From positions 1,887,001 through 1,951,000 of the forward strand of contig NZ_CP045851.1 of assembly GCF_009650215.1 (NCBI RefSeq): a stretch of 64,000 nt of DNA, in the 5' to 3' direction. The notes under the pieces were generated by a model. The model was not told the DNA's origin. It worked only from the letters and a program-made list of their open reading frames with translations, and ran no database searches. This document shows positions 1 through 64,000 of the stretch, one piece after another (the stretch's first letter is position 1; each line of letters opens with the position of its first letter). Both the position numbers and the translations under genes were made by a program. Source of the DNA: Actinomarinicola tropica (lineage in GTDB: Bacteria; Actinomycetota; Acidimicrobiia; Acidimicrobiales; SKKL01).

Positions 1-107
1 CCGTCCCCGGTGACGAGCTCAGGCTCTGGGGCGCGTCGGAGCCCCCGGCGCGACCGGCCCAGGCGCCTCCACCTGCGCTCGAGGGCGACCCGACCTCGAC
101 CTCGACC

Positions 108-818
108 TCAGGTGAGGGGTGAGGGCACCGCCGACATCGAGTCGAGGTGGCCGGTGTCGTTGTAGCGCCGGATGATCCAGCGCTGCTCGGTGATGACCAG
201 GTGGTGGATCGACCCGTTGTCGGCGCCGGTGAAGGCGAACGGGCGGGAGCTGGCGGCGTGGGCGAGGAGGGCGCCGATGATGCCGCCGTGGACCACCGCG
301 ACGACCTGCTGGTCCGGGTGGGCGGCGCAGATCCTCTCGATGGCACCGACGGCCCGGTCCCGCAGGGCGTCGTTCGACTCGGCACCGGGGATGGCGTCCC
401 AGCGCTCCTCGCGGAACATCGTCTCGGCGATCGGATCCCGGGCGGCGATGCGCTCGCGGTAGAGACCGCCCTCCCAGTCGCCGAGGAACACCTCCCGCAG
501 CTCGGGCTCGACGATCGGCTCGATCCCGAGGCGCGTGGCGAGGGGCGCGGCCGTCTGGTGGGTGCGCTGGAGGGTCGTGACGTAGATCGCGGCGATGTCC
601 TCGTGGACCAACCGGTCGCCGACCCGCTCGGCCTGCCACCGCCCGAGCTCGGAGAGCGCCGGGTCGCCGTGGCCGTCGACCAGCTCGAACCGCGTTCCGG
701 GGACGTGGGGCGCCGACTCGCCGTGGCGGACGAGGATCAGCTGGGTCGCACCGGGCGGCGGGGTGAAGCGGTACTGGCGGATCTCGGCGGTCTCGTTCTG
801 CGGCTCGGCGTCGGACAA
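108..818 (-). CDS. Histidine phosphatase family protein (phosphoglycerate mutase-like)
   Basis: Predicted phosphohydrolase of the histidine phosphatase superfamily, 236 residues, cytoplasmic. The motif LILVRHGES puts the phospho-accepting His at residue 32. R85 in the LQRTHQTA segment and H177 in VVAVVHGGI complete the usual catalytic set. The start is a TTG preceded by GAGGAG at good spacing; reading further upstream in frame gives only arginine/proline-rich antisense of the next gene. Substrate cannot be told from sequence: family members act on phosphosugars, phosphoglycerate or small phosphate esters. The gene is transcribed away from the lipoprotein gene that precedes it on the same strand and appears to have its own promoter. 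Confidence 0.9.
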   Translation of the reverse strand: MSDAEPQNETAEIRQYRFTPPPGATQLILVRHGESAPHVPGTRFELVDGHGDPALSELGRWQAERVGDRLVHEDIAAIYVTTLQRTHQTAAPLATRLGIEPIVEPELREVFLGDWEGGLYRERIAARDPIAETMFREERWDAIPGAESNDALRDRAVGAIERICAAHPDQQVVAVVHGGIIGALLAHAASSRPFAFTGADNGSIHHLVITEQRWIIRRYNDTGHLDSMSAVPSPLT

Positions 819-844
819 CGGGGCTCCTCTGGTCGGTCGCGCCG

Positions 845-850
845 ACGGTA
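845..850 (-). promoter_or_regulatory. -10 box (TACCGT) of the histidine phosphatase gene
   Basis: TACCGT on the minus strand matches actinobacterial TANNNT. Transcription would start near 838, leaving a leader of about 20 nt that contains the GAGGAG ribosome-binding site. Confidence 0.4.
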
Positions 851-915
851 CCAACGCCGGTGGGCCCGAGCCCGGCGTCGGGGTGGCGCCCTCGTGGCGC
901 TCGGGTGAACGGGCC

Positions 916-1869
916 TCAGCGCGCCACCGGCATCGCCGGGTTCGTCCCCTCGCCGAGGAGGAGGTAGCCCGCCGGCGCGGACAGGATCGCCAGCGCCTCG
1001 CCGTAGACGTCGACGGTGGACGGAAGGCGGCACGGGTCCCGTCCGAGGAGGGCGTCGGCGAGCGACTCGTCGTCGCCCACGGTCCACCACAGCACGTCCG
1101 ACGGGGTGCGCAGGGCGACCGCGTGGCCATCGGGTGCGACGTCGCCCGCGAGCACGGGAGCGAGGAGGCCGAGGGAGAGGGTGCCGGCGACCTCCATGGT
1201 GTGGACGGTGCCGTCGTCGGCGAGCGCGACCCCCGCGGCGACGAGGACCTCCGCATCGCCGGCGAGGTCCTTGGTGACGACGACCAGATCGCCGCTCCTC
1301 GGGTCGACGAGCAGGGCCTCGGCGTTGGTCGGCGTCGGCAGCCGCAGCTCGATCGTGGCATCGGGCGGACCGGTGCCCGACGTGGCCGGCTCGGCGAGGC
1401 GGTGCACGACGACGCTCGTGCGGACCCTGCGGTTGTCGCCGATGTCGCCGACGAGGAGCGCCGGGGGAGAGGGGAGCGCGGCGATGTCCTCCCAGTCGAC
1501 GGCGTCGACGCCGTCGAGCTGCCAGGTGGCCTCGGTGGCGCCGCCGAGGGTCAGCTGGTGCAGCACGGGCGCGGTGCCCGAGTCCTCGTGCACCCAGACC
1601 CGATCGGGCGTCGTGGGGCTGGCCACCGCACCGGAGATCTCGGTGAGCGCCGGATCGGCCACGGTGGCGAACGGCCGTCCGAGCGCCAGGTCCGGACAGG
1701 GCAGGGCATCGGCGGTGGGTGTCGGCACCGCATCGGCCGTCGGGGTCGGAGCGACCGTGGTCTGATCCGAGGTCGGGACGACGTCGGTGGTCGACGAGGC
1801 CGTGCACGCCGCGGCCCCTACGGCGAGCGCCACGAGGAGCGCACGGGCGCACCTCGGCGAGCCGGCCAT
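916..1869 (-). CDS. Secreted lipoprotein, beta-propeller-like
   Basis: 317-residue exported protein. The N-terminus has a short charged region, a hydrophobic stretch and a lipobox-like VGAAAC at residues 17-22, so C22 would be lipidated. A Thr/Pro/Ala-rich linker follows (about 23-55). The remainder has repeated short beta-strand patterns (GAVASPTTPDRVWVHEDSG, ALLVGDIGDN, EALLVDPRSGDLVVVTKD) typical of propeller proteins resembling esterase-like phytases, but no catalytic residues could be assigned. The start is an ATG sitting 7 nt from a -10 box, suggesting a leaderless transcript. The gene diverges from the nitronate monooxygenase-like gene. Confidence 0.75.
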   Translation of the reverse strand: MAGSPRCARALLVALAVGAAACTASSTTDVVPTSDQTTVAPTPTADAVPTPTADALPCPDLALGRPFATVADPALTEISGAVASPTTPDRVWVHEDSGTAPVLHQLTLGGATEATWQLDGVDAVDWEDIAALPSPPALLVGDIGDNRRVRTSVVVHRLAEPATSGTGPPDATIELRLPTPTNAEALLVDPRSGDLVVVTKDLAGDAEVLVAAGVALADDGTVHTMEVAGTLSLGLLAPVLAGDVAPDGHAVALRTPSDVLWWTVGDDESLADALLGRDPCRLPSTVDVYGEALAILSAPAGYLLLGEGTNPAMPVAR

Positions 1870-1875
1870 CCGGCG

Positions 1876-1881
1876 ATGCTA
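1876..1881 (-). promoter_or_regulatory. -10 box TAGCAT, leaderless start of lipoprotein gene
   Basis: TAGCAT on the minus strand; its last base is 7 nt from the A of the ATG at 1869, so transcription should begin at the start codon itself. Confidence 0.5.
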
Positions 1882-1911
1882 GAACGGCAGGAGCCGACCA
1901 GGGGAGTGGCC

Positions 1912-2847
1912 GTGATCGAGAACCGGGTGACCGAGATGCTGGGCGTCGAGGTGCCGATCGTGCAGGCGCCGATGGGCTGGATCGCCCGCGCCCAGCTGGC
2001 CTCGGCGGTCTCCAACGCCGGCGGCATGGGCATCATCGAGACCTCGTCGGGGGAGCTCGACGCCGTCCGGGCCGAGATCGAGAAGATGCGCGACCTCACC
2101 GACAAGCCCTTCGGCGTGAACGTGGCGCAGGCGTTCGTGCGGGACCCGAAGATCGTCGACTTCGTCATCGACCAGGGCGTGCGGTTCGTGACGACCTCGG
2201 CTGGTGATCCGACGCGCTACACCGCCCAGCTGAAGGACGCGGGCCTGACCGTGTTCCACGTCGTGCCCACCCTCAAGGGCGCGTTGAAGGCGGTCGAGGC
2301 CGGCGTGGACGGGCTCATCGTCGAGGGTGGCGAGGGCGGCGGCTTCAAGAACCCCCGCGACGTCGCCCTGATGGTGCTCCTGCCGCTCGTGCGCTCCCAG
2401 GTGGACGTGCCGATCATCGCCGCCGGCGGCATCGTCGACGGTCCCACGATGGCGGCCGCGTTCGCGCTCGGCGCCGAGGGCGTGCAGATGGGCACGCGCA
2501 TGGTGTCGGCGGCGGAGTCGCCGGTGCACGAGAACTGGAAGCAGGCCATCGTCGACGCCGCCGAGACCGACACGGTGTTCCTCAACCGCTTCGCCAGCCC
2601 GGGCCTACGGGCCCTGCGCACCGAGCGCACGACGCGCCTCGAGCGGGAGGAGAAGGTGAGCATGGCCGAGTTCGCCACTGTCGCCGACCTGTACTTCGGC
2701 GGGGACATGGAGGCGTCGATCGCCCTCGGCGGTCAGGTCGTCGGCCGCATCGACGAGGTGAAGCCCGTCGCCGAGATCATCGCCGAGACCGTCGCCGGCT
2801 TCCACGAGACGATCGGGGCACTGGGCCAGCAGTACCCGTCGGGCTGA
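1912..2847 (+). CDS. Nitronate monooxygenase-like FMN enzyme (NPD/2-nitropropane dioxygenase family)
   Basis: 311-residue TIM-barrel flavoenzyme of the nitronate monooxygenase/enoyl reductase-like family, which oxidises alkyl nitronates or, in relatives, reduces or oxidises other small substrates using FMN. Visible motifs in order: QAPMGW (18-23), GGMGIIET (37-44), GLIVEGGEGGGF (134-145), PIIAAGGI (167-174) and GAEGVQMGTRM (187-197), the last two forming the phosphate-binding part of the barrel. The GTG at 1912 was preferred because AGGGGAG lies about 6 nt upstream and the protein then begins like its relatives; a GTG at 1906 is possible. Actual substrate unknown. Confidence 0.88.
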   Translation: MIENRVTEMLGVEVPIVQAPMGWIARAQLASAVSNAGGMGIIETSSGELDAVRAEIEKMRDLTDKPFGVNVAQAFVRDPKIVDFVIDQGVRFVTTSAGDPTRYTAQLKDAGLTVFHVVPTLKGALKAVEAGVDGLIVEGGEGGGFKNPRDVALMVLLPLVRSQVDVPIIAAGGIVDGPTMAAAFALGAEGVQMGTRMVSAAESPVHENWKQAIVDAAETDTVFLNRFASPGLRALRTERTTRLEREEKVSMAEFATVADLYFGGDMEASIALGGQVVGRIDEVKPVAEIIAETVAGFHETIGALGQQYPSG

Positions 2848-2854
2848 GGCTCTG

Positions 2855-2902
2855 CTGGTCGAGCCGGAGGCTGGTCGAGCCGGAGGCTGGTCGAACCGCG
2901 GG
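2855..2902. repeat. Three tandem 16-bp units (CTGGTCGAGCCGGAGG)
   Basis: Units at 2855-2870 and 2871-2886 are identical; the third at 2887-2902 is diverged (CTGGTCGAACCGCGGG). They follow the stop of the flavoenzyme gene by 7 bp and lie between convergent genes. Possible intergenic repeat, protein-binding site or 3' processing element; function unknown. Confidence 0.7.
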
Positions 2903-2954
2903 CTGGCCGGGGGCCGTCCTCGCCGAGTCCCAGGCCAACTTTACAGAACATGCA

Positions 2955-4097
2955 TTATCGGCGGCTGGTGCGGACCCCGCCGGGTGGGGGCAGCGTCGCC
3001 CGGAGCCAGTGCGCCAACAGCGGATCGACCACCCGCCAGGCGCCGTCCGACGTGCGCTCGAGCAGCGCGTCGGCGGTGAGAGCGCCGACCGCGCCCTGGA
3101 CGCTCGACCGTGCCAGGCCCAGCGTGCGCTCCGCTGCACGGGCGTACGGCGAGCCGTAGCCCGCCACGGCCCGGAGCGTGTCCCGGTGCGTCCGGTCGAG
3201 CCCGTCGACCGTGGCCCGATGCTCGGCCTCGGTGCGTGCGTGTGCGGCCTCGAGCGCCGCGCCGGCGACCTCGGCGTCGGCCGCGCCGCCCGGATCGACG
3301 AGCTCCCACATGAGGTGGGCGACGAGCATCAGCCGCTGCGGGTGGCCCTCGGTGGCGTGGGCGACGATCTCGCCGCCGGGACCGGCGTCGTCGCCGGTGG
3401 CGGCGAACCCGTCCTCGACGATGCCGGCGGCGGTGTCCACGTCGAACCGCTCGACCTCGATGATCTCCGCCTGGGCGTAGAACGGGCGGGTCCGGTCCTC
3501 GAACAGCGCCCGCATCAGGGAGGGCCGGGACCCGGCGAACAGGACCGCGACCTCGCGGGCGTGCTGCAGGTGGGTGCGCAGGACGGCGTCGAGGTGCTCG
3601 ACCCGCGCCACGTCCTGGAACTCGTCGAGCACGAGCAGGAGCCCACCTCGCTGCTCCGAGACGGCGACGAGCGTGTCGAGCAGGGCGTGGAGCACCGCCG
3701 ACGCGTCCGGAGCGTCCCGTTGGCCGAAGCGGACCTTGAACCCGACGCCCGGGGTGATCGAGAGGCCGAGCTCGCTCGGCGCCAGCAGCCGCGACGCCAG
3801 GCGCCGGGCCGGGCCGCGCAGCCCGGACATGGCCGTCTCGAGGCGGACGGCGAACTCGCCCAGGGAGGCCAGCCCGAAGCAGTCGACGGTGACGACGTCG
3901 ACGGCGTCGACCTGCTCGGCGATCTGGGCCACCCGCCCGAGGATCGACGTCTTGCCGAACCTGCGGGGCCCCGCCACGGCCACGATGTGGCGGGCGCGCA
4001 CCGCGCCGACGAGCCGGTCGACGAGCGCGTCGCGACCGGTGACGTCCTCGGGCCGCAGGGGGCGCACGTACTCGAACGGGTTCCTGTCGGCGTCCAC
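2955..4097 (-). CDS. AAA/STAND-type ATPase
   Basis: 380-residue P-loop ATPase resembling the archaeal-type STAND ATPases. Walker A is GPRRFGKTS (43-51); Walker B is LLLVLDEFQD near residue 150; a downstream helical region and a winged-helix-like C-terminus (TLGLARSSVQGAVGALTADALL) are consistent with a sensor/DNA-binding end. The GTG at 4097 was chosen because a strong purine-rich ribosome-binding site (GGAGGGAGGGG) lies immediately upstream; an in-frame start at 4217 would read through that site and the palindrome at 4141. It has no operon partner. Such proteins are variously regulators or defence/toxin-like NTPases; its role here is unknown. Confidence 0.75.
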   Translation of the reverse strand: MDADRNPFEYVRPLRPEDVTGRDALVDRLVGAVRARHIVAVAGPRRFGKTSILGRVAQIAEQVDAVDVVTVDCFGLASLGEFAVRLETAMSGLRGPARRLASRLLAPSELGLSITPGVGFKVRFGQRDAPDASAVLHALLDTLVAVSEQRGGLLLVLDEFQDVARVEHLDAVLRTHLQHAREVAVLFAGSRPSLMRALFEDRTRPFYAQAEIIEVERFDVDTAAGIVEDGFAATGDDAGPGGEIVAHATEGHPQRLMLVAHLMWELVDPGGAADAEVAGAALEAAHARTEAEHRATVDGLDRTHRDTLRAVAGYGSPYARAAERTLGLARSSVQGAVGALTADALLERTSDGAWRVVDPLLAHWLRATLPPPGGVRTSRR

Positions 4098-4140
4098 GGC
4101 TCCCCTCCCTCCCGGCGCCGCGCATGCAGTGCGCGCGGTA

Positions 4141-4157
4141 CGTACCAAATTGGTACG
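4141..4157. promoter_or_regulatory. Perfect 17-bp palindrome, probable operator
   Basis: CGTACCAAATTGGTACG: 8-bp arms around one central A, in the divergent region between the ATPase gene (minus) and the gene at 4220 (plus). A further half-site TACCAA lies at 4167-4172, 24 bp from the first. A minus-strand -10-like TATGCT (4163-4168) would place the ATPase transcript start inside the palindrome, so repression of that gene is the simplest reading. The binding protein is unknown. Confidence 0.55.
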
Positions 4158-4205
4158 GTGCGAGCATACCAATGGGCGGCGGACGGAACCGCCTGCGGGC
4201 GCGGC

Positions 4206-4211
4206 TAGCGT
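4206..4211 (+). promoter_or_regulatory. -10 box TAGCGT for the gene at 4220
   Basis: TAGCGT ends 9 nt before the ATG at 4220, giving a leaderless or nearly leaderless transcript. Confidence 0.4.
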
Positions 4212-4219
4212 CTGCACAC

Positions 4220-5707
4220 ATGCCGCGAAGGATCGAGGTCGAGCTCACCAGCGCCCGAGAGGACGGTACCTGGACCTGGCGCGCCGCCGGCGCCCGCCAG
4301 CCCAAGGGCACCCTCGACGGCGGCCTGCTGCACGAGGGCGCCAAGGTCGGTGACGTCGTGCGCGCCGATGCCGACTTCGACATCGACGGGATCACGATCA
4401 CGAGCGTCCTCGCACCACGCGCCGAGCGCCACGAGCCCGACCGCATCGAGGTGATCGGGCGGCCCCTGGCCGACGACCAGCTCGTCACGTCCACCCTGGC
4501 ACCGAAGCGCCGGGACGACCGGCGGGGTCGTGGCCGTCGGCGCGACGGCGACGACGGCGCAGACCGCGGCGACCGTGGCGACCGGCCCCGGCGCGAGCGC
4601 GGCCGATCGGGCCGCTCCGCCGACGATCGTCCCCGCGGCGAACGGCGCCCCCGGCCCGAGCCGGCGCCCGCCAAGCCCAAGCCCAAGCGCCTGCGACCGG
4701 GGCGCACCCACCGCAGCGCCGTCCTCGAGGGCCTCCCCGAGGAGGAGCGTCCCATCGCCGAGCAGGTGCTCCGCGGCGGGATCCCGGCCGTCCGCCAGGC
4801 GGTCGACAAGCAGAACGAGCAGGCCCGTGCCGACGGCCGTCCCGAGGTGAAGGCCGAGCCGCTGGTCGCCATCGCCGAGCGGCTCCTCCCCCGCCTGCGC
4901 GCCGCCGAGTGGCGCGACCGCGCCGATGCCGCGCTGGGTTCCCTCGAGGAGCTCGACCTGCGGGACCTGCGGTCGGTGGTCGTCGCCGCCGACACCGGCG
5001 CGCGCGACGACGAGGCACGCCAGGTGGCCGACCAGCTCCGCGAGGGACTGAACCGCCGGGTCGAGGCCGAGCACGCGGCGTGGCTCGCCGAGATGAGCGA
5101 GACGCTGCGCGACGGTCGCGTCGTGCGGGCCCTCCGGCTCAGCTCCCGGCCGCCGAAGGCCGGCGCGCCGCTGCCCGCCGAGCTCGCCACCTCCCTCGCC
5201 ACGGCGGCGGGTGAGGCGCTCGGCTCCGAGGTCACCCAGGAGCGCTGGGCCACCGTGCTCGACGCCGTCGCCTACTCCCCCGTCCGCCAGCAGGTCGTCC
5301 CTGCCGCCGTCCCGGCCGAGCCCGGCGACGCGCTGATGGCGGCGGTCCGCAAGCTCGCCTCGCGCACCCCGCAGATCGCCACGCTGTTCGGCGTCCAACC
5401 GACCGCTCGCAGCCGGCGCGGCGGCCGCGGTGGCGGTGGCGGCCGTGCCGTCCCACCGCCGCCTCCCGCCGACACACCGCCGGCCGCAACGCCGGCCTCG
5501 CCGCCCGCCGCCGCATCCGACGTCGCCGAGCCGGAGGCCAGCGCCCCCGAGCCCGAGCCCACGGCCCCCGTCGAGGAGCAGGCGTCGACGGCGGAGGATG
5601 CTCCCGCCGAGGCCTCGGCGGCCGCGGCCGAGGTGGCCGTGGCGATCGAGACCGCGGTCGAGGAGGCCGAGGCCCCCTCGACCGACGAGGATCAGCCGAG
5701 CAGCTGA
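4220..5707 (+). CDS. Conserved hypothetical protein with charged low-complexity region
   Basis: 495 residues, not assigned to a named family. Residues 1-85 form a compact beta-rich domain (IEVELTSAREDGTWTWRAAG; GAKVGDVVRADADFDIDGI) that looks like a small OB/TRAM-like fold. Residues about 94-150 are extremely Arg/Asp/Gly-rich, of a kind often seen in RNA-binding proteins. Residues about 155-400 are predicted helical, starting at RTHRSAVLEGLPEEERPIAE. The last 100 residues are Pro/Ala/Glu-rich and probably disordered. Start ATG follows a TAGCGT -10 box. A nucleic-acid role is an inference from composition only. Its 3' end overlaps the convergent HAD gene by 16 bp. Confidence 0.7.
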   Translation: MPRRIEVELTSAREDGTWTWRAAGARQPKGTLDGGLLHEGAKVGDVVRADADFDIDGITITSVLAPRAERHEPDRIEVIGRPLADDQLVTSTLAPKRRDDRRGRGRRRDGDDGADRGDRGDRPRRERGRSGRSADDRPRGERRPRPEPAPAKPKPKRLRPGRTHRSAVLEGLPEEERPIAEQVLRGGIPAVRQAVDKQNEQARADGRPEVKAEPLVAIAERLLPRLRAAEWRDRADAALGSLEELDLRDLRSVVVAADTGARDDEARQVADQLREGLNRRVEAEHAAWLAEMSETLRDGRVVRALRLSSRPPKAGAPLPAELATSLATAAGEALGSEVTQERWATVLDAVAYSPVRQQVVPAAVPAEPGDALMAAVRKLASRTPQIATLFGVQPTARSRRGGRGGGGGRAVPPPPPADTPPAATPASPPAAASDVAEPEASAPEPEPTAPVEEQASTAEDAPAEASAAAAEVAVAIETAVEEAEAPSTDEDQPSS

Positions 5708-6258
5708 CCCCGCGCGGCGCGGACGACGTCGGCCGGCTCCGCCGCCACCTCGTCGCCAGGGTGCTCGCCCACCCGTGGGTTCCACCCGGCCCAGACGAAG
5801 CGGCACCCGACCGCGTCGGCCGCCCGACGGTCGTGGTCGGTGTCGCCGACGAACACCACCGTCTCGGCGTCGAGCCCGAGGGCATCGAGCACCGGCGGGA
5901 GCTCCTTCGGTCCGGCGAAGGCGTCGGCGAAGAGCGCGACCTCGGGCCGCCACCCGAGGGCGTCGAGCTCGCGCGGGCCGACCTCGGCCCGCTTGTTCGA
6001 GCAGACGGCCCACCGCCCGATCTCGGCCAGCATCTCCTCGACGCCCGGGAACGCCACCACCGCCGTCGGGTCGTAGGCCGCCAGGTAGTCCTCGACCGCG
6101 ACGCCGAGGCGGGCGCACTCCGCGGCGAGGACGTGGCCGTGGGTGATGTCCTCGGGTGCGACGCCGCACGCGACCCAGGCGGCGTCGAGTGCGGCATCGG
6201 AGTCGACGAGGGTCCCGTCGAGGTCGAAGACGACGGCGGCGGCGGGGCGCAGGTCCAT
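5692..6258 (-). CDS. HAD-superfamily hydrolase (phosphatase)
   Basis: 188-residue haloacid dehalogenase-type phosphatase. Motif I FDLDGTLVDSD gives nucleophile D12 and acid/base D14; motif II is AVCSNKR, the conserved Lys is in GPKELPPVL, and motif IV is VGDTDHDRRAA. The helical insert after motif I fits a phosphoglycolate phosphatase/beta-phosphoglucomutase-like cap, so a small phosphorylated metabolite is the likely substrate. Start ATG gives a normal family length. The stop lies inside the 3' end of the convergent upstream gene. Confidence 0.88.
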   Translation of the reverse strand: MDLRPAAAVVFDLDGTLVDSDAALDAAWVACGVAPEDITHGHVLAAECARLGVAVEDYLAAYDPTAVVAFPGVEEMLAEIGRWAVCSNKRAEVGPRELDALGWRPEVALFADAFAGPKELPPVLDALGLDAETVVFVGDTDHDRRAADAVGCRFVWAGWNPRVGEHPGDEVAAEPADVVRAARGQLLG

Positions 6259-6333
6259 GGCGGCCGATGATCGCACGCCCCGGGCCCGTCGAATTGCTGA
6301 TACCCAATGTCCGAGCGCGGTGCTGACCCGGAC

Positions 6334-6339
6334 TAGGGT
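6334..6339 (+). promoter_or_regulatory. -10 box TAGGGT, leaderless start of crotonase gene
   Basis: TAGGGT ends 8 nt before the ATG at 6347; no ribosome-binding site is present between them. Confidence 0.5.
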
Positions 6340-6346
6340 GCCCGGC

Positions 6347-7108
6347 ATGATCGACGTCGAGGTGCGCGGCCACACCGCGCTCATCACCATCAACCGTCCC
6401 GAGGCCCGCAACGCGGTCAACGCCGCCGTCGCATCAGGCATCGAGGAGGCGATCGACCGCGTCGAGGGCGACGACGACATCTGGATCTCCGTCCTCGCCG
6501 GCGCGGGACCGGTCTTCTGCGCCGGCGCCGACCTGAAGGAGATCGCGAGCGGCAACGCCGGCGGGCTCAACACGTCGCGAGGCGGCTTCGCCGGGATCGT
6601 GAGCCGCGAGCGGACCAAGCCGGTGATCGCCGCCGTCGACGGTCCCGCCCTCGCCGGCGGCACCGAGATCGTGCTCGCCTGCGACCTCGTCGTCGCCTCC
6701 CGCTCGGCCCGCTTCGGCGTGCCCGAGGTGAAGCGTTCGCTCGTCGCCGCCGCAGGCGGCCTCTTCCGGTTGGCCCAGAAGCTGCCCCAGAACGTGGCCA
6801 CCGAGCTGGTGCTCACCGGTGACCCCATCGAGGCCGAGCGCGCCCACCACTTCGGGCTGGTCAACGTCCTCTGCGACGACGGATCCGCGCTCGACACCGC
6901 GATGGAGCTCGCCGGCCGCATCGAGGCCAACGCGCCGCTCGCGGTGCGCGAGAGCCTCGGCGTGATGAAGGAGAGCCGCGGCGCCGACGACGCCACCGGC
7001 TTCCGGCTCTCGGGAGAGGCCTTCGCCCGCCTCGTGAACACCGAGGACTACGCCGAAGGTCCGCGGGCCTTCATCGAGAAGCGAGCCCCGGAGTGGAAGG
7101 GCCGGTAG
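6347..7108 (+). CDS. Enoyl-CoA hydratase/isomerase family protein
   Basis: 253-residue crotonase-fold enzyme acting on CoA thioesters, probably in fatty-acid or related acyl-CoA breakdown. The oxyanion-hole segments are FCAGADL (57-63) and ALAGGTEIVLACD (101-113). Both glutamates used by true hydratases seem present, E107 in GGTE and E127 in GVPEVKRSL, so hydratase activity is plausible. The start ATG is supported by a -10 box placed for leaderless transcription. It stands alone between a divergent HAD gene and the convergent NUDIX operon; substrate chain length is unknown. Confidence 0.9.
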   Translation: MIDVEVRGHTALITINRPEARNAVNAAVASGIEEAIDRVEGDDDIWISVLAGAGPVFCAGADLKEIASGNAGGLNTSRGGFAGIVSRERTKPVIAAVDGPALAGGTEIVLACDLVVASRSARFGVPEVKRSLVAAAGGLFRLAQKLPQNVATELVLTGDPIEAERAHHFGLVNVLCDDGSALDTAMELAGRIEANAPLAVRESLGVMKESRGADDATGFRLSGEAFARLVNTEDYAEGPRAFIEKRAPEWKGR

Positions 7109-7145
7109 CCCCTGCCGCCGATCGACGCGGCGTGGCCCGGCCCGC

Positions 7146-7559
7146 TCAAAGGAGCCGGTCGAGCACGCCGACGTCGATGAGGAACTGACCGAGGCCGTCG
7201 ACGAGTCGCCGCTCGCCGACCTCGGAGAGACCGACCCACTCGGCCTCGGCGGCGTCGTCGCCGGGCACCGGTTCGATCGGGTCGAGCGTCGTCACCCAGA
7301 AGTCGAGGATGACGAAGTGGCGGTCGTCGTCGATGCGCTCCACCCACCCGGCGAGGTCGCCGCACAGGCCCTGGACGCCGGTCTCCTCCGCCAGCTCCCG
7401 CAGGACGGCCTCGGGGAGGGTCTCCCCTGGCTCCACCCGGCCCCCGGGCACGGACCACTCCCCCGCTGCCGGGCCGTGCCCCCGCCGGACGAGCAGGAGC
7501 CGGCCGTCGTCGACGACGAGCGCGCCGACGCACAGCTCGACCGCCGTCGGCGTCGTCAC
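7146..7559 (-). CDS. NUDIX hydrolase
   Basis: 137-residue pyrophosphohydrolase. The Nudix box runs from G40 through the core REL-AEETG (54-61), with the glutamates that bind Mg all present. Relatives clean up oxidised or surplus nucleoside diphosphate derivatives; the substrate here is not predictable. The GTG start overlaps the stop of the GNAT gene (GTGA) and has GAGGGG upstream, indicating translational coupling as the last gene of a four-gene operon. Confidence 0.9.
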   Translation of the reverse strand: MTTPTAVELCVGALVVDDGRLLLVRRGHGPAAGEWSVPGGRVEPGETLPEAVLRELAEETGVQGLCGDLAGWVERIDDDRHFVILDFWVTTLDPIEPVPGDDAAEAEWVGLSEVGERRLVDGLGQFLIDVGVLDRLL

Positions 7560-8053
7560 ACCGGCCCCTCCCCGGTGTCGACCTCGGGTGCGAGCGGTCG
7601 GTGGACGACGATCGCACGGGCGACGAGGCCGAAGCTCTCGAAGAAGTTCTTGGTAGCACGGTTGCCCGGCAGGGCCACCGAGTCGATGCCGATGCAGCCC
7701 TGGGCCGTCGCCCACTCCACGACCTGGTCCATCATCGCCTCGCCCACCCCGACCCCGCGGGCGTCGGGCTCGACGTAGAGGTCGTCGAGGACCGCGAGCG
7801 CACCACCGTCGCGCAGCCGCTCGATGCGGACCGCGGCGTAGCCGATGGTGGTGCCGTCGACCTCGCCGACGACGAGGAGCTGGTCCGGGTCGTCGAGAGC
7901 GGAGGCCAGCTCACCGTCGACCGGCAGGCTCCGGGCCGTCTGGCGCGCCCAGATCTCTCCGCCGCGCATCGGGGTGAGCTCCTCGATGACCGCTGCGGCT
8001 AGCTCGGCGATGCGGGGCAGGTCCTCGGGGCGTGCCGGGCGCGCGGACTCCAC
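7556..8053 (-). CDS. GNAT-family N-acetyltransferase
   Basis: 165-residue acetyl-CoA-dependent acyltransferase. The acetyl-CoA pyrophosphate loop is RGVGVGEAMMDQV (98-110), preceded by strand LAVLDDLYVEPDA and followed by GIDSVALPGNRATKNFFESFG, the usual motif A-B order. The gene starts 3 bp after the upstream gene's stop and overlaps the NUDIX gene by 4 bp. Acceptor unknown. Confidence 0.9.
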   Translation of the reverse strand: MESARPARPEDLPRIAELAAAVIEELTPMRGGEIWARQTARSLPVDGELASALDDPDQLLVVGEVDGTTIGYAAVRIERLRDGGALAVLDDLYVEPDARGVGVGEAMMDQVVEWATAQGCIGIDSVALPGNRATKNFFESFGLVARAIVVHRPLAPEVDTGEGPV

Positions 8054-8056
8054 CGA

Positions 8057-8599
8057 TCAGCTGGCCTGGAGCTGGGCGATGCGACTGAGGATCGTCATCC
8101 GACCTCGGTGGGCACGCTCGTAGGCCTGGACCGCGGCGAGCTCGTCCTCGGCCAGGTCGTCGAGCCGGGGCACCACCTGGGACGCCGAGAGGTTGTCGTA
8201 GTCGGGGATGGCGAGCTCCTCCGCGTCGGGCGCGGCGTCCGGGACGACCGTGAGGTGGGTGGCCTCCTCTGGCTCGCTCGGAGCGGTCGTCGGAGGCCCG
8301 TCCGCCGGCGCGTCGGTCGTGGGCGGAGGCGTGGTCGGGCCCGCCATCGGCGCTCCCGCGGCGCGGGCCGCGGCGACGAGGAGGTCCCCGACGACGTCCT
8401 GCACCTCGCCGGCGAGGCGCACCGCCTCGGTACGACCGCGCGCCAGGGCGAGCTTGCCGATGACGCGTGCGTTGGCGACGTCCTGGCGCCCCTTCGCCGC
8501 CAGCTCCTCCACGGCCTCGGGACCGTGCAGCGCCGCGCCGATCGGGGCGTAGACGACGGTGTCGAGCAGCACCGCCAGCGGGTCGCGCTCCTCGCTCAC
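8057..8599 (-). CDS. Conserved actinobacterial helical protein
   Basis: 180 residues of unknown function. Residues 1-80 are mostly helical (PEAVEELAAKGRQDVANAR), followed by a Pro/Thr-rich linker (about 83-115). A conserved C-terminal module starts at IPDYDNLSASQVVPRLDDL, a pattern I recognise from many actinobacterial proteins of unknown function. No signal peptide or enzyme motif. The GTG start lies 1 bp from the DUF4193 stop, so the two are probably translated from one mRNA. Confidence 0.7.
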   Translation of the reverse strand: MSEERDPLAVLLDTVVYAPIGAALHGPEAVEELAAKGRQDVANARVIGKLALARGRTEAVRLAGEVQDVVGDLLVAAARAAGAPMAGPTTPPPTTDAPADGPPTTAPSEPEEATHLTVVPDAAPDAEELAIPDYDNLSASQVVPRLDDLAEDELAAVQAYERAHRGRMTILSRIAQLQAS

Positions 8600-8600
8600 G

Positions 8601-9074
8601 TCAGACGCAGTCCTTGCAGTACATGAGGTCGGCGTCGGCGAGCTGGCTCGGGTGCTTCACGAGGAAGCAGGACTGGCAGACGAACTCGCCGGGACGCTTC
8701 GGCTGGATCCGGCTGGACCCCTCGCTGCTGGTGTCGACCTCGACGGTCTCCTCCTCGTCCTCCTCGTCCTCGTCGTCGGACGCCGCGATGCGGTCCTTCA
8801 GGATGGCGTCGAGGTCGGCTTCGACGTCGTCGGGATCGAGCTCCTCGTCGTCGTCCTCGTCCTCCTCCTCGTCACCCTTGCGGGGACGACGGCGGGCGGC
8901 CGTCTCGACGGCCTCCTCCTCGTCCTCCTCGTCCTCGTCCTCGGTGTCGTCGGACCCGTCGGCGAGGTCGTCGTCGAGATCGTCGTCGAGGTCTTCGTCG
9001 AGGTCCTCCTCGTCGGAGATGTCCTCGTCGAACTCCTCGTCGATCTCTTCCTCGATCAGGTCGTCGTCAGCCAT
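8601..9074 (-). CDS. DUF4193 family acidic protein with C-terminal Cys4 knuckle
   Basis: 157 residues. The first 115 are dominated by Asp/Glu runs with a short basic break (AARRRPRKG, 60-68). The C-terminal 40 residues carry a CxxC pair (FVCQSC) and a second CxxC (YCKDC), a likely zinc knuckle characteristic of DUF4193, a family largely confined to actinobacteria. Function is not known; an acidic mimic of nucleic acid or a protein-interaction role is possible. First gene of the operon running down to the NUDIX gene. Confidence 0.85.
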   Translation of the reverse strand: MADDDLIEEEIDEEFDEDISDEEDLDEDLDDDLDDDLADGSDDTEDEDEEDEEEAVETAARRRPRKGDEEEDEDDDEELDPDDVEADLDAILKDRIAASDDEDEEDEEETVEVDTSSEGSSRIQPKRPGEFVCQSCFLVKHPSQLADADLMYCKDCV

Positions 9075-9124
9075 GTGGTCCTCGGGACAGGGGGTGGGGG
9101 GACGGTGGGAGCGGTCGCGGGCGG

Positions 9125-9130
9125 ATCATA
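9125..9130 (-). promoter_or_regulatory. -10 box TATGAT of the DUF4193 operon
   Basis: TATGAT on the minus strand, giving a leader of about 44 nt with a weak GAGGA ribosome-binding site before the ATG at 9074. Confidence 0.4.
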
Positions 9131-9175
9131 GGCACAACCCGCCGGGATCCCACGAACAGCGCAGCGAAAAATCGG

Positions 9176-10798
9176 TCACGAACCGTGCCGACGTCGCTCC
9201 TCGCGTCGAGCGGCGTCCAGCCGCTCGAGATCGGCCTCGCCGGAGTGGTCGACGAAGCGCATCATCTCCGCGATGGCGCGGTGCCCGGCCTGCTCGGCGA
9301 TGAGCCGGTGCATCTGCTGGGCGACCGCCCGGTACGCGGGGTGGCCCTGGGGCGTGGTGCGCAGCTCGAGGAGGTGCATCGCCTCCCGGGCGTTGAACTG
9401 CATGGCGAAGCGGATGCGGTACGCGAGGGCGACGGCGTAGGGGGCCTGGTGCGGGAACGGCTCGACCATCGCGGCGTGGAGGGCTGCCGAGCGCTCCATC
9501 GCCTCGTCGAACGCCGCGGCGCCACCGGCGGCGTCGACCGCAGCCGGGCGGGTGTACCCGTGGGCCGGGCTCAGCTGCTGCCACTCGATCGTGAGCATCC
9601 GGTGACGCTGGAGGTCGCGGAACGCGCCGTAGTCGGCGAGGACGTCGAAGCGGTAGCCGACGCGCTCGAGCGCACGTCCCGGCTTGTGACGTCGGTTCCC
9701 CCGTTGCCCCTCGTAGGCCCGCATGACCGCCAGCCGATCGTCGATCGACATGGCGCGCACCAGCTCCAGCAGCTCGCTCTCGGGCCGGTCGGACGCCGCG
9801 TACAGCATGCTCGCCACCAACTTGACCTCGGCGTCGGGGTCGTGGTCGACGAGCGTGACCACCGGTTCGGCGTCGTGGGGGGCGGCGTCGCCCGATCCCC
9901 CGGGTTCGAGGAGCCGGGCGGCGAGCGTGGAGAGGTCGTCGCGGGTGGTGGAGAGGTAGGTGCTCCACGCCCCGCCCCGGTCGGCGAGGTCGACCCGCTT
10001 GAGGAAGGACGGGATGACCTTGCGCAGCTCGTAGAGCATCAGGTCGGCGTAGGTCCGGGCCTCGGGGAGCGGGTGGGCGCGCATGCGCAGCAGCAGCTGC
10101 TCGTAGCCCTGGCCGGTGCCGTAGATGCCGACGTTCGAGAGCGACGCCGCGGGGAGGATTCCCCGGAGCGCGTCGAAGGCCTTGGCCCGCACGGCCTGGC
10201 GGTAGACGAGGTCGGAGTCGCCGGGGTCCTTCGGGATCTCCCGCCGGAACCAGTCCTGGACGACCGGCAGGAGACCGGCGTAGGTGTCGAACATCCGGTC
10301 CATGTCGCCGACGAAGCGGGTGCCGAGGTGCGAGGAGAGCACCGCAGGGTCGCGGTGGAAGCGGTACCGACCGCCGATGCGGGTGTCGTAGGAGATGTAG
10401 CGGGTGGACTGCTCGAGGTAGGACATGAGCCGCCCCCACTCGAGCACCTTGGTCAGCACGTTCGACGCCTGTTCGCAGGCGAGGTGCACCCCCCCGAGCT
10501 GGGCCACCGAGTCGTCGCCGTACTCGAGGAAGACGCGGTCGTAGAGCTCCTCGGCCCGGCGGAGCCCCACGGTGGCGTCGATCGTCTGGTCGCCCTCGAT
10601 GTCGAGGTCGCCGACGAACTCGTCGAGGAACAGCCGGCGCAGCGACTTCGGGGAGCGCGAGTACCGGGCGAACAGTGCGCCCTTCACGACCTCGGGCAGG
10701 TTGACCAGGGCGAAGACCGGTCCGTCGAGGTTCGTGAAGTACCGACGAAGGATGTCGGACTCCGCGGGCGAGAACTCCTCGGCGACGTAGACGGTCAC
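9176..10798 (-). CDS. thyX: Double-length ThyX-like FAD-dependent thymidylate synthase
   Basis: 540 residues, about twice the usual ThyX length, with two ThyX-like halves. ThyX makes dTMP from dUMP using methylene-tetrahydrofolate and NADPH on FAD. The canonical signature is RHRxxSxNExSxRY. Here the first half has WGRLMSYLEQSTRY (121-134), keeping S, E, S, R and Y but lacking RH and N. The second half has RHRMLTIEWQQLS (398-410), keeping RHR but not the rest. Each half also has the later LRGILP / NAREAMHLLELRT segments. GTG start chosen over upstream codons because a TAGTGT -10 box lies just before it. Likely active as a pseudo-heterodimeric fold, but unproven. Confidence 0.8.
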   Translation of the reverse strand: MTVYVAEEFSPAESDILRRYFTNLDGPVFALVNLPEVVKGALFARYSRSPKSLRRLFLDEFVGDLDIEGDQTIDATVGLRRAEELYDRVFLEYGDDSVAQLGGVHLACEQASNVLTKVLEWGRLMSYLEQSTRYISYDTRIGGRYRFHRDPAVLSSHLGTRFVGDMDRMFDTYAGLLPVVQDWFRREIPKDPGDSDLVYRQAVRAKAFDALRGILPAASLSNVGIYGTGQGYEQLLLRMRAHPLPEARTYADLMLYELRKVIPSFLKRVDLADRGGAWSTYLSTTRDDLSTLAARLLEPGGSGDAAPHDAEPVVTLVDHDPDAEVKLVASMLYAASDRPESELLELVRAMSIDDRLAVMRAYEGQRGNRRHKPGRALERVGYRFDVLADYGAFRDLQRHRMLTIEWQQLSPAHGYTRPAAVDAAGGAAAFDEAMERSAALHAAMVEPFPHQAPYAVALAYRIRFAMQFNAREAMHLLELRTTPQGHPAYRAVAQQMHRLIAEQAGHRAIAEMMRFVDHSGEADLERLDAARREERRRHGS

Positions 10799-10806
10799 GG
10801 CGCCCG

Positions 10807-10812
10807 ACACTA
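10807..10812 (-). promoter_or_regulatory. -10 box TAGTGT of the thyX-like gene
   Basis: TAGTGT on the minus strand ends 9 nt from the GTG at 10798, giving an almost leaderless mRNA. Confidence 0.4.
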
Positions 10813-10862
10813 GGTGCTGGGCCCCCGCGTCCCGGGGACCGCGGAGCGCGGTGGCCGGGCGG

Positions 10863-12065
10863 TCAGAGGACCGGGGGGTGGTCACCCTCCGTGGCCCGAC
10901 GGAGGTCGTCGGCCGCCCGGCGCCGCAGGTCCTCGTCGGCCCAGAGGTCGAGGACGGTCGCCGCCATGGCGATCGCACCGTCGATCACCGCCGCGTCGCC
11001 CTCGGCTCCGGCAGCGTGGCGCGTGAACGCCGCGGTGTGGATCGAGACGCCCGGTGGAGCCACGCGGATCATCGGGTGGATCGAGGGCGTCAGGTAGCTG
11101 ACGTTGCCCATGTCGGTGCTGCCGACGACGCGGGCCCGCGGGTCGGGACGCCGGTGGTCCCGGCCGACCTGCGCCGCGTTGGCCCGGAAGGCCTCGACGA
11201 CGGGGTCGTTGTCGAGCATGTCGGCGTACGGCGGGTCGTTCCAGTGGGCGTGCATCGTGCAGCCGGCGGCCGCGGCCCCGGCGCTCAGGCAGGCGCTCAC
11301 CCGCTCCTTCAGCGGCTCGAGCGTCGCGAGGCTCGGCGAGCGCACGTACCAGTGCGCGGCGGCGTGGGCCGGTACGATGTTCGGCTTGGCCCCGCCGTCG
11401 GTGATGATGCCGTGGATCCGCTCGTCGGGACCGATGTGCTGGCGGAGCGCGGCGACGTTGACGTAGCCGAGCACCGCGGCGTCGAGGGCGTTGAGGCCGA
11501 GCTCGGGGTGCGCGGCCGCGTGGGCCTCGCGCCCGTCGTAGCTGACCTCGAGCTGGTGGATCGCGATCGTGTCCATGGCGGTGAGGTCGGCGTCCGCGGG
11601 GTGGATCATCATGGCCGCCGCCACGTCGTCGAAGGCCCCCTGGCGCCCCATGAGCACCTTGCCGCCGCCGCCCTCCTCGGCCGGGGTGCCGAGCACGACG
11701 ATCCGCCCGCCGAGCTCCTCGGCGAGGGCCGCGGCGGCCAACCCGGCCCCGAGGCCCGCGGCGGCGATGATGTTGTGGCCGCAGGCGTGGCCGATCTCGG
11801 GCAGCGCGTCGTACTCGCAGATGACGGCGACGAGCGGGCCGTCGCCGTCGCCGGCGCGCGCCGCGAACGCGGTGTCGAGGCCGTAGGCGTGGGGCTCCAC
11901 GTCGAGCCCGCCGACGTCGAGCGCGGCACACAGGACGTCGTGGGCGTGGCGCTCCTCGAAGTTCAGCTCGGGTCGCTCGTGGATCTGGTGGGAGACGTCG
12001 AGCAGGACGTCGGCGCGCGAGCGCACGTCCTCGGCGACGCGGTGCTTCAGCGACGTGAGGTCCAT
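10863..12065 (-). CDS. M20-family amidohydrolase (AbgB/aminoacylase-like)
   Basis: 400-residue metal-dependent amidase/peptidase of the M20D type, cytoplasmic. Visible features: CEYDALPEIGHACGHN, containing the metal-binding His/Asp/His region near residues 83-98; the EE pair in GTPAEEGGGGK supplying the catalytic Glu; a dimerisation domain around [14 protein letters not shown]; and the late metal ligand region STDMGNVSYLTPSIHP. The pattern is closest to AbgB/p-aminobenzoyl-glutamate hydrolase-like enzymes, which split N-acyl amino acids or aryl-glutamates. The ATG start is exactly placed for leaderless transcription. Confidence 0.88.
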   Translation of the reverse strand: MDLTSLKHRVAEDVRSRADVLLDVSHQIHERPELNFEERHAHDVLCAALDVGGLDVEPHAYGLDTAFAARAGDGDGPLVAVICEYDALPEIGHACGHNIIAAAGLGAGLAAAALAEELGGRIVVLGTPAEEGGGGKVLMGRQGAFDDVAAAMMIHPADADLTAMDTIAIHQLEVSYDGREAHAAAHPELGLNALDAAVLGYVNVAALRQHIGPDERIHGIITDGGAKPNIVPAHAAAHWYVRSPSLATLEPLKERVSACLSAGAAAAGCTMHAHWNDPPYADMLDNDPVVEAFRANAAQVGRDHRRPDPRARVVGSTDMGNVSYLTPSIHPMIRVAPPGVSIHTAAFTRHAAGAEGDAAVIDGAIAMAATVLDLWADEDLRRRAADDLRRATEGDHPPVL

Positions 12066-12071
12066 CGCCCC

Positions 12072-12077
12072 ACCCTA
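12072..12077 (-). promoter_or_regulatory. -10 box TAGGGT, leaderless start of M20 gene
   Basis: TAGGGT on the minus strand, last base 7 nt from the A of the ATG at 12065. Confidence 0.5.
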
Positions 12078-12081
12078 GGGT

Positions 12082-12693
12082 TCAGATGATCCCGACGACG
12101 GCGTCGGGCAGGACCCTGACGGAGAGCACCCGCCCGACACCGACCGACTCGCCGTCGAGGCGGACCGTGGTGGGTCGCGCCAGGGTGACGTCGAGGTCCG
12201 GGACCCGGCGGACGTCGATCCCGGGGTGGGGCAGGTGCTCGCCCCGCCCGACCCGCGACCGGGCCTTGAGGCGGTCGTCGAGCGAGAGGCGGCCGTCGAG
12301 GACGTCGAGGAGGCCGTCGCCAGGGTGGGCGCGGGGGGCGAGCTTCCAGTCACCCAGGTACTCGGTGTTCATCACCGCCGAGAAGCGGCCCTGCCACAGC
12401 CGCCGTCGCACGACCAGGTGGGCGACGAACCAGTGGCGCGCACCGTCGACGTCGACCTGGCCCACGTCGAGGGGCAGGTGCCGAGTGGTGCCGCGCCGCA
12501 GGCGGGCCGGGTCGCCGGTGGACCCGACGGCGCGTGCCAGGTCGCCACCGAGCAGGGCGAGGGGAGGCGGCGGCTCGCCGGCGCGCAGCGCAGCCGTCAC
12601 GATCGCGCGAGCCTCGGCGTCGCTGCGCACCTCGACGGCGTCGTCGGGGAGCGGGGCCTCGGTCCCCCAGTCCTCACCCTTGCGGATCGGCAC
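12082..12693 (-). CDS. YegS/diacylglycerol kinase C-terminal-like domain protein
   Basis: 203 residues. The segment VMNTEYLGDWKLAPRAHPGD, then GLLDV and RRVPDLDVTLARPTTVRLDGE, resembles the beta-sandwich accessory domain that follows the catalytic domain in YegS/DagK lipid kinases. The kinase domain with its GGDGT motif is absent, so this is either a stand-alone homologue or a reduced paralogue without kinase activity. GTG start lies 20 bp inside the 3' end of the helicase gene, in another frame, indicating coupling. Function unknown. Confidence 0.65.
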   Translation of the reverse strand: MPIRKGEDWGTEAPLPDDAVEVRSDAEARAIVTAALRAGEPPPPLALLGGDLARAVGSTGDPARLRRGTTRHLPLDVGQVDVDGARHWFVAHLVVRRRLWQGRFSAVMNTEYLGDWKLAPRAHPGDGLLDVLDGRLSLDDRLKARSRVGRGEHLPHPGIDVRRVPDLDVTLARPTTVRLDGESVGVGRVLSVRVLPDAVVGII

Positions 12694-15346
12694 CGGGGTC
12701 CGGTTCCTCGAGGTCCTCGACCGGTTCGTCGTCGTCGGCGCCCGTCCCCACCGCCGAGGAGGCGACCACGACGCCGCGCAGGAGGGCATCGGATGCGGCG
12801 CGAGCGGCGGCGGCGGTGCTCGCCAGCGGCGCGACCGAGCCGATCTGGCGCAGCAGGTCGATGAGCTGCTTGACGTTGCGCACGAAGTCGCCACCCGAGA
12901 CCGTCTCCTCGGAGAGCACGTCGTCGAGCTCGTCGCCGGAGGCCCACGCGTGGGCCAGGGCGGAGAAGCCGGGGTCGGGCCGGCGGGTGAGCGGGAGCCC
13001 CGACGCCATCTCGTCGCGGTTCAGCGAGCGGGCGATGGCGTCGATGCGGTCGATCCGCTCGGCCATCGGTCCGGGAGGGAACCACGGCTCGGGGGGCGGC
13101 TGGGCGCTGCGGTGCTCGTAGGTGAACGTGGCGACGACGCCCGCGAGCGTCGGCGGGTCGAGCCCGTCGAGCTCGCCCTGGCGGATCGACTCGGCGACGA
13201 GGAGGTCGGACTCGTGGTAGATCCGCGCCAGGACCTGCCCGGCCTCGGTGAGCTCCCACCCGGCGAGGTGGTCCCAGTCCTCGAGCAGCTCGAGGATCCG
13301 CTCGAACGTGGCGCTCAGGCTGGCGGTGCGCGACCGGCGCACCCGCTCGAGGTCGCGCAGCTCTCGCTCGAGCCGCTCGACCTGACGCTGGGCCCTCAGG
13401 TGCACCTCGAGGTCCGGGCAGCCCTCGACGGGGTGACCGATCCGCTCGCCCCCGCGTCGCCGGTTGCGACGCCGGGCCGCCGGTGCGAGGTCGGCGTCGC
13501 GCAGTCGGCGCCGCACCTCGGTGAGGAACGCGCGGTTGTTGGGGGCGAACGGGGTCGGCAGCTCGATGCGCCCGAGGACCTGCGGGAAGCCGCTGACGTC
13601 ATCGGGGCCGAGGCTGAGGACGTGCCGCGGCCCGCCGAGCGCGCGCACCTTGACCGCCCCGCCCCGCCGTTCCGACACCGAGATGACGACCGCCGGCCCC
13701 GCGGCGCTGCCCCGCTCGACGTCGATCACCTCGCCGGGACGGAGCGCGGCGAGCGCTCGTGCCCGCTCGCCGCCGTCAGGGCCGGACCGGACGCTCTGCG
13801 CCTGTCGTTGGAGCTCGCGGTACTCCCCCACGTCCCCGAGCTCGCAGGTCGCCGTCGCCGCAGCGTCCGCCAGTGCCTCGCGCCGCTGCTCGATCCGACG
13901 GCCGAGCCGGACGACGTGGCGATCGGCGCGGAACTGGGCGAACGACTGCTCGAGCAGCTCGACGGCCTGGTCGGCGTCGTAGCGGCGCACCAGGTTGGCG
14001 GCCATGTTGTAGGTGGGTCGGAACGCGGAGGTCAGCTCGAAGCTGCGGCTCGAGGCCAGACCGGCGACCTCGTCGAAGGTGACGAACGGCGACCAGAGCA
14101 CGATCGCGTGACCGATGCGGTCGATCCCCCGGCGACCCGCTCGCCCGGTGAGCTGGGTGTACTGGCCCGGCGTCAGCATCTCGTGGCGCTCGCCGCCGAA
14201 CTTGGTGAGCTTCTCGATGACGACGCTGCGGGCGGGCATGTTGATGCCGAGGGCGAGGGTCTCGGTGGCGAAGATCGCCTTGGCGAGACCCTCGACGAAG
14301 ATCGCCTCGACCGCCTCCTTGAACGGGGGGACCATCCCGGCGTGGTGGGCGGCGACCCCGGCCTCGAGACCCGCGAGCCAGCGGTCGTAGCCGAGCAGGG
14401 CGAGGTCGGCGTCGTCCATCGAGGCCAGGTGCTCGTCGACGATCTCACGGATGCGCTCGCGCTCCTCGGCGGTCGTGAGGCGCATGCCGCTGTCGAGCAC
14501 GGCCTTCACGGCGTCGTCGCACGCCGCCCGGCTGAAGATGAACGTGATGGCGGGCAGGAGGTTGCGCTCGGCGAGCATCTCGATCACCTCGACCCGTCGC
14601 GGCGTGTACCAGCGCCGCCGGCCGCGACCCTTGCTCCCCCGCGGGCCGCGCCCGAGGTCGGCGTCGAAGCGCCGTCCCTCCGGGTTGGGCCGCCCGCCGG
14701 GGAGCATGTCGATCATGTGCATCCGGTCGCTCTGGCGGTCACCCACCAGGAAGTGGTTGACCAGCTCGACCGGTCGGGTGGTCTCGACCACGACGTCCGT
14801 GGGGCCGCGGACGGTCTCGATCCACTCGGCGAGCTCGGGCGCGTTGGACACCGTGGCGGAGAGGCAGACGAGACGGACGTCGGCCGGCGCGTGGATGATG
14901 ACCTCCTCCCACACCGGGCCCCGGTACTCGTCCTGCAGGTAGTGGACCTCGTCGAGCACCACCCACCGGAGCAGGTCGAGGGCGCTCGACCGGGCGTAGA
15001 TCATGTTGCGGAGCACCTCGGTCGTCATCACGACGACCGGCGCGGACCCGTTGATCGAGTTGTCGCCGGTGAGGAGCCCGACCCGATCGGCGCCGAGCCG
15101 GGCGACGAGGTCGTTGTACTTCTGGTTGGACAGCGCCTTGATCGGCGTCGTGTAGAAGACCCGACGCCCCTCGTCGAGGGCCACGTCGACGGCGTACTCC
15201 CCCACCACCGTCTTGCCCGACCCGGTCGGAGCGGCGACGAGCACGGAGCGTCCGGCGTCGACGGCGTCGAGCGCCTGGACCTGGAACGGGTCGAGGGGGA
15301 ACCCGACCTGCGACTCGAAGTGGCGGCGGCGGTCCCTGGCGGTCAT
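12674..15346 (-). CDS. helY: HelY-type DEVH-box Ski2/Mtr4-like helicase
   Basis: 890-residue superfamily 2 ATP-dependent helicase, likely acting in RNA turnover or structured-RNA unwinding. Motif I AAPTGSGKT (38-46), motif II DEVH in WVVLDEVHYLQD, motif III SATVSNAPE, motif VI QLTGRAGRRG. The C-terminal part (ELRDLERVRRSRTASLSA onwards) is the helical Ski2/Mtr4-type extension with a disordered acidic tail. The ATG overlaps the tatC stop (ATGA). tatB-tatC-helY adjacency mirrors the mycobacterial arrangement, which supports the symbol. Confidence 0.92.
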   Translation of the reverse strand: MTARDRRRHFESQVGFPLDPFQVQALDAVDAGRSVLVAAPTGSGKTVVGEYAVDVALDEGRRVFYTTPIKALSNQKYNDLVARLGADRVGLLTGDNSINGSAPVVVMTTEVLRNMIYARSSALDLLRWVVLDEVHYLQDEYRGPVWEEVIIHAPADVRLVCLSATVSNAPELAEWIETVRGPTDVVVETTRPVELVNHFLVGDRQSDRMHMIDMLPGGRPNPEGRRFDADLGRGPRGSKGRGRRRWYTPRRVEVIEMLAERNLLPAITFIFSRAACDDAVKAVLDSGMRLTTAEERERIREIVDEHLASMDDADLALLGYDRWLAGLEAGVAAHHAGMVPPFKEAVEAIFVEGLAKAIFATETLALGINMPARSVVIEKLTKFGGERHEMLTPGQYTQLTGRAGRRGIDRIGHAIVLWSPFVTFDEVAGLASSRSFELTSAFRPTYNMAANLVRRYDADQAVELLEQSFAQFRADRHVVRLGRRIEQRREALADAAATATCELGDVGEYRELQRQAQSVRSGPDGGERARALAALRPGEVIDVERGSAAGPAVVISVSERRGGAVKVRALGGPRHVLSLGPDDVSGFPQVLGRIELPTPFAPNNRAFLTEVRRRLRDADLAPAARRRNRRRGGERIGHPVEGCPDLEVHLRAQRQVERLERELRDLERVRRSRTASLSATFERILELLEDWDHLAGWELTEAGQVLARIYHESDLLVAESIRQGELDGLDPPTLAGVVATFTYEHRSAQPPPEPWFPPGPMAERIDRIDAIARSLNRDEMASGLPLTRRPDPGFSALAHAWASGDELDDVLSEETVSGGDFVRNVKQLIDLLRQIGSVAPLASTAAAARAASDALLRGVVVASSAVGTGADDDEPVEDLEEPDPGADPQG

Positions 15347-16095
15347 CGCCGCAGGAGCCGACCGATGACGATGGAGGCCTCGAAGAACAGGTACATCGGC
15401 ACCGAGAGGATCGCGAGGCTGATCGGGTCGCCGCTCGGGGTGATGACCGCGACGAGCGTGACGATCCCGACGATCGCGTAGCGGCGGATGCCGGCGAGCT
15501 GGTCGGGCGAGAGGATCCCGGCGATCTGGAGGAACACGAGCAGGATCGGGAACTCGAAGCCGATGCCGAAGCCCACCATCATCTTCACGAGGAAGCTCAG
15601 GTAGGCGGAACCGGAGAAGAACTGCTCGAACTGGTCGCCACCGATGCTGACGAGGAAGTCGAGGGCCTTCGGGACCGTCCAGAACGCCAGCCCGGCACCC
15701 AGCACGAACAGGACCACGCCCGCGGTGACGAAGGGGACGGCGTAGCGCTTCTCGCGCGGGTGGAGGCCCGGGGTGATGAACCGCCAGACCTGGAACAGCA
15801 CGATCGGCATGGCGAGGGCGAGCCCGGTGTACACGGCGACGGTGATGCGCACGCCGAAGCTCTCGAGCGGGTCGGTCTGGAGGAAGACGCACTCGGCGTC
15901 GGGTCGGATCTCGCAGTAGGGGCCGCTCAGCCAGTCGATGATCGGCTCGTACTGCCAGAAGGCGACGACCGCACCGGCGGTGACGGCGAGCACCGACGTG
16001 ATGATGCGCGACCGCAGCTCCGCCAGGTGCTCGATCAGGGTCATGTGGGCCTCGGGATCGCGTGCGGTCCCGTCGCCGCGTCGTCCGAGCTTCAC
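15343..16095 (-). CDS. tatC: Twin-arginine translocase subunit TatC
   Basis: 250-residue integral membrane protein with six predicted membrane spans; it is the receptor for twin-arginine signal peptides in the Tat pathway exporting folded proteins. The N-terminal signature MTLIEHLAELRSRI is intact. The GTG at 16095 overlaps the tatB stop (GTGA); an internal ATG at 16044 just before TLIEHL is an alternative and would remove 17 residues. Overlaps helY by 4 bp, so tatB-tatC-helY are co-translated. Confidence 0.95.
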   Translation of the reverse strand: MKLGRRGDGTARDPEAHMTLIEHLAELRSRIITSVLAVTAGAVVAFWQYEPIIDWLSGPYCEIRPDAECVFLQTDPLESFGVRITVAVYTGLALAMPIVLFQVWRFITPGLHPREKRYAVPFVTAGVVLFVLGAGLAFWTVPKALDFLVSIGGDQFEQFFSGSAYLSFLVKMMVGFGIGFEFPILLVFLQIAGILSPDQLAGIRRYAIVGIVTLVAVITPSGDPISLAILSVPMYLFFEASIVIGRLLRR

Positions 16096-16364
16096 TCCGG
16101 ACGGTCCGTGTCGAGCCGCGACCAGGGGTCGTCGTCGGGCCGCTCGGTGGTCGGCGGTGGCGGATCTCCGCCACCGATGCGTCGGCTCGCGTCCTCGTCG
16201 AGCATCGCCGTGCGCATCTCGGCCTGGAACCCGGCCGAGATCTTGCGGACCTCGCTGACGACCTGGCCGACCTTGCGCACGGCCCCGGGCAGCTTGTCGG
16301 GGCCGAGGACCACGAGGGCCACGAGGAGGATGACGAGCACCTCTCCACCACCGACGTTGAACAT
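16092..16364 (-). CDS. tatB: Sec-independent translocase subunit TatB
   Basis: 90 residues: one N-terminal membrane helix (about 6-22), a hinge, an amphipathic helix and an acidic/proline-rich tail. The hinge reads LGPDKLPGAVRKVG. The Pro after Gly is usual in TatB, whereas TatA has FGxxKLP, and the helix continues in TatB manner (SAGFQAEMRTAM). It forms the receptor complex with TatC, encoded immediately downstream. No TatA is seen in the window. Start ATG is preceded by a -10 box positioned for leaderless transcription. Confidence 0.85.
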   Translation of the reverse strand: MFNVGGGEVLVILLVALVVLGPDKLPGAVRKVGQVVSEVRKISAGFQAEMRTAMLDEDASRRIGGGDPPPPTTERPDDDPWSRLDTDRPE

Positions 16365-16371
16365 CGGCCCG

Positions 16372-16377
16372 AGTCTA
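16372..16377 (-). promoter_or_regulatory. -10 box TAGACT of tatB, embedding an upstream stop codon
   Basis: TAGACT lies 8 nt from the tatB ATG. Its first three bases are the TAG stop codon of the small membrane protein gene. Confidence 0.5.
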
Positions 16378-16590
16378 CCGGTGGGGGCCGGACGACCCCG
16401 CGGCGGGTCCGCGCCCGATCGACGCCGCCACCTCTCGGGTCGCCAGCGTCAGGTCGCGGCGGGCGACGTCGAGCTGCTCCAGCCGCTCGGAGGTCAACAC
16501 GAGCTCGCGCCCGATCCGGCGGGCGGTCCAGCCGAGGGCACCGATGGCGAGCAGGAGCGACGCGAGCGGCGCGACCCAGGTGAGGTCCAC
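16375..16590 (-). CDS. Small single-pass membrane protein
   Basis: 71 residues: one predicted membrane helix (about 5-21, VAPLASLLLAIGALGW) followed by a basic, probably helical cytoplasmic segment (ERLEQLDVARRDLTLATREV) and a flexible tail. No named family recognised. GTG start supported by a TAGCCT -10 box 8 nt upstream. Position directly before tatB suggests a membrane-associated role, but this is only context. Confidence 0.6.
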   Translation of the reverse strand: MDLTWVAPLASLLLAIGALGWTARRIGRELVLTSERLEQLDVARRDLTLATREVAASIGRGPAAGSSGPHR

Positions 16591-16597
16591 GGACGCG

Positions 16598-16603
16598 AGG
16601 CTA
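16598..16603 (-). promoter_or_regulatory. -10 box TAGCCT, leaderless start of small membrane gene
   Basis: TAGCCT on the minus strand, last base 8 nt from the GTG at 16590. Confidence 0.45.
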
Positions 16604-16611
16604 GCGACGTC

Positions 16612-16980
16612 TCAGCGAGCCGCTTCGCTCCCGCCGGACTGCGGATCGATGATCGCGGCGAGGGCGGCCTCGAGCACGGCGTCGTCGGCGATCTGCTCGT
16701 GGAAGGTGAGCAGGTCGTTGTGGGTCAGCGGCTCCTCGCGGACCTCGGACTCCCGCTCGACGAGCTCCGCCGGCCGACGCCAGGTCGTGAAGGCCACGCC
16801 GGCGGCGATCAGCAGGTCCATGACCGGTCGCTCGGCGGTGCGCACGACCGTGCTGCGACAGCCCGGGCACGAGAACGCGTAGGTGCCGGCCCCCCCGTCC
16901 TCGGGGGCGTGGACGCGCACGTCGGTCGTGGGGAACTCCACGTCGCCGCACGTATCACAGCTCGCTCGGATCGTCGCCAT
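16612..16980 (-). CDS. Zinc-ribbon protein
   Basis: 122 residues. CDTCGDVEF near residue 8 and FSCPGCRSTVV near residue 37 make a two-CxxC zinc ribbon; the rest is a helical, acidic C-terminal region ending in a predicted helix (DDAVLEAALAAII). Similar small proteins occur across actinobacteria without known function. The ATG at 16980 was chosen over one 30 nt further upstream because GGAGGA precedes it at proper spacing. Confidence 0.7.
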   Translation of the reverse strand: MATIRASCDTCGDVEFPTTDVRVHAPEDGGAGTYAFSCPGCRSTVVRTAERPVMDLLIAAGVAFTTWRRPAELVERESEVREEPLTHNDLLTFHEQIADDAVLEAALAAIIDPQSGGSEAAR

Positions 16981-17098
16981 CGGTCCTCCATCCGCGGTCT
17001 GGCGTTGCATCGACCGGTCCGCCGTCGACCTTGAGCACGATCGCGCGCCGGCGCCGCCGATGGCGGGATGGTGGGGTCACCGGCGAAGATGGCCCCCC

Positions 17099-17827
17099 GT
17101 GCCGACCCGACTGCCCTCGCTCCGCACCCCGCCCATCGGCTTCGCCCACCGCGGCGCACGTGCCCACGCGCCCGAGAACACGCTGGAGGCGTTCCGCCTC
17201 GCCCGACGGCTCGGCGCCACCGGGCTCGAGAGCGACGTGTGGCTCACCGCCGACGGCGAGGCGGTGCTCGACCACGACGGCATGTTCGGCTCGCTCCTGC
17301 GCTTCCGGCGGCGGACCCGGATCCTGGACGTCCGCCGGGCGGAGCTGCCGTCCCACATCCCCACGCTGGCCGAGCTGTACGAGGCCTGCGGCTCCGACCT
17401 CGAGGTCTCCCTCGACGTGAAGGACCCAGCCGCGGTGCCCCGCGTCCTCGAGGTCGCCCGCGCCGCCGGCGACGTCGCGCTCGGGCGGCTGTGGCTCTGC
17501 CACGACGACCTGGACCTGCTCTCGTCGTGGCGTGCGCTCGACGGGCGCGTCCGCCTCGTCGACTCCACCCGCCTCGCCCGCATCAAGGAAGGCCCCGAGC
17601 GGCGCGCCGCCACGCTCGCCGCGCGCGACATCGACGCCATCAACATGCACCACGCCGACTGGACGGGTGGCCTGACGACGCTCTTCCACCGCTTTGACCG
17701 CTACGCGTTCGCCTGGGACGCCCAGTTCGAACGGGTGATCCGCGACGTCGTGGCGATGGGCATCGACGGCGTGTTCAGCGACCACGTCGACGTGCTGATG
17801 GAGAGCATCGACGCCGCGACGGCCTGA
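17099..17827 (+). CDS. Glycerophosphodiester phosphodiesterase
   Basis: 242-residue TIM-barrel phosphodiesterase that cleaves glycerophosphodiesters to glycerol 3-phosphate and an alcohol. Signature FAHRGARAHAPENT gives the first catalytic His-Arg and metal-binding Glu; LESDVWLTADG and VLDHD supply the remaining Glu/Asp ligands and second catalytic His; LEVSLDVKDP is the later metal site. No signal peptide, so cytoplasmic. The GTG at 17099 is the best start by family length but lacks a clear ribosome-binding site or -10 box, so the exact start is uncertain. It converges on lepB. Confidence 0.88.
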   Translation: MPTRLPSLRTPPIGFAHRGARAHAPENTLEAFRLARRLGATGLESDVWLTADGEAVLDHDGMFGSLLRFRRRTRILDVRRAELPSHIPTLAELYEACGSDLEVSLDVKDPAAVPRVLEVARAAGDVALGRLWLCHDDLDLLSSWRALDGRVRLVDSTRLARIKEGPERRAATLAARDIDAINMHHADWTGGLTTLFHRFDRYAFAWDAQFERVIRDVVAMGIDGVFSDHVDVLMESIDAATA

Positions 17828-17845
17828 CGCCGGCGGCGTGGTGGG

Positions 17846-18508
17846 TCAGAGCCCGCCGAGCCGTCCGAGCGGCCAGACCGTGACGAAGGCCCGCCCGACG
17901 ATGAGCTCCTCGTCGATCGGTCCGAACACGCGGCTGTCCCGGGAGTTGCCGCGGTTGTCGCCCATGACGAAGACGCCGCCCTCGGGCACCTCGATCGGCG
18001 CGAAGGGGTCGGTGAGCACCCCGTCGGCGAGGTAGGGCTCCTCGAGCGGAGCACCGTCCACCCAGACGCGGCCGTCGCGCCCCTCGACGGTCTCCCCCGG
18101 CAGTCCGACCACGCGCTTGATGAGGTCGTCGATCTCGCTCGGCGGCTCGTTCGGGGGGCGGTGGAACACGATGACGTCGCCGCGATCGATCCCGCCGAGG
18201 TCGTCGCTCAGCTTGTTGACGAGGACCCGGTCGCCCCGGGTGAGCGTCGGTTCCATCGACTCGGACGGGATGTAGAACGCCTGGAAGAGGAACGTCTTGA
18301 TGACGAGCGCCACGACGAGGGCGCCGCCGATGACGAGCAGCCACTCGATGAGGTTGCGCACCGGGCTCCGCTGCTTGCGGCGGGTGCGGGGCGCGGAGGC
18401 CAGCAGCTCGTCATCGCGCCGGGCCCGGAAGGCCGCCCCGGGCACCGCATCCCCGTCTCGGCGCTCGAGAGGATCGTGGCCCTCGGGGCCGAACGGCTGG
18501 TTCGTCAT
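17846..18508 (-). CDS. lepB: Signal peptidase I
   Basis: 220-residue type I signal peptidase with a Ser/Lys dyad. A cytoplasmic basic tail (about 1-50) is followed by one membrane helix (about 53-76). Box B YIPSESMEPTL gives nucleophile S84; box D-type LIKRVVGLPGET gives general base K131; MGDNRGNSRDSR is box E. It removes signal peptides from Sec and Tat substrates outside the membrane. The ATG overlaps the pafC stop by 4 bp, so it is expressed with the WYL regulator genes, an arrangement that inserts lepB between pafBC and the tat genes. Confidence 0.95.
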   Translation of the reverse strand: MTNQPFGPEGHDPLERRDGDAVPGAAFRARRDDELLASAPRTRRKQRSPVRNLIEWLLVIGGALVVALVIKTFLFQAFYIPSESMEPTLTRGDRVLVNKLSDDLGGIDRGDVIVFHRPPNEPPSEIDDLIKRVVGLPGETVEGRDGRVWVDGAPLEEPYLADGVLTDPFAPIEVPEGGVFVMGDNRGNSRDSRVFGPIDEELIVGRAFVTVWPLGRLGGL

Positions 18509-19482
18509 CCGGGCCGACTGTACCCGTCGGCCCCGGGAGCCCCGCCGTAGCGGCGCAGGACCCGGCGCGCGGCGTCGGCACCCGCGTCGGGCAGGTCGCC
18601 GTCGGCGGTGACGACCTCGGCCGCCGGCCCGAGCCGCAGCAGGAGCCGCTCGAGCCACCGGCGTGCGCTCACCGCGAGCGTGACGTCGAGGCGTCCGTCA
18701 GGACGCTCCTCCAGGTGCTCGTGCGGGTACTGCTCGACGACCCAGCGCGCCGAGGGGTCGAGTCGCAAGGTGACGCGGGGGTCGTCGCTCGACGGCCGGT
18801 AGACGGCGAGCGTGTCCGGGACCTCCGGCGCCTCGAACGTGGCGTCGAGGACGACGACGTCGTCGATCCGGTCGACCCGGAAGACGCGGACGTCCTCGGA
18901 GCGGTGGCACCACCCGACGAGGTACCAGTTGCCGCGGTCGGCGTAGAGGCGATGCGGGTCGACGACACGACGGGTGCGCTCGTCGGTGCCGAAGGAGAGG
19001 TAGTCGATCTCGACCTGGTGGCACGTCGTGGCCGCCCGTCCCAGCTCGTCGAGGATGCGCTCCTCGGCGTCGCCGAGCTCGATCTGCACCCGCTCGGGGT
19101 CGATGCCGAGAGCTGTCGCGACCTTGGCCAACGCACGCTGCAGGGGGTCCCCGGGGTCGGCGCCCGGCACGTCGCGGATCGTGCGACCAGCCGCGACCAG
19201 GGCCAGCGCCTGCGGGGCCGTGAGCCGCAGCGGCCGGTCGAAGGGCTCGGCCAGCCGGACCGAGATCAGACCGGCGTCGTCGATGTCGACGTCGATCATC
19301 GTGTCGGGCGTGTACGGCGGGACGCCGACGAAGGGCAGGACCTCGAGGTCGGCCAGGAGCGCGGCACGGGTGATGCCGAACCGGCGGCAGACCTCCTCGA
19401 CCGGTGCAGGTGAGTGGGCGGTGAGCCAGGGGATGAGCGCCAGGAGCCGGCGCACCCGCTCCCCCGCCGTCGGCCGGCTCAC
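18505..19482 (-). CDS. pafC: WYL-domain transcriptional regulator PafC
   Basis: 325-residue regulator. An N-terminal winged-helix region (VRRLLALIPWL; EVCRRFGITRAALLADLEVL) is followed by a WYL domain (VEIDYLSFGTDE; NWYLVGWCHRSEDVRVFRVD) and a WCX-type C-terminus. In mycobacteria PafB and PafC form a heterodimer that activates a LexA/RecA-independent DNA-damage regulon. The GTG overlaps the pafB stop (GTGA). Its place after pafB and close to pafA matches the conserved order, supporting the name. Confidence 0.9.
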   Translation of the reverse strand: MSRPTAGERVRRLLALIPWLTAHSPAPVEEVCRRFGITRAALLADLEVLPFVGVPPYTPDTMIDVDIDDAGLISVRLAEPFDRPLRLTAPQALALVAAGRTIRDVPGADPGDPLQRALAKVATALGIDPERVQIELGDAEERILDELGRAATTCHQVEIDYLSFGTDERTRRVVDPHRLYADRGNWYLVGWCHRSEDVRVFRVDRIDDVVVLDATFEAPEVPDTLAVYRPSSDDPRVTLRLDPSARWVVEQYPHEHLEERPDGRLDVTLAVSARRWLERLLLRLGPAAEVVTADGDLPDAGADAARRVLRRYGGAPGADGYSRPG

Positions 19483-20408
19483 GACGCCACGCCCGGGACG
19501 TCGCGCAACCAGGCGACGAGGTCGTCGCGCAGCTCGGGGGGCTCGAGGATCTCGGCGTGCTCGAGGTAGGTGAGGACCATGCCGCGGAACGCGCTGCGGT
19601 TGGTGACGGTCAGCTCGACCACGACGGCGCCGTCGGGACGCGACTCGACCTGGTCGGCGTCGGCGCCGAGGTGGGCGAGGGCGATCGCGGCGTGGCTGGC
19701 GTCGACGAGCAGGCGGCACCGGACGGGCGGATCGATCGCCAGCCGCCAGCCCTCGGCCACGACCTCGTCGTCGTCGGACTCGGGCGGCTCGAACGCCCCG
19801 GCGGCGCCGAGCGTGACGTCGCCCTGGATCCGGTCGACCCGGTAGGTGCGCCGATCGTCCCGGCCGACGTCGAAGCCCCGGAGGTACCAGTGGCCGCGCT
19901 GGAACACGATGCCGTAGGGGTGCACCTCCCGCACCTCGTCGCGGTAGGTGAACCGGCAGGTCGCCCGGCGGGACACGGCGTCGAAGAGCGGCGCGAGGCG
20001 AGGGTCGGTGGGGATCGACGCCGTCGCCGGTGCCACCTCGCCGACGCCCGTCGCCCCGCCGAGCTTCCAGAGCGCCTCGATGCCCTCGACGCCGTCGAGC
20101 TGCACGGCCGAGGCGGCGAGCTGCAGCGCTGTGAGCTCGTCGGGCTCCAACCCGAGGTCGGGGAGGTAGTACTGGTCGCGCGGGATGCGGTACCCGTCGA
20201 GCGGTGGGTCGGCGCCGGGGATCTCGACCAGGTCGAGCGGGATGCCCATCTCGCGCAGGTCGTCCTTGTCGCGCTCGAACGCCCGGTGGAAGGCGGCGTC
20301 GCCCTCCGGGTAGCCCGGCACGCGGTCGCGCAGCTCGGCAGCCGACAGCGGGCGCCCGCTGTGGAGCAGGACCGCGGTGAGGTTGAGCAGGCGCTCGAGC
20401 TTCTGCAC
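19479..20408 (-). CDS. pafB: WYL-domain transcriptional regulator PafB
   Basis: 309-residue paralogue and partner of PafC. N-terminal helix-turn-helix (RLLNLTAVLLHSGRPLSAAE; FERDKDDLREMGIPL) recognises DNA; the WYL core is seen at ATCRFTYRDEVREVHPYG and RGHWYLRGFDVGRDDRRTYR, with the WCX domain at the C-terminus. Likely ligand-responsive DNA-damage regulator by analogy with mycobacteria. The GTG start is supported by a -10 box overlapping the stop of the preceding gene, so pafBC-lepB can be transcribed separately from pafA. Confidence 0.9.
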   Translation of the reverse strand: MQKLERLLNLTAVLLHSGRPLSAAELRDRVPGYPEGDAAFHRAFERDKDDLREMGIPLDLVEIPGADPPLDGYRIPRDQYYLPDLGLEPDELTALQLAASAVQLDGVEGIEALWKLGGATGVGEVAPATASIPTDPRLAPLFDAVSRRATCRFTYRDEVREVHPYGIVFQRGHWYLRGFDVGRDDRRTYRVDRIQGDVTLGAAGAFEPPESDDDEVVAEGWRLAIDPPVRCRLLVDASHAAIALAHLGADADQVESRPDGAVVVELTVTNRSAFRGMVLTYLEHAEILEPPELRDDLVAWLRDVPGVAS

Positions 20409-20415
20409 GGCGGCG

Positions 20416-20421
20416 ACTCTA
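20416..20421 (-). promoter_or_regulatory. -10 box TAGAGT of pafB, embedding an upstream stop codon
   Basis: TAGAGT lies 8 nt from the pafB GTG; its TAG (20419-20421) is the stop codon of the DUF3866 gene. Confidence 0.5.
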
Positions 20422-21447
20422 CCGACCGCCGTCGAGGAGGCCCGTGGCCACGATCCCCGCCGCGGACGCGGTGCGGAAGAACAGCGGGTCGGCGTCCGGT
20501 CCGCGGCCCATCGTCGTGATCCTGAGGTCGAGGTCGTCGAGGAGGGCGGCGACGTCGGGTACCTCGACCTCGACCTGACGATGAGGTGGAGGGACCTCGA
20601 GCCCGCTCCCCCGGGCGACGGCGACGTCGGCGGCAGTGCGCGCCAGGCCCAGGGCGGTGACCGTGTGGTGGCTCAGTCCCCGGTGGCGCTGGCGAGCGTC
20701 ACCGTCGCTGGCCCGTGCGCACACGACCGGCCGACCGCCAAGCGCGGCCGCGGCGTCGACGATCGACGCCACCTCGACACCGGTCGTCCCGAGCGCGGTG
20801 CCGGTGCCGACCACCCCCGGTCCCATCCCCACGACGACGACCTCGGCGCCGGCGACGTGGCGCGCGAGCACGAGCGCCGAGGGCAGCGACACCGCCTCCA
20901 GGTCGCCGCCGATGGCGTGTCCAGTCGTGACGGTGGTGTGGACGAGCCCGGCGTCGACCAGCGCGCCGACCAGGTCGGACAGGGCGAGCGGGAGCGCGGC
21001 GCCGTCGGTCATCACGTAGGCGACGCGGGTGCCCGGTCGGGCGGCCGCGATGGACGCGGCGACGACCCCGACCTGGCTGTGCAGGCCGCAGGCCACGACC
21101 GGCGTGCCGTCGAGCGTCGCCGGCAGGTCGGGATGCGCCTCCTCGGCGGCGCCGACGTCGGCCTGGAGGCTGGTGTAGCGCAGCTTCACGATGTGGCCGG
21201 GACCGGGCCGGCTCCAGCTCTCCCGGGCCAGGTTCCAGTGCACGACGTGCCAGCCGCCGGTGCCGAGGCCGAGGTCGACCGCGGTGGTGTTGACCACGAC
21301 GCCGTCGCCGGGTGCGACGGGACCGACGAGGTCGACCAGCGCGTAGGCGCGCTCGGGCGCCGGGCCCCCGAGGTCGACCGTGAGGCGCTGGATGCCGCGT
21401 CGCTCGGAGAGGACCTCGACGACCGTGCCGGTGCGGAAGCTCGGCAC
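20419..21447 (-). CDS. DUF3866 family protein
   Basis: 342 residues. The N-terminus is a beta-barrel-like region (GTVVEVLSERRGIQRLTVDL; GDGVVVNTTAVDLGLGTGG). The main domain contains HVVHWNLARESW, VVACGLHSQVGVVAASI, TVTTGHAIGGDLEAVSL and VVVGMGPGVVGTGTALG. The pattern matches DUF3866, a family often found beside the Pup ligase gene in actinobacteria; the biochemical function is unknown. GTG start lies 2 bp after the pafA stop, implying coupling. Confidence 0.85.
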   Translation of the reverse strand: MPSFRTGTVVEVLSERRGIQRLTVDLGGPAPERAYALVDLVGPVAPGDGVVVNTTAVDLGLGTGGWHVVHWNLARESWSRPGPGHIVKLRYTSLQADVGAAEEAHPDLPATLDGTPVVACGLHSQVGVVAASIAAARPGTRVAYVMTDGAALPLALSDLVGALVDAGLVHTTVTTGHAIGGDLEAVSLPSALVLARHVAGAEVVVVGMGPGVVGTGTALGTTGVEVASIVDAAAALGGRPVVCARASDGDARQRHRGLSHHTVTALGLARTAADVAVARGSGLEVPPPHRQVEVEVPDVAALLDDLDLRITTMGRGPDADPLFFRTASAAGIVATGLLDGGR

Positions 21448-21449
21448 GG

Positions 21450-22808
21450 CTAGAGGGACGCGATCAGCTTCTCGACCCGCTCGTCGTGGGAGCGGAAGGG
21501 GTCCTTGCAGAGGACGGTGCGCTGCGCCTGGTCGTTCAGCTTCAGGTGTACCCAGTCGACCGTGTAGTCGCGCTTGCGCTCCTTCGCCCGCCGGATGAAC
21601 TCGCCCCGCAGGCGGGCACGGGTGGTCTCCGGCGGGTGCTCGACGGCGTGGTTGATCTCGGCGTCGGTGCAGATGCGCTCGACCAGGCCCTTGTCCTGCA
21701 TCTTGTAGAAGAGGCCGCGCTGGCGGTCGACGTCGTGGTACTGGAGGTCGACGAGCGCCACGCGCGGGTCGCCCAGCTCGCAGTCGTGCCGGGCCCGGTA
21801 GGCCTCGACGAGGTGGGCCTTGATCACCCAGTCGACCTCGCGGTCGAGCTGCATCGGGTCGTCGGCGAGGGCGGTGAGGCAGTGCTCCCACATCTCGAGG
21901 ACGAGCTTCTCCTCCGGCGACATGCCACGGGTCTCGGCGTACCGGAGGGCCCGCTCGAGGTACTCGCTCTGGATGTCGAGGGCCGACACCTCGCGGCCGT
22001 TCGCCAGGCGGACCGTCCGCGTGCAGGACGTGTCGTGGCTGATCTCGCGGATGGCCCGGATCGGGTTCTCGAGGGTCATGTCGCGCAGCACCACCGACGG
22101 GTCCTCGAGCATCCGGAGGAGGATGGCGGCGGCCCCGACCTTCAGGAACGCCGTGTACTCGCTCATGTTCGAGTCGCCGACGATGACGTGGAGGCGCCGG
22201 TAGCGCTCGGAGTCGGCGTGGGGCTCGTCGCGGGTGTTGATGATCGGGCGGGAGCGCGTGGTCGCCGAGGACACGCCCTCCCAGATGTGCTCGGCCCGCT
22301 GGCTGACGCAGTAGGTGGCGCCGCGCGCCGTCTGCAGGACCTTGCCTGCGCCGGCGTAGATCTGGCGGCTGACGAGGAACGGGATGAGCACCTCGGCGTA
22401 GTGGTTCAGCTCGTCGCCGCGGCTCGTCAGGTAGTTCTCGTGGCAGCCGTAGCTGTTGCCGGCGGAGTCGGTGTTGTTCTTGAACAGGTAGATGTCGCCG
22501 CGGATGCCCTCCTCGCGGAGCCGCTGCTCGGCCGAGACGAGCAGCTGCTCGAGGATCCGCTCCCCCGCCTTGTCGTGGACGATCAGGTCGTGGACCGAGT
22601 CGCACTCGGGGGTGGCGTACTCGGGGTGGGAGCCGACGTCGAGGTACAGGCGGGCGCCGTTGGCGAGGAAGACGTTCGAGCTGCGTCCCCAGGAGACGAC
22701 GCGGCGGAACAGGTACCGGGCGACCTCGTCGGGGCTCAGTCGGCGCTGGCCGCGGAGGGTGCAGGTGACGCCGTACTCGTTCTCCAGCCCGAAGATCCGG
22801 CGTTCCAT
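21450..22808 (-). CDS. pafA: Pup--protein ligase PafA
   Basis: 452-residue ligase, related to glutamine synthetase and gamma-glutamyl-cysteine ligase, that uses ATP to join the C-terminal Glu of Pup to lysines of target proteins. FGLENEYGV gives the metal-binding E9; [16 protein letters not shown] contains the catalytic Asp (D57). [19 protein letters not shown] and [10 protein letters not shown] are further active-site segments shared with Dop. Its start is supported by a leaderless -10 box, so it can be expressed apart from pup-prcBA. Confidence 0.97.
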
Positions 22809-22814
22809 GTGGTC

Positions 22815-22820
22815 ACGCTA
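22815..22820 (-). promoter_or_regulatory. -10 box TAGCGT of pafA, embedding the prcA stop codon
   Basis: TAGCGT lies 7 nt from the pafA ATG; its TAG (22818-22820) is the prcA stop codon. Confidence 0.5.
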
Positions 22821-23570
22821 TCCGTCGGCGTCGGGCCCCGGGTGGTCGTCCCCCACCGGCTCGTCCGTCGCCGTCTCGGGCTGCGGGCGGCGATCGGCGG
22901 CGAGCAGGTCCTCGAGCTCCGGGCCCTCGATGCGGCGGAAGGCCCGGCGCTCGGCCCGGCGGTCGAGCAGCGCGACCTCGAGGTCGCCGCTCGCGAGGGT
23001 GCGGTCGGGCCCGGCGAGAGCGGCCCGGGCCACCGACAGCGCTCCTGCGAGGTCGAGCCCCTCGGTCCAGTCGTCGACCAGCCGCTGGCCGATCACCTCG
23101 GCGTCGCCACCGAGCACCGTGAGGCGCGACTCGTCGACGATGGTGCCGTCGTAGAGGATGCGGAACATCAGGTCGGCGCCCGGTTCGCGGCCGACCTCGG
23201 CGACCAGGATCTCGACCTCCATCGGCTTCATCTCGTGGGTGAAGACCTGGCCGAGGATCTGGGCGTACTGGTTGGCGAGCGACCGCGCGTCGACGTCCTC
23301 GCGGCTGTAGGCGTAGCCCTTCAGGTCGGCGTGGCGGACACCGGCGATGCGAAGGGAGTCGAACTCGTTGTACTTGCCGACCCCCGCGAAGCCGATGCGG
23401 TCGTGGATCTCGGAGATCTTCCGCAGGCGCTGGGTGTTCTCGGCGGCCATCAGGATGCCGGGCTCGCAGGCGAGCGCGACGAGCGACCGGCCACGGGCGA
23501 TGCCCTTGCGGGCGTAGTCGGCCCGGTCCTTCATGACCTGCTCGGGTGCGACGTAGAACGGCATGCTCAC
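22818..23570 (-). CDS. prcA: 20S proteasome alpha subunit
   Basis: 250 residues; forms the outer heptameric rings and gates the proteasome chamber. N-terminus FYVAPEQVMKDRADYARKGI is the alpha-type helix H0 region with the conserved YARKGIAR; the core contains KYNEFDSLRIAGVRHADLKG and GYAYSREDV. A variable acidic C-terminal tail follows residue 215. The GTG at 23570 overlaps the prcB stop (GTGA) and gives MSMPFYV, which matches the length of the mycobacterial start; an ATG two codons later is the alternative. Confidence 0.95.
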   Translation of the reverse strand: MSMPFYVAPEQVMKDRADYARKGIARGRSLVALACEPGILMAAENTQRLRKISEIHDRIGFAGVGKYNEFDSLRIAGVRHADLKGYAYSREDVDARSLANQYAQILGQVFTHEMKPMEVEILVAEVGREPGADLMFRILYDGTIVDESRLTVLGGDAEVIGQRLVDDWTEGLDLAGALSVARAALAGPDRTLASGDLEVALLDRRAERRAFRRIEGPELEDLLAADRRPQPETATDEPVGDDHPGPDADG

Positions 23571-24388
23571 GACGCGGTGCCCTCCGTGCCGCCGAGCGTA
23601 CCGGGGACCGTGAGGTCGGAGATCAGCCGGCGGAACCGGTCGCCGACCTCCTCCTCGGGCACCCGGACGAAGCCGTCGCTCGTGATGGTGGCGATCGTGG
23701 GGAAGATGCCCCGGACGAGGTCGGGTCCGCCGGTGGCGGAGTCCTCGTCGGCGGCCTGGAACAGGGCGGAGATGGCGAGGTCGATGGCGTCCTCGCGGCT
23801 CATGCCGTCGCGCCAACCGAGCTTGACGACGGTGCCGGCGTGGAGGCTGCCCGACCCCGTGGCCGCGTGGTTGCTCTCCTCGTAGCGGCCGCCGGTGACG
23901 TCGTACTGGAACAGCCGACCCGTCCCCCGCCGGACGTCGTAGCCCGCGAACAGCGGCACGACGGCCAGTCCCTGCATGGCCGCGGGCAGGTGGTTGCGCA
24001 CCATCTGCGAGAGCTGGTTGGCCTTGCCCTCGAGCGACAGCGCCGACCCCTCGACCTTCTCGTAGTGCTCGAGCTGGAGCTGGAAGAGCTTCACCATCTC
24101 GACCGCGGGGCCGGCGGCGCCGGCGATGGCGACCCCCGAGTGGCGGTCGGCCGGGAACACCTTCTCGATGGTCCGGTGCGAGATGAGGTGGCCCGAGGTG
24201 GCCCGTCGGTCACCGGCCATCACCGCCCCGTCCGCGTAGCGGATGGCGACGACGGTGGTGCCGTGGGTGATCGGCAGGCGCCCGTCGAGGTCGCCCTCGA
24301 TCACCGGCGGGCGGTGGCCCGTGGCGCGGAGCAGCGAGGTGAAGCTCGGGCCGGGGTCCTCGGAGGCGGCGAAGAACGGGAAGGTCAC
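23567..24388 (-). CDS. prcB: 20S proteasome beta subunit (catalytic)
   Basis: 273 residues; N-terminal threonine hydrolase forming the inner rings. A propeptide of 43 residues ends at ITHG, and self-cleavage would free T44 in TTVVAIRYADGAVMAGDRR. The residues expected for the catalytic centre (Thr1, Asp17 and Lys33 in mature numbering) are in place or plausible: GAVMAGDRRATSGHLISHR supplies the Asp region and the later IEKVFP the Lys. Encoded with pup just upstream (4-bp overlap) and prcA downstream (4-bp overlap). Confidence 0.96.
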   Translation of the reverse strand: MTFPFFAASEDPGPSFTSLLRATGHRPPVIEGDLDGRLPITHGTTVVAIRYADGAVMAGDRRATSGHLISHRTIEKVFPADRHSGVAIAGAAGPAVEMVKLFQLQLEHYEKVEGSALSLEGKANQLSQMVRNHLPAAMQGLAVVPLFAGYDVRRGTGRLFQYDVTGGRYEESNHAATGSGSLHAGTVVKLGWRDGMSREDAIDLAISALFQAADEDSATGGPDLVRGIFPTIATITSDGFVRVPEEEVGDRFRRLISDLTVPGTLGGTEGTAS

Positions 24389-24579
24389 TCGCCGCCCTTC
24401 TGGATGTACGACTTCACGAACTCCTCGGCGTTGGTCTCGAGGACCTCGTCGATCTCGTCGAGCAGGTCGTCGAGCTCCGCCTTGATCTTCTCGCCGGACT
24501 CGGACTTGGCCGGCGCCTCGGCGACCTCGGCCTCGTCCCGGCTCGGCGCCGGCTTCTTGATCTGTTCACGCTCTGCCAT
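24385..24579 (-). CDS. pup: Prokaryotic ubiquitin-like protein Pup, ending in Glu
   Basis: 64 residues, mostly disordered and acidic, with the coiled C-terminal binding region for Arc (KAELDDLLDEIDEVLETNAE) and the ending FVKSYIQKGGE. Because it ends in GGE rather than GGQ, no deamidation is needed before PafA can use it; Corynebacterium Pup is a known example of this form. The ATG at 24579 is preferred; a GTG at 24591 would add four residues. Overlaps prcB by 4 bp and follows dop by about 12 bp. Confidence 0.95.
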   Translation of the reverse strand: MAEREQIKKPAPSRDEAEVAEAPAKSESGEKIKAELDDLLDEIDEVLETNAEEFVKSYIQKGGE

Positions 24580-24591
24580 CGAGGACCTCAC

Positions 24592-26112
24592 TCATCGATC
24601 GGACGACCCCAGCTGCTCCACGAGCTCGGCGGGGGTCTCGCAACGCTCCAACAACCTACCGACGTGGGCGCGCGTTCCACGGGACGGTTCCATCATCGGG
24701 ATGCGCCGCAGCGGGTCCTGCCCGACGTCGAAGACCATCGAGTCCCAGTTGGCCGCGACGACCGAGTCGCGCCAGCGGCGGAGGCAGGTGCCGCGGAAGT
24801 AGGCGCGGGTGTCCTCCGGCGGCTCCTCGATGGCGGCGGTGGCCGACGCGTCGTCGACCAGCTGCTCGAGGCCGAGGCGGGAGGCGAGCGAACGCTCGAC
24901 GCGCAGGTCGTGGTACTGGAGGTCGAGCGCGGCCAGGCGGGGGTGGTCCCAGTCGAGGCCGTCGCGCTCGCGGTAGCGCTCGATGAGCGACAGCTTGGCC
25001 GGCCAGTCGAGGCGGTCGGCGAGCCGCATCGGGTCGGCCTCCAGGTCGGTGAGGACCTCCTCCCACCGGACGAGGACTTGCTTGCCGACCTCCTCCCCCA
25101 CGACGTCGAGCCCGCGTGCCGCGGCGTAGGCGCGGGCCCGCTCGAGGAGGTGCCACTGCACCTCGAGCGCCGTCGTGGTCGTGCCGTCGGCCAGCGGCAG
25201 GGGACGCCGGAGGCCGAGGTCGTAGGAGACGTGGCGGAGGGCCTGCACGGGCGCGGCGAAGCGGATCTCGCGCTCGAGCCAGTCGTCCTCGATCATCGCG
25301 AGGACGATCGACGTGGTCCCGACCTTCAGGAAGGTGGCCAGCTGGGCCATGTTGGCGTCGCCCACGATGACGTGGAGCCGCCGGTACTTCTGGGCGTCGG
25401 CGTGCGGCTCGTCGCGGGTGTTGACGATCGGCCGCTTGAGGGTCGTCTCGAGCCCGACCTCCTCCTCGAAGAAGTCGGCGCGCTGGGTGATCTGGAACGG
25501 GACCTCGTCGCGTCCGATGCCCGGGACTTCGGACCCGACCTTGCCCGCGCCGCCGAAGATCTGGCGCGTGACGAAGTGCGGGGTGATGTGGGTGACCACG
25601 CGCCCGAACGGCACGAGCCGGTCCATCAGGTAGTTCTCGTGGCAGCCGTAGGAGTTGCCCTTGCCGTCGCTGTTGTTCTTGTAGACGACGATCTCCTGGC
25701 CCGGTGGGAGGCTCGACGACGCCGCGGCCATCGAGCGCCGGAGGATCAGCTCGGCGGCCCGGTCGTAGCGCACCACGTCGAGGGCGTCGCCGCACTCCGG
25801 CGTGGAGAGCTCGGGGTGGGCGTGGTCGACGTAGTACCGGGCGCCGTTGGTGAGCACGGTGTTGACGAGGTGCGTCTCGACCTCGGGTGCGAGCGAGCCG
25901 AGCGAGGAGGCGTCGCCCCGCGCGTCGTTGCCGGGGGACTCGTCCTCGAAGTCCCACCCGACCGGCGCCGTGCGGCCGGCTCGGGGCGGCGTGGTGGCCG
26001 CGATGTACGCGTTGATGAGCGTCGAGGAGGCCGCGATCGGGTTGGAGTCGTCCGCGCCCCGGACGACGATCCCGTACTCGGTCTCGATCCCGACGATCTT
26101 GCGCGTGGCCAC
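24592..26112 (-). CDS. dop: Depupylase/deamidase Dop
   Basis: 506-residue homologue of PafA that removes Pup from proteins. VGIETEYGIVV gives E10; YYVDHAHPELSTPECGD contains the nucleophile-associated D96. The Dop-specific loop occupies roughly residues 40-78. [20 protein letters not shown] and [20 protein letters not shown] are shared active-site segments. As this genome's Pup already ends in Glu, depupylation rather than deamidation should be its main job. GTG start placed exactly for leaderless transcription. Confidence 0.95.
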   Translation of the reverse strand: MATRKIVGIETEYGIVVRGADDSNPIAASSTLINAYIAATTPPRAGRTAPVGWDFEDESPGNDARGDASSLGSLAPEVETHLVNTVLTNGARYYVDHAHPELSTPECGDALDVVRYDRAAELILRRSMAAASSSLPPGQEIVVYKNNSDGKGNSYGCHENYLMDRLVPFGRVVTHITPHFVTRQIFGGAGKVGSEVPGIGRDEVPFQITQRADFFEEEVGLETTLKRPIVNTRDEPHADAQKYRRLHVIVGDANMAQLATFLKVGTTSIVLAMIEDDWLEREIRFAAPVQALRHVSYDLGLRRPLPLADGTTTTALEVQWHLLERARAYAAARGLDVVGEEVGKQVLVRWEEVLTDLEADPMRLADRLDWPAKLSLIERYRERDGLDWDHPRLAALDLQYHDLRVERSLASRLGLEQLVDDASATAAIEEPPEDTRAYFRGTCLRRWRDSVVAANWDSMVFDVGQDPLRRIPMMEPSRGTRAHVGRLLERCETPAELVEQLGSSDR

Positions 26113-26118
26113 GTCGTG

Positions 26119-26124
26119 ACCCTA
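26119..26124 (-). promoter_or_regulatory. -10 box TAGGGT, leaderless start of dop-pup-prcBA
   Basis: TAGGGT on the minus strand, last base 7 nt from the GTG at 26112; could drive dop, pup, prcB and prcA. Confidence 0.5.
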
Positions 26125-26152
26125 CCTGTGGGGGACGAACGACCCGCCGCGA

Positions 26153-27943
26153 CTAGAGGTACTGGCCGGTGGCGACGCGCTCGATGGCGCGGCCGCCCTC
26201 GGGCTCCTCCCGCTCCTTCTGCACCAGGGTGCGGACGTAGACGATCCGCTCGCCCTTCTTGCCCGAGATCTTCGCCCAGTCGTCGGGGTTGGTGGTGTTC
26301 GGGAGGTCCTCGTGCTCCTTGTACTCCTGGCGGATCGAGGCGAGCAGGTCGTCGGTGCGGATGCCGGGCGGCCCGCCCTCGATGACCCGCTTGATCGCCA
26401 GCTTCTTCGCCCGGCGCACGATGTTCTCGATCATGGCCCCGGACGAGAAGTCCTTGAAGTACATGATCTCCTTGTCACCGTTCTGGTAGGTGACCTCGAG
26501 GAACTGGTTCGCCTCGTCGGCGCGGTACATCTGCTCGACGGTGTCCTCGATCATCGAGCGGACGGCCTTCTCCGGGTCGCCGCCGCCCCGGGACGCGATC
26601 TCGTCGGCGTCGATCGGCAGGTCGGAGGTGAGGTAGCGGGCGAAGATCGAGGCCGCCGACGTCTCGTCGGGACGCTCGATCTTGATCTTCACGTCGAGGC
26701 GGCCCGGCCGGAGGATGGCGGGGTCGATGAGGTCCTCACGGTTGGAGGCGCCGATGACGATGACGTTCTTCAGGGTCTCGACGCCGTCGATCTCGGCGAG
26801 GAGCTGGGGCACGATCGTCGACTCCATGTCGGAGCTGATGCCGGTGCCACGGGTACGGAAGAGCGACTCCATCTCGTCGAAGAACACGATGACGGGCCAG
26901 CCCTCCTCCGACTTCTCGCGGGCCCGCTGGAAGACGAGGCGGATCTGGCGCTCGGTCTCGCCGACGTACTTGTTGAGCAGCTCGGGGCCCTTGATGTTGA
27001 GGAAGTAGCTGCGGGCCTCGTGGTCGCCGCTGACCTCGGCGACCTTCGTGGCGAGCGAGTTGGCCACGGCCTTGGCGATGAGCGTCTTGCCGCACCCGGG
27101 CGGCCCGTACAGCAGGATCCCCTTCGGGGCGGGCAGTCGGTACTCGGCGAAGAGCCGCTGGTGGAGGAAGGGCAGCTCGACGGCGTCGACGATGGCCTCG
27201 ATCTGCTGGTCGAGGCCGCCGACGTCGGCGTAGGAGATGTCGGGCACCTCCTCGAGCACGAGCTCCTCGACCTCCGGTCGGGGCAGCCGTTCGAGCACCA
27301 GGCCCGAGCGCGGGTCGAACAGCATCGTGTCGCCCGAGCGCAGCCGCTGGACGTCGAGCCCCTCGACGATGTCGACGACGCGCTCCTCGTCGGCCCGGCC
27401 GACGACGAGGGCCCGGCGACCGTCGGCGAGCACCTCCTTCAGGGTGACGACCTCACCGGTGCCCTCGGGTCCGCGGGCGAGCACGACGTTGAGCGACTCG
27501 TTGAGCACGACCTCTTGGCCGCGGGACAGCTCGACGTCACGGAGCTCGGGGTGGAGCTCGACGCGCATCTTGCGCCCGCCGGAGTGGACGTCGATGGTGC
27601 CGTCGTCGTTGTGGCCGAGGTAGGTGCCGTACGCCGACGGCGGCTGCGTGAGCTTCTCGACCTCCTCGCGCAGGGCGGCGATGTGCTCTCGCGCCTCGCG
27701 CAGGGTGTAGGTGAGCTTCTCGTTCTGGGAGATGGCCTGCGCCAGCTGGCCCTTGGTCTCGAGCACCCGCTCCTCGAGCGTGCGGACGCGCTTGGGCGCG
27801 TCCTGCAGGCGGCGGCGCAGGTTGCCGACCTCCTCCTCGTAGGCCGACGCGATCTCGCGCAGCTCGGCGAGGTCCGCGTGGGCGAGCCGGGCTGCGAGCT
27901 CCTGGGGCTGCTCGGCGGGGCGGTCGACGCTCTCGTCATCCAC
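26153..27943 (-). CDS. arc: Proteasome-associated AAA ATPase Arc/Mpa
   Basis: 596-residue hexameric unfoldase feeding pupylated proteins into the 20S core. N-terminal coiled coil (about 15-100) captures Pup; two OB-type domains follow (about 100-225); AAA domain has Walker A GPPGCGKT (280-287) and Walker B VFFDEMES (353-360), sensor and arginine-finger region [12 protein letters not shown]. It ends GQYL, resembling the penultimate-Tyr motif that docks to the proteasome alpha ring. The GTG start is immediately downstream of a -10 box. Confidence 0.96.
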
Positions 27944-27950
27944 GAGGTCG

Positions 27951-27956
27951 AACCTA
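27951..27956 (-). promoter_or_regulatory. -10 box TAGGTT, leaderless start of arc
   Basis: TAGGTT on the minus strand ends 8 nt from the GTG at 27943. Confidence 0.45.
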
Positions 27957-28026
27957 CACGGATGACCCCGAGAGCGGGCGCCGCCGGGTTTCCCTGCCGA
28001 TTTCCGTGTTTATTCCCGGTTGCGGC

Positions 28027-28032
28027 TACACT
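28027..28032 (+). promoter_or_regulatory. -10 box TACACT of the ferredoxin gene
   Basis: TACACT would start transcription near 28039, leaving a leader of about 65 nt before the ATG; no clear -35 box was found. Confidence 0.35.
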
Positions 28033-28105
28033 GCCCCCACGACCCGCGGCAGCCTCGACGCTGCGGCGGCAGCCCCCCAAACCACCACAGCGAGGTGCCA
28101 CTCCC

Positions 28106-28348
28106 ATGGGCATGAAGGTCTGGATCGACCAGGATCTCTGCACCGGCGACGGTCTCTGCGAGGAGATCGCCCCCGACGTCTTCACCCTGCTCGACGACGG
28201 GCTGGCCTACGTGAAGGAGGGCTCGAAGGTGTACTCCGACCCGGGTGGCCCCGAGGGCCTGGCCAACGTGCCGGCCGGCCAGGAGGACGCCGTCATCGAG
28301 TCGGCCGAGGAGTGCCCCGGGGAGTGCATCTTCATCGAGGTCGAGTGA
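28106..28348 (+). CDS. Ferredoxin, 3Fe-4S type
   Basis: 80-residue electron carrier. Cysteines are spaced C-x5-C in LCTGDGLCEEIAPDVF and C-P in EECPGECIF near the C-terminus, the pattern of single-cluster 3Fe-4S ferredoxins that donate electrons to cytochrome P450s and similar enzymes; an additional Cys follows the CP by three residues. ATG at 28106 used; a second ATG two codons later is equally possible. It diverges from arc; a functional link with the proteasome is not shown. Confidence 0.88.
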   Translation: MGMKVWIDQDLCTGDGLCEEIAPDVFTLLDDGLAYVKEGSKVYSDPGGPEGLANVPAGQEDAVIESAEECPGECIFIEVE

Positions 28349-28480
28349 TCCGCTGACCGACGTCCGGTCGCAGTTCGAGGAGGGTGGACGCCACGGCGTC
28401 GACCCTCCTCGTCGCGTCATGGGCCACCATGGCGTCCCGGCGACGCCGACCCGGTGGCGTCGCCCCACGAGGAGGAACGG

Positions 28481-30109
28481 ATGCGAGATCGACCTGCGGC
28501 GCGCGCCGGCACCGGCACGACGTTGCTCGTCGCCGCGCTGCTCGTCGTCCCGACGGCCTGGACGCTCGTGCGTTCCCTGTCCGGCGCCTCGTGGCTCGTC
28601 GGCTCGGCGACGTCGACGGTCGTCAACGCCGCGGTGTGGATCGTGGGCGTCACGCTCGGCACGGTGGTGGTCGCCGGGTTCCTCACCTGGCTGCTCGCTC
28701 CGCTCCGGCGCCGGGCCTGGTTGACGTCGCTCCTCCTCGTCCCGGCGGCCTCGACGCTCGCGACCGTCGCCGTGGTCTGGAGGGCGACGTTCGCGTTCCG
28801 CCCGGACGGACGCGGCCAGGTCGGCCTGGTGAACGAGGTGCTGACGACGGTGGGGCTCTCCCCCGTCGCCTGGCTCACCCAGGAGCCGCTCGTCAACACG
28901 GTCGTGCTCGCGACGTCCCTCGTCTGGGTGCTCGCAGGGCCGGCGACGGCGCTCCTCCTCGCCCGGCTCGACCAGGGGGCGGGAGGACCGACCCGCCGGT
29001 CGCCGCACGACCTCGTCGTGGAGCTGCGGCCCACCGGAGCGCTGGTCGCCGTCGTCGCCGCGGTCGTGGCGGCGCGCAGCTTCGACCTCGTGTGGGTCGC
29101 GACGTCGGGCTCCTTCGGCACCCACGTGCCGGCCACCCGCGCCGTCGACCTCTCGCTGGTGGCGTCGCAGCCCGGCCGCGGTGCCGCCCTGGCCTCCCTC
29201 GTCGTGGTGATCTCCCTCGCCCTCGGGGCGGTCGGCTGGTGGGTCCTCGGCCGCCGCGGCGGCCCACACGCCGGCGCGGGCACCGGCCGGCGGGGTCGCC
29301 ACCGGCGCCGCTCGCGCGACGCGACCGGCGACCGACGTGACGGGCTGCGCACGGCGGCGGCCTGGGTGGTGGTCGTCCTCGCGCTGCTCCCGGTCGTCGG
29401 CCTCGTGCTCGACGCCGCCCGGCCCGCCGAGGACGTCGCCAGCTCCGGTTGGTGGACCTGGCCGACCTCCCCCGACCTCGACCCGACCTCGCTGCAGGCC
29501 GCACTCGACCCCGACGTCGGCGGCATGTGGCCCGCCGTCCTCGACTCGCTGCTCGTCGCCGTCCCCGCCACCGCCCTCGCCCTCGCGGCCGGTCTGCTGA
29601 TCGGGCGTGGCATGGAGGTTCGGGGCGGTGCCGACGACCGTCGGCGGCGCACGGCGCTGGTCGCCCTGGTGCTCCTCCCGGCCGTCGCCGTCGTCCTGCC
29701 GGTGGCGCGCCTGGCGGCGGACGTCGACGTCACCGCCGTCCGGCTCGGCCTCGTCTGGCTCGTGCTGGCGGCGCTCACCTCCCCGATCGTCGCCCTGCTC
29801 GACGTCCGCAGCCGACCAGCGCGACGGGCGCCGGGCGACGTGGTGGCGCTGGCGGCCGTGCCGTTCGTGGTCGCCTGGAGCGACCTGCTCGTCGGTGGCA
29901 CCGTCCTCGGCGGCACCGAGGCCACCGTGCGACCGGTGACGCTGCAGCTCGCCGAGCTCGTGTCGCGCCGTGGCGAGGAGCTGCACCTCGTGGCGGCGGC
30001 GGGCGTCGTGGCCGCCCTCGTCCCCGTCGTCGTCGTCCTCTCGACGTGGCGTCGCCTCCTCGACGTCGCCACCCGGACGCCCGACGCTCAGAGCGAGGTC
30101 ACCGCGTAG
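28481..30109 (+). CDS. Fused MalF/MalG-like ABC permease without EAA loops
   Basis: 542 residues with about 12 membrane spans in two sets of six, separated by an Arg/Gly-rich linker near residues 255-285. The first half has MalF/UgpA-like GLVNEVLTTVGLSPVAWL and AARSFDLVWVATSG. The second half has MalG-like segments (LDSLLVAVPATALALAAGLL; FVVAWSDLLVGG). The EAA coupling motif that docks the ATPase is not recognisable in either half. ATG at 28481 follows AGGAGG. A MalK/UgpC-type ATPase lies 3.7 kb downstream on the other strand. Could be a working fused importer, or a diverged protein no longer coupled to ATP. Confidence 0.6.
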   Translation: MRDRPAARAGTGTTLLVAALLVVPTAWTLVRSLSGASWLVGSATSTVVNAAVWIVGVTLGTVVVAGFLTWLLAPLRRRAWLTSLLLVPAASTLATVAVVWRATFAFRPDGRGQVGLVNEVLTTVGLSPVAWLTQEPLVNTVVLATSLVWVLAGPATALLLARLDQGAGGPTRRSPHDLVVELRPTGALVAVVAAVVAARSFDLVWVATSGSFGTHVPATRAVDLSLVASQPGRGAALASLVVVISLALGAVGWWVLGRRGGPHAGAGTGRRGRHRRRSRDATGDRRDGLRTAAAWVVVVLALLPVVGLVLDAARPAEDVASSGWWTWPTSPDLDPTSLQAALDPDVGGMWPAVLDSLLVAVPATALALAAGLLIGRGMEVRGGADDRRRRTALVALVLLPAVAVVLPVARLAADVDVTAVRLGLVWLVLAALTSPIVALLDVRSRPARRAPGDVVALAAVPFVVAWSDLLVGGTVLGGTEATVRPVTLQLAELVSRRGEELHLVAAAGVVAALVPVVVVLSTWRRLLDVATRTPDAQSEVTA

Positions 30110-33100
30110 CTGCCCGGGGCGGTCGCCTTCGCGCGGTACATCGCCTGGTCGGCCCGCTGCACCGCGGCGGTGGGGTCCTCGCTCGCCGGGTGCGACAGCG
30201 CGACGCCGATCGAGGCGCTCACCCGCACCTCTCGGCCACCGACGTCGATCGGCGCCGCCGCCACCTCGGTGAGGCGGTCGGCCACGACGCTCGCGGCGGC
30301 GTCGTCCACGTCGCGCAGCAGGATGGCGAACTCGTCGCCCCCGAGGCGGCAGACGAGGTCGTCGGGACGTCCACCGGGACGCGACCGGACGTTGTCGTCG
30401 AAGCGGGTGGCGATGACGCGGAGCACCTCGTCGCCGGCGTCGTGCCCCAAGGTGTCGTTGACCGGCTTGAAGTCGTCGAGGTCGACGAAGAGCACGGCGA
30501 ACCGCTCGCCGATGCCGACCGACAGCTCCTCGAGCGACTCGCCGAGGCGTCGCCGGTTGGGCAGCCCGGTCAGCGGGTCACGACGGGACTGCTCACGCAG
30601 CCGCTCCTGGAGCCCGTGCCGCACCGTGACGTCGTGGCAGGTCAGCAGGAGGCCCCGCACCTCGGCGTGGTGGCGCAGGTCGCTGGCGTGGACGTCGAAC
30701 CACCGCCACCGTCCGGCGGCGTCCTCGACGCGGATGTCGGTCGCGCCGCCTGCTCCGGACCGTCGGCTCCCCACGAGAAGGTCCACGATCCGGTCGCGGT
30801 CGTCGGGGTGGACCAGGTCGATCAGGCCGGACCCGAGCCGGAAGCCGGGCGGGTACCCGAGGAGGTGCTCGACGGCCGAGCTGATGAAGCGGACGTCCCC
30901 GCGCCCGTCGAGCACGAGGATGAGGTCGTGGGCGTTGCGCAGCAGCGCGGTCAGGCGCGCCTCGGACCGGCGCACCGCACGCTCGCGACGGTGGTTGGAC
31001 ACCGCCAGGCCGAGGATCGTGGCGGCGAGCACGCCGCCGTAGCTGAGGTCGCGCCGGGTCGTGCCGACACGCAGGTCGGCGAAGAACTCGTCCTCGGGCA
31101 CGGAGAACGCCAGGTACGTGCGCTCGTAGGACGACGTCATCGGCGAGACCGCGGCGAAGGTGCCCTCCGAGGACAGGTCGGCGACGTCGTCGACCTCGAT
31201 CTCGGCGAGGTCGGCGGGATCGGCGAGCTGCGTCCCGATCAGGTCCGGATCCCACGAGGCGTAGACGCGGCCGTCCGCCGAGAGCAGCGACCAACCACCG
31301 TTCGGCTGCCCTGACGACCCTCCCTGCTGCAACGCCGCCTGGCTCGGACCGTCGCGGAGGGACAGGCCGAGGGCCAGGACCCCGGCCACCTCGCCCTCCC
31401 GCTCGATCGGCACCAGGTAGTAGCTCCGCGGCGTGTCGGCGTCGGCGACCGAGGCCAGCTGCTGGGCGTGGCCGTCGAGGACGCGGGGCCATGCGGGGTG
31501 GTCGGCACCGACCGCGGCGGGGTGATCAGCCGGGAAGGAGGCGACGACGTCGCCGCCCGGGGAGAGGAGCAGGGCGGTGGCACCCTCGCCCATGCGATCG
31601 GAGGTGGCGAAGGCCTCGAGGACGGCCGCGTCGACCGGTCCCCCATCCAGGGACCAGGGGGCCGACGTGACGGTGCCCGTGAGGTGCTCGGCCGCGTAGG
31701 CGTCGGAGTAGAACGCCGCGGCGCGCACCACGAAGCGGCTCTGCTGCTCGACGCGCTCCTCCTCGGCGGCGACGCGCCGTTCGTCGGTCTGGCGGAGCCC
31801 GAACCAACCGATGAGCGCCACGAGCAGCGCAGCGACGACGACGGGTGCGCTGGCGACGAGCCGTCGACTGGCCGCCGGCCCACCGGTCGGGCCCGGCGGA
31901 CCCGACCGGGTCTCCTCCTCGGTCGTCGCCTGTGCGGAGGGGCATCCATCGACCGCGGCGGACGGGACGACGTGCACCGACAGGGGCGGCGGGGCGACGA
32001 AGGCCTCCTCCGATGCCGCGACGACCGAGCCCCGACCGAGCCGCTTGGCCTCGTACATCGCCTCGTCGCCGATGCGGATCAGCTGGTCGGCGGTGAGGAC
32101 GTCGTCCTCGTCCCGGACGACCGCGAGCCCGACGCTGGCGTCGATGTGCACGATGTTCGTCCCGACGGCGATCGGGGCGCGCAGCGAGGTGCGGAGCGCC
32201 TCCGCGAGCTGTCGGGCCGCGTCCTCGTCCATGCCCTCGGCGACCACGACGAACTCGTCGCCACCGAGGCGCGCCGGCCATGCCGCGGGGCCGGCGACGG
32301 CGCGGAGCCGCCGTGCGACCGTCTCGAGCACGGCGTCGCCGGCGTCGTGGCCGAGCGTGTCGTTGACCGGCTTGAACCGGTCGAGGTCGATGTACAGGAG
32401 GGCGACGGACCGGACCGGCCCCGCGGCGAGGAGCTCGTCGAGGCGCTGGCCGAGGAGCGGCCGGTTCGGCAGCCCCGTCAGCCGGTCGTGCGTCGTCTGG
32501 TGCAGCAGCTCGTCCTGGAGCTCCTTGCGCGCCCCCACCTCGTGGCACGTGAGGAGGATCCCACCGACGTCGGGATCGTCGCGCAGGTCGCGCGCCTCGA
32601 CGTCGAACCACCGTCGGGTGCCGTCGGCGGCGAGCAGCTCGACGTCGTGCAGCGGTCCCCGCCCGGGCTCGGCGAGGAGCCGGTCGAGGACGTCGCGGTG
32701 CGCCTCGTGTGCCAGCTCGCGCAGCGGCCGGCCGACCCACCGGCGTGCGTCGTGGCCGAGCAGGCCCTCGATCGCGGGGCTGACGAAGCCGAGCACGCCC
32801 GTCTCCGTGGTGACGAGGACGAGGTCCTGGCTGTTGCGCAGGAGCGCACGCACGCGCGCCTCCTCCCTGCGGGCGGTCCGCTCCCGCAGGTACTGCGTCC
32901 CGGCCACCCCGCCCACGGCGATGACCAGCAGCACGACGAGCGTGCGGTTCCGGCCCCGCTCGGCCTCGCGCAGGTCGCCGTAGAGCAGGTCGGTCTCCTG
33001 ATCGAAGACCAGGCCGAAGCCGCCCCGGAGCTCGATGCCGGCGTACGAGTGCTCGACGCCGTCGCGCAGCGCCGTCCAACCGCTCACCTCGTCGGGCGAG

Positions 33101-33777
33101 AGCGCGGCGACCTCCTGCGGGGTGAGGACGGCGGTGCCCAGGCGGTCCGCGGACCACGCGTTGTAGGCGACGCCCCGGCGGTCGACGACCGCGAAGCCGC
33201 CGGGCGCGCCGTTGAGCGACCCCAGTTGCTCGAAGAACGCCTGCCCGACCGACCCGTCGGCGACGCGGGTGACGACGACGACCGCCCACGGCGAGGGCTC
33301 CCCGATCGGCACGAGCGTCGCGACCGCGGTGCGGCCGTCGACGTCGATGACGTCGCTCGTGGCCGCTCGGCCCGAGAGGGCCTCGTCCCACGCGCCGCCG
33401 AGGTCCTCTGCCGTGAGTGCGCTGCCGTCCGGCTGGGCGGCGACGAGCTCCCCGCTCCGGTCGATCAGGGCCACGACGCCCGCGTCCTCACCCGTCCGGA
33501 GCGAGGCGAGGAGCGCCGCGTTGCCCGCGGGGTCGTCAGGAGCGAAGGGCGTCCGCTGGACGAGGTCGGAGAGCGACTCGGCGTCGCTCGCGTCCTCGGC
33601 GTTCTCCTTCAAGCCGTCGATCGTGTGCACCCGCGACGCGAACCGGGTGCGCTCGGCGACCGCCAGGTTGTCGGATCCGATCCGGAGCGCGATGCCGCCG
33701 AGGACCGCGATCACGATCAGCGCGCCGAGCGCCGGGATGGCGCGGCGCACGGCGAGAGCCGCGACAGGAGCGTTCAC
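30088..33777 (-). CDS. Tandem-duplicated membrane diguanylate cyclase (two sensor-PAS-GGDEF units)
   Basis: 1229 residues in two homologous units. Unit 1: TM (about 14-33), extracytoplasmic sensor (34-277), TM (278-296), PAS (about 310-415), GGDEF (about 425-590) with GGDEF at 505-509. Unit 2: TM (about 643-661), sensor (662-908), TM (910-926), PAS (about 940-1050), GGDEF at 1146-1150. Both GGDEF motifs are intact, so both may make cyclic di-GMP. Only unit 2 has an inhibitory-site RxxD (RPDD, 1137-1140) five residues before GGDEF. No EAL domain. The 3' end overlaps the convergent permease gene by 22 bp. Confidence 0.9.
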   Translation of the reverse strand: MNAPVAALAVRRAIPALGALIVIAVLGGIALRIGSDNLAVAERTRFASRVHTIDGLKENAEDASDAESLSDLVQRTPFAPDDPAGNAALLASLRTGEDAGVVALIDRSGELVAAQPDGSALTAEDLGGAWDEALSGRAATSDVIDVDGRTAVATLVPIGEPSPWAVVVVTRVADGSVGQAFFEQLGSLNGAPGGFAVVDRRGVAYNAWSADRLGTAVLTPQEVAALSPDEVSGWTALRDGVEHSYAGIELRGGFGLVFDQETDLLYGDLREAERGRNRTLVVLLVIAVGGVAGTQYLRERTARREEARVRALLRNSQDLVLVTTETGVLGFVSPAIEGLLGHDARRWVGRPLRELAHEAHRDVLDRLLAEPGRGPLHDVELLAADGTRRWFDVEARDLRDDPDVGGILLTCHEVGARKELQDELLHQTTHDRLTGLPNRPLLGQRLDELLAAGPVRSVALLYIDLDRFKPVNDTLGHDAGDAVLETVARRLRAVAGPAAWPARLGGDEFVVVAEGMDEDAARQLAEALRTSLRAPIAVGTNIVHIDASVGLAVVRDEDDVLTADQLIRIGDEAMYEAKRLGRGSVVAASEEAFVAPPPLSVHVVPSAAVDGCPSAQATTEEETRSGPPGPTGGPAASRRLVASAPVVVAALLVALIGWFGLRQTDERRVAAEEERVEQQSRFVVRAAAFYSDAYAAEHLTGTVTSAPWSLDGGPVDAAVLEAFATSDRMGEGATALLLSPGGDVVASFPADHPAAVGADHPAWPRVLDGHAQQLASVADADTPRSYYLVPIEREGEVAGVLALGLSLRDGPSQAALQQGGSSGQPNGGWSLLSADGRVYASWDPDLIGTQLADPADLAEIEVDDVADLSSEGTFAAVSPMTSSYERTYLAFSVPEDEFFADLRVGTTRRDLSYGGVLAATILGLAVSNHRRERAVRRSEARLTALLRNAHDLILVLDGRGDVRFISSAVEHLLGYPPGFRLGSGLIDLVHPDDRDRIVDLLVGSRRSGAGGATDIRVEDAAGRWRWFDVHASDLRHHAEVRGLLLTCHDVTVRHGLQERLREQSRRDPLTGLPNRRRLGESLEELSVGIGERFAVLFVDLDDFKPVNDTLGHDAGDEVLRVIATRFDDNVRSRPGGRPDDLVCRLGGDEFAILLRDVDDAAASVVADRLTEVAAAPIDVGGREVRVSASIGVALSHPASEDPTAAVQRADQAMYRAKATAPGSYAVTSL

Positions 33778-33846
33778 ACGTGGCAGGTCGGCGGCGACGG
33801 CCCTCTGATCAGCCTCCGGTCAGAAGTTGGGCCGTTCGTCCCTGCC

Positions 33847-35019
<1,173 letters not shown>

Positions 35020-35052
35020 CGGCACCCCCTGAGCGCTCGTCGTCGGCTCCCG

Positions 35053-35058
35053 ACCGTA
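35053..35058 (-). promoter_or_regulatory. -10 box TACGGT of the ABC ATPase gene
   Basis: TACGGT on the minus strand; transcript start near 35046, leader of about 27 nt containing AGGGGG. Confidence 0.4.
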
Positions 35059-35087
35059 GCGCACGGGCCCGGCCGGCAGCGGGTGCG

Positions 35088-36254
35088 TCAGTGCAGGCAG
35101 CCGTCGGTCGCGACGGCGTCGGGACCGGCCGCGTCGAGGGCGGCGACGACCTGCGGCGTCGAGAGGGCGTAGGCCACCCCGTCGGTGTCCGGCGCGATGG
35201 CGAAGGCCAGGCCGACGACCTCGCCGTCGCCGTCCACGAGCGCCGCACCCGAGTCCCCCGGGCTGAGCTCGGTGGCGACGAACAGCACGTCGCGCTCCAC
35301 CCGGTCGCGATCGTAGATGTCGGTGCCGGTGGCGGTCACCCGGCGCGCCAGCTCGAACGGCGCGATGCGGAGGTCGCCCCCGTTCGGGTGGCCGAACACG
35401 CCGCCCACGTCGCCGACCTCCCCCTCGACGAGGGCGAGGGCCGGACGGTCGAGCCCCGGCACGCGCAGGATCGCGACATCGGTGGCCGGATCGAAGTGGA
35501 CGACCGTGGCGTCGAGCGACTCGCCGTCGTCCCTCACGACCGAGGTGTCGTCCTGGCCCGCCACGACGTGGGCGTTGGTGACGACGAGCCCCTCGGCGGC
35601 GACGAAGCCGCTGCCGAGCTGGATGCGCCGGCACGCCGTGCCCTCGACGCGCACCACCGAGCGGCGGACGGCGGCTGCCGCCTCCTCGTCGAGCCCGGTG
35701 GCGGTCGGCGGTGCGACGAGGTCGGGGGTCGGGTGCAGCGCGTTCCACACCCGGGGGAACTGGTCGGCGCCGATCACCCGCCGCAGGGCCTGCACGCCGT
35801 CGGGCGGCGGGGGGAAGACGTCCTCGATCGCCCTGGCGATCCGCGACGTGCGCGCCTGCTCGGCGGGGACGTCGGAGAAGTTCGTCATCAGCGGCACGAG
35901 CAGCCAGACGGCCACCAGCACGCCGAGGCCGCCGACGATCGCCCCCGCGGCGCGGTCGACCGGGTTCAGCGCCTCACCCGACACCGCGGAGCGCAGCCGG
36001 TTGCCGACCACGAGGCCGAGGAGGGAGCCGATGGACACGCCGGCGACGATGACGCCGCCGCCGGTGAGGGCGAGGCGGAGCGCGCCCGCGCCCTCGATCC
36101 GGTCGACCACCCACGGCAGGGCGCGCAGGGCCACGAGGAGCCCGGCGCCGGCACCCAACCACGACGCCACGCGCGTGAGGAAGCCCAGCCGCCACCCCGC
36201 AGAGGCCGCCGCCGCGACGCCGAGGACGATGAGGAGGTCGAAGAGGTTCGGCAC
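35088..36254 (-). CDS. MarP-like membrane serine protease (CvpA domain plus trypsin-like domain)
   Basis: 388 residues. Four membrane helices of the CvpA/colicin V production type (about 3-125) anchor an extracytoplasmic chymotrypsin-fold protease. Catalytic triad is H229 (VTNAHVVAG), D259 (ATDVAIL) and S335 (SPGDSGAAL). Two cysteines, C208 and C386, sit where the mycobacterial MarP forms a redox-controlled disulfide. MarP supports acid and oxidative stress survival by acting on cell-wall hydrolases in mycobacteria; the same role here is inferred. Follows trmI by 15 bp. Confidence 0.88.
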
Positions 36255-36269
36255 GCCCTCCGGTCCCGA

Positions 36270-37043
36270 TCAGGCCCCGACGAGCCGGGCGTGGGTGAGG
36301 AAGCCGGTGTGGCCGACCATGCGGTGGTCCGGCCGGACCGCCTGGCCCTCGATGTGCCAGCCGCGGTGCAGCACCTCCACCGTCGCAGCCATGTCGAAGT
36401 CGCTCTTCTCGAGCGCCTCGCGGAGCTGGCTCGCCTGGGTGATCGATGGCGTGTAGGCGACGAGGATGCCGCCGGGGGCCAGGGCCTCGGCGGCGTGGGG
36501 CACCACCTGCCACGGCTCGGGGAGGTCGAGGATCACGCGATCCACGTCGCGCTCGTCGATGCCCTCGTAGCAGTCGCGCTCCTGGACGTCGTAGCGCTCG
36601 AGCGCCTCCGGACCGAGGAAGGTCTCGACGTTGCGTCGGGCCCGGTTGGCGAAGTCGGAGCGCAGCTCGTAGCCGGTGACCAGCGCGCCGGCCCGCAGCA
36701 GCGCCATCGACAGCGCACCCGACCCCACGCCGGACTCGAGGATCCGGGCGCCGGGGAACACGTCGGCGAGCATGAGGATCGGCCCGAGGTCCTTCGGGTA
36801 GATCACCTGGGCGCCGCGAGGCATCTTCAGGACGAACTCGGCGAGCGTCGGCCGCACGACGAGGTAGCGGGACCCTCGCGTCGAGGTCACCCGCACCCCT
36901 TCGGGGCCGCCGATGATGTCGTCGTGGGGGACGAACCCGCTGTGGGTGTGGAACTCGCCGCCCTCCTCGAGGGTGACGAGGTACCGACGCTTCTTGCTGT
37001 CGAGCATGAGGACGCGCTCGCCCGCGGCGAGGGGTCGGCTCAT
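36270..37043 (-). CDS. trmI: tRNA (adenine-58-N1)-methyltransferase TrmI
   Basis: 257-residue SAM-dependent enzyme that methylates A58 in the tRNA T-loop. An N-terminal beta domain (GERVLMLDSKKRRYLVTLEE; FHTHSGFVPHDDIIG) precedes the Rossmann domain with SAM motif ILESGVGSGALSMALLRAG and the catalytic strand VILDLPEPWQVVPHA. Overlaps ttuA-like by 4 bp. In mycobacteria this gene also lies close to the proteasome genes. Confidence 0.95.
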   Translation of the reverse strand: MSRPLAAGERVLMLDSKKRRYLVTLEEGGEFHTHSGFVPHDDIIGGPEGVRVTSTRGSRYLVVRPTLAEFVLKMPRGAQVIYPKDLGPILMLADVFPGARILESGVGSGALSMALLRAGALVTGYELRSDFANRARRNVETFLGPEALERYDVQERDCYEGIDERDVDRVILDLPEPWQVVPHAAEALAPGGILVAYTPSITQASQLREALEKSDFDMAATVEVLHRGWHIEGQAVRPDHRMVGHTGFLTHARLVGA

Positions 37044-37981
37044 CGGTGGGCGCCTCTCCGGCCGATCGTGACCGGCTGTGCGCCGGCGGCCTTCTCGACG
37101 AGGCGGCAGAACGCGCACACCTCGGACGGGGTGGGGGCTCCGCAGCGCTCGCAGCTCAAGAGCGCGCCCTGCTCCTCGGCGATCCCGTCGCGGAAGCGCT
37201 CGGAGGCCCGGGCGAGGAAGCCGAAGTAGAAGTCGTGCTTGGCACCGGGCGAGCGGGCCTCGATCTGGTTCAGCGCCTCCTTGTAGTGGAGGTGCCGGTT
37301 GCCCTCCGCCATCGGGCACTCCTCGACCTGGTACTCGATCCCCCGCAGCACGCAGTAGGCGGCCATCTCCCGTTCGCCCAGGCGCACGAGGGGCTTGACC
37401 TTGCGGGGGAAGCCGTCACGGGCGGCGAGGACGGGGAGCTGGCGGGCCAGGTACTCGTCGTGCCAGTGCAGGACGTTGCCGAAGAGCACCGCCGCCTCGT
37501 CGTCGAGGTTGTGGCCGGTGGCCACGGCGTCGTAGCCGCCGTCGATCGCCGCCTTGTCGAACAGGTGCCGCTTGGACAGCCCGCACGCGGAGCAGGGCGC
37601 GCGCCGTGCGGCCCGCGCCCCCGTGGGGACGTCGTAGCCGTACTCCTCCCGCAGGTCGACCTCGATGAGGCGGGCCCCACGGGACGCGGCGAACGCACGG
37701 GCGTAGGTGCCCGACTCGTCGCTGTAGTCCCCGATCCCGAGCCCCAGGTAGAGGCCGTCGGCCTCGTAGCCGAGCTCGAGGAGCAGGTCCCAGAGGGCCA
37801 GCGAGTCCTTGCCTCCCGAGACCGCGACGAGCACCCGTTCGCCCGGCCGGAGCATGTCGAACTCCTTGACCGCCTTCGCGACCTGGTCCCGGCACAGCCG
37901 GAGGAAGTGCTCCCGGCAGAAGTTGGCGTTGTGGCGGCGGATGTCGATCACCGCCGGCTCACGGCAGGCGCGGCACTTCAC
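37040..37981 (-). CDS. ttuA: TtuA/TtcA-family tRNA 2-thiolation enzyme
   Basis: 313 residues. The PP-loop SGGKDS (55-60) activates the target uridine by adenylation. C130 and C133 (PCSACG) with C222 (ECPMAEGN) form the three-Cys site that holds a 4Fe-4S cluster in TtuA. N-terminal (C3, C6, C22 with a nearby His) and C-terminal (C277, C280, C289, C292) zinc fingers are characteristic of the TtuA branch, which thiolates T54/U54 of the T-loop. Encoded between a sulfur-carrier gene (4-bp overlap) and trmI (4-bp overlap), which fits T-loop modification well. Confidence 0.9.
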   Translation of the reverse strand: MKCRACREPAVIDIRRHNANFCREHFLRLCRDQVAKAVKEFDMLRPGERVLVAVSGGKDSLALWDLLLELGYEADGLYLGLGIGDYSDESGTYARAFAASRGARLIEVDLREEYGYDVPTGARAARRAPCSACGLSKRHLFDKAAIDGGYDAVATGHNLDDEAAVLFGNVLHWHDEYLARQLPVLAARDGFPRKVKPLVRLGEREMAAYCVLRGIEYQVEECPMAEGNRHLHYKEALNQIEARSPGAKHDFYFGFLARASERFRDGIAEEQGALLSCERCGAPTPSEVCAFCRLVEKAAGAQPVTIGRRGAHR

Positions 37982-38196
37982 GACGGCACCTCCCGGTCGA
38001 GGGCCCCGCCCGAGATCACCGGACGCACCTCGATCTCGTCGTCGGCGGCGAGCATCGTGTCGCCGGGGACCAGTTCGTCCCCGCGCACGACGATCACCGA
38101 CTCCCGGTGGATGTCGAGCCGGTCGAGGACGACGTTGACCGTGGCCGGACCGGAGACCTCGACGGTCCGACGGGGGTTGCGGAGCAGGACCTTCAC
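37978..38196 (-). CDS. ttuB: TtuB/MoaD/ThiS-like ubiquitin-fold sulfur carrier
   Basis: 72 residues with beta-grasp pattern (VLLRNPRRTVEVSGPATVNV; SVIVVRGDELVPGDTML; DDEIEVRPVISGG). Sulfur carriers end in GG, whose C-terminus becomes a thiocarboxylate; here GG is followed by ALDREVPS, so eight residues must be removed, or the protein works differently. In Thermus, TtuB donates sulfur to TtuA and also modifies proteins. Overlaps ttuA by 4 bp, and an E1-like activating enzyme is not in the window. Confidence 0.85.
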   Translation of the reverse strand: MKVLLRNPRRTVEVSGPATVNVVLDRLDIHRESVIVVRGDELVPGDTMLAADDEIEVRPVISGGALDREVPS

Positions 38197-38230
38197 CGCT
38201 CCATCATGGCAAGCGCCCCGGGGGTCGAGG

Positions 38231-38464
38231 TCAGCGGCCCCGACGACGGCGGGTCGGCTTGCCCCGCCGGTCGAACGTCGTGTGGTCGACGAGCAGGGTC
38301 TGGCCGGGCTCGATGACGCTGCGGTACACGACCTCGGGCTGGGGGTGCCGCACCTCGTTGGCCTTCCGGAGGAGCCACACGCCGGCGGCGAGCGCCGCCC
38401 AGTTGCGGGTCGATCCCCCCGCCATCGCCCTGGCCACGGCGAGGCGCTGCAGGCGGCGGAGCAT
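38231..38464 (-). CDS. Small basic hypothetical protein
   Basis: 77 residues. A short helical or membrane-interacting stretch (WAALAAGVWLLRKA, about 22-35) is followed by YRSVIEPGQTLLVDHTTFDR and a strongly basic tail (KPTRRRRGR). Not assigned to a family. Start ATG overlaps the preceding gene's stop (TGATG), placing it as third member of a small-gene operon. Confidence 0.55.
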   Translation of the reverse strand: MLRRLQRLAVARAMAGGSTRNWAALAAGVWLLRKANEVRHPQPEVVYRSVIEPGQTLLVDHTTFDRRGKPTRRRRGR

Positions 38465-38679
38465 CAGACCCTGCGGATCTCGACGACGGTGGTCTTCTTG
38501 CGCCCACGACGCCGCCCGAGGCTGTAGGCGACGAGCACGACGCCGACGACGACGGCGACGCCGACGACGGCCGCGATGCCCATCGCCTGCTCCTTGCGGT
38601 CGTCGACCTCGCCCTCGAGCGACCGGAAGCCGGCCTCGAGGTCGTCACGGGTGATGCGTCCGCGGTCGGTGGCCGTCAT
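38464..38679 (-). CDS. Small single-pass membrane protein
   Basis: 71 residues. Residues 1-30 are hydrophilic helix (RITRDDLEAGFRSLEGEVDD), 33-53 a Gly/Val-rich membrane helix, followed by a basic cytoplasmic-type tail (GRRRGRKKTTVVEIRR). No family name is certain. Start overlaps the preceding stop (ATGA) and its own stop overlaps the next start. Confidence 0.6.
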   Translation of the reverse strand: MTATDRGRITRDDLEAGFRSLEGEVDDRKEQAMGIAAVVGVAVVVGVVLVAYSLGRRRGRKKTTVVEIRRV

Positions 38680-38984
38680 CGCGCACCCCGGGAGATGCGG
38701 GAGACCAGGAGGGCGATGACGACGCCCAGGCCGAGGATCGTGAACACGTAGGGCAGGAACGACAGGTTCCCGGTCATCCAGGAGACCTCGGCGTGCTGGA
38801 GGCCGCGCAGCAGGGCGAGCCCGAGGAGCATGACGCCGAGTCCGAGGAGCAGCGCGCCGCCGATCCCGAACCCGAGGTCGCGCCCGAGGTTCCGCAGCGG
38901 GTCGATCGTCTCCTGCTTGGCGTAGTCGACGATCAGGGTCTTCAGATCGGCGAAGGTCTCCGCCGGAGACTGGTTGGGGGCCAC
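38676..38984 (-). CDS. Small membrane protein, phage-holin superfamily III-like
   Basis: 102 residues with an N-terminal amphipathic helix (TFADLKTLIVDYAKQETIDP) and two hydrophobic hairpins (about 42-60 and 76-95). The arrangement resembles actinobacterial proteins of the Phage_holin_3_6 type, which are chromosomal and not tied to phage. GTG start follows AGGAG at good spacing. First gene of a three-gene cluster of small membrane proteins. Confidence 0.65.
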   Translation of the reverse strand: MAPNQSPAETFADLKTLIVDYAKQETIDPLRNLGRDLGFGIGGALLLGLGVMLLGLALLRGLQHAEVSWMTGNLSFLPYVFTILGLGVVIALLVSRISRGAR

Positions 38985-39051
38985 GTCGCTCCTTCTCGGC
39001 CGGCGTCGTCGGCCCCTTCCTACTGGCAGAGGGCCCCGGAGGCAACCGTGC

Positions 39052-39699
39052 TCAGGGCCCGCCGAGGGCGATGCGGGCCCGCATGAGCTCGATCGCCTCG
39101 CCGAGCAGGACGGCCGCACGCTCGAGGCGCTCGCGCGCGCCGGGCACCTCGAGGAGCGCCTGGCGGTCGGCGGGGCCGAGCGGGCCGGCGGCGACGACCT
39201 GGAAGCTGGCGGTGACCGGGTCGTCGGACAGGTCGACGGTGGCGGGGACCGGCGCCTCCCCCAGCTCGGTGGCGACGGCGAGGGCCTGTCGCACGAGCGT
39301 CACCGCCGTCGCGCGCAACCCCTCCAGCTCGTCGGACGGGGTCGCGTCGTCGGCATCGGGCCAGTCGGTCACGAGGGCGCGCGGGTACGGCTCGTCCGGC
39401 AGCCAGCGCGCCACCTCGATCCGCCGCAGGCCCACGGTGACGAGCCCCCACCGCCCGTCGTCGGTGCGCTGCGCGTCGATGACCCCGGCGACGGTGCCGA
39501 CCGACGTGCGGGCGTCGCCGCCGCCGACCTCGCTCCCCCGTTCGATGAGGACGACTCCGAGCTCGCGCGCCTCGGTCGCCAGCACGGCGTCGACCAGCTC
39601 GCGGTAGCGGGGCTCGAAGACGTGGAGCGGCAGGACGGCGGTGGGGACGAGGACGGTCCCGAGGGGGAACATCGCCATCTCGCGCGGCTCGGCGGTCAC
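39052..39699 (-). CDS. LON-substrate-binding-domain protein
   Basis: 215 residues, one LON N-terminal (PUA-like) domain without ATPase or protease. The core MAMFPLGTVLVPTAVLPLHV and FEPRYRELV is characteristic; GLVTVGLRRIEVARWLPDEP continues the beta domain, and the C-terminal half is helical. Stand-alone LON domains are common in actinobacteria; function undefined. GTG start supported by a TACCGT box 7 nt upstream. Confidence 0.88.
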   Translation of the reverse strand: MTAEPREMAMFPLGTVLVPTAVLPLHVFEPRYRELVDAVLATEARELGVVLIERGSEVGGGDARTSVGTVAGVIDAQRTDDGRWGLVTVGLRRIEVARWLPDEPYPRALVTDWPDADDATPSDELEGLRATAVTLVRQALAVATELGEAPVPATVDLSDDPVTASFQVVAAGPLGPADRQALLEVPGARERLERAAVLLGEAIELMRARIALGGP

Positions 39700-39705
39700 C
39701 GGCCC

Positions 39706-39711
39706 ACGGTA
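39706..39711 (-). promoter_or_regulatory. -10 box TACCGT, leaderless start of LON-domain gene
   Basis: TACCGT on the minus strand ends 7 nt from the GTG at 39699. Confidence 0.45.
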
Positions 39712-39726
39712 GGCCCGCGCGGGTGG

Positions 39727-39762
39727 TTGTGACCTCGCGCCCCGACAGTTAGGGTCTCTAAC
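39727..39762 (+). promoter_or_regulatory. Promoter and 15-bp palindrome upstream of the MFS gene
   Basis: -35 TTGTGA (39727-39732), 17-nt spacer, -10 TAGGGT (39750-39755). The -10 lies inside the inverted repeat GTTAG-GGTCT-CTAAC (39748-39762), a plausible operator. Leader about 29 nt with GGGAGG. Confidence 0.55.
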
Positions 39763-39790
39763 CGTTGCTCGTGCGCAGGGAGGCAGGACG

Positions 39791-41125
39791 TTGAGCCAAG
39801 TGGAGGATCGCGGCGCGGCTGCGGGCGAACCCCACGAGCCGCCCACCGCCGGGTCCGACGCCCCGACCACCGCCCCGCCGACCTGGCGGGAGTCGACGTT
39901 CGCGGCGCTCTCCGTCCCCGCCTACCGGCTCCTCTGGTACGGCGGGGTCTTCTCGTTCCTGGCCGTCCAGATGCAGGTCATCGCGCGGGCCGCCCTGGCC
40001 TACGACCTGACCGGCTCCAACGAGTCCCTCGGCACCGTCATGTTCTGGTTCGGCGTGCCGATGCTCCTGCTCACGCCCTTCGGCGGCGTCGCGGCCGACC
40101 GCTTCTCCAAGCGGGCCGTGATCCTCGTCTCGCAGTGGCTGCTCATCATCTCGTCCGCGCTGCTGGCCATCGTGCTCATCGCCGACGTCATCGCGTTCTG
40201 GATGCTCCCCGCCTCCTCGGCCGTGCAGGCCGCGGCGTTCGCGTTCCTCGGGCCGGCACGGATGGCGTTCACGAGCGACCTGGTCGGCCGCCAGCGGCTC
40301 GGCAACGCCGTCGTCCTGCAGCAGATGAGCATGAACGGCACCCGTGTCTTCGGCCCGTCGATCGCCGGCCTGCTCACGAGCATCGCGTGGTTCGGCTACG
40401 AGGGCGCCTACATCACGACGGCGATCCTCACCATCGTGGCCAGCGTGATGACGATGCGCCTCCCGCCGGGCAGCCCGGCGCCGGGGAAGGTCACCCAGCG
40501 TCCGCTGCGCGAGTTCGCCGACGGCCTCCGCTACGTCCGGGCCAACCCCCACGTGGGGCTCCTCCTCGTGGTGTCGCTCGTCGTCGTCATGAGCGCCTTC
40601 CCGTACATCTCCTTCCTCGCCTCGCTCTCGAAGGACGTGTTCGGGTTCGGCGAGTCCAACGCCGGCTACGGCTTCATGTCCGGCGCCACCGCGATCGGTG
40701 CGGTGTCCGCGTCCCTCTTCATCGCCGGACGATCCGGTGGTCCCGGGGTCTGGAAGGTGCAGGCCGCCGCCGGTGCCGCCTTCGGGATCGGCCTCGTCCT
40801 CCTCGCCGCCGCCCCGACCTTCCTCGTGTCGCTCGTGGTCCTCGTCCTCGTGGGCGGCGCGACGTCGGCGTTCCAGGCCCTCAACAACACGATGGTCCTG
40901 ATGGCGAGCGAGAGCGCCTACCACGGGCGCGTCCAGTCGCTGATGATGCTCGGGTTCTCCGGCTTCGGGCTCATGGCCCTGCCGCTCGGCGTGGTGGCCG
41001 ACGCCATCGGGCTGCGCACCACGTTCGCCATCATGGGCACGGTCACGACGGTGGCCATGGGCGTGTACTTCGTCGTGCGGCCGATCCTCGAACGCTCCCA
41101 CCCCATGGTCGTCCACGACGAGTGA
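39791..41125 (+). CDS. MFS transporter (EntS-like exporter group)
   Basis: 444 residues with about 12 membrane spans. Motif A between helices 2 and 3 reads GGVAADRFSKRAV, typical of proton-coupled facilitators; the LSVPAYRLLWYGGVFS N-terminus and the YVRANPHVGLLL central loop resemble the MFS_3/enterobactin-exporter group. Substrate unknown; export of a hydrophobic or drug-like compound is likely. TTG start used because GGGAGG lies upstream and no ATG or GTG fits; the preceding promoter is strong by inspection. Confidence 0.88.
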   Translation: MSQVEDRGAAAGEPHEPPTAGSDAPTTAPPTWRESTFAALSVPAYRLLWYGGVFSFLAVQMQVIARAALAYDLTGSNESLGTVMFWFGVPMLLLTPFGGVAADRFSKRAVILVSQWLLIISSALLAIVLIADVIAFWMLPASSAVQAAAFAFLGPARMAFTSDLVGRQRLGNAVVLQQMSMNGTRVFGPSIAGLLTSIAWFGYEGAYITTAILTIVASVMTMRLPPGSPAPGKVTQRPLREFADGLRYVRANPHVGLLLVVSLVVVMSAFPYISFLASLSKDVFGFGESNAGYGFMSGATAIGAVSASLFIAGRSGGPGVWKVQAAAGAAFGIGLVLLAAAPTFLVSLVVLVLVGGATSAFQALNNTMVLMASESAYHGRVQSLMMLGFSGFGLMALPLGVVADAIGLRTTFAIMGTVTTVAMGVYFVVRPILERSHPMVVHDE

Positions 41126-41134
41126 AGCGGCGCG

Positions 41135-42553
41135 TCAGGAGGCGAGCGGCTCCGGCATGACCTCGGGTGGCGGCTCCACCTCGGGCACCGTCGCCAGGGC
41201 CACCGCGATCTCCTCCTGGAGCGCGGAGCCGAGCTCGGGCACGAACTCCCCCTCGGGCACGTTCGTGATGTAGGCGAACGTGTACCGGCGCCCGTCCGGG
41301 CCGTCGACGACGCCCGCGAGCGCGGCGACGTGGCGGAGGGATCCCGTCTTGGCCCGGAGGTTGCCCGCCGCGGGGGTGCCGACCATCCGCTCGGCGAGCG
41401 TCCCGCTCTCACCCGCCACCGCCAGGCCCTCGATCAGCACGTCACGCGACGGTGAGCGATCGAGCACGGCGGCGAGCGTGCGGCAGGTGGCGCGGTTGCC
41501 GAGGTCGAGGCCCGACCCGTCGGTGAGCGCGAGGCCCTCGACGGGGATGCCCTGGCCGGCCAGGAGGTCACGCAGCGCGGCGAGGCCCGCCGCGGTGGAA
41601 CCGCCGACCCCCGACCGCACCCCGATCTCCTTCACGAGCAGCTCGGCGGTGGTGTTGTCGCTGTAGACCAGCATCTGGGCGACGACGTCGCGGACCGGCG
41701 GCGACTCGAGGGCCGCGACCTCCGTGGCCCCCTGGGGGGCCGAACCCGAGCGCGGGTCGCCGACGACCGTGACGCCACGCTCGCGCAGCAGGTCGGTCAT
41801 CACCGCAGCCGTGTGGGCGGGAGGATCGGCCGCCGGGCGCCCCGGGTTCACGGGGACCTCGGTGTCGGTGAAGGTCTCGAGCCCGTCGTTCACGCCGAGC
41901 CCCGACAGCGGACCGGCGACGACCTGGTCGCGGTAGCGCTGCGGCCAGGACGGGATCGTGCGGACGTCGTCGTAGCGCGTGCCGTCGCCGACCACCGCGC
42001 CGCGCACCTCGGTGATGCCGGCGGCGACGACGGCGTCGGCCAGGTCCTCGATCCGGGTGGCCGGCCGCGCCGGGTCGGACTGGCGGGCGATGTAGGCGTC
42101 GGTCGACAGGAGGGGGTCACCACCGCCGACGACGACCAGATCCCCCTCCACCACGCCGTCGGTCACCGGGCCGGTGGCCACCGCGGTCGTCCGGAACGTC
42201 TCGTCGGGCTCCATCAGGCTGAGCAGCGCGCCGGCGACGAGGAGCTTCTGCGTGGACGCCGGGACGAGCGGTCGGTCCGGGTCGTGCAGGACGAGCTCCC
42301 GCCCGCCCTGGGCGACGACGAGGCACCCGCCCCCGGGGATGCGTCCGGGCACGTCGGCGACCGCCGCCGCGGCGGCCTGGTCACGACGGACGTCGAGCAG
42401 CGACTCGGGGGCCCGGCGCACCGAGAGCACCGGCGTGACCGCCTGGGTGCCGACGGAGGACTCGGTGCCGGTCGAGGCGTCGACCTCGAGCGCGGCCCAG
42501 CCTGCGCCGGCCGCGAGGGCCGCCAGCACCACGACGACGGCGAGGAAGCGCAC
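41135..42553 (-). CDS. dacB: D-alanyl-D-alanine carboxypeptidase/endopeptidase, PBP4 (S13) type
   Basis: 472-residue peptidoglycan hydrolase, exported by an N-terminal signal anchor (about 3-22). Active-site motifs are SxxK (S100-TQK103), SxN (SDN, 298-300) and KTG (402-404), with the large domain insertion between the first two that characterises PBP4. It trims or cleaves cross-links in the cell wall. The GTG start lies 3 bp after the stop of the preceding acyl-CoA synthetase gene, so it may be co-transcribed although functionally unrelated. Confidence 0.93.
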   Translation of the reverse strand: MRFLAVVVVLAALAAGAGWAALEVDASTGTESSVGTQAVTPVLSVRRAPESLLDVRRDQAAAAAVADVPGRIPGGGCLVVAQGGRELVLHDPDRPLVPASTQKLLVAGALLSLMEPDETFRTTAVATGPVTDGVVEGDLVVVGGGDPLLSTDAYIARQSDPARPATRIEDLADAVVAAGITEVRGAVVGDGTRYDDVRTIPSWPQRYRDQVVAGPLSGLGVNDGLETFTDTEVPVNPGRPAADPPAHTAAVMTDLLRERGVTVVGDPRSGSAPQGATEVAALESPPVRDVVAQMLVYSDNTTAELLVKEIGVRSGVGGSTAAGLAALRDLLAGQGIPVEGLALTDGSGLDLGNRATCRTLAAVLDRSPSRDVLIEGLAVAGESGTLAERMVGTPAAGNLRAKTGSLRHVAALAGVVDGPDGRRYTFAYITNVPEGEFVPELGSALQEEIAVALATVPEVEPPPEVMPEPLAS

Positions 42554-42556
42554 GCG

Positions 42557-44026
42557 TCAGGCGAGGTCGCGGCGTGCCCGGTACCGGGCGTAGCGCCACA
42601 TGTGGTCCAGGGCCGTGACGGCCCGGTTCGACGACGGGTAGCAGAGCCGGCCCGACGCACGCACGGCCGCCGGTCCGGGGTTGTCGGGGTCGGCCGTGGC
42701 CAGCTCGGTGGCGGTGAGGATCGGCTTGCCGGTGCGGTCGGAGATCTCCGCCGCCGCCTCGGCGAAGCGGCGGTCCTGGCGCTCGTGGTACTCGACGATC
42801 CGCTCGAGCCCGTGGTCCGGGTAGAAGCGGCCGTTGCGCATCAGCTTGGCCTGGTTCGACTGGATGCCGAGGCCGAGGTAGATCACGGCGTCGACATCGG
42901 GGTGCGACGCGACCATCTCCATGACCTCGGGGATCGTGTCCCGGGTCTCGCCGCCCGCGAGGTCGACCGGGTTGTTCCGGCTCCAGCGGGGCGGGAGCTT
43001 GGTGTCGATCTGGGCCAGCAGGTCCTCGGGCAGCTCCACCAGCTCGAGGCTGGTGCGGGCCAGGGCGTCGGCGGTCACGACGCCCCACCCTCCGGCGGTG
43101 GTGAGCACCACGACCCGGTTGCCCTTGGGGAGCGGCTGGGTGGCGAAGGTGGCCGCGGCCTCGAACGCCTCCTCGACCGTCGCGGCGCGCGTCACGCCCG
43201 CCTGGCGGCAGGCACCGTCGAAGACCCGATCGTCGGTGGCGAGCGAGCCGGTGTGGCTGGCCGCCGCCCGCTGCCCACCGCTCGTCGCCCCACCCTTCAG
43301 CAGCACGACGGGCTTGCGCTCCGCGACGCGTCGCAGACGCTCGAGGAAGGCGCGCCCGTCGGTGAGCCCCTCGACGTAGGCCAGGCCGACGGCGGTGGCG
43401 TCGTCGTCGCCGTAGAACTCGAGGTAGTCGGCGACGTTGACCATCGCCGCGTTGCCGGCGCTGACCCCGCGGCTGAAGCCGATGCCGGTCTGGACGCCGA
43501 GGTTCATGAACGACGACACGAAGTTGCCCGACTGGCTGGCCACGCCGATCCGGCCCGGCGGGGGGTTCGGGGCGACGATCTGGGCGCACAGGTCGACCGG
43601 GGTCGACACCACGCCCTGCCCGTTCGGGCCGGCGACGAGGATGCCGAGCTCCTCGGCGAGGGCGACGAGCTCGGTCTCGGCGCGCTTGCCCTCCTCCCCT
43701 GCCTCGCCGTACCCCGCGGAGGTCAGGAACGCGGCGCGGATGCCACGCGCGGCGCAGTCGCGCAGGAGCTGGGCGTTCGTCGCGGCCGGCGTGCACACGA
43801 ACGCCAGGTCGACCTCGCCCTCGGGCAGGTCGAGGATCGACGGCACGGTCTGGACCCCGAGGATCTCCTCGCCGTTCAGGTTCGTGGCGAAGACCTTGCC
43901 CGCGTAGCCCGCGGCGAGGAGGTTGTGCAGGCTGACGAAGCCGAACTTGCCCGGGTGGGAGGACGCACCGGCGACGACGACGCCGCGCGGCTCGAAGAGG
44001 GCACGGAACTGCTCGGACGTGGGCAT
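42557..44026 (-). CDS. ADP-forming acyl-CoA synthetase, CoA-binding (alpha) subunit
   Basis: 489 residues. Order: CoA-binding domain (FEPRGVVVAGASSHPGKFG), ligase domain with phospho-histidine site AASHTGSLA, and a flavodoxin-like ligase domain (RVVVLTTAGGWGVVTADA). With the next gene it forms a split ADP-forming synthetase that interconverts acyl-CoA, ADP and phosphate with the free acid, CoA and ATP. Substrate not predictable. ATG overlaps the beta-subunit stop (TGATG). The two subunits are fused in many homologues. Confidence 0.88.
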   Translation of the reverse strand: MPTSEQFRALFEPRGVVVAGASSHPGKFGFVSLHNLLAAGYAGKVFATNLNGEEILGVQTVPSILDLPEGEVDLAFVCTPAATNAQLLRDCAARGIRAAFLTSAGYGEAGEEGKRAETELVALAEELGILVAGPNGQGVVSTPVDLCAQIVAPNPPPGRIGVASQSGNFVSSFMNLGVQTGIGFSRGVSAGNAAMVNVADYLEFYGDDDATAVGLAYVEGLTDGRAFLERLRRVAERKPVVLLKGGATSGGQRAAASHTGSLATDDRVFDGACRQAGVTRAATVEEAFEAAATFATQPLPKGNRVVVLTTAGGWGVVTADALARTSLELVELPEDLLAQIDTKLPPRWSRNNPVDLAGGETRDTIPEVMEMVASHPDVDAVIYLGLGIQSNQAKLMRNGRFYPDHGLERIVEYHERQDRRFAEAAAEISDRTGKPILTATELATADPDNPGPAAVRASGRLCYPSSNRAVTALDHMWRYARYRARRDLA

Positions 44027-44679
44027 CAGGCGGTCACCTCGACGAGGGCGTCGACGGCGACGGGGCGACCGTCAGCGACGATGAGCGGGTTCAGGTCGGC
44101 GGAGACGATGCGCCCGTCGGCCTCCGCCGCGGCGGAGAGCCCGAGCAGCACCGCGACGAGCGCTTCGCGGTCGACCGCCGGCTCGCCCCGGAACTCGCCG
44201 AGGAGCCGCTGGGTCGCCAGCTCGTCGATCATGTCCTCGGCGTCGGTGGCGGTGATGGGCACGAGCCGGAGCACGACGTCGCCGATCGCCTCGGCGAGGA
44301 CGCCCCCCACGCCGAGCATGACCGTCATCCCGAACTGGGGGTCCTCGGCCAGGCCGGCGATCAGCTCGCGGCTGCCCCTGACCATCGGGGCGACGAGCAG
44401 CTGCACCTCACCGTCCTCGGGCGTGGCCTTGGCCAGCAGCTCGGTGCTCGCCGCCCGGACCGCCGCGGCGTCCGCCAGACCGAGGCGCACGAGGCCGCGC
44501 TCGGTCTTGTGGGCGATGCCGTCGCCGTTGAGCTTCACGACGACGGGGAAGCCGATCTCCTCGGCCGCCTGGGCCGCAGCGTCGGCGTCCGGGGCGAGGC
44601 GCTCGTCGGCGACGGGCACGCCGTGGGCGGCGAGGAGCCGCTTGGACTCGGTCTCGGAGAGGGTGGTGGAGTCGGGCAC
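44026..44679 (-). CDS. ADP-forming acyl-CoA synthetase, ATP-grasp (beta) subunit
   Basis: 217 residues of the acetyl-CoA synthetase-type ATP-grasp domain. LSETESKRLLAAHGVPV is the usual opening; VVVKLNGDGIAHKTERG holds the nucleotide-binding Lys/His; GMTVMLGVGGVLAEAIGD and the final SADLNPLIVADG carry metal ligands. GTG start chosen from family length and a TAGGCT box 9 nt upstream. Partner of the alpha subunit encoded directly downstream. Confidence 0.88.
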   Translation of the reverse strand: MPDSTTLSETESKRLLAAHGVPVADERLAPDADAAAQAAEEIGFPVVVKLNGDGIAHKTERGLVRLGLADAAAVRAASTELLAKATPEDGEVQLLVAPMVRGSRELIAGLAEDPQFGMTVMLGVGGVLAEAIGDVVLRLVPITATDAEDMIDELATQRLLGEFRGEPAVDREALVAVLLGLSAAAEADGRIVSADLNPLIVADGRPVAVDALVEVTA

Positions 44680-44687
44680 GGGGGCGG

Positions 44688-44693
44688 AGCCTA
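44688..44693 (-). promoter_or_regulatory. -10 box TAGGCT of the acyl-CoA synthetase operon
   Basis: TAGGCT on the minus strand ends 9 nt from the GTG at 44679; short or absent leader. Confidence 0.4.
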
Positions 44694-44725
44694 GTGCTCG
44701 ACCTCGGTGCCCCCGGGGCCGTGAC

Positions 44726-45406
44726 TCAGGCGTGGGAGCGCTCGACCGTGGGTTCGAGCGCAGCCCGGAAGAACGCCCGGACCTGCACCAGGCGCTCCTC
44801 GAGCGCCTCCGGGCTGAGGGGGTCCTCGCCGAGCAGCCCCTCGATGAAGGGGACGTCGGAGAAGTAGCTGAGCAGCGCGCCGTACCCGGTGAGCAGCAGC
44901 TGCGCCGGGTCCTGCCGGCGGAAGTGCCCGGCGTCCATCTCGCGCTCGAAGAACCGGCACGCCTGCTCGAACTGCGGTCGCAGCGCCCCGCCGAGGTCGA
45001 TGCCCAGCCGGCTGCCGCCCTCCAGCGCCTCACGCCGGACGAGGCGGACGAAGTCGGGGTTCTCCATGAAGAAGCGGAACCCGGCGGTGATCACGTGGTC
45101 GACGAGCGTCCAGCCCTCGCGGTGCGTCTCGCTCGTGGTGGCGACGGCCAGTCGCTCGTACCACTCGGCGAGCGCGAGCTCGAAGACCTCCCGGTACATC
45201 GCGTCCTTCGAGGGGAAGTGGTGGAGCAGGCTCGGGCGCCGGATGCCCACACCCGCCGCGATGTCGTTGAGCGACGTGCCGTCGAAGCCGTGCTCGGCGA
45301 AGCAGCGGCGGGCCTCGGCGAGGATCTGCTCCCGGGTCGTCAGCTCGCGGTCGCCGCCCCGACCGCTCCCGTCGGGCTCGCTCGACCCGGTCTGCACCTC
45401 GCTCAC
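44726..45406 (-). CDS. TetR-family transcriptional regulator
   Basis: 226 residues. The DNA-binding domain is [20 protein letters not shown] then [20 protein letters not shown] and [12 protein letters not shown]; the rest is a ligand-binding helical domain. GTG at 45406 lacks a ribosome-binding site but sits 7 nt from a TACCCT box, supporting a leaderless start there. It diverges from an alpha/beta hydrolase gene and precedes the acyl-CoA synthetase genes on the same strand, either of which may be its targets; the ligand may be an acyl compound, which is inference only. Confidence 0.9.
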
Positions 45407-45412
45407 AGGTGG

Positions 45413-45418
45413 AGGGTA
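45413..45418 (-). promoter_or_regulatory. -10 box TACCCT, leaderless start of tetR gene
   Basis: TACCCT on the minus strand, 7 nt from GTG; overlaps the 8-bp palindrome GGGTACCC (45414-45421), a possible self-binding site. Confidence 0.45.
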
Positions 45419-45499
45419 CCCAACCCCGTGGCCGGCGGGCCCCGTGACCGGGACGTCCGGCCCTGCACACGAGGAGGCGCCGAGTGGGATCCTGGAGGC

Positions 45500-46366
45500 G
45501 TGGCAGACATCCGGTCCTCGACGATCCAGATCCACGGTCACGACGTGACCTACCGGCGGGGCGGGCGGGGCGAGGTCGTCGTGCTCATCCACGGCCTGGC
45601 CGGGAGCTCCCGCACCTGGCGGGAGATCATGCCCACGCTGGCGGACTCGTACGACGTGATCGCCCCGGACCTCCTCGGCCACGGCGAGTCCGCCAAGCCC
45701 GTCGGCGACTACTCGCTCGGCGCGTTCGCGAGCGGGCTGCGCGACCTGCTCGGGGCCCTCGACGTGCCGAGCGCCACCATCGTCGGTCAGTCCTTCGGCG
45801 GCGGGGTGGCCATGCAACTCGCCTACCAGCACCCCGAGCTGTGCGACCGCCTGGTGCTCATCGCGAGCGGCGGGCTCGGTCGGGAGGTGAGCTGGCTCCT
45901 GCGCCTCGTGACGCTCCCGGGGGTCGAGCACCTGATGCCGCTCGTCTTCCCCCGCGTCGCCGCCGACCGGGGCGAGGACCTGAACCGCTTCCTGGCCCGC
46001 CGTGGCGTCCACCTCCCGCACGTCGCCGAGATGTGGCGGGCGTACGCGTCGCTCGCCGGCGTCGAGAACCGGGCGGCGTTCATCCGCACGATCCGCGGCG
46101 TCGTCGAGCCCCGCGGGCAGGTCGTCAGCGCGCTCGACCGCCTCTACCTCGCCGCCCACCTCCCCACTCTGATCGTCTGGGGCGATGCCGACGACATCAT
46201 CCCGGTGAGCCACGCCCACGCCGCGCACGCGGCGATCCCCGGCAGCCGGCTCGTCATCCTGGACGGCGTCGGCCACTTCCCCCACCTCCAGGCGCCCGAC
46301 GCCCTGCTCGAGGCCCTCACCGACTTCCTCGCCACGACGCCGGCGGCGGGGAGCTCGGCCGCCTGA
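45500..46366 (+). CDS. Alpha/beta hydrolase
   Basis: 288 residues with the usual fold. Oxyanion loop [10 protein letters not shown]; nucleophile elbow GQSFGG with S98; acid Asp in [12 protein letters not shown]; catalytic His in [12 protein letters not shown]. Closest in pattern to epoxide hydrolase/lactonase/C-C hydrolase-like enzymes; substrate unknown. GTG start is the best fit but GGAGG lies too close to it, so the exact start is uncertain. Divergent from a TetR gene, suggesting local control. Confidence 0.85.
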
Positions 46367-46405
46367 TCCCCGGTCGTCGGCGGGGCGGTGCCACACTGCG
46401 GGCCG

Positions 46406-47491
46406 ATGACCACCATCGCCGCCTCCCACGTCCTCTGGCCCGACGGCTCGCTGGCCCCCGGCGTCGTCGAGGTCGAGGGCGGTCGGATCGTGGCGGTCGG
46501 CCGACCGACGGGCGAGGTGCCCGACCGCATCCTCGCCCCGGGCTTCGTCGACCTGCAGGTGAACGGGCACGGCGACGTCGACGTCGCGACCGCCGACGGT
46601 GCCGACTGGGATCGGCTCGACCGCACCCTCCTCGCCCAGGGGGTCACGACGTGGCTTCCCACGCTGATCACCGACGAGCCGGCCCGTCGGGACGCGGCGG
46701 CCGCTCGCGTCGAGCTCGCCCGTTGCCGGCCGGGCGCCCGCCCCGACCTCGCCGGGCTCCACCTGGAGGGTCCTTTCCTCACCCGCGCGGGCGCCCACGA
46801 CCCTGCGGCCCTCGCCACCCCCACGGCCGAGGCGCTCGACGCCCTGCCGCCCGCCGCTGCGCTCGTCACGCTGGCACCCGACGTGGCGGGGGCCGTCGAC
46901 GCGATCCAGGCGCTGCGCTCGCGGGGCGTGCGGGTCGCGCTCGGCCACTCCGACGCCACGATCGAGGACGCCCGGGCCGCCGTCGCCGCCGGCGCGACCC
47001 TCGTCACCCACGTGTTCAACGCCATGTCGCCGCTGCACCACCGGGCGCCGGGCCTGGCGGGCTTCGCGCTCGCCGACGACCGCGTCGCCGTGTCGGTGAT
47101 CGCCGACCTGGCCCACGTGCACCCGACGGTCCTGCGCATCGTCGCCCGCTGCAAGCCGCCCGGGGGCCTGGTCCTCGTCACCGATGCCGTCGCCTGGGGG
47201 GCCGGCGCCCTCGGCGACCGCGAGGTGCGCCTCGTCGACGGCGTGCCTCGTCTCGAGGACGGCACCCTCGCGGGCAGCGCGCTCACCATGGACGCCGCCG
47301 TGCGCAACCTGGTCGACGCCGGCGCCAGCGACCTCGCGTCGGCGCTCTATGCCGCATCCACGGCGCCGGCGCGCGCCCTCGGGCTCGACGACCGCGGCAC
47401 GATCACGGTCGGTGCCCGGGCCGACCTCGTCGCCCTCGACCACGGCGTGAGGGTCGAGGCCGTGTGGGTGGGTGGCGAGCAGGCGCTCTGA
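46406..47491 (+). CDS. nagA: N-acetylglucosamine-6-phosphate deacetylase
   Basis: 361-residue amidohydrolase that deacetylates GlcNAc-6-phosphate in amino-sugar recycling. [16 protein letters not shown] replaces the HxH of other amidohydrolases with the Q-x-N type seen in the single-metal E. coli enzyme. LHLEGPFL carries the metal Glu; LGHSDA and VTHVFNAM the metal histidines; LVTDAVAWG the catalytic Asp. ATG at 46406; an upstream in-frame ATG at 46388 is less likely. No nagB nearby. Confidence 0.9.
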
Positions 47492-47512
47492 CCGGCCGCC
47501 CGGAGCGGCCTG

Positions 47513-47518
47513 TACGGT
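47513..47518 (+). promoter_or_regulatory. -10 box TACGGT of the gene at 47527
   Basis: TACGGT ends 9 nt before the ATG, giving an almost leaderless transcript. Confidence 0.35.
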
Positions 47519-47526
47519 CGGACCCG

Positions 47527-47913
47527 ATGCACATCATCTCCGCCCTCTTCATCGACGACATCGAGCTGCGCCAGGTCAGCGGTCCCTCGACGCGGATCGA
47601 CCTCACCGGCATCCAGTTCTCGGCGGCCGCCCCCCAGCCGGTGCCGCTCACCTGGGCGCCGCACCTGTGCATCATCGTCGGCTGCCCGGTGGACCACCCG
47701 GGGACCGGGGCCCTCGAGGTCGTCTTCCGGCGTGACGGCGAGGAGATCGCCCGCAACGTCCAGCCGCTCCAGGTCGAGCCGGGCAAGTTCAACTACCGGC
47801 TGGTGCGGGGCGAGCTCGAGTTCGAGGACTACGGGACGATCGAGGCCCACTGCCGGATCGACATGGGTCCCGTCACCGTCGTGCCCTACACGCTCCTCCC
47901 GCCGGCGGGGTGA
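47527..47913 (+). CDS. Conserved hypothetical protein, beta-rich
   Basis: 128 residues, opening [20 protein letters not shown], predicted as an all-beta sandwich ([40 protein letters not shown]). No signal peptide, enzyme motif or named family identified. Its stop overlaps the GTG of the FIST gene (GTGA), so the two are likely co-translated and may act together. Confidence 0.7.
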
Positions 47914-49073
47914 GCCCCCGCCGGCGCCCCGAGGGCGCGGCCGCTATCTCCGAGCACCCCCTGCCGACCCACGCCACCGGCGACGTGCTCGGCGAGGTCC
48001 TCGACCAGCTCGGCCCCCGACCCGACCTGGCCGTCGTCACCGTCACCGGCAACCACGCCGGCGCGCTCGAGGACGTGGCGCGCACCGCCGCCACCGTCCT
48101 GCAGCCGCGCGTGCTGCTCGGCGCGGCGAGCGCGTCGGTGATCGGCGGCCACCGGGAGGTGGAGCAGAGCCCGGCGATCGCCGTGTGGGCGGCCCGCCTG
48201 GGACGGGTGGAGCCGGTGCGGGTGCGCACCGCACGCCTCGACGACGGGTGGGCCGTGACGGGGCTCCCGGCCACCGCGGCCGACGGGCCGCGCACGCTCG
48301 TCCTCTTCGCCGACCCCCACTCCTTCCCGACCGACGGCGTGCTCGACCAGCTCGGGGAGACCTGCCCGGAGCTGCAGGTGGTCGGCGGGCTCGTCGCCGG
48401 GGCCCTCGGGCCCGGTGGCGCGCGCCTCGTCCTCGACGACGAGGTCCACACCGGCGGGGCCGTCGGCGTGCTCCTCGAGCCCGGAGCCGACGTCGAGACC
48501 GTCGTGTCCCACGGCGCCCGGGCGGTCGGTGATCCGCTGGTCGTCACCCGTGTCGACGGCCGCCACGTCCTCGAGCTCGCCGGCCAGCCCGCGATCGACC
48601 GGCTGCGCGAGGTGCTCGAGAGCCTCGACCCCGCGGAGCGGACGGTCGCCGCCGGCGGGCTCCAGATCGGCATCGTGATCGACGAGGGCCGCGCCGAGTT
48701 CGGGCGCGACGACTTCCGGATCCGCCCGATGGTCGGGGCCGACATGGCCTCGGGGGCGGTCGTGGTCGGCGACGCCCTCGACGTCGGCCAGACGATCCAG
48801 TTCCACCTCCGCGACGCCCTCGGCGCCGACGACGACCTCCGTGCCGCACTCGCCGGTCGCAGCGCCGCCGGGGCGCTCGTCGTGACGAGCACCGCCCGAG
48901 GCCACCGCCTCTTCGGCTACCCGGACCACGACGCCGACGTCATCAGCACCCTGACCGGCTCCCGGGCCACCGGCGGCATCTTCACCGAGGGCGAGATCGC
49001 CCCGGTGGGCGGACGGAACCTGCTCCACACCTCGAGCACCGGCATCCTCCTCGTCGGACCCGAGCGGGCCTGA
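47910..49073 (+). CDS. FIST domain protein
   Basis: 387 residues with FIST N and FIST C regions: GALEDVARTAATVLQPRVLL, GAASASVIGG and ELQVVGGLVAGALG in the first, and FRIRPMVGADMASGAVVVGD, IQFHLRDAL and ATGGIFTEGEIAPVGGRNLL in the second. FIST proteins are predicted small-ligand sensors, usually linked to kinases or cyclases; no output domain is attached here. GTG start overlaps the preceding stop. Confidence 0.85.
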   Translation: MSPRRRPEGAAAISEHPLPTHATGDVLGEVLDQLGPRPDLAVVTVTGNHAGALEDVARTAATVLQPRVLLGAASASVIGGHREVEQSPAIAVWAARLGRVEPVRVRTARLDDGWAVTGLPATAADGPRTLVLFADPHSFPTDGVLDQLGETCPELQVVGGLVAGALGPGGARLVLDDEVHTGGAVGVLLEPGADVETVVSHGARAVGDPLVVTRVDGRHVLELAGQPAIDRLREVLESLDPAERTVAAGGLQIGIVIDEGRAEFGRDDFRIRPMVGADMASGAVVVGDALDVGQTIQFHLRDALGADDDLRAALAGRSAAGALVVTSTARGHRLFGYPDHDADVISTLTGSRATGGIFTEGEIAPVGGRNLLHTSSTGILLVGPERA

Positions 49074-49095
49074 GAGCCGCTCGCCCCGCTCTCGC

Positions 49096-49101
49096 TAGGG
49101 T
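49096..49101 (+). promoter_or_regulatory. -10 box TAGGGT of tkt
   Basis: TAGGGT starts transcription near 49108; the leader of about 22 nt includes AGGAGG, so tkt has a conventional leader. Confidence 0.45.
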
Positions 49102-49129
49102 GGGCCGCCGACACACCTCAGGAGGACCG

Positions 49130-51106
49130 GTGACCGACGTGGATCTGGAGCAGCGGGCGATCAACGTCGTCCGAGGGCTGGCGATGGATGCCCCGCACGC
49201 GGCGCGCTCGGGGCACCAGGGCACGGCCATGGCCCTGGCGCCGCTGGCCCACGTGCTCTGGACCCGCATCCTCCGCTACGACGCGGCCGACCCGGAGTGG
49301 CCCGACCGCGACCGGCTGATCCTCTCCGCCGGCCACGCGTCGATCCTGCTGTACTCCATGCTCCACCTCACCGGTCAGGGCCTGACGCTCGACGACCTCA
49401 AGGACTTCCGCCAGTGGGGCAGCCGCACGCCGGGTCACCCCGAGCGGGGCCACGAGACCCCCGGCGTCGAGGTCACCACCGGGCCCCTCGGCCAGGGCGC
49501 GGGCAACAGCGTCGGCATGGCGATCGCCGAACGGTATCTCCGCGGCCGGTTCGGGCCGGACATCTGCGACCACCGCACCTTCGCCATCTGCGGTGACGGC
49601 GACCTGTCCGAAGGCCTGAGCCACGAGGCCGCGTCCCTCGCCGGCCACCTCGGGCTCGACCGCCTCGTGTGGATCTACGACGACAACCGCATCACCATCG
49701 ACGGGCCGACCGACCTGGCGCTCTCGGACGACGCCGCCGCCCGCTTCCGGGGCTACGGCTGGAACGTCATCGACCTCGGTGACGCCGCGACCGACCTCGA
49801 CGCCCTGGAGACCGGCCTCCGCCAGGCGATCGACCACGAGGGAGCGCCGTCCCTCGTCATCGTGCGGAGCCACGTCGGGTACCCGTCGCCGAACCACACC
49901 GACGACCACGAGGCCCACGGCTACGCGCTGAAGGACGACGAGATCGCGGCCACCAAGGAGATCCTCGGCCTCCCCGTCGACGAGGCCTTCCACATCCCCG
50001 ACGACGTCCTGTCGCTCTACCGCGAGGCCGGCCGCCGCGGCGGCGCGGCCCACGACGAGTGGCGCTCGCGGCGCGACGCCCTCGCTCCCGATGTCCGGGC
50101 ACGGTACGAGGCCTGCCTCGCCGGCACGGTCGTCGAGGGCGCGACGCTCGACCTGCCGTCGTGGGAGCCGGGCGAGAAGATCGCCACACGCAAGGCGAGC
50201 GAGCGGTGCCTCCAGGCGCTCGCCGACGCCGTCCCCGGCCTCGTCGCCGGCGGTGCGGACCTCACGTCGAACACCGGCACCACCTTCGCCGCCGAGGGCG
50301 TGCAATCGCCTGCCGAGCCCGGTGGCCGCCAGATCTACTTCGGCATCCGCGAGCACGCCATGGCGGCGGCCCAGAACGGCATGGCCCTGCACGGCGGCGT
50401 CGTCCCGGTCGGGGGCACGTTCTTCGTGTTCTCCGACTACATGCGCCCGGCCGTGCGACTCGCCGCGCTGAGCGGCGCCAAGTCGATCTTCGTCTGGACG
50501 CACGACTCCGTGGGCGTCGGCGAGGACGGCCCGACGCACCAGCCCGTCGAGCACCTCGCCGCCGTCCGGGCCATCCCACGGCTGGGCGTCATCCGGCCGG
50601 CGGACGCCAACGAGACCGCCGGCGCGTGGACCGAGGCCATCGTCGCCGACGGGCCGACCGGGCTCGTCCTGTCGCGCCAGGACCTGCCGGTGCTCGAGGG
50701 CACCGACCCCGACAAGGTCCGGTTCGGCGCCTACGTGCTGCGGGACCCCGACTCCGCCCCTGATCTCGTCCTCGTCGGCACGGGCAGTGAGGTCTCGGTA
50801 TGCGTGGCGGCCGCCGACCTGCTCTCCGAGGACCTCGCCGTCCGGGTCGTGTCGATGCCGTCGTGGGACCGGTTCGCCGCCCAGGACGACGGGTACCGGA
50901 CCTCCGTGCTGCCTCCGGACGTGCCGACGCTCTCGGTCGAAGCCGGCACCACCCTCGGGTGGGCCCGGTGGGCCGACGACGCGGTCGGGATCGACGACTT
51001 CGGCGCCAGCGCCCCAGGCGCCCTCGTGCTCGAGCGCTACGGCATGAACGCCGAGAACGTGGCCGACCGAGCCCGCCAGCTCCTCCGCTCCACCACCTCG
51101 AGGTGA
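49130..51106 (+). CDS. tkt: Transketolase
   Basis: 658-residue thiamine-diphosphate enzyme transferring two-carbon units between sugar phosphates in the pentose phosphate and Calvin-type pathways. Features: GHQGTAMALAPLAHVLW opening, TPP/Mg motif ICGDGDLSEGLSHEA onward to DDN, GIREHAMAAAQNGMALHGG in the pyrimidine-binding domain, and the C-terminal transketolase fold (VLVGTGSEVSVCVAAADL). GTG start with strong AGGAGG. Followed after 7 bp by transaldolase. Confidence 0.96.
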   Translation: MTDVDLEQRAINVVRGLAMDAPHAARSGHQGTAMALAPLAHVLWTRILRYDAADPEWPDRDRLILSAGHASILLYSMLHLTGQGLTLDDLKDFRQWGSRTPGHPERGHETPGVEVTTGPLGQGAGNSVGMAIAERYLRGRFGPDICDHRTFAICGDGDLSEGLSHEAASLAGHLGLDRLVWIYDDNRITIDGPTDLALSDDAAARFRGYGWNVIDLGDAATDLDALETGLRQAIDHEGAPSLVIVRSHVGYPSPNHTDDHEAHGYALKDDEIAATKEILGLPVDEAFHIPDDVLSLYREAGRRGGAAHDEWRSRRDALAPDVRARYEACLAGTVVEGATLDLPSWEPGEKIATRKASERCLQALADAVPGLVAGGADLTSNTGTTFAAEGVQSPAEPGGRQIYFGIREHAMAAAQNGMALHGGVVPVGGTFFVFSDYMRPAVRLAALSGAKSIFVWTHDSVGVGEDGPTHQPVEHLAAVRAIPRLGVIRPADANETAGAWTEAIVADGPTGLVLSRQDLPVLEGTDPDKVRFGAYVLRDPDSAPDLVLVGTGSEVSVCVAAADLLSEDLAVRVVSMPSWDRFAAQDDGYRTSVLPPDVPTLSVEAGTTLGWARWADDAVGIDDFGASAPGALVLERYGMNAENVADRARQLLRSTTSR

Positions 51107-51113
51107 CCTCGCC

Positions 51114-52208
51114 ATGACCCGACTCCACGAGCTGCACGACGAGCAGGGCCAGAGCCCCTGGCTCGACAACCTGCGGCGGGACTGGCTGAACAGCGGCGAC
51201 CTCGTGCGCTGGGTCGAGCGCGGCGTGCGCGGCATCACGTCGAACCCCACGATCTTCCAGAAGGCCATGTCGTCGAGCGATGCCTACGACGCCGACCTCG
51301 CGCGCCTCGTCGGCGCCGGCTCCTCGGTGGTCGACGCCTACTGGGCGATGGTCGCCGACGACATCCAGGGGGCCCTGGAGGTGCTGGCGCCGATCCACGA
51401 GTCGAGCGGCGGCCGCGACGGGTTCGTCTCGGTCGAGGTCGCGCCGGCACTCGCGCACGACACCGCCGGCACCGTCGCGGCCGCTCGCGAGCTCACCTCG
51501 CAGATCACCGCACCGAACCTGATGGTCAAGATCCCGGCCACCGCCGAGGGCCTCCCCGCCATCACGACGATGATCGCCGAGGGCCACAGCATCAACGTCA
51601 CGTTGATCTTCGGGCTCGAGCGCTACGAGGAGGTCATCGACGCCTACCTCGCCGGGCTCGAGGCCCACGAGGGCGACCTCTCCGGGATCCACAGCGTCGC
51701 CTCGTTCTTCGTCAGCCGCGTCGACACCGAGGTGGACGCCCGCCTCGAGAAGATCGGCACCGATGACGCTCTCGACCTCCGGGGCAAGGCCGCCGTCGCC
51801 CAGGCGCAGGCCGCCTACACGCTGTTCACCGAGCGCTTCTCCGGCTCACGGTGGGACGCCCTCGTCGCACGCGGCGCCAACGTGCAGCGTCCGCTCTGGG
51901 CGTCGACGTCGACGAAGAACCCCGACTACCCCGACACGCTCTACGTCGACAGCCTCATCGGGCCGGACACCGTCAACACGCTCCCCGACGCCACCCTCGA
52001 GGCCTTCGAGGACCACGGCACGGTCGCCCGCACCGTCGACGCCGACCCGGCGGGCGCCCAGCGAGCCCTCGACCGCCTGCGCGACGTCGGCGTCGACATG
52101 GCCGACGTGGCCGCCGTCCTCGAGCGCGAGGGCGTGGCGAGCTTCGCCGCCTCCTTCGACGACCTCATCGCCGCCCTCACCACCGCAGCCTCCGGGTCCG
52201 GACGCTGA
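51114..52208 (+). CDS. tal: Transaldolase
   Basis: 364-residue TIM-barrel enzyme moving a dihydroxyacetone unit between sugar phosphates. Signature GITSNPTIFQKA near residue 40; Schiff-base Lys in NLMVKIPATAEG near residue 139; the WASTSTKNPDYPDTLYVDSL segment is characteristic of actinobacterial transaldolases. ATG follows the tkt stop by 7 bp. Confidence 0.96.
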   Translation: MTRLHELHDEQGQSPWLDNLRRDWLNSGDLVRWVERGVRGITSNPTIFQKAMSSSDAYDADLARLVGAGSSVVDAYWAMVADDIQGALEVLAPIHESSGGRDGFVSVEVAPALAHDTAGTVAAARELTSQITAPNLMVKIPATAEGLPAITTMIAEGHSINVTLIFGLERYEEVIDAYLAGLEAHEGDLSGIHSVASFFVSRVDTEVDARLEKIGTDDALDLRGKAAVAQAQAAYTLFTERFSGSRWDALVARGANVQRPLWASTSTKNPDYPDTLYVDSLIGPDTVNTLPDATLEAFEDHGTVARTVDADPAGAQRALDRLRDVGVDMADVAAVLEREGVASFAASFDDLIAALTTAASGSGR

Positions 52209-52236
52209 CGGGGCGGGGCCGGCACCCCACGTCGCC

Positions 52237-52242
52237 TAGGGT
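52237..52242 (+). promoter_or_regulatory. -10 box TAGGGT of pgl
   Basis: TAGGGT ends 10 nt before the pgl ATG; leader of at most 2-3 nt. Confidence 0.45.
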
Positions 52243-52251
52243 GCGAGCACG

Positions 52252-52926
52252 ATGAACGGCGAGCTGGTGGTGGTCGACGACGTCGCGGACGCCTTCGCCG
52301 AGCGCGTCATCGAGGCGTTCCGCGCCCGCCCGAACGACGACTTCAGCATCGCCCTGTCCGGCGGCGAGACCGCCCGGGACTGCTACGAGCGCCTCGCCAC
52401 CGCCAGCGTCGACGCCATCGACTGGTGGAAGGTCGCCGTCTACTGGGGTGACGAGCGAGCCGTCCCGCTCGACCACGAGGAGTCCAACTACCGGCTCGCC
52501 CGGGAGGCGCTGCTGGAGCGGATCGGCGGTGCTCACATCGTCTACCCGATGGAGTGCGACCAGGGCGCCGACCCCTACCAGCTCCGGATCGGCGAGCTGG
52601 AGGCACTCGACCTCGTCCACCTCGGGCTCGGCCCCGACGCCCACACCGCGTCGCTCTTCCCCGGGTCGCCGGCGCTCGACGCCGACCCGGGCCGCTTCGT
52701 CGTCATGAACCACGACCCGCTGGGCAACAACCCCTACGAGCGGATGACGTTCACGTTCTCCGGCATCGCCAAGGCCCGTCTCGTGCTCGTCACCGTGAGC
52801 GGCGAGGAGAAGCGCGAGGCCCTGGCCCGGGTCGTCGCCGGCGAGGACGTCCCGGCCGCACGCATCGACGCCCCGCAGGTCGTGTGGCTGGTCGATCGGG
52901 CCGCCGCCGGCGACCTCGCGCCATGA
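52252..52926 (+). CDS. pgl: 6-phosphogluconolactonase
   Basis: 224-residue lactonase of the oxidative pentose phosphate pathway, converting 6-phosphogluconolactone to 6-phosphogluconate. FSIALSGGETARDCYERLA is the phosphate-binding loop region, VYWGDERAVPLDHEESNYRL is the family signature, and LVHLGLGPDAHTASLFPGS carries the catalytic His. In most actinobacteria zwf and opcA stand between tal and pgl; neither is present here. Own -10 box upstream. Confidence 0.94.
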   Translation: MNGELVVVDDVADAFAERVIEAFRARPNDDFSIALSGGETARDCYERLATASVDAIDWWKVAVYWGDERAVPLDHEESNYRLAREALLERIGGAHIVYPMECDQGADPYQLRIGELEALDLVHLGLGPDAHTASLFPGSPALDADPGRFVVMNHDPLGNNPYERMTFTFSGIAKARLVLVTVSGEEKREALARVVAGEDVPAARIDAPQVVWLVDRAAAGDLAP

Positions 52927-54095
52927 CCCGGCGTCCACCGGCCGGGGACATCCCCGAGACCGAGCGATCCGAGGCCGTCGACGAGCCGGCTCCCACCGAG
53001 GGGCCGGCGCTCGGCCCGCCGTTCGAGCGGGGCCTCCCCCGCTACCGCACCGGCGACGACGAGCTCGACCGTCGCATCGCCGACCTCGTTGCCACCGCCG
53101 GCGGGCCCGACGACGCGGCGCTCGTCTTCGAGCTGATCGTGTCGGCCATCCGGATGCAACGGGAGGACGTCGACCGTCGAGAGCTGAAGATCGCCAACTA
53201 CACGCTGAAGGAGATGCGCTACGCCTTCCACGTCTTCGCCCCCTACCACGGGGTGCGGAAGGTCTCCGTCTTCGGTTCGGCCCGGACCCCGTCGGACGAT
53301 CCGTCCTACGTCGCAGCGGCCGACTTCTCGGCTCGGATCGCCGAACGGGACTGGATGGTCATCACCGGTGCGGGCCCGGGGATCATGCAGGCGGGCATCG
53401 AAGGTGCCGGTCGTGACGCCTCGTTCGGCGTCAACATCCAGCTGCCCTTCGAACAGGTGGCGAACAGCGCCATCGCCGGCGATCCCAAGCTCATCAACTT
53501 CCGGTACTTCTTCACGCGCAAGCTGACCTTCGTGAAGGAGTCCGACGCCTTCTGCCTCCTGCCCGGCGGCTTCGGCACGATGGACGAGGCGTTCGAGCTG
53601 CTCACCCTCCTGCAGACGGGCAAGGCCTACCCGAGCCCGGTCGTCCTGCTCGATCCGCCCGGCTCCACCTACTGGGAGCGCTGGCAGCAGTTCGTCGAGC
53701 AGGAGCTCGTCACGGGCGGGCTCATCAACGCGGCGGACCTGTGCCTCGTGCACCTCACGGACGACATCGACGACGCGATCGACCACATCGAGCGCTTCTA
53801 CCGGAACTACCACTCGATGCGCTACGTCCGCCGGCGCCTCGTGATCCGCCACCGCCATCCGCTCACCGACGAGGAGCTGAACAGCCTCGGCAACGAGTTC
53901 GCCAGCATCATGAGCGGCGGCGGGATCGAGCGGGCGGAGCCGTCACCAGCTGAGATCGCGGACGACGACGTCCTCGACCTCCACCGCTTCAGCTTCGTGT
54001 TCGACCAGTTCGGCCACGCCCGCCTCCGCCAGCTGATCGACCGGCTGAACGAGCTCGGTCCGGACGATCCCACGCCGGGTGCGGCGACCGCCTAG
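52923..54095 (+). CDS. LOG-family (TIGR00730-type) protein
   Basis: 390 residues with a LOG/lysine-decarboxylase-like Rossmann domain: SVFGSARTPSDDPSY, VITGAGPGIMQAGIEGAG, and the signature PGGFGTMDEAFELLTLLQTG. Members include cytokinin-activating phosphoribohydrolases and nucleotide-5'-monophosphate nucleosidases. It carries about 110 extra N-terminal and 90 C-terminal residues beyond the core domain. ATG overlaps the pgl stop (ATGA), linking it to the sugar-phosphate operon; in vivo role uncertain. Confidence 0.88.
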   Translation: MTRRPPAGDIPETERSEAVDEPAPTEGPALGPPFERGLPRYRTGDDELDRRIADLVATAGGPDDAALVFELIVSAIRMQREDVDRRELKIANYTLKEMRYAFHVFAPYHGVRKVSVFGSARTPSDDPSYVAAADFSARIAERDWMVITGAGPGIMQAGIEGAGRDASFGVNIQLPFEQVANSAIAGDPKLINFRYFFTRKLTFVKESDAFCLLPGGFGTMDEAFELLTLLQTGKAYPSPVVLLDPPGSTYWERWQQFVEQELVTGGLINAADLCLVHLTDDIDDAIDHIERFYRNYHSMRYVRRRLVIRHRHPLTDEELNSLGNEFASIMSGGGIERAEPSPAEIADDDVLDLHRFSFVFDQFGHARLRQLIDRLNELGPDDPTPGAATA

Positions 54096-54664
54096 GACAC
54101 CGCCAGCGGGTGCGGCGCGGCGTTGCGCAACCGCGACCCGCTGAAGTCGAGCGTCGAGGCGGCCACCTGCCGCCACCACGGCCAGATCGAGGGTGTGATC
54201 CGCAGCTCGATGCCGGCACCGGCGTGCCGTCCGACGAGGTCGTCGATCTCGAGCCGCTCGATCGGCTCGACGGCGGTCGAGGAGGTCCAGTAGCCGCCGA
54301 CGTCGTGGCGGGCGAACGACGACTCGGGCAGCCGGTACAGGTGGAGCGTCGTGGTCTGCACCGCTGGCAGCCAGCTCTGCTCGATGACGTGGATGCGGTC
54401 GGCGTCGGTGTCCCCGAAGAAGCGCTCCCGGTCGTCTGCTGACTCGCGGCCCGACAGCCAGATGCAGCCTCGCGGGCAGTCCCGAGGGAACCAGAACGTC
54501 GGCAGGTGCCGGGTGTCGATCGCCCACACCGCCGGTGGCGCATCGCGGTTCGACGCCGGCACGTGCGGCACGAAGCGCTCGATCGTCGGATCCTCGCTGA
54601 CGTGCCACAGCGCGTGCGGCCCCTCGCCGATGTAGGGCGGGGCAGGCGGACGACCTGTGGTCAC
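54092..54664 (-). CDS. DUF6886-like protein
   Basis: 190 residues. The N-terminal LWHVSEDPTIERFVPHVP, AVWAIDTRHLPTFWFPRDCP and RGCIWL are typical of the DUF6886-type proteins, which have no assigned function; the rest is beta-rich with HVIEQSWLPAVQTTTLHLYR. No signal peptide. Overlaps the 3' end of the convergent LOG gene by 4 bp and precedes dinB on the opposite side. Confidence 0.75.
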   Translation of the reverse strand: MTTGRPPAPPYIGEGPHALWHVSEDPTIERFVPHVPASNRDAPPAVWAIDTRHLPTFWFPRDCPRGCIWLSGRESADDRERFFGDTDADRIHVIEQSWLPAVQTTTLHLYRLPESSFARHDVGGYWTSSTAVEPIERLEIDDLVGRHAGAGIELRITPSIWPWWRQVAASTLDFSGSRLRNAAPHPLAVS

Positions 54665-54676
54665 CCGCTCAGCCTG

Positions 54677-55951
54677 TCACGATCCGTCGGAGGGGGGCCG
54701 ACCGTTCCGCTCGGCGAGCTCGCGGAACGCGTCGGGCACCCCGCCATCGCCGCGCAGCTGGACGCCGGCCAGGCCGACGGCATCTCGGCCGAAGCGGTCC
54801 CGCACCGCGTCGACGGCCCGATCCACGGAGCGTCGTGCGACGCCAACACCGGAGCCGGGACGGCGGGTGGCGCCGGGCAGACCCAGCTCGAGCTCCAGCT
54901 GCACCGGTGCGGCCCCGACGAGGCCCGAGACCGACAGGCCGAGGAGGCTGATCTCGCGCTCCTCGGGGTGGTCTCGCAGCGCAGCGGCGGCGAGCTCGAC
55001 CGCGACCGAGGTGACGGTGAGCGTCTCGGCGATCGGCTCGGGCAACGTGACCGAGCGGGTGACCGACCGGAGGTCGGTGAACCGCACCCGCGTGGTGATG
55101 GTCCGCCCCGTGAGGCTCGCGCGCCGCATCCGTCCGGTGACCCGATCGGCGAGGTGGCCGAGGGTGGTGCGCAGCTGCTCCGGTGTGGCGGCACGGCGCC
55201 CGAGCGCCGACTGCGCGCCCATCGAGCAGTTCCGCGACCCGTCCACCACCCGACGTCGGTCGACGTTGGCGGCTCGCTCGTGGAGCGAGCGGCCGATGGC
55301 CGAGCCGAGCAGACGCTCGAGGTGGCCCCGGTCGAGCTCGACCAGCTCGCCGATCGTCGTGATGCCCCGCCCGGCGAGGCGTTGCCTCGTGACCGGCCCG
55401 ACACCCCACAGGAGCCCGACCGGGAGCGGCGCGAGGAACCGGCGTTCGGTGCCGGCGGGGACGACGACGAGCCCGTCGGGCTTGGCCACCTGCGACGCCA
55501 CCTTGGCGAGGTGCTTGGTGGTCGCCACCCCGACCGAGATCGGCAGCCCGACATCGGAGCGCACCCGCTGGCGGATCGAGCGTGCGATCTGGGTCGGGTC
55601 GCCGAAGAGGCGCCGCGTGCCGCGGACGTCGAGGAAGGCCTCGTCGATCGACACCCGCTCGACCAGCGGCGTCACGTCGCGCAGGATCGCCATCACCTCG
55701 TCGCCGAGCCTCTGGTACTCGCGGAAGTGCCCGCCGACGCTGACCAGCTCGGGGCACAGCTGCCGCGCCCTCCACCCCGGCATGCCGCCGCGCACGCCAC
55801 GCGCACGCGCCTCGTAGGAGGCGGCGAGCACGACGCCGCCGCCGACCACGACCGGACGACCGCGCAGCCTCGGATCGAGCAGCTGCTCGACCGACGCGTA
55901 GAAGGCGTCCAGATCGGCGTGCAGGATCGTCGCCTCGTCGGGCTCGCCCAT
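54677..55951 (-). CDS. dinB: DNA polymerase IV (Y-family)
   Basis: 424-residue translesion polymerase. Catalytic carboxylates lie in HADLDAFYASVEQLLDP and VERVSIDEAFLDV; the steric-gate region follows FYASVEQ. Helix-hairpin-helix segment is GVGPVTRQRLAGRGITTIGE; little-finger domain is RTTLGHLADRVTGRMRRA onward. A clamp-binding-like QLELELGLPG motif lies near residue 355. A LexA box overlies its promoter, so DNA damage should induce it. Confidence 0.93.
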   Translation of the reverse strand: MGEPDEATILHADLDAFYASVEQLLDPRLRGRPVVVGGGVVLAASYEARARGVRGGMPGWRARQLCPELVSVGGHFREYQRLGDEVMAILRDVTPLVERVSIDEAFLDVRGTRRLFGDPTQIARSIRQRVRSDVGLPISVGVATTKHLAKVASQVAKPDGLVVVPAGTERRFLAPLPVGLLWGVGPVTRQRLAGRGITTIGELVELDRGHLERLLGSAIGRSLHERAANVDRRRVVDGSRNCSMGAQSALGRRAATPEQLRTTLGHLADRVTGRMRRASLTGRTITTRVRFTDLRSVTRSVTLPEPIAETLTVTSVAVELAAAALRDHPEEREISLLGLSVSGLVGAAPVQLELELGLPGATRRPGSGVGVARRSVDRAVDAVRDRFGRDAVGLAGVQLRGDGGVPDAFRELAERNGRPPSDGS

Positions 55952-55966
55952 GCACGAGGAGGCTAG

Positions 55967-55982
55967 TCGAACATACGTTCGT
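55967..55982 (-). promoter_or_regulatory. LexA (SOS) box upstream of dinB
   Basis: TCGAAC-ATAC-GTTCGT matches the actinobacterial consensus TCGAAC-N4-GTTCGA at 11 of 12 defined positions. It overlaps a minus-strand -10 TATGTT (55970-55975) and lies 16 bp upstream of the dinB start, a classic repressing position. Confidence 0.75.
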
Positions 55983-56009
55983 CTCGGCGCGGAACCATCA
56001 CGCCCGCGG

Positions 56010-57320
56010 TCATGCGGGTGGTGTGGTGGGTGTGCGGTCGGGGCGGTGGATGGTCCAGGTGCCGTCGGGTGCGCGGGTGGGGTGCCAGCCGTGGTTCTTG
56101 AGCCGGTTGTGGGTGTCGCAGAGGACGGCGGCGTTGGCTTGGTCGGTGGGTCCGCCTCGGCTCGCGTCGATGGTGTGGTCGATCTGCAGGCCGCGTTGTC
56201 GGTGGCAGCCGTTCCAGATGCAGCGCAGTCCGTCGGGGTGGGCGAGGGTGTTGGTGAGCTCGGCAGCCTGGCGGGCCGAGCCGGTGAAGAACCTTCGGCG
56301 GCGTCCGAGGTCGATCACGTTGGAGTTGGCGTCGATGATCACGCGGCGGACCTGGCCGGCCAGTGCCGCGGCGACCACGTCGGACGGCGCGAGGGGCACC
56401 CCCGAGACGGTGCGGCAGAGGCGCGGCCCGGTCGGGTCGGCCACCGTCTCGGTGCCGGTGAGGGCGGTCTCGAAGGTGTGCAGGTCGACCACGATGTTGA
56501 CCAGCGGCACGGCCCGGCCGACGGTGGAGGCCGCGCGGGCGAAGATCGCGGCGAGGGCGTCGGCGCCGCGCTGGGCGGCGCTGCGGGGCAGGTCGGCGTC
56601 GGTGGCGGCGTCGCCGAGCCGGGCGCGTGCCTCGGTCCAGTCCGCGAGGAGCTCGGCACGGGCGAACCACTCGAAGGTCTCCGCGATGGCGGCGCCCTGG
56701 AGGTTCCCGAACCCGCCGGTGAGGCTGAACCCGCCGTCGAAGTTCTCCACCACCGACCCGCTCCGTCGCGCGTGGGTCGTCTCGGCGTCCTGTTCGGTGC
56801 CGTCGACATCGGCGAGGCGTTCCCACTCCCGCAACCACCGACAGAACCCCTCATGGCCCTCGCTGCGTGCCATCTCGACGAGCACGTCCTCGACCAGCGG
56901 CAACAGATGACCGACCCGGGGGTTGCGGGCCACCCGCTCGACCGCCCGCACATGCCCGGTCGGCACCTCCCCCGCCTGATGCGCCGCGGCCAGCGCCGGC
57001 AGGTCCCGCAGCACACGGGCGCACTGCACCCGAGCCCGGGCCTCGGCGTGTGGCAACCGGCCCAGGTGACGCACCGCCACCGCCGCCGACACCAGACCAT
57101 CCACCACATACGCCTGGGAGCGGTCCAGGTGCCCCGCGAGGCGGTCGGTCACCGCGTCCAACCGGCGGCGCAGGACCTCCACGTCGCGCACCAACCGCAT
57201 CTCCGAGCGGGCATCCAACGCATCGAGATCCACCGCCCCGAGCAGATCCACCGCCCGCGCCAACGCCGACAACGCCCCAGCCACCGTCGACTCCGCTTCC
57301 CCGACATCGAGCAGCACCAC
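56010..57320 (-). CDS. DUF222/HNH endonuclease-domain protein
   Basis: About 436 residues. The first 300 form the DUF222 (13E12-repeat-like) region with DARSEMRLVRDVEVLRRRLD and AVAVRHLGRLPHAEARARV. The C-terminal HNH domain has CIWNGCHRQRGLQIDHTIDA, RGGPT, and LCDTHNRLKNHGWH, with the first His-Asp and zinc cysteines kept. Such genes occur in many copies in actinobacteria and are suspected nucleases of uncertain role. The start is unclear: GTG at 57320 has GGGAGG at good spacing; GTG at 57425 is possible. Confidence 0.8.
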   Translation of the reverse strand: MVLLDVGEAESTVAGALSALARAVDLLGAVDLDALDARSEMRLVRDVEVLRRRLDAVTDRLAGHLDRSQAYVVDGLVSAAVAVRHLGRLPHAEARARVQCARVLRDLPALAAAHQAGEVPTGHVRAVERVARNPRVGHLLPLVEDVLVEMARSEGHEGFCRWLREWERLADVDGTEQDAETTHARRSGSVVENFDGGFSLTGGFGNLQGAAIAETFEWFARAELLADWTEARARLGDAATDADLPRSAAQRGADALAAIFARAASTVGRAVPLVNIVVDLHTFETALTGTETVADPTGPRLCRTVSGVPLAPSDVVAAALAGQVRRVIIDANSNVIDLGRRRRFFTGSARQAAELTNTLAHPDGLRCIWNGCHRQRGLQIDHTIDASRGGPTDQANAAVLCDTHNRLKNHGWHPTRAPDGTWTIHRPDRTPTTPPA

Positions 57321-57473
57321 CGGTGCCACCTCCCACTCGCCATCGCCGCACACAAGCCGGCACCGAAGCCGACGAACACGGCAGTCCGGACCCGGGGAAG
57401 AACGACCCGACCACCTGCACACCACCCTACGCAGGGGGTGTGACAGTCGACGTCGGTGCGACGCAGCTGTGGG

Positions 57474-58016
57474 TCAGTCGGTGCCGGGGTCCCACTCGGG
57501 CTGTGCCCGGACCCACGCGGCCACGGCGTCGACGTCGACGTCGTCGGTGGTGTCGACCTCCAGCAGCGGTCCGTCGAGCCCCAGGGGCCGACAGCCGTCC
57601 TGCACCAGCTCCTCGAGCTTGTTGCGGGGCTGGCGGCTGTCGAGGTGGCCCGGGTGGCGCTCGTCCTCGGCCCGCTGCTGGAAGCGCGCGATCGCGAGGT
57701 CGGGGTCGCACTGGCAGTGCACCTCGATGAGCGGCTTGCCGAGGGCGCGCAGGTCGTCGAGCGCGACGTCGCGGTGGAAGACGGCCTCGATGACGGCCGC
57801 GGGGGTGCTGGCGGCGATGTTGTAGAGCACCGCCATGCTCGCCCGCCCCATGCGGCGGGACCACAGCCGGTCGCCGACGCCGAGCTCGTCGAACAGGGTC
57901 TCCTTCACGACGTCCTTCGACAGGAGCGGGAGGTGCAGCTGCTCCGCGAGCGGGCGGGCCAAGCGCGTCTTGCCGCTGCCCGGCGCACCGCTGACCACGA
58001 TGTAGCAACCGGACAT
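57474..58016 (-). CDS. P-loop kinase-like ATPase (AAA_33 type)
   Basis: 180 residues. Walker A VVSGAPGSGKTRLARPLAEQ (7-26) near the N-terminus; KDVVKETLFDELG and HCQCDPDLAIARFQQR are typical of small-molecule kinases of the gluconate/chloramphenicol-phosphotransferase-like group; the RDVALDDLRAL segment supplies a lid. Substrate unknown. Starts 2 nt after the stop of the small upstream gene at 58018, so the two are co-transcribed. Confidence 0.8.
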   Translation of the reverse strand: MSGCYIVVSGAPGSGKTRLARPLAEQLHLPLLSKDVVKETLFDELGVGDRLWSRRMGRASMAVLYNIAASTPAAVIEAVFHRDVALDDLRALGKPLIEVHCQCDPDLAIARFQQRAEDERHPGHLDSRQPRNKLEELVQDGCRPLGLDGPLLEVDTTDDVDVDAVAAWVRAQPEWDPGTD

Positions 58017-58017
58017 C

Positions 58018-58221
58018 TCAGACCTCGACGTCGTCGGGTTCGCGGAGGATGGACGCGGCCTTCTCGACGGCCCGACGAGCCCGGGTGAGGCGCTTCTCGT
58101 CGACTGGGAGCTCACTGCCGCCCGCATCGATCGACTCACGAAGTCGGGCGATGGCGAGATCGGCCAGCTCCTCGGAGATCGCCTCGAGCCTCGTGCGAAT
58201 GTCATCGAACTCCCCCGACAT
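58018..58221 (-). CDS. Small helical hypothetical protein
   Basis: 67 residues, predicted two long helices (FDDIRTRLEAISEELADLAI and DEKRLTRARRAVEKAASIL), acidic. Not assigned to a family. ATG preceded by GAGGAG. The downstream kinase begins 2 nt after its stop, suggesting a functional pair. Confidence 0.55.
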   Translation of the reverse strand: MSGEFDDIRTRLEAISEELADLAIARLRESIDAGGSELPVDEKRLTRARRAVEKAASILREPDDVEV

Positions 58222-58236
58222 GGGACTCCTCTCGGT

Positions 58237-58271
58237 CACCCGGCTGCCGCGTGCGCGGTCCCGACCGGGTG
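58237..58271. promoter_or_regulatory. Inverted repeat CACCCGG...CCGGGTG
   Basis: 7-bp arms at 58237-58243 and 58265-58271 flank a 21-bp spacer in the divergent region between the small helical gene and the Cys-rich gene. Possible binding site for a regulator of either side; could also be chance in GC-rich DNA. Confidence 0.3.
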
Positions 58272-58323
58272 CTTCCCCCTGATCCCATCGCGTCCGAGGT
58301 GCTCGGAGCAACCCCACGGCCAC

Positions 58324-58329
58324 TACCCT
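58324..58329 (+). promoter_or_regulatory. -10 box TACCCT, leaderless start of the Cys-rich/McrB-like operon
   Basis: TACCCT ends 8 nt before the ATG at 58337. Confidence 0.5.
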
Positions 58330-58336
58330 CGCCACG

Positions 58337-59068
58337 ATGTCGATCCTGTCCGGCGAGATCCACGAGTGGGTCTCCTTCGTCGACGAGCACCAGGACACCT
58401 GGATCTTCGACCTCACCTTCCTCACCAGCCCCTGGACGTGCATCTTCGGCCGGGGGTGCCCGGGCATCCTCACCGAGCCCGCGCCGGAGCTGGCGCAGGG
58501 CTGCTGCTCCTACGGCGCCCACTTCACCGACTCGGAGGACGTGGCGAAGGTCGAGGCCGCGGCCGCCCGCCTGACCCCCGCCACCTGGGAGCACATCGAC
58601 GAGGCCCGACGCCAGGGCGGACCGCTCGAGGAGGTCGACGGCACCACCGTGTCGCTGCTCGTCGATGACGCCTGCATCTTCCTGAACGGTCCCGACTTCC
58701 CCGGCGGTCCGGGGTGCGCGCTGCACCGTGCCGCGCTCGAGCACGACGAGCGCCCGCTCGACTGGAAGCCGGCGGTCTGCTGGCAGGTGCCGCTGCGGCT
58801 CGTGACCTCGACCGACGAGAACGAGCGGACGACCTACACGCTGCGGGAGTGGCAGCGCGGCGACTGGGGCGACGGCGGGTACGAGTTCAACTGGTGGTGC
58901 ACCGACGCACCGGAGGCGTTCGTCGGCCACCGCCCCGTGTACGAGGAGATGCGTGACGAGATCATCGAGATGGTCGGGATCGAGCTGTACGCGCGCTTCG
59001 TCCAGTACGTCGAGGCGCGGGGGTCATCGGTCGCAGTTCCTCATCCCGCGCTCAAGAAACGACGCTAG
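58337..59068 (+). CDS. Cysteine-rich protein, possible metal or Fe-S binder
   Basis: 243 residues with eight cysteines (35, 41, 56, 57, 113, 127, 148, 188) in clusters: SPWTCIFGRGCPGI, GCCSYGAHF, DDACIFLNG, GPGCALHRAAL, AVCWQVPL, WWCTDAPE. The CxxxxxC, CC and GCALH patterns resemble YkgJ-type zinc- or iron-cluster proteins, but assignment is tentative. It is first in a tight plus-strand row: the McrB-like gene follows after 18 bp and the McrC-like gene after that. No signal peptide. Confidence 0.7.
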   Translation: MSILSGEIHEWVSFVDEHQDTWIFDLTFLTSPWTCIFGRGCPGILTEPAPELAQGCCSYGAHFTDSEDVAKVEAAAARLTPATWEHIDEARRQGGPLEEVDGTTVSLLVDDACIFLNGPDFPGGPGCALHRAALEHDERPLDWKPAVCWQVPLRLVTSTDENERTTYTLREWQRGDWGDGGYEFNWWCTDAPEAFVGHRPVYEEMRDEIIEMVGIELYARFVQYVEARGSSVAVPHPALKKRR

Positions 59069-59086
59069 ACGTCCGACGGTGACAGG

Positions 59087-60022
59087 GTGAACGGCTTCAC
59101 GCGCGACGCGCTCCAACGATCGATCGACGCCAAGGGGATCTTGTTCCCGCCCCACGTGCTCGACCAGGTCGTCGCGGCGATCGACGCCGGCAAGCACCTG
59201 ATCCTCACCGGACCCCCGGGCACCGGCAAGACCACGCTCGCCTACGTCGCCGCCGAGGTCGCCCAGAAGGCCATGCTCTGCACGGGCTACCTCCCGACGA
59301 CGGCCACCAGCGAGTGGACCACGTTCGAGACGATCGGCGGGCTCCAGCCGACCGCCGAGGGCCTCATCTACCGGCCGGGCCTGTTCGTCGAAGCGATCAT
59401 GACCGGGCGCTGGCTGGTGATCGACGAGCTCAACCGCTCCAACTTCGACCGGGCGTTCGGGCAGCTGTTCACGGTCCTCTCCGGCTCGCCGGTGGTCCTG
59501 CCCTTCAAGCGATCGGGCCAGCCGCAGCCGATCTCGATCGTGCCGTCCGGCATCGATCCGCCCGACGACACCGACGTGATCCGCATGCCGGCGTCGTGGC
59601 GGATCATCGCCACGATGAACGTCTTCGACAAGAACCTCCTGTTCGAGATGTCGTACGCGCTCATGCGCCGCTTCGCCTTCATCGAGGTGGGCACGCCGGA
59701 CGAGGACGCCTACGTGAAGCTCCTCCAGGGTCCTGGCGAGATCGTCACGCGGCTCCTGCCGCTGCGCCGCTTCAGCGACCTCGGGCCTGCGGTGTTCCTC
59801 GACGCCGCCCGCTACGCGGCCCGACGGGCCGAGGACGGCACCTCCGAGTCGCGCCTGCTGTACGAGGTCTTCTACGCCTACTTCCTGCCGCAGTTCGAGG
59901 GCATGGACGACGACAAGGCCACCGCCCTCTACCGGACGGTCGAGCCGCTGTTCGACGAGCCCGAGCGCCTCGAGGCGCAGCGGACGATCGGCGAGGTCCT
60001 CGGCATCGAGCTGTCGATCTGA
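59087..60022 (+). CDS. McrB-like AAA+ ATPase
   Basis: 311 residues. Walker A TGPPGTGKT (41-49), Walker B WLVIDELNRSN (109-119), sensor I RIIATMNVFDKNLL with N178, and ALMRRFAFIEV giving the arginine-finger region (R194/R195). The MNxxD sensor and ELNRSN are McrB-like rather than typical MoxR. McrB proteins are GTP- or ATP-driven motors that activate a partner subunit encoded next door. No DNA-recognition N-terminal domain is present, so target choice must come from elsewhere. GTG start with a weak AGGG. Confidence 0.85.
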   Translation: MNGFTRDALQRSIDAKGILFPPHVLDQVVAAIDAGKHLILTGPPGTGKTTLAYVAAEVAQKAMLCTGYLPTTATSEWTTFETIGGLQPTAEGLIYRPGLFVEAIMTGRWLVIDELNRSNFDRAFGQLFTVLSGSPVVLPFKRSGQPQPISIVPSGIDPPDDTDVIRMPASWRIIATMNVFDKNLLFEMSYALMRRFAFIEVGTPDEDAYVKLLQGPGEIVTRLLPLRRFSDLGPAVFLDAARYAARRAEDGTSESRLLYEVFYAYFLPQFEGMDDDKATALYRTVEPLFDEPERLEAQRTIGEVLGIELSI

Positions 60023-60030
60023 GCCCGACG

Positions 60031-61023
60031 ATGCCCGTCGCCGTCGGTCACGCCACGCCCACCCACGAGATGTGGAGCCGGCTGCGACGCCCGTTCGACA
60101 CGCCCGAGGTCGTCGACGCCGCGCTCGGGCTGTCCGAGGAGGTCATCGACCAGCTGATCGGCAGCCGGCTGGCCTCCGGTGACGGGGCGGAGCGGCTCCT
60201 CGCCCGCATGCCGGTCATCTCACGGGCGCTCTCGACCGCCATCCAGAAGCGGCCGGAGCGCTGCAGCGGCGAGCTGCGGGGCCCGGTCCTCTGGAGCGAG
60301 ACGATGGCGGCGCGCGGCGCGAGCTACGCCGCCGAGGACGTGTTCGTGTGCGCCGTCCCGCGGCGGCACTACGACACCGACGAGAACCGGATCCTGGTGG
60401 CGGCCCTGGTGGCGATCCGCGACGCCGGGCGGGCCACCGACGCCCTGCCGGCCGACGCCTACGACGACGAGGTCCTGCGGCTGGCCCGCGCGAACGGCCA
60501 GAAGGCCGACCGCTGGCTGCACACCCAGCACCTGATCACGGTGCCGCGGACCCGTCCCACGCCGCGGGAGATCCGCCGGGTGCGCGCCGGGAGCCGCAAG
60601 GGGACCTACACGCCGGCCGTGCGCGTCCTCGAGGAGGCGCTCGAGCCGCTCACGGTCGACGACCTCCTCCCCTACTGCGACCGCCGGACCCGCGCCCAGC
60701 ACGCCGTCCTCGTCGGCCTGGCGGCGCGCCTGGAGGCACGAGGGCAGCGGGTGCCGCACCTGCGTGCTCGCGACGGCGTCCTGCGGGCCGGCCCGCTCGA
60801 GTACCGCCACCCTCGCCTGCGCGGCGCCAACGCCGGGCTCCACGGCATCCTCCTCGGGGACGTCCTCGTCGACGTGCCGCCCGCCGGCGCGATGGCCCGA
60901 CGGGACGTCGTCGTCGACTCGCTGCGGAGCCGAGCCGAGGGACGCCGCGTCGTCGCCGTGTTCGACGACGACGACCTGGATCGCGCCGTCGAGCTGTGGG
61001 CGGGCCCGCCCGCCGTGCCCTGA
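60031..61023 (+). CDS. McrC/DUF2357-like partner of the AAA+ ATPase, no nuclease motif seen
   Basis: 330 residues. RGPVLWSETMAARG (83-96) followed by VCAVPRRHYDTDENRILVAA (106-125) resembles the region of McrC/DUF2357-type proteins that binds the McrB-like hexamer. A basic Arg-rich middle (175-190) and a C-terminal alpha/beta end (RDVVVDSLRSRAEGRRVVAV, then FDDDDLDRAVELW) follow. A PD-(D/E)xK nuclease signature was searched for by eye and not found, so cleavage by this subunit is doubtful. ATG 8 nt after the ATPase stop; converges on typA with 4 bp between. Confidence 0.55.
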   Translation: MPVAVGHATPTHEMWSRLRRPFDTPEVVDAALGLSEEVIDQLIGSRLASGDGAERLLARMPVISRALSTAIQKRPERCSGELRGPVLWSETMAARGASYAAEDVFVCAVPRRHYDTDENRILVAALVAIRDAGRATDALPADAYDDEVLRLARANGQKADRWLHTQHLITVPRTRPTPREIRRVRAGSRKGTYTPAVRVLEEALEPLTVDDLLPYCDRRTRAQHAVLVGLAARLEARGQRVPHLRARDGVLRAGPLEYRHPRLRGANAGLHGILLGDVLVDVPPAGAMARRDVVVDSLRSRAEGRRVVAVFDDDDLDRAVELWAGPPAVP

Positions 61024-61027
61024 GCGG

Positions 61028-62845
61028 CTAGGACCGGCCGAGCCGGCGGCGGTCCTGCTCGCGCAGGACGCGCTTGCGCAACCGGAGGTTCGAGGGCGTG
61101 ACCTCGACGAGCTCGTCGTCGGCGATCCACTCGATGCACGACTCGAGGGTGAGCTGGCGCGGCGGGGTCAGCTTGATGGCGTCGTCCGACGCGTGCGTGC
61201 GGATGTTCGTCTTCTGCTTCTCGCGGGTGACGTTCACCTGCATCTCGTCGCCCCGCGCCGACTCGCCGATGATCATGCCCTCGTAGACGGTCTCGCCCGG
61301 GCCGATGAACATCTCGCCCCGCTGCTGCAGGTTGTCGAGGGCGTAGCCGGTGGAGGTGCCGGAGCGGTCGGCGATCATGGCGCCGCCGCTTCGGGTGGGG
61401 AGCTCCCCGACCCACGGGATCCAGCCCTCGTGGTGCTGGTGCATCAGGGCGGTGCCGCGGGTGGCGGTGAGCAGGAGGGATCGGAAGCCGAGGAGGCCGC
61501 GGGACGGCGCCTCGATGGTGATGATCGTGCGTCCGGCATCGCCCGGCCGGAGGTCGGAGACCCGGCCCTTGCGGGGTGCCACCGCCTGGGTGACGGTGCC
61601 GACGAAGTCGTCGGGGACGTCGATCACGGCGTGCTCGAGGGGCTCGTGGCGGCGGCCGTCGATCTCGCGCTCGAGCACCTCCGGGCGGCTCACCTGCAGC
61701 TCGTAGCCCTCGCGGCGCATGCTCTCGATGAGGACGGCCAGCTGCAGCTCGCCGCGCGCCGCGACCTCGATGATGTCGGGCGAGTCGGTCTCGGCGAGGC
61801 GGATCGAGACGTTGCCGAGCACCTCGCGCTCGAGGCGCTCGCGCAGGTGGCGGGAGGTGAGGTACTTGCCCTCCTTGCCGGCGAGCGGCGACGTGTTCAC
61901 CCCGAACGTCATCCGCATGACCGGTTCGTCGACGGTGAGGCGCGGGAGCGGCTGCGGGTCGGCGGCGTCGGCCAGGGTGTCGCCGATCTCGACCTCGGGG
62001 AAGCCGGCCAGCACGAACAGGTCGCCGGCGGCGCGCTCCTCGACCTCGACCCTGCTGACGCCCTCGACGCCGAGCAGCTGGCTCAGCCGTCGACGGACGA
62101 GCTCGTCGTCCTCGCCGCAGAGCGCGACCTGGTCGCCCTTGCGGAGTCGCCCGTTGATGACCCGTCCGACCGCGAGGCGGCCGAGGTAGTCCGAGGCGTC
62201 GAGGTTGGTGACGATGGCCTGGAGCGGGGCGTCCGGGTCGCCGGCCGGGGGCGGGACGGTGTCGATCAGCGTCTGCAGGAGCGGCCGGAGGTCGGCGTCC
62301 TCGCCGGGCATGCCCAGGCCGACGACGCTGCGGCCCTCACGGGCGACCGCGGAGATCACGGGGAACTCGATGTGGTGGTCGTCGGCGTCGAGGTCCATGA
62401 ACAGCTGGTAGACCTCGTCGAGCACCTCGGCGGGGCGGGCGTCGCCACGGTCCACCTTGTTGAGCACCACGACGGCGGGCAGGCCGATCGCGAGCGCCTT
62501 CGACAGGACGTAGCGGGTCTGGGGCAGGGGCCCCTCGGCGGCGTCCACCAGGAGCAGCACGCCGTCGACCATCGTGAGCGCCCGCTCGACCTCGCCGCCG
62601 AAGTCGGCGTGCCCCGGGGTGTCGACGAGGTTGATCCGCACGCCCTCCCAGGTGATCGAGGCCGCCTTCGCGAGGATCGTGATGCCCCGCTCGCGCTCCT
62701 GGTCGCCGGAGTCGAGGACGCGCTCGGCCACCGCCTCGTTCTCGCGGAAGGTTCCCGCCGCCTTCAGGAGGGCGTCGACGAGGGTGGTCTTGCCGTGGTC
62801 GACGTGGGCGACGATGGCGACGTTGCGGAGGCTGGTGGGAGGCAC
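61028..62845 (-). CDS. typA: Translational GTPase TypA/BipA
   Basis: 605-residue ribosome-associated GTPase important in stress and cold growth. G1 AHVDHGKT (13-20), G2 region [14 protein letters not shown]3 DTPGHADF, G4 NKVD. Domain II beta barrel ([20 protein letters not shown]) and EF-G-like domains follow, with the TypA-specific C-terminus ([39 protein letters not shown] in near form). GTG start; -10 box TAGCAT about 10 nt upstream. Confidence 0.95.
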
Positions 62846-62854
62846 GAAGGGGAG

Positions 62855-62860
62855 ATGCTA
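62855..62860 (-). promoter_or_regulatory. -10 box TAGCAT of typA
   Basis: TAGCAT on the minus strand ends 10 nt from the GTG at 62845; very short leader. Confidence 0.4.
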
Positions 62861-62881
62861 CCGGTCTGGTAGGAAGGCTCC

Positions 62882-62917
62882 ATGCACACGAGGCCGGGAG
62901 CTGACGCCAGGCGATGA
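62882..62917 (+). CDS. Possible 11-codon leader peptide upstream of the ClC gene
   Basis: ATG with AGGAAGG five nt upstream, reading [11 protein letters not shown] then stop. Its TGA overlaps the ATG of the ClC gene (ATGA), while the ClC gene itself has only a weak ribosome-binding site, so translation may be coupled. Short enough to arise by chance. Confidence 0.3.
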
Positions 62918-64000
62918 CGGCGAACGCGTCTCGCCTCCTCCTCGCGGCCATCCTCACCGGCATCCTCGTCGGGCTCACGGTCGCCGGGTTCGAGTGGCTG
63001 ACGACCGAGCTCGTGCTCCACGCGCTGCTCGAACGCCCGACGTGGCAGCTCGCCCTCGCCCCGGGCGTCGGCCTCGTGACCTGCGCCCTCCTCCTCCGCT
63101 GGGTGGCCGGCGGCGCAGGTCCGAGCACGTCGGACGAGTACGTCCGCGAGTTCCACGCCCGCAGCCCACGGCTCCCGATCCGCCAGATGCCGGGGAAGCT
63201 GCTCGCCGGCGTGGCCACGATCGGGTCCGGCGGCGCCCTCGGGCTGGAGGGCCCCTCGGTCTACGCCGGCTCGACGCTCGGCCTCGAGGTCTCCGCCCGC
63301 CTGCGGCGCTGGTTGGCTCTCGACGACGCCCGCCTCCTGCTCTCCGCGGGCGCGGCCGCGGGCATCGCCGCCGTCTTCCAGACGCCGGCGACCGGCGTGA
63401 TCTTCGCCCTGGAGTCCCCCTACAAGGACGACGTCGCCCGCCGGGCGCTGCTCCCCGCCCTGCTCGCGTCCGCGGCCAGCTACATCACCTTCGTCGTCGT
63501 GCTCCAGCCCGAGGACGCCCTCCCCGTGCTCGGCCTGCGCCCCGGCCCGATCGAGGCGACCGAGCTGATCGGCGCCGCGATCCTCGGGGTGCTGGCCGGC
63601 CTGTTCGGGCGGGGGACGGCGTGGATGGTGACGGTCACGAAGGAGATCGTCGGCCGGGTCCGCCTGCGGTACAGGATCGTGGTCGCCGCGACGGTGCTCG
63701 CCGCCCTCGTCGTCGTCAGCGAGGCGCTCTTCGAGGCGCCCCTGTCGCTCGGACCCGGCATCCAGGCCATCGAGTGGGTGACCGACCCGGAGCGGTCGCT
63801 CACCCTGATCGCCGCGCTCTTCGTCGTCCGCATCCTCGCCACGCTCTCGACCCTCGGGGGGAGCGGGTCGGGTGGGCTGTTCATCCCCCTGGTCGTCCAG
63901 GGCGTCATCCTCGGTCGGTTCGTCGGCGGTCTGCTGCCGGGCACCGAGGCGTCCTCGAGCCTCTGGCCCACGCTGGGCCTGGCTGCCTTCCTCGGCGCCG
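62914..64000 (+). CDS. ClC-family chloride channel/transporter, 3' end beyond the window
   Basis: At least 362 residues, open to the window edge. About ten hydrophobic helices. The ClC anion-site segments are seen as [11 protein letters not shown] (in place of GSGIP), [16 protein letters not shown] (GxEGP with the gating Glu, Arg replaced by Leu), [16 protein letters not shown] and [15 protein letters not shown] (GxFxP). Likely exchanges or conducts chloride or another halide. ATG at 62914 overlaps a possible leader peptide stop. No CBS domain can be judged because the end is missing. Confidence 0.9.

Follow-up and report, generated by a model that had tools for sequence, protein, structure and literature searches.

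A three-gene operon of Actinomarinicola tropica, designated A-B-C, is read here as a disarmed derivative of McrBC, and its last two genes most likely encode a remodelling machine that would act on the cysteine-rich product of the first gene, or on something which that product handles, a functional reading to which we assign about an even chance of being correct. McrBC systems unite an AAA+ motor, a nuclease-bearing McrC and a DNA-recognition domain; in the present operon both arms, recognition and cleavage, have been lost. Searches of the open-licence literature on McrBC/McrC, DUF2357, DUF3109, Rv0495c, EVE and RavA-ViaA returned no paper on an A-B-C operon.

Organization of the locus

The analysed window is a stretch of 64,000 nucleotides, to which all coordinates refer. 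On its forward strand lie gene A (58337..59068, +), encoding a 243-aa Cys-rich, remotely DUF3109-like protein, gene B (59087..60022, +), encoding a 311-aa McrB-like AAA+ protein (AAA_5) without an N-terminal recognition domain, and gene C (60031..61023, +), encoding a 330-aa McrC-like partner with no recognisable nuclease site. Gaps of 18 bp (A-B) and 8 bp (B-C) separate them, and re-reading of the sequence reproduced the three reading frames, their positions and this spacing as given in an earlier, sequence-only reading of the same DNA. The single leaderless promoter proposed there is likewise present in sequence: TACCCT, a leaderless-type -10 element (58324..58329, +), lies 7 nt upstream of the ATG of gene A and is the sole promoter-like element of the operon. 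It recurs in relatives, a TANNNT motif being found 3-10 nt upstream of the start of A in 18 of 28 named loci, of B in 2 of 29 and of C in none of 31, against a background of 348/14000 (2.5%) in shuffled upstream DNA and 24/6400 at random places.

Gene order and strand are the same in 28 of the 32 named loci. Gene A stands directly ahead of B-C in 28 of the 29 loci that could be judged; the other three loci begin within B or C or immediately ahead of one of them. In L079 an additional gene separates the tail of A from B, and A-B gaps reach up to 110 nt. The only repeats across the locus are short, imperfect pairs that lie in GC-rich coding sequence.

An McrB-like motor without a recognition domain

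By sequence and alignment, B carries a Walker A motif, GPPGTGKT (59210..59233, +), a Walker B motif, WLVIDE (59411..59428, +), that runs into ELNRSN, and MNVFD (59615..59629, +), the MNxxD sensor-1 that contains the NxxD signature. NxxD is described as the signature of McrB-type NTPases (PMC11090510), and its residues N178 and D181 are invariant in 11 of 11 aligned rows, although the full MNxxDRS consensus is replaced in B by MNVFDKN. In Pfam, AAA_5 (E 4e-16) was the sole family over its cut-off among the 25 listed; PF07726 (AAA_3) scored 14.4 bits against a cut-off of 27 and bpMoxR also fell below its cut-off, so that a placement of B in MoxR is not supported. The best NCBIfam match was McrB (2.6e-8), albeit far under its cut-off, and the nearest solved relatives in a PDB sequence search were midasin (2.8e-21) and McrB (1.4e-13). 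The assignment made from the sequence alone, an McrB-like ATPase with an MNxxD sensor and an ELNRSN Walker B, therefore stands. No recognition domain was found on B by Pfam, the protein being a bare AAA+ module, and its length, with starts chosen by the analyst, is 309-312 aa in 30 of the 31 named loci that have B, the remaining copy being cut by its contig.

An McrC-like partner without a nuclease site

Gene C encodes a protein that contains RGPVLWSETMAARG and YDTDENR (60370..60390, +), the latter being the second conserved DUF2357/McrC-like motif of the alignment. No Pfam, NCBIfam or PADLOC family was recovered with C, PF10117 and PF09823 included, and its kinship with McrC emerges at the level of predicted structure. 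The AlphaFold2 model (pLDDT 92) retrieved McrC in all of the top five rows of the VIA fold search (Z 10.7, 10.7, 9.5, 9.5 and 9.3; next 5.8), values below the limit of about 13 under which, by the aligner's own caution, a mere common arrangement may be reflected in helical models. The top four Foldseek matches were also McrC, and two of these reached E ≤ 0.001 (3.8e-5 for the best). In the 6ut5_G row, residues 41-205 of the model align with residues 142-293 of a chain whose finger domain spans residues 99-288 (138 aligned, rmsd 4.3); rmsd against full-length McrC rows is 10-11.5, and profile-profile comparison relates C only weakly to true McrC (A4, probability 51%, E 1.6e-4; A3, 33%). In a PDB sequence search the best match to C was an aldehyde dehydrogenase (E 0.0041), which was taken as chance.

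The most conserved stretch of C is the one that maps to the McrC finger tip, namely an RGPVLWSET loop-helix-loop between two long strands (residues 80-103; 60268..60339, +), delimited by conservation and secondary structure, which would be the counterpart of the pore-plugging tip of McrC. Most of the invariant residues (G33, R77, R83, G84, P85, W88, E90, T91, A94, C107, R112, N119 and H224) lie in or beside this finger, and they include no acidic/Lys set. The C-terminal lobe (residues 216-325; 60676..61005, +) has a weakly PD-(D/E)xK-like fold and no conserved active site; it is the least conserved part of C and is shortened in four relatives (L079, L080, L088 and L091). Across 29 aligned rows, one of which (L061) ends with its contig ahead of the lobe, no conserved PD-(D/E)xK site was found, and a permissive motif search gave a single, out-of-place and non-conserved match in L068, attributable to chance. 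The sequence-only reading is supported both in calling the third gene McrC-like and in finding neither a recognition domain nor PD-(D/E)xK.

Armed relatives and known systems

Eight plasmid motors match B at 181-229 bits and range from 391 to 1099 aa. Seven of them bear an N-terminal extension, identified as EVE in the two that were scanned (L169 and L170), while the armed motor L173 has hardly any; the partners have PD-x-ExK in 7 of 7 cases examined. The closest relatives among the plasmid records examined are the haloarchaeal EVE-McrB/McrC-like pairs L169 and L170 and a pair from a Priestia plasmid, L172, which match B at 183-229 bits and C at 53-73 bits. Unlike B-C, these three are armed, with a long extension on the motor and PD-x-ExK on the partner, and unlike A-B-C they have restriction-type neighbours (PglZ, DUF499, a cytosine methylase, a restriction enzyme). 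In the tree of B, disarmed rows fall on one side of a branch with SH-aLRT 87. Because the plasmid relatives keep PD-x-ExK and the motor extension, B-C looks like the derivative that was disarmed.

With the Type IV McrBC systems of E. coli and T. gammatolerans, B-C shares an NxxD AAA+ motor, a finger-fold partner and the order motor-partner. It differs from them in lacking a recognition domain and a conserved PD-(D/E)xK site, in the absence of a visible N-terminal scaffold barrel from C, which begins with helices, in MNxxDK instead of MNxxDRS, and in the Cys-rich gene ahead and the recurrent chromosomal place. An inactivated nuclease lobe in an McrBC branch is also a feature of CoCoNuT Types II, III-B and III-C (PMC11090510). 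These systems differ in the NxD motor motif that belongs to their definition (PMC11090510), in coiled-coils and in HEPN/Hsp70 partners: B has NxxD, and none of the coiled-coil or HEPN/Hsp70 CoCoNuT families matched A, B or C. Pairs of the MoxR/VWA kind, RavA-ViaA among them, in which an AAA+ motor and a dedicated adaptor act like a chaperone on a redox enzyme, offer a comparison of working principle only, since B falls under the MoxR models and C is McrC-like, with no VWA family detected in A or C by Pfam up to E 5.

The cysteine-rich protein A

The eight cysteines of A (C35, C41, C56, C57, C113, C127, C148 and C188) are kept in 84 of 84 family rows, 83 of which are distinct genes. Pfam, NCBIfam and PADLOC gave only a sub-threshold match to DUF3109 (19.4 bits against a Pfam gathering score of 33.5); DUF3109 was reached at E ≤ 1 by 7 of 10 A members (best 8.9e-7), and no DUF3109 protein was found at E ≤ 0.001 in the organism's own genome. 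AlphaRep designs headed a PDB sequence search (best E 0.0043) and were dismissed as chance. Because the predicted model is poor (pLDDT 75) and matched no fold (two unusable rows, Z 2.6 and 2.4), it is by its cysteines that A is judged to be probably a metal- or Fe-S-binding protein.

The A family is widespread across actinobacteria. In other classes, A stands divergent beside Ppx/GppA in at least 4 of 7 loci, as it also does on a Tsukamurella plasmid, a neighbourhood which we take to be that of Rv0495c, a protein reportedly tied to redox homeostasis. The family may include Rv0495c, and the present A differs from proteins of the DUF3109/Rv0495c type in having another neighbourhood, ahead of B-C.

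Of the 118 genomes of the order, 84 have gene A but no B-C, and in 8 of 9 single-A loci examined from the order A lies at the same chromosomal place; among 396 genomes of the phylum, A was found in 83 and C in 5. Some sequence columns of A differ with the presence of B-C; since sister pairs with and without B-C look alike, these differences are read as phylogeny and not as residues specific to B-C. It follows from this distribution and from the lack of a clear B-C-dependent change that A does not need B-C, and the suggestion that A is the sensor or effector of this particular system is not borne out.

Distribution, chromosomal place and selection

The genomes with B (at E ≤ 1e-20) and those with C (at E ≤ 0.001) are the same 12 among the 118 of the order; 6 of the 32 named loci are the same contigs as genomes among these 12. 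With A-B-C in order in 28 of the 32 named loci, the co-occurrence in relatives that the sequence-only reading had proposed to look for was found. The operon lies at a conserved chromosomal place within a recurrent housekeeping neighbourhood, where other species carry A alone and where G107 has B-C without A. Distances in B track those of flanking genes (r 0.90 for LOG, 0.70 for RNase D). The synteny of the place does not support a mobile defence island. One locus (L062) is labelled Acidobacteria, yet its flanks are those of the other loci, with which it also groups, and it is likely a mislabelled bin.

In 12 pairs chosen by hand, one lacking A and one with C undefined, every dN/dS value obtained was below 0.45, with 0.02-0.24 for B, the slowest-evolving part of the operon; judged from these sequences, A-B-C looks to be kept by purifying selection. 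The presence of B-C is patchy: it changes 13 times along the A tree, and well-supported branches force 6 of these changes. Two genomes of the order (G034 and G098) hold only distant B-like genes, and their short loci showed nothing C-like beside these. Neither B nor C was found in viral contigs by pattern-based scans; these contigs held one distant A homologue (L168, 28% identity), with neither B nor C in the stretch examined, and the one match among phages was a partial one to B, from an archaeal provirus.

Proposed function and alternatives

In the mechanism that we favour, B would form a hexameric NTPase ring of the McrB type, as its family suggests, while the fold and conservation of C suggest that it would push its stalk, with the invariant RGPxxWxETxxA at the tip, into the pore of the ring and stimulate the ring as McrC does. 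With the motor's recognition domain and the partner's PD-(D/E)xK active site both lost, such a complex would not restrict DNA. In this lineage B-C has come to occupy a single place on the chromosome, immediately after gene A, and because reader and scissors are lost, the place is fixed and the genes look to be kept by selection, B-C now probably serves a job other than DNA cutting. Judged from the analogy of RavA-ViaA and further AAA+/adaptor pairs, this job is most likely protein remodelling of a chaperone or activase kind, directed at A or at something A handles. A narrower and tentative version, to which we give perhaps one chance in four, is that ring and plug load, repair or switch a metal or Fe-S centre of A. 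Several observations weigh against the favoured reading, namely the independence of A from B-C, the absence of A in G107, the insert in L079, A-B gaps of up to 110 nt, the position of C below every Pfam model, its weak profile similarity, its Z values under about 13 and its high rmsd against full-length McrC, the poor model of A, the patchiness of B-C, and L173, which has hardly any extension.

A possible but clearly less probable account is that B-C is a non-cleaving nucleic-acid machine, acting as translocase, roadblock or regulator, whose degenerate C-lobe still binds DNA or RNA and for which A is a mere old neighbour. A relation to armed DNA-restriction motors is consistent with it, as are the residual resemblance of the lobe to PD-(D/E)xK folds (VRR_NUC 4qbn, Z 3.6; 3r3p, Z 3.4) and the occupation of the same place by A without B-C in those 8 of 9 single-A loci. 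The kept inactive lobes of Type II and III-B/C CoCoNuTs have moreover been proposed to bind nucleic acid (PMC11090510). However, the lobe that would do the binding is the least conserved part of C and is shortened in four relatives, no recognition domain is present, and the restriction of the promoter-like element to the front of A, with A directly ahead of B in 28 of 29 judgeable named loci, speaks against A as a bystander.

A non-cleaving defence system with A as sensor or effector, the idea put forward from the sequence alone, is not supported by the analysis and is unlikely: although kinship to McrBC restriction systems and patchy presence with repeated change would suit it, the housekeeping neighbourhood, the covariation of B with its flanks and the absence of B and C from viral contigs in the pattern-based scans do not, and no known defence system was matched in all its parts by PADLOC, in which A and C matched no family and the matches of B were all short and weak (best 5.1e-5). 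The slow evolution of B would likewise set it apart from most defence motors.

It is quite improbable that the operon still encodes a nuclease whose active site, in C or A, has escaped recognition; the motif search covered the canonical motif, and the C-terminal lobe is weakly PD-(D/E)xK-like, yet C has no invariant acidic/Lys set, its invariants cluster mostly at the finger, and the lobe is shortened in four proteins. Least credible of all is that the operon is what remains of a restriction system decaying towards loss, for which absence from most genomes of the order and the three-frame split of B in G011/L019 (perhaps a sequencing error) could be cited, against the low dN/dS of the tested pairs and the 67-88% identity of B to the window copy in 10 other rows.

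Significance

In A-B-C, motor and activator of McrBC are naturally separated from recognition and cleavage, and armed relatives are at hand for comparison, so that what an McrB ring does alone becomes testable. An McrBC-derived chaperone would, to our knowledge, be the first, and if the activase reading were true, a restriction motor would have been repurposed for a metalloprotein or redox protein. If B-C works on A, the operon would also provide a handle on a widespread, uncharacterised family of Cys-rich actinobacterial proteins.

Layout and promoter

The Cys-rich gene A (58337-59068, + strand, 243 aa), the McrB-like AAA+ gene B (59087-60022, +, 311 aa) and the McrC-like partner gene C (60031-61023, +, 330 aa) follow one another with gaps of 18 bp and 8 bp, the same spacings that the sequence-only reading had given. 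A leaderless-type -10 element, TACCCT (58324-58329, +), lies 7 nt upstream of the A ATG. Among relatives on GTDB contigs, TANNNT occurs 3-10 nt upstream of the start in 18 of 28 A genes (with starts as chosen in the analysis, 10 of the 28 lacking it), against 2/29 for B and 0/31 for C, over a background of 2.5% (348/14000) in shuffled upstream DNA and 0.4% (24/6400) at random places. This pattern fits a single leaderless operon promoter before A, in line with the one promoter proposed earlier. Directly upstream of A lies a gene for a small helical protein (58018-58221, -), and a similar small gene precedes B in one relative (L024); further upstream, between dinB and a kinase, is an HNH-type gene (56010-57425, -), presumably DUF222-like.

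The motor and its partner

B falls in Pfam AAA_5 (E 4e-16), has McrB as its best NCBIfam match (PRK11331, 2.6e-8, at 33 bits far under its cut-off of 637) and, as a profile, retrieves midasin (2.8e-21) and McrB (1.4e-13) among PDB chains. A MoxR-type placement was not supported, PF07726 and the bpMoxR model both scoring under their own cut-offs; the McrB-type assignment made from sequence is supported. N178 and D181 of its MNVFD motif are invariant in 11/11 rows. Compared with the window's own copies, 10 other B rows share 67-88% identity, 9 A rows 48-60% and 10 C rows 25-63%.

Searches of Pfam, NCBIfam and PADLOC found no family for C; its McrC likeness, also anticipated by that reading, is one of fold. 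The AlphaFold2 model, built from 29 natural sequences (pLDDT 92.2), has McrC as its top four Foldseek matches, two with E <= 0.001, and as its top five VIA-align 2 rows (Z 10.7, 10.7, 9.5, 9.5 and 9.3; next 5.8). Although Z below about 13 may reflect common arrangement alone in helical models, the match is trusted because these five rows belong to one family and stand far above the remainder. Full-length McrC rows superpose at rmsd 10-11.5, so the lobes are differently placed, and the 6ut5_G row gives 4.3 over 138 residues (compare PMC6624300). The tip region comprises a helix (88-97) between two long strands (70-79 and 104-113), and the invariant residues R83, G84, P85, W88, E90, T91 and A94 all lie within the tip. 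Profile against profile, C matches seven true McrC proteins weakly (prob. 51%, E 1.6e-4), yet the match joins just these motifs, and R83 lines up with the R/K-G of McrC. An Arg/Lys of McrC repositions the NxxD motif (PMC7680126; PMC11090510), and R83 may, by alignment, do the same to the NxxD of this motor. The C-terminal lobe is the least conserved part and resembles PD-(D/E)xK-type folds weakly (Z about 3.5); four relatives (L079, L080, L088 and L091) have it in shortened form.

Armed relatives

A plasmid protein search with C matched two haloarchaeal proteins, both directly 3' of an AAA protein (1099 or 1060 aa) carrying EVE and an AAA_5 that scores 195 or 183 bits against B; the EVE-McrB fusion is described as an established restriction architecture in PMC7641849. 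A search with B matched 51 plasmid records, and the eight motors examined among the 25 matches listed, the two haloarchaeal ones included, score 181-229 bits with the B profile. Seven of the eight bear an N-terminal extension of at least about 170 aa; that of L173 measures about 40 aa, and a transposase lies immediately before this motor. PD-x-ExK is present in 7/7 partners examined, the eighth motor (L177) being followed by a transposase; six of the seven score 42-73 bits with the C profile, which the Paenarthrobacter partner (L174, 281 aa) did not match. By comparison, B at 311 aa leaves no space for a recognition domain, and a more permissive nuclease-motif search of the window's C family matched 1/29 rows, at the wrong position, row L061 ending with its contig before the lobe. 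Set against the armed plasmid pairs, the window's pair thus lacks both the DNA reader and a recognisable nuclease site, as first read.

In the B tree, a quick reconstruction with long branches flagged by the program, a branch with SH-aLRT 87 separates the disarmed rows from the rest, which allows, without proving, a single origin. In another actinobacterial genome (L059), a C-like protein with PD-x-DxK sits behind a B-like AAA protein. True McrC (PF10117), to be kept apart from C, occurs in 9/59 genomes of the order; the window's genome has such a gene outside the window (G000:C1:3483933-3484892, 73 bits), the most divergent of seven aligned McrC (22% to the first), with PD and ExKY still present.

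Distribution and history

Within the order Acidimicrobiales, C occurs in 12/118 genomes, the very ones that hold strong B, while two more have distant B-like matches alone; A occurs in 95/118, 84 of those without B-C. A stands directly in front in 10 of the 12. At the contig end in G010 (L079:1-870), an apparent A tail is followed by an extra gene before B, which we take to encode a DinB/TIGR03084-like metal-binding protein; in G107 no A was found at the B-C place. In one locus (L019:8736-9790; G011) B is spread over several frames, in three pieces, by decay or sequencing error, with C intact and A merely shorter at its start. Across 396 genomes of the phylum, C-profile matches number at least 5 (4 in the order plus the L059 genome) and A matches at least 83, lower bounds because the search scores the best few candidates per genome alone. 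On GTDB contigs C was found at 32 loci (6 on the same contigs as among the 12 genomes) and A-B-C at 28, so that the three genes do recur together; of the other four, three start within C, within B or 21 nt upstream of B, and the fourth (L079) carries the extra gene described above.

The recurrent neighbourhood is Tal - FbiC - LOG - A-B-C - BipA/ClC - RNase D - MobA. At least one marker, from a set drawn from the genes that recur around these very loci, is present at each of 28 C loci longer than 8 kb (L080 with a weak LOG match alone), RNase D at 24/28; the window has Tal, LOG, BipA and ClC. Loci of the order with A alone share the place, with two or more markers, in 8/9 fetched, and two markers accompany one A locus from a different order of the class; dinB-like matches apart, markers were found at 0/2 second A copies and 0/7 A loci of other classes. 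B tracks its flanking genes in protein distance, with r 0.90 for LOG, 0.70 for RNase D and 0.56 for FbiC, values not reached in 999 permutations; against the same flanks A gives 0.41-0.65 and C 0.52-0.75. On the A tree, B-C presence switches at least 13 times, 6 of them forced by well-supported branches. The A tree alone fits gain or loss alike; the simplest reading is that B-C came early behind A and was then repeatedly lost.

Selection was gauged in 12 hand-picked pairs. B gives dN/dS of 0.02-0.24, while A (11 pairs) spans 0.06-0.40 and C 0.06-0.42 (11 values, the twelfth undefined). Many of the pairs have synonymous distances close to or beyond 1, which makes these ratios rough.

Gene A and the possible role of the system

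All eight cysteines of A are invariant in 84/84 rows, which represent 83 distinct genes and cover loci with B-C, loci lacking it, second copies and outgroups; two more rows, whose flanks were too short, were omitted. Its similarity to DUF3109 is under the cut-off, its model is poor, and a fold search with that model gave no usable match. A divergently adjoins Ppx/GppA in at least four of seven other-class loci (L105-L108) and on a Tsukamurella plasmid, which we take to be the Rv0495c-Rv0496 neighbourhood, a likeness of gene order. Some genomes of the order carry a second, shorter A copy elsewhere on the chromosome (L093:7464-8126, L101:7727-9175), and a distant homologue (28% identity, L168:4908-5888) is found on a contig of 84 kb with a viral classification, with no B or C in the available stretch around it.

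The shared promoter and near-constant gene order make A the obvious candidate client of B-C; however, most genomes with A have no B-C, and the A sequences show no clear mark of its presence, so that we regard this role as possible but less likely than not.

Two defining features of Type IV restriction, the DNA-recognition domain and the PD-(D/E)xK site, were looked for and not found in A-B-C, which is why it is not classed there. The system looks McrBC-derived and probably runs on the McrBC ring-and-plug principle, B-C retaining a putative ring and plug from which DNA reader and nuclease would be gone. Together with the recurrent place and selection on all parts, this argues for a motor that would move or remodel something other than modified DNA, for which RavA-ViaA offers a precedent, an AAA+ motor and its adaptor that act in a chaperone-like way on a redox enzyme (PMC10585395).
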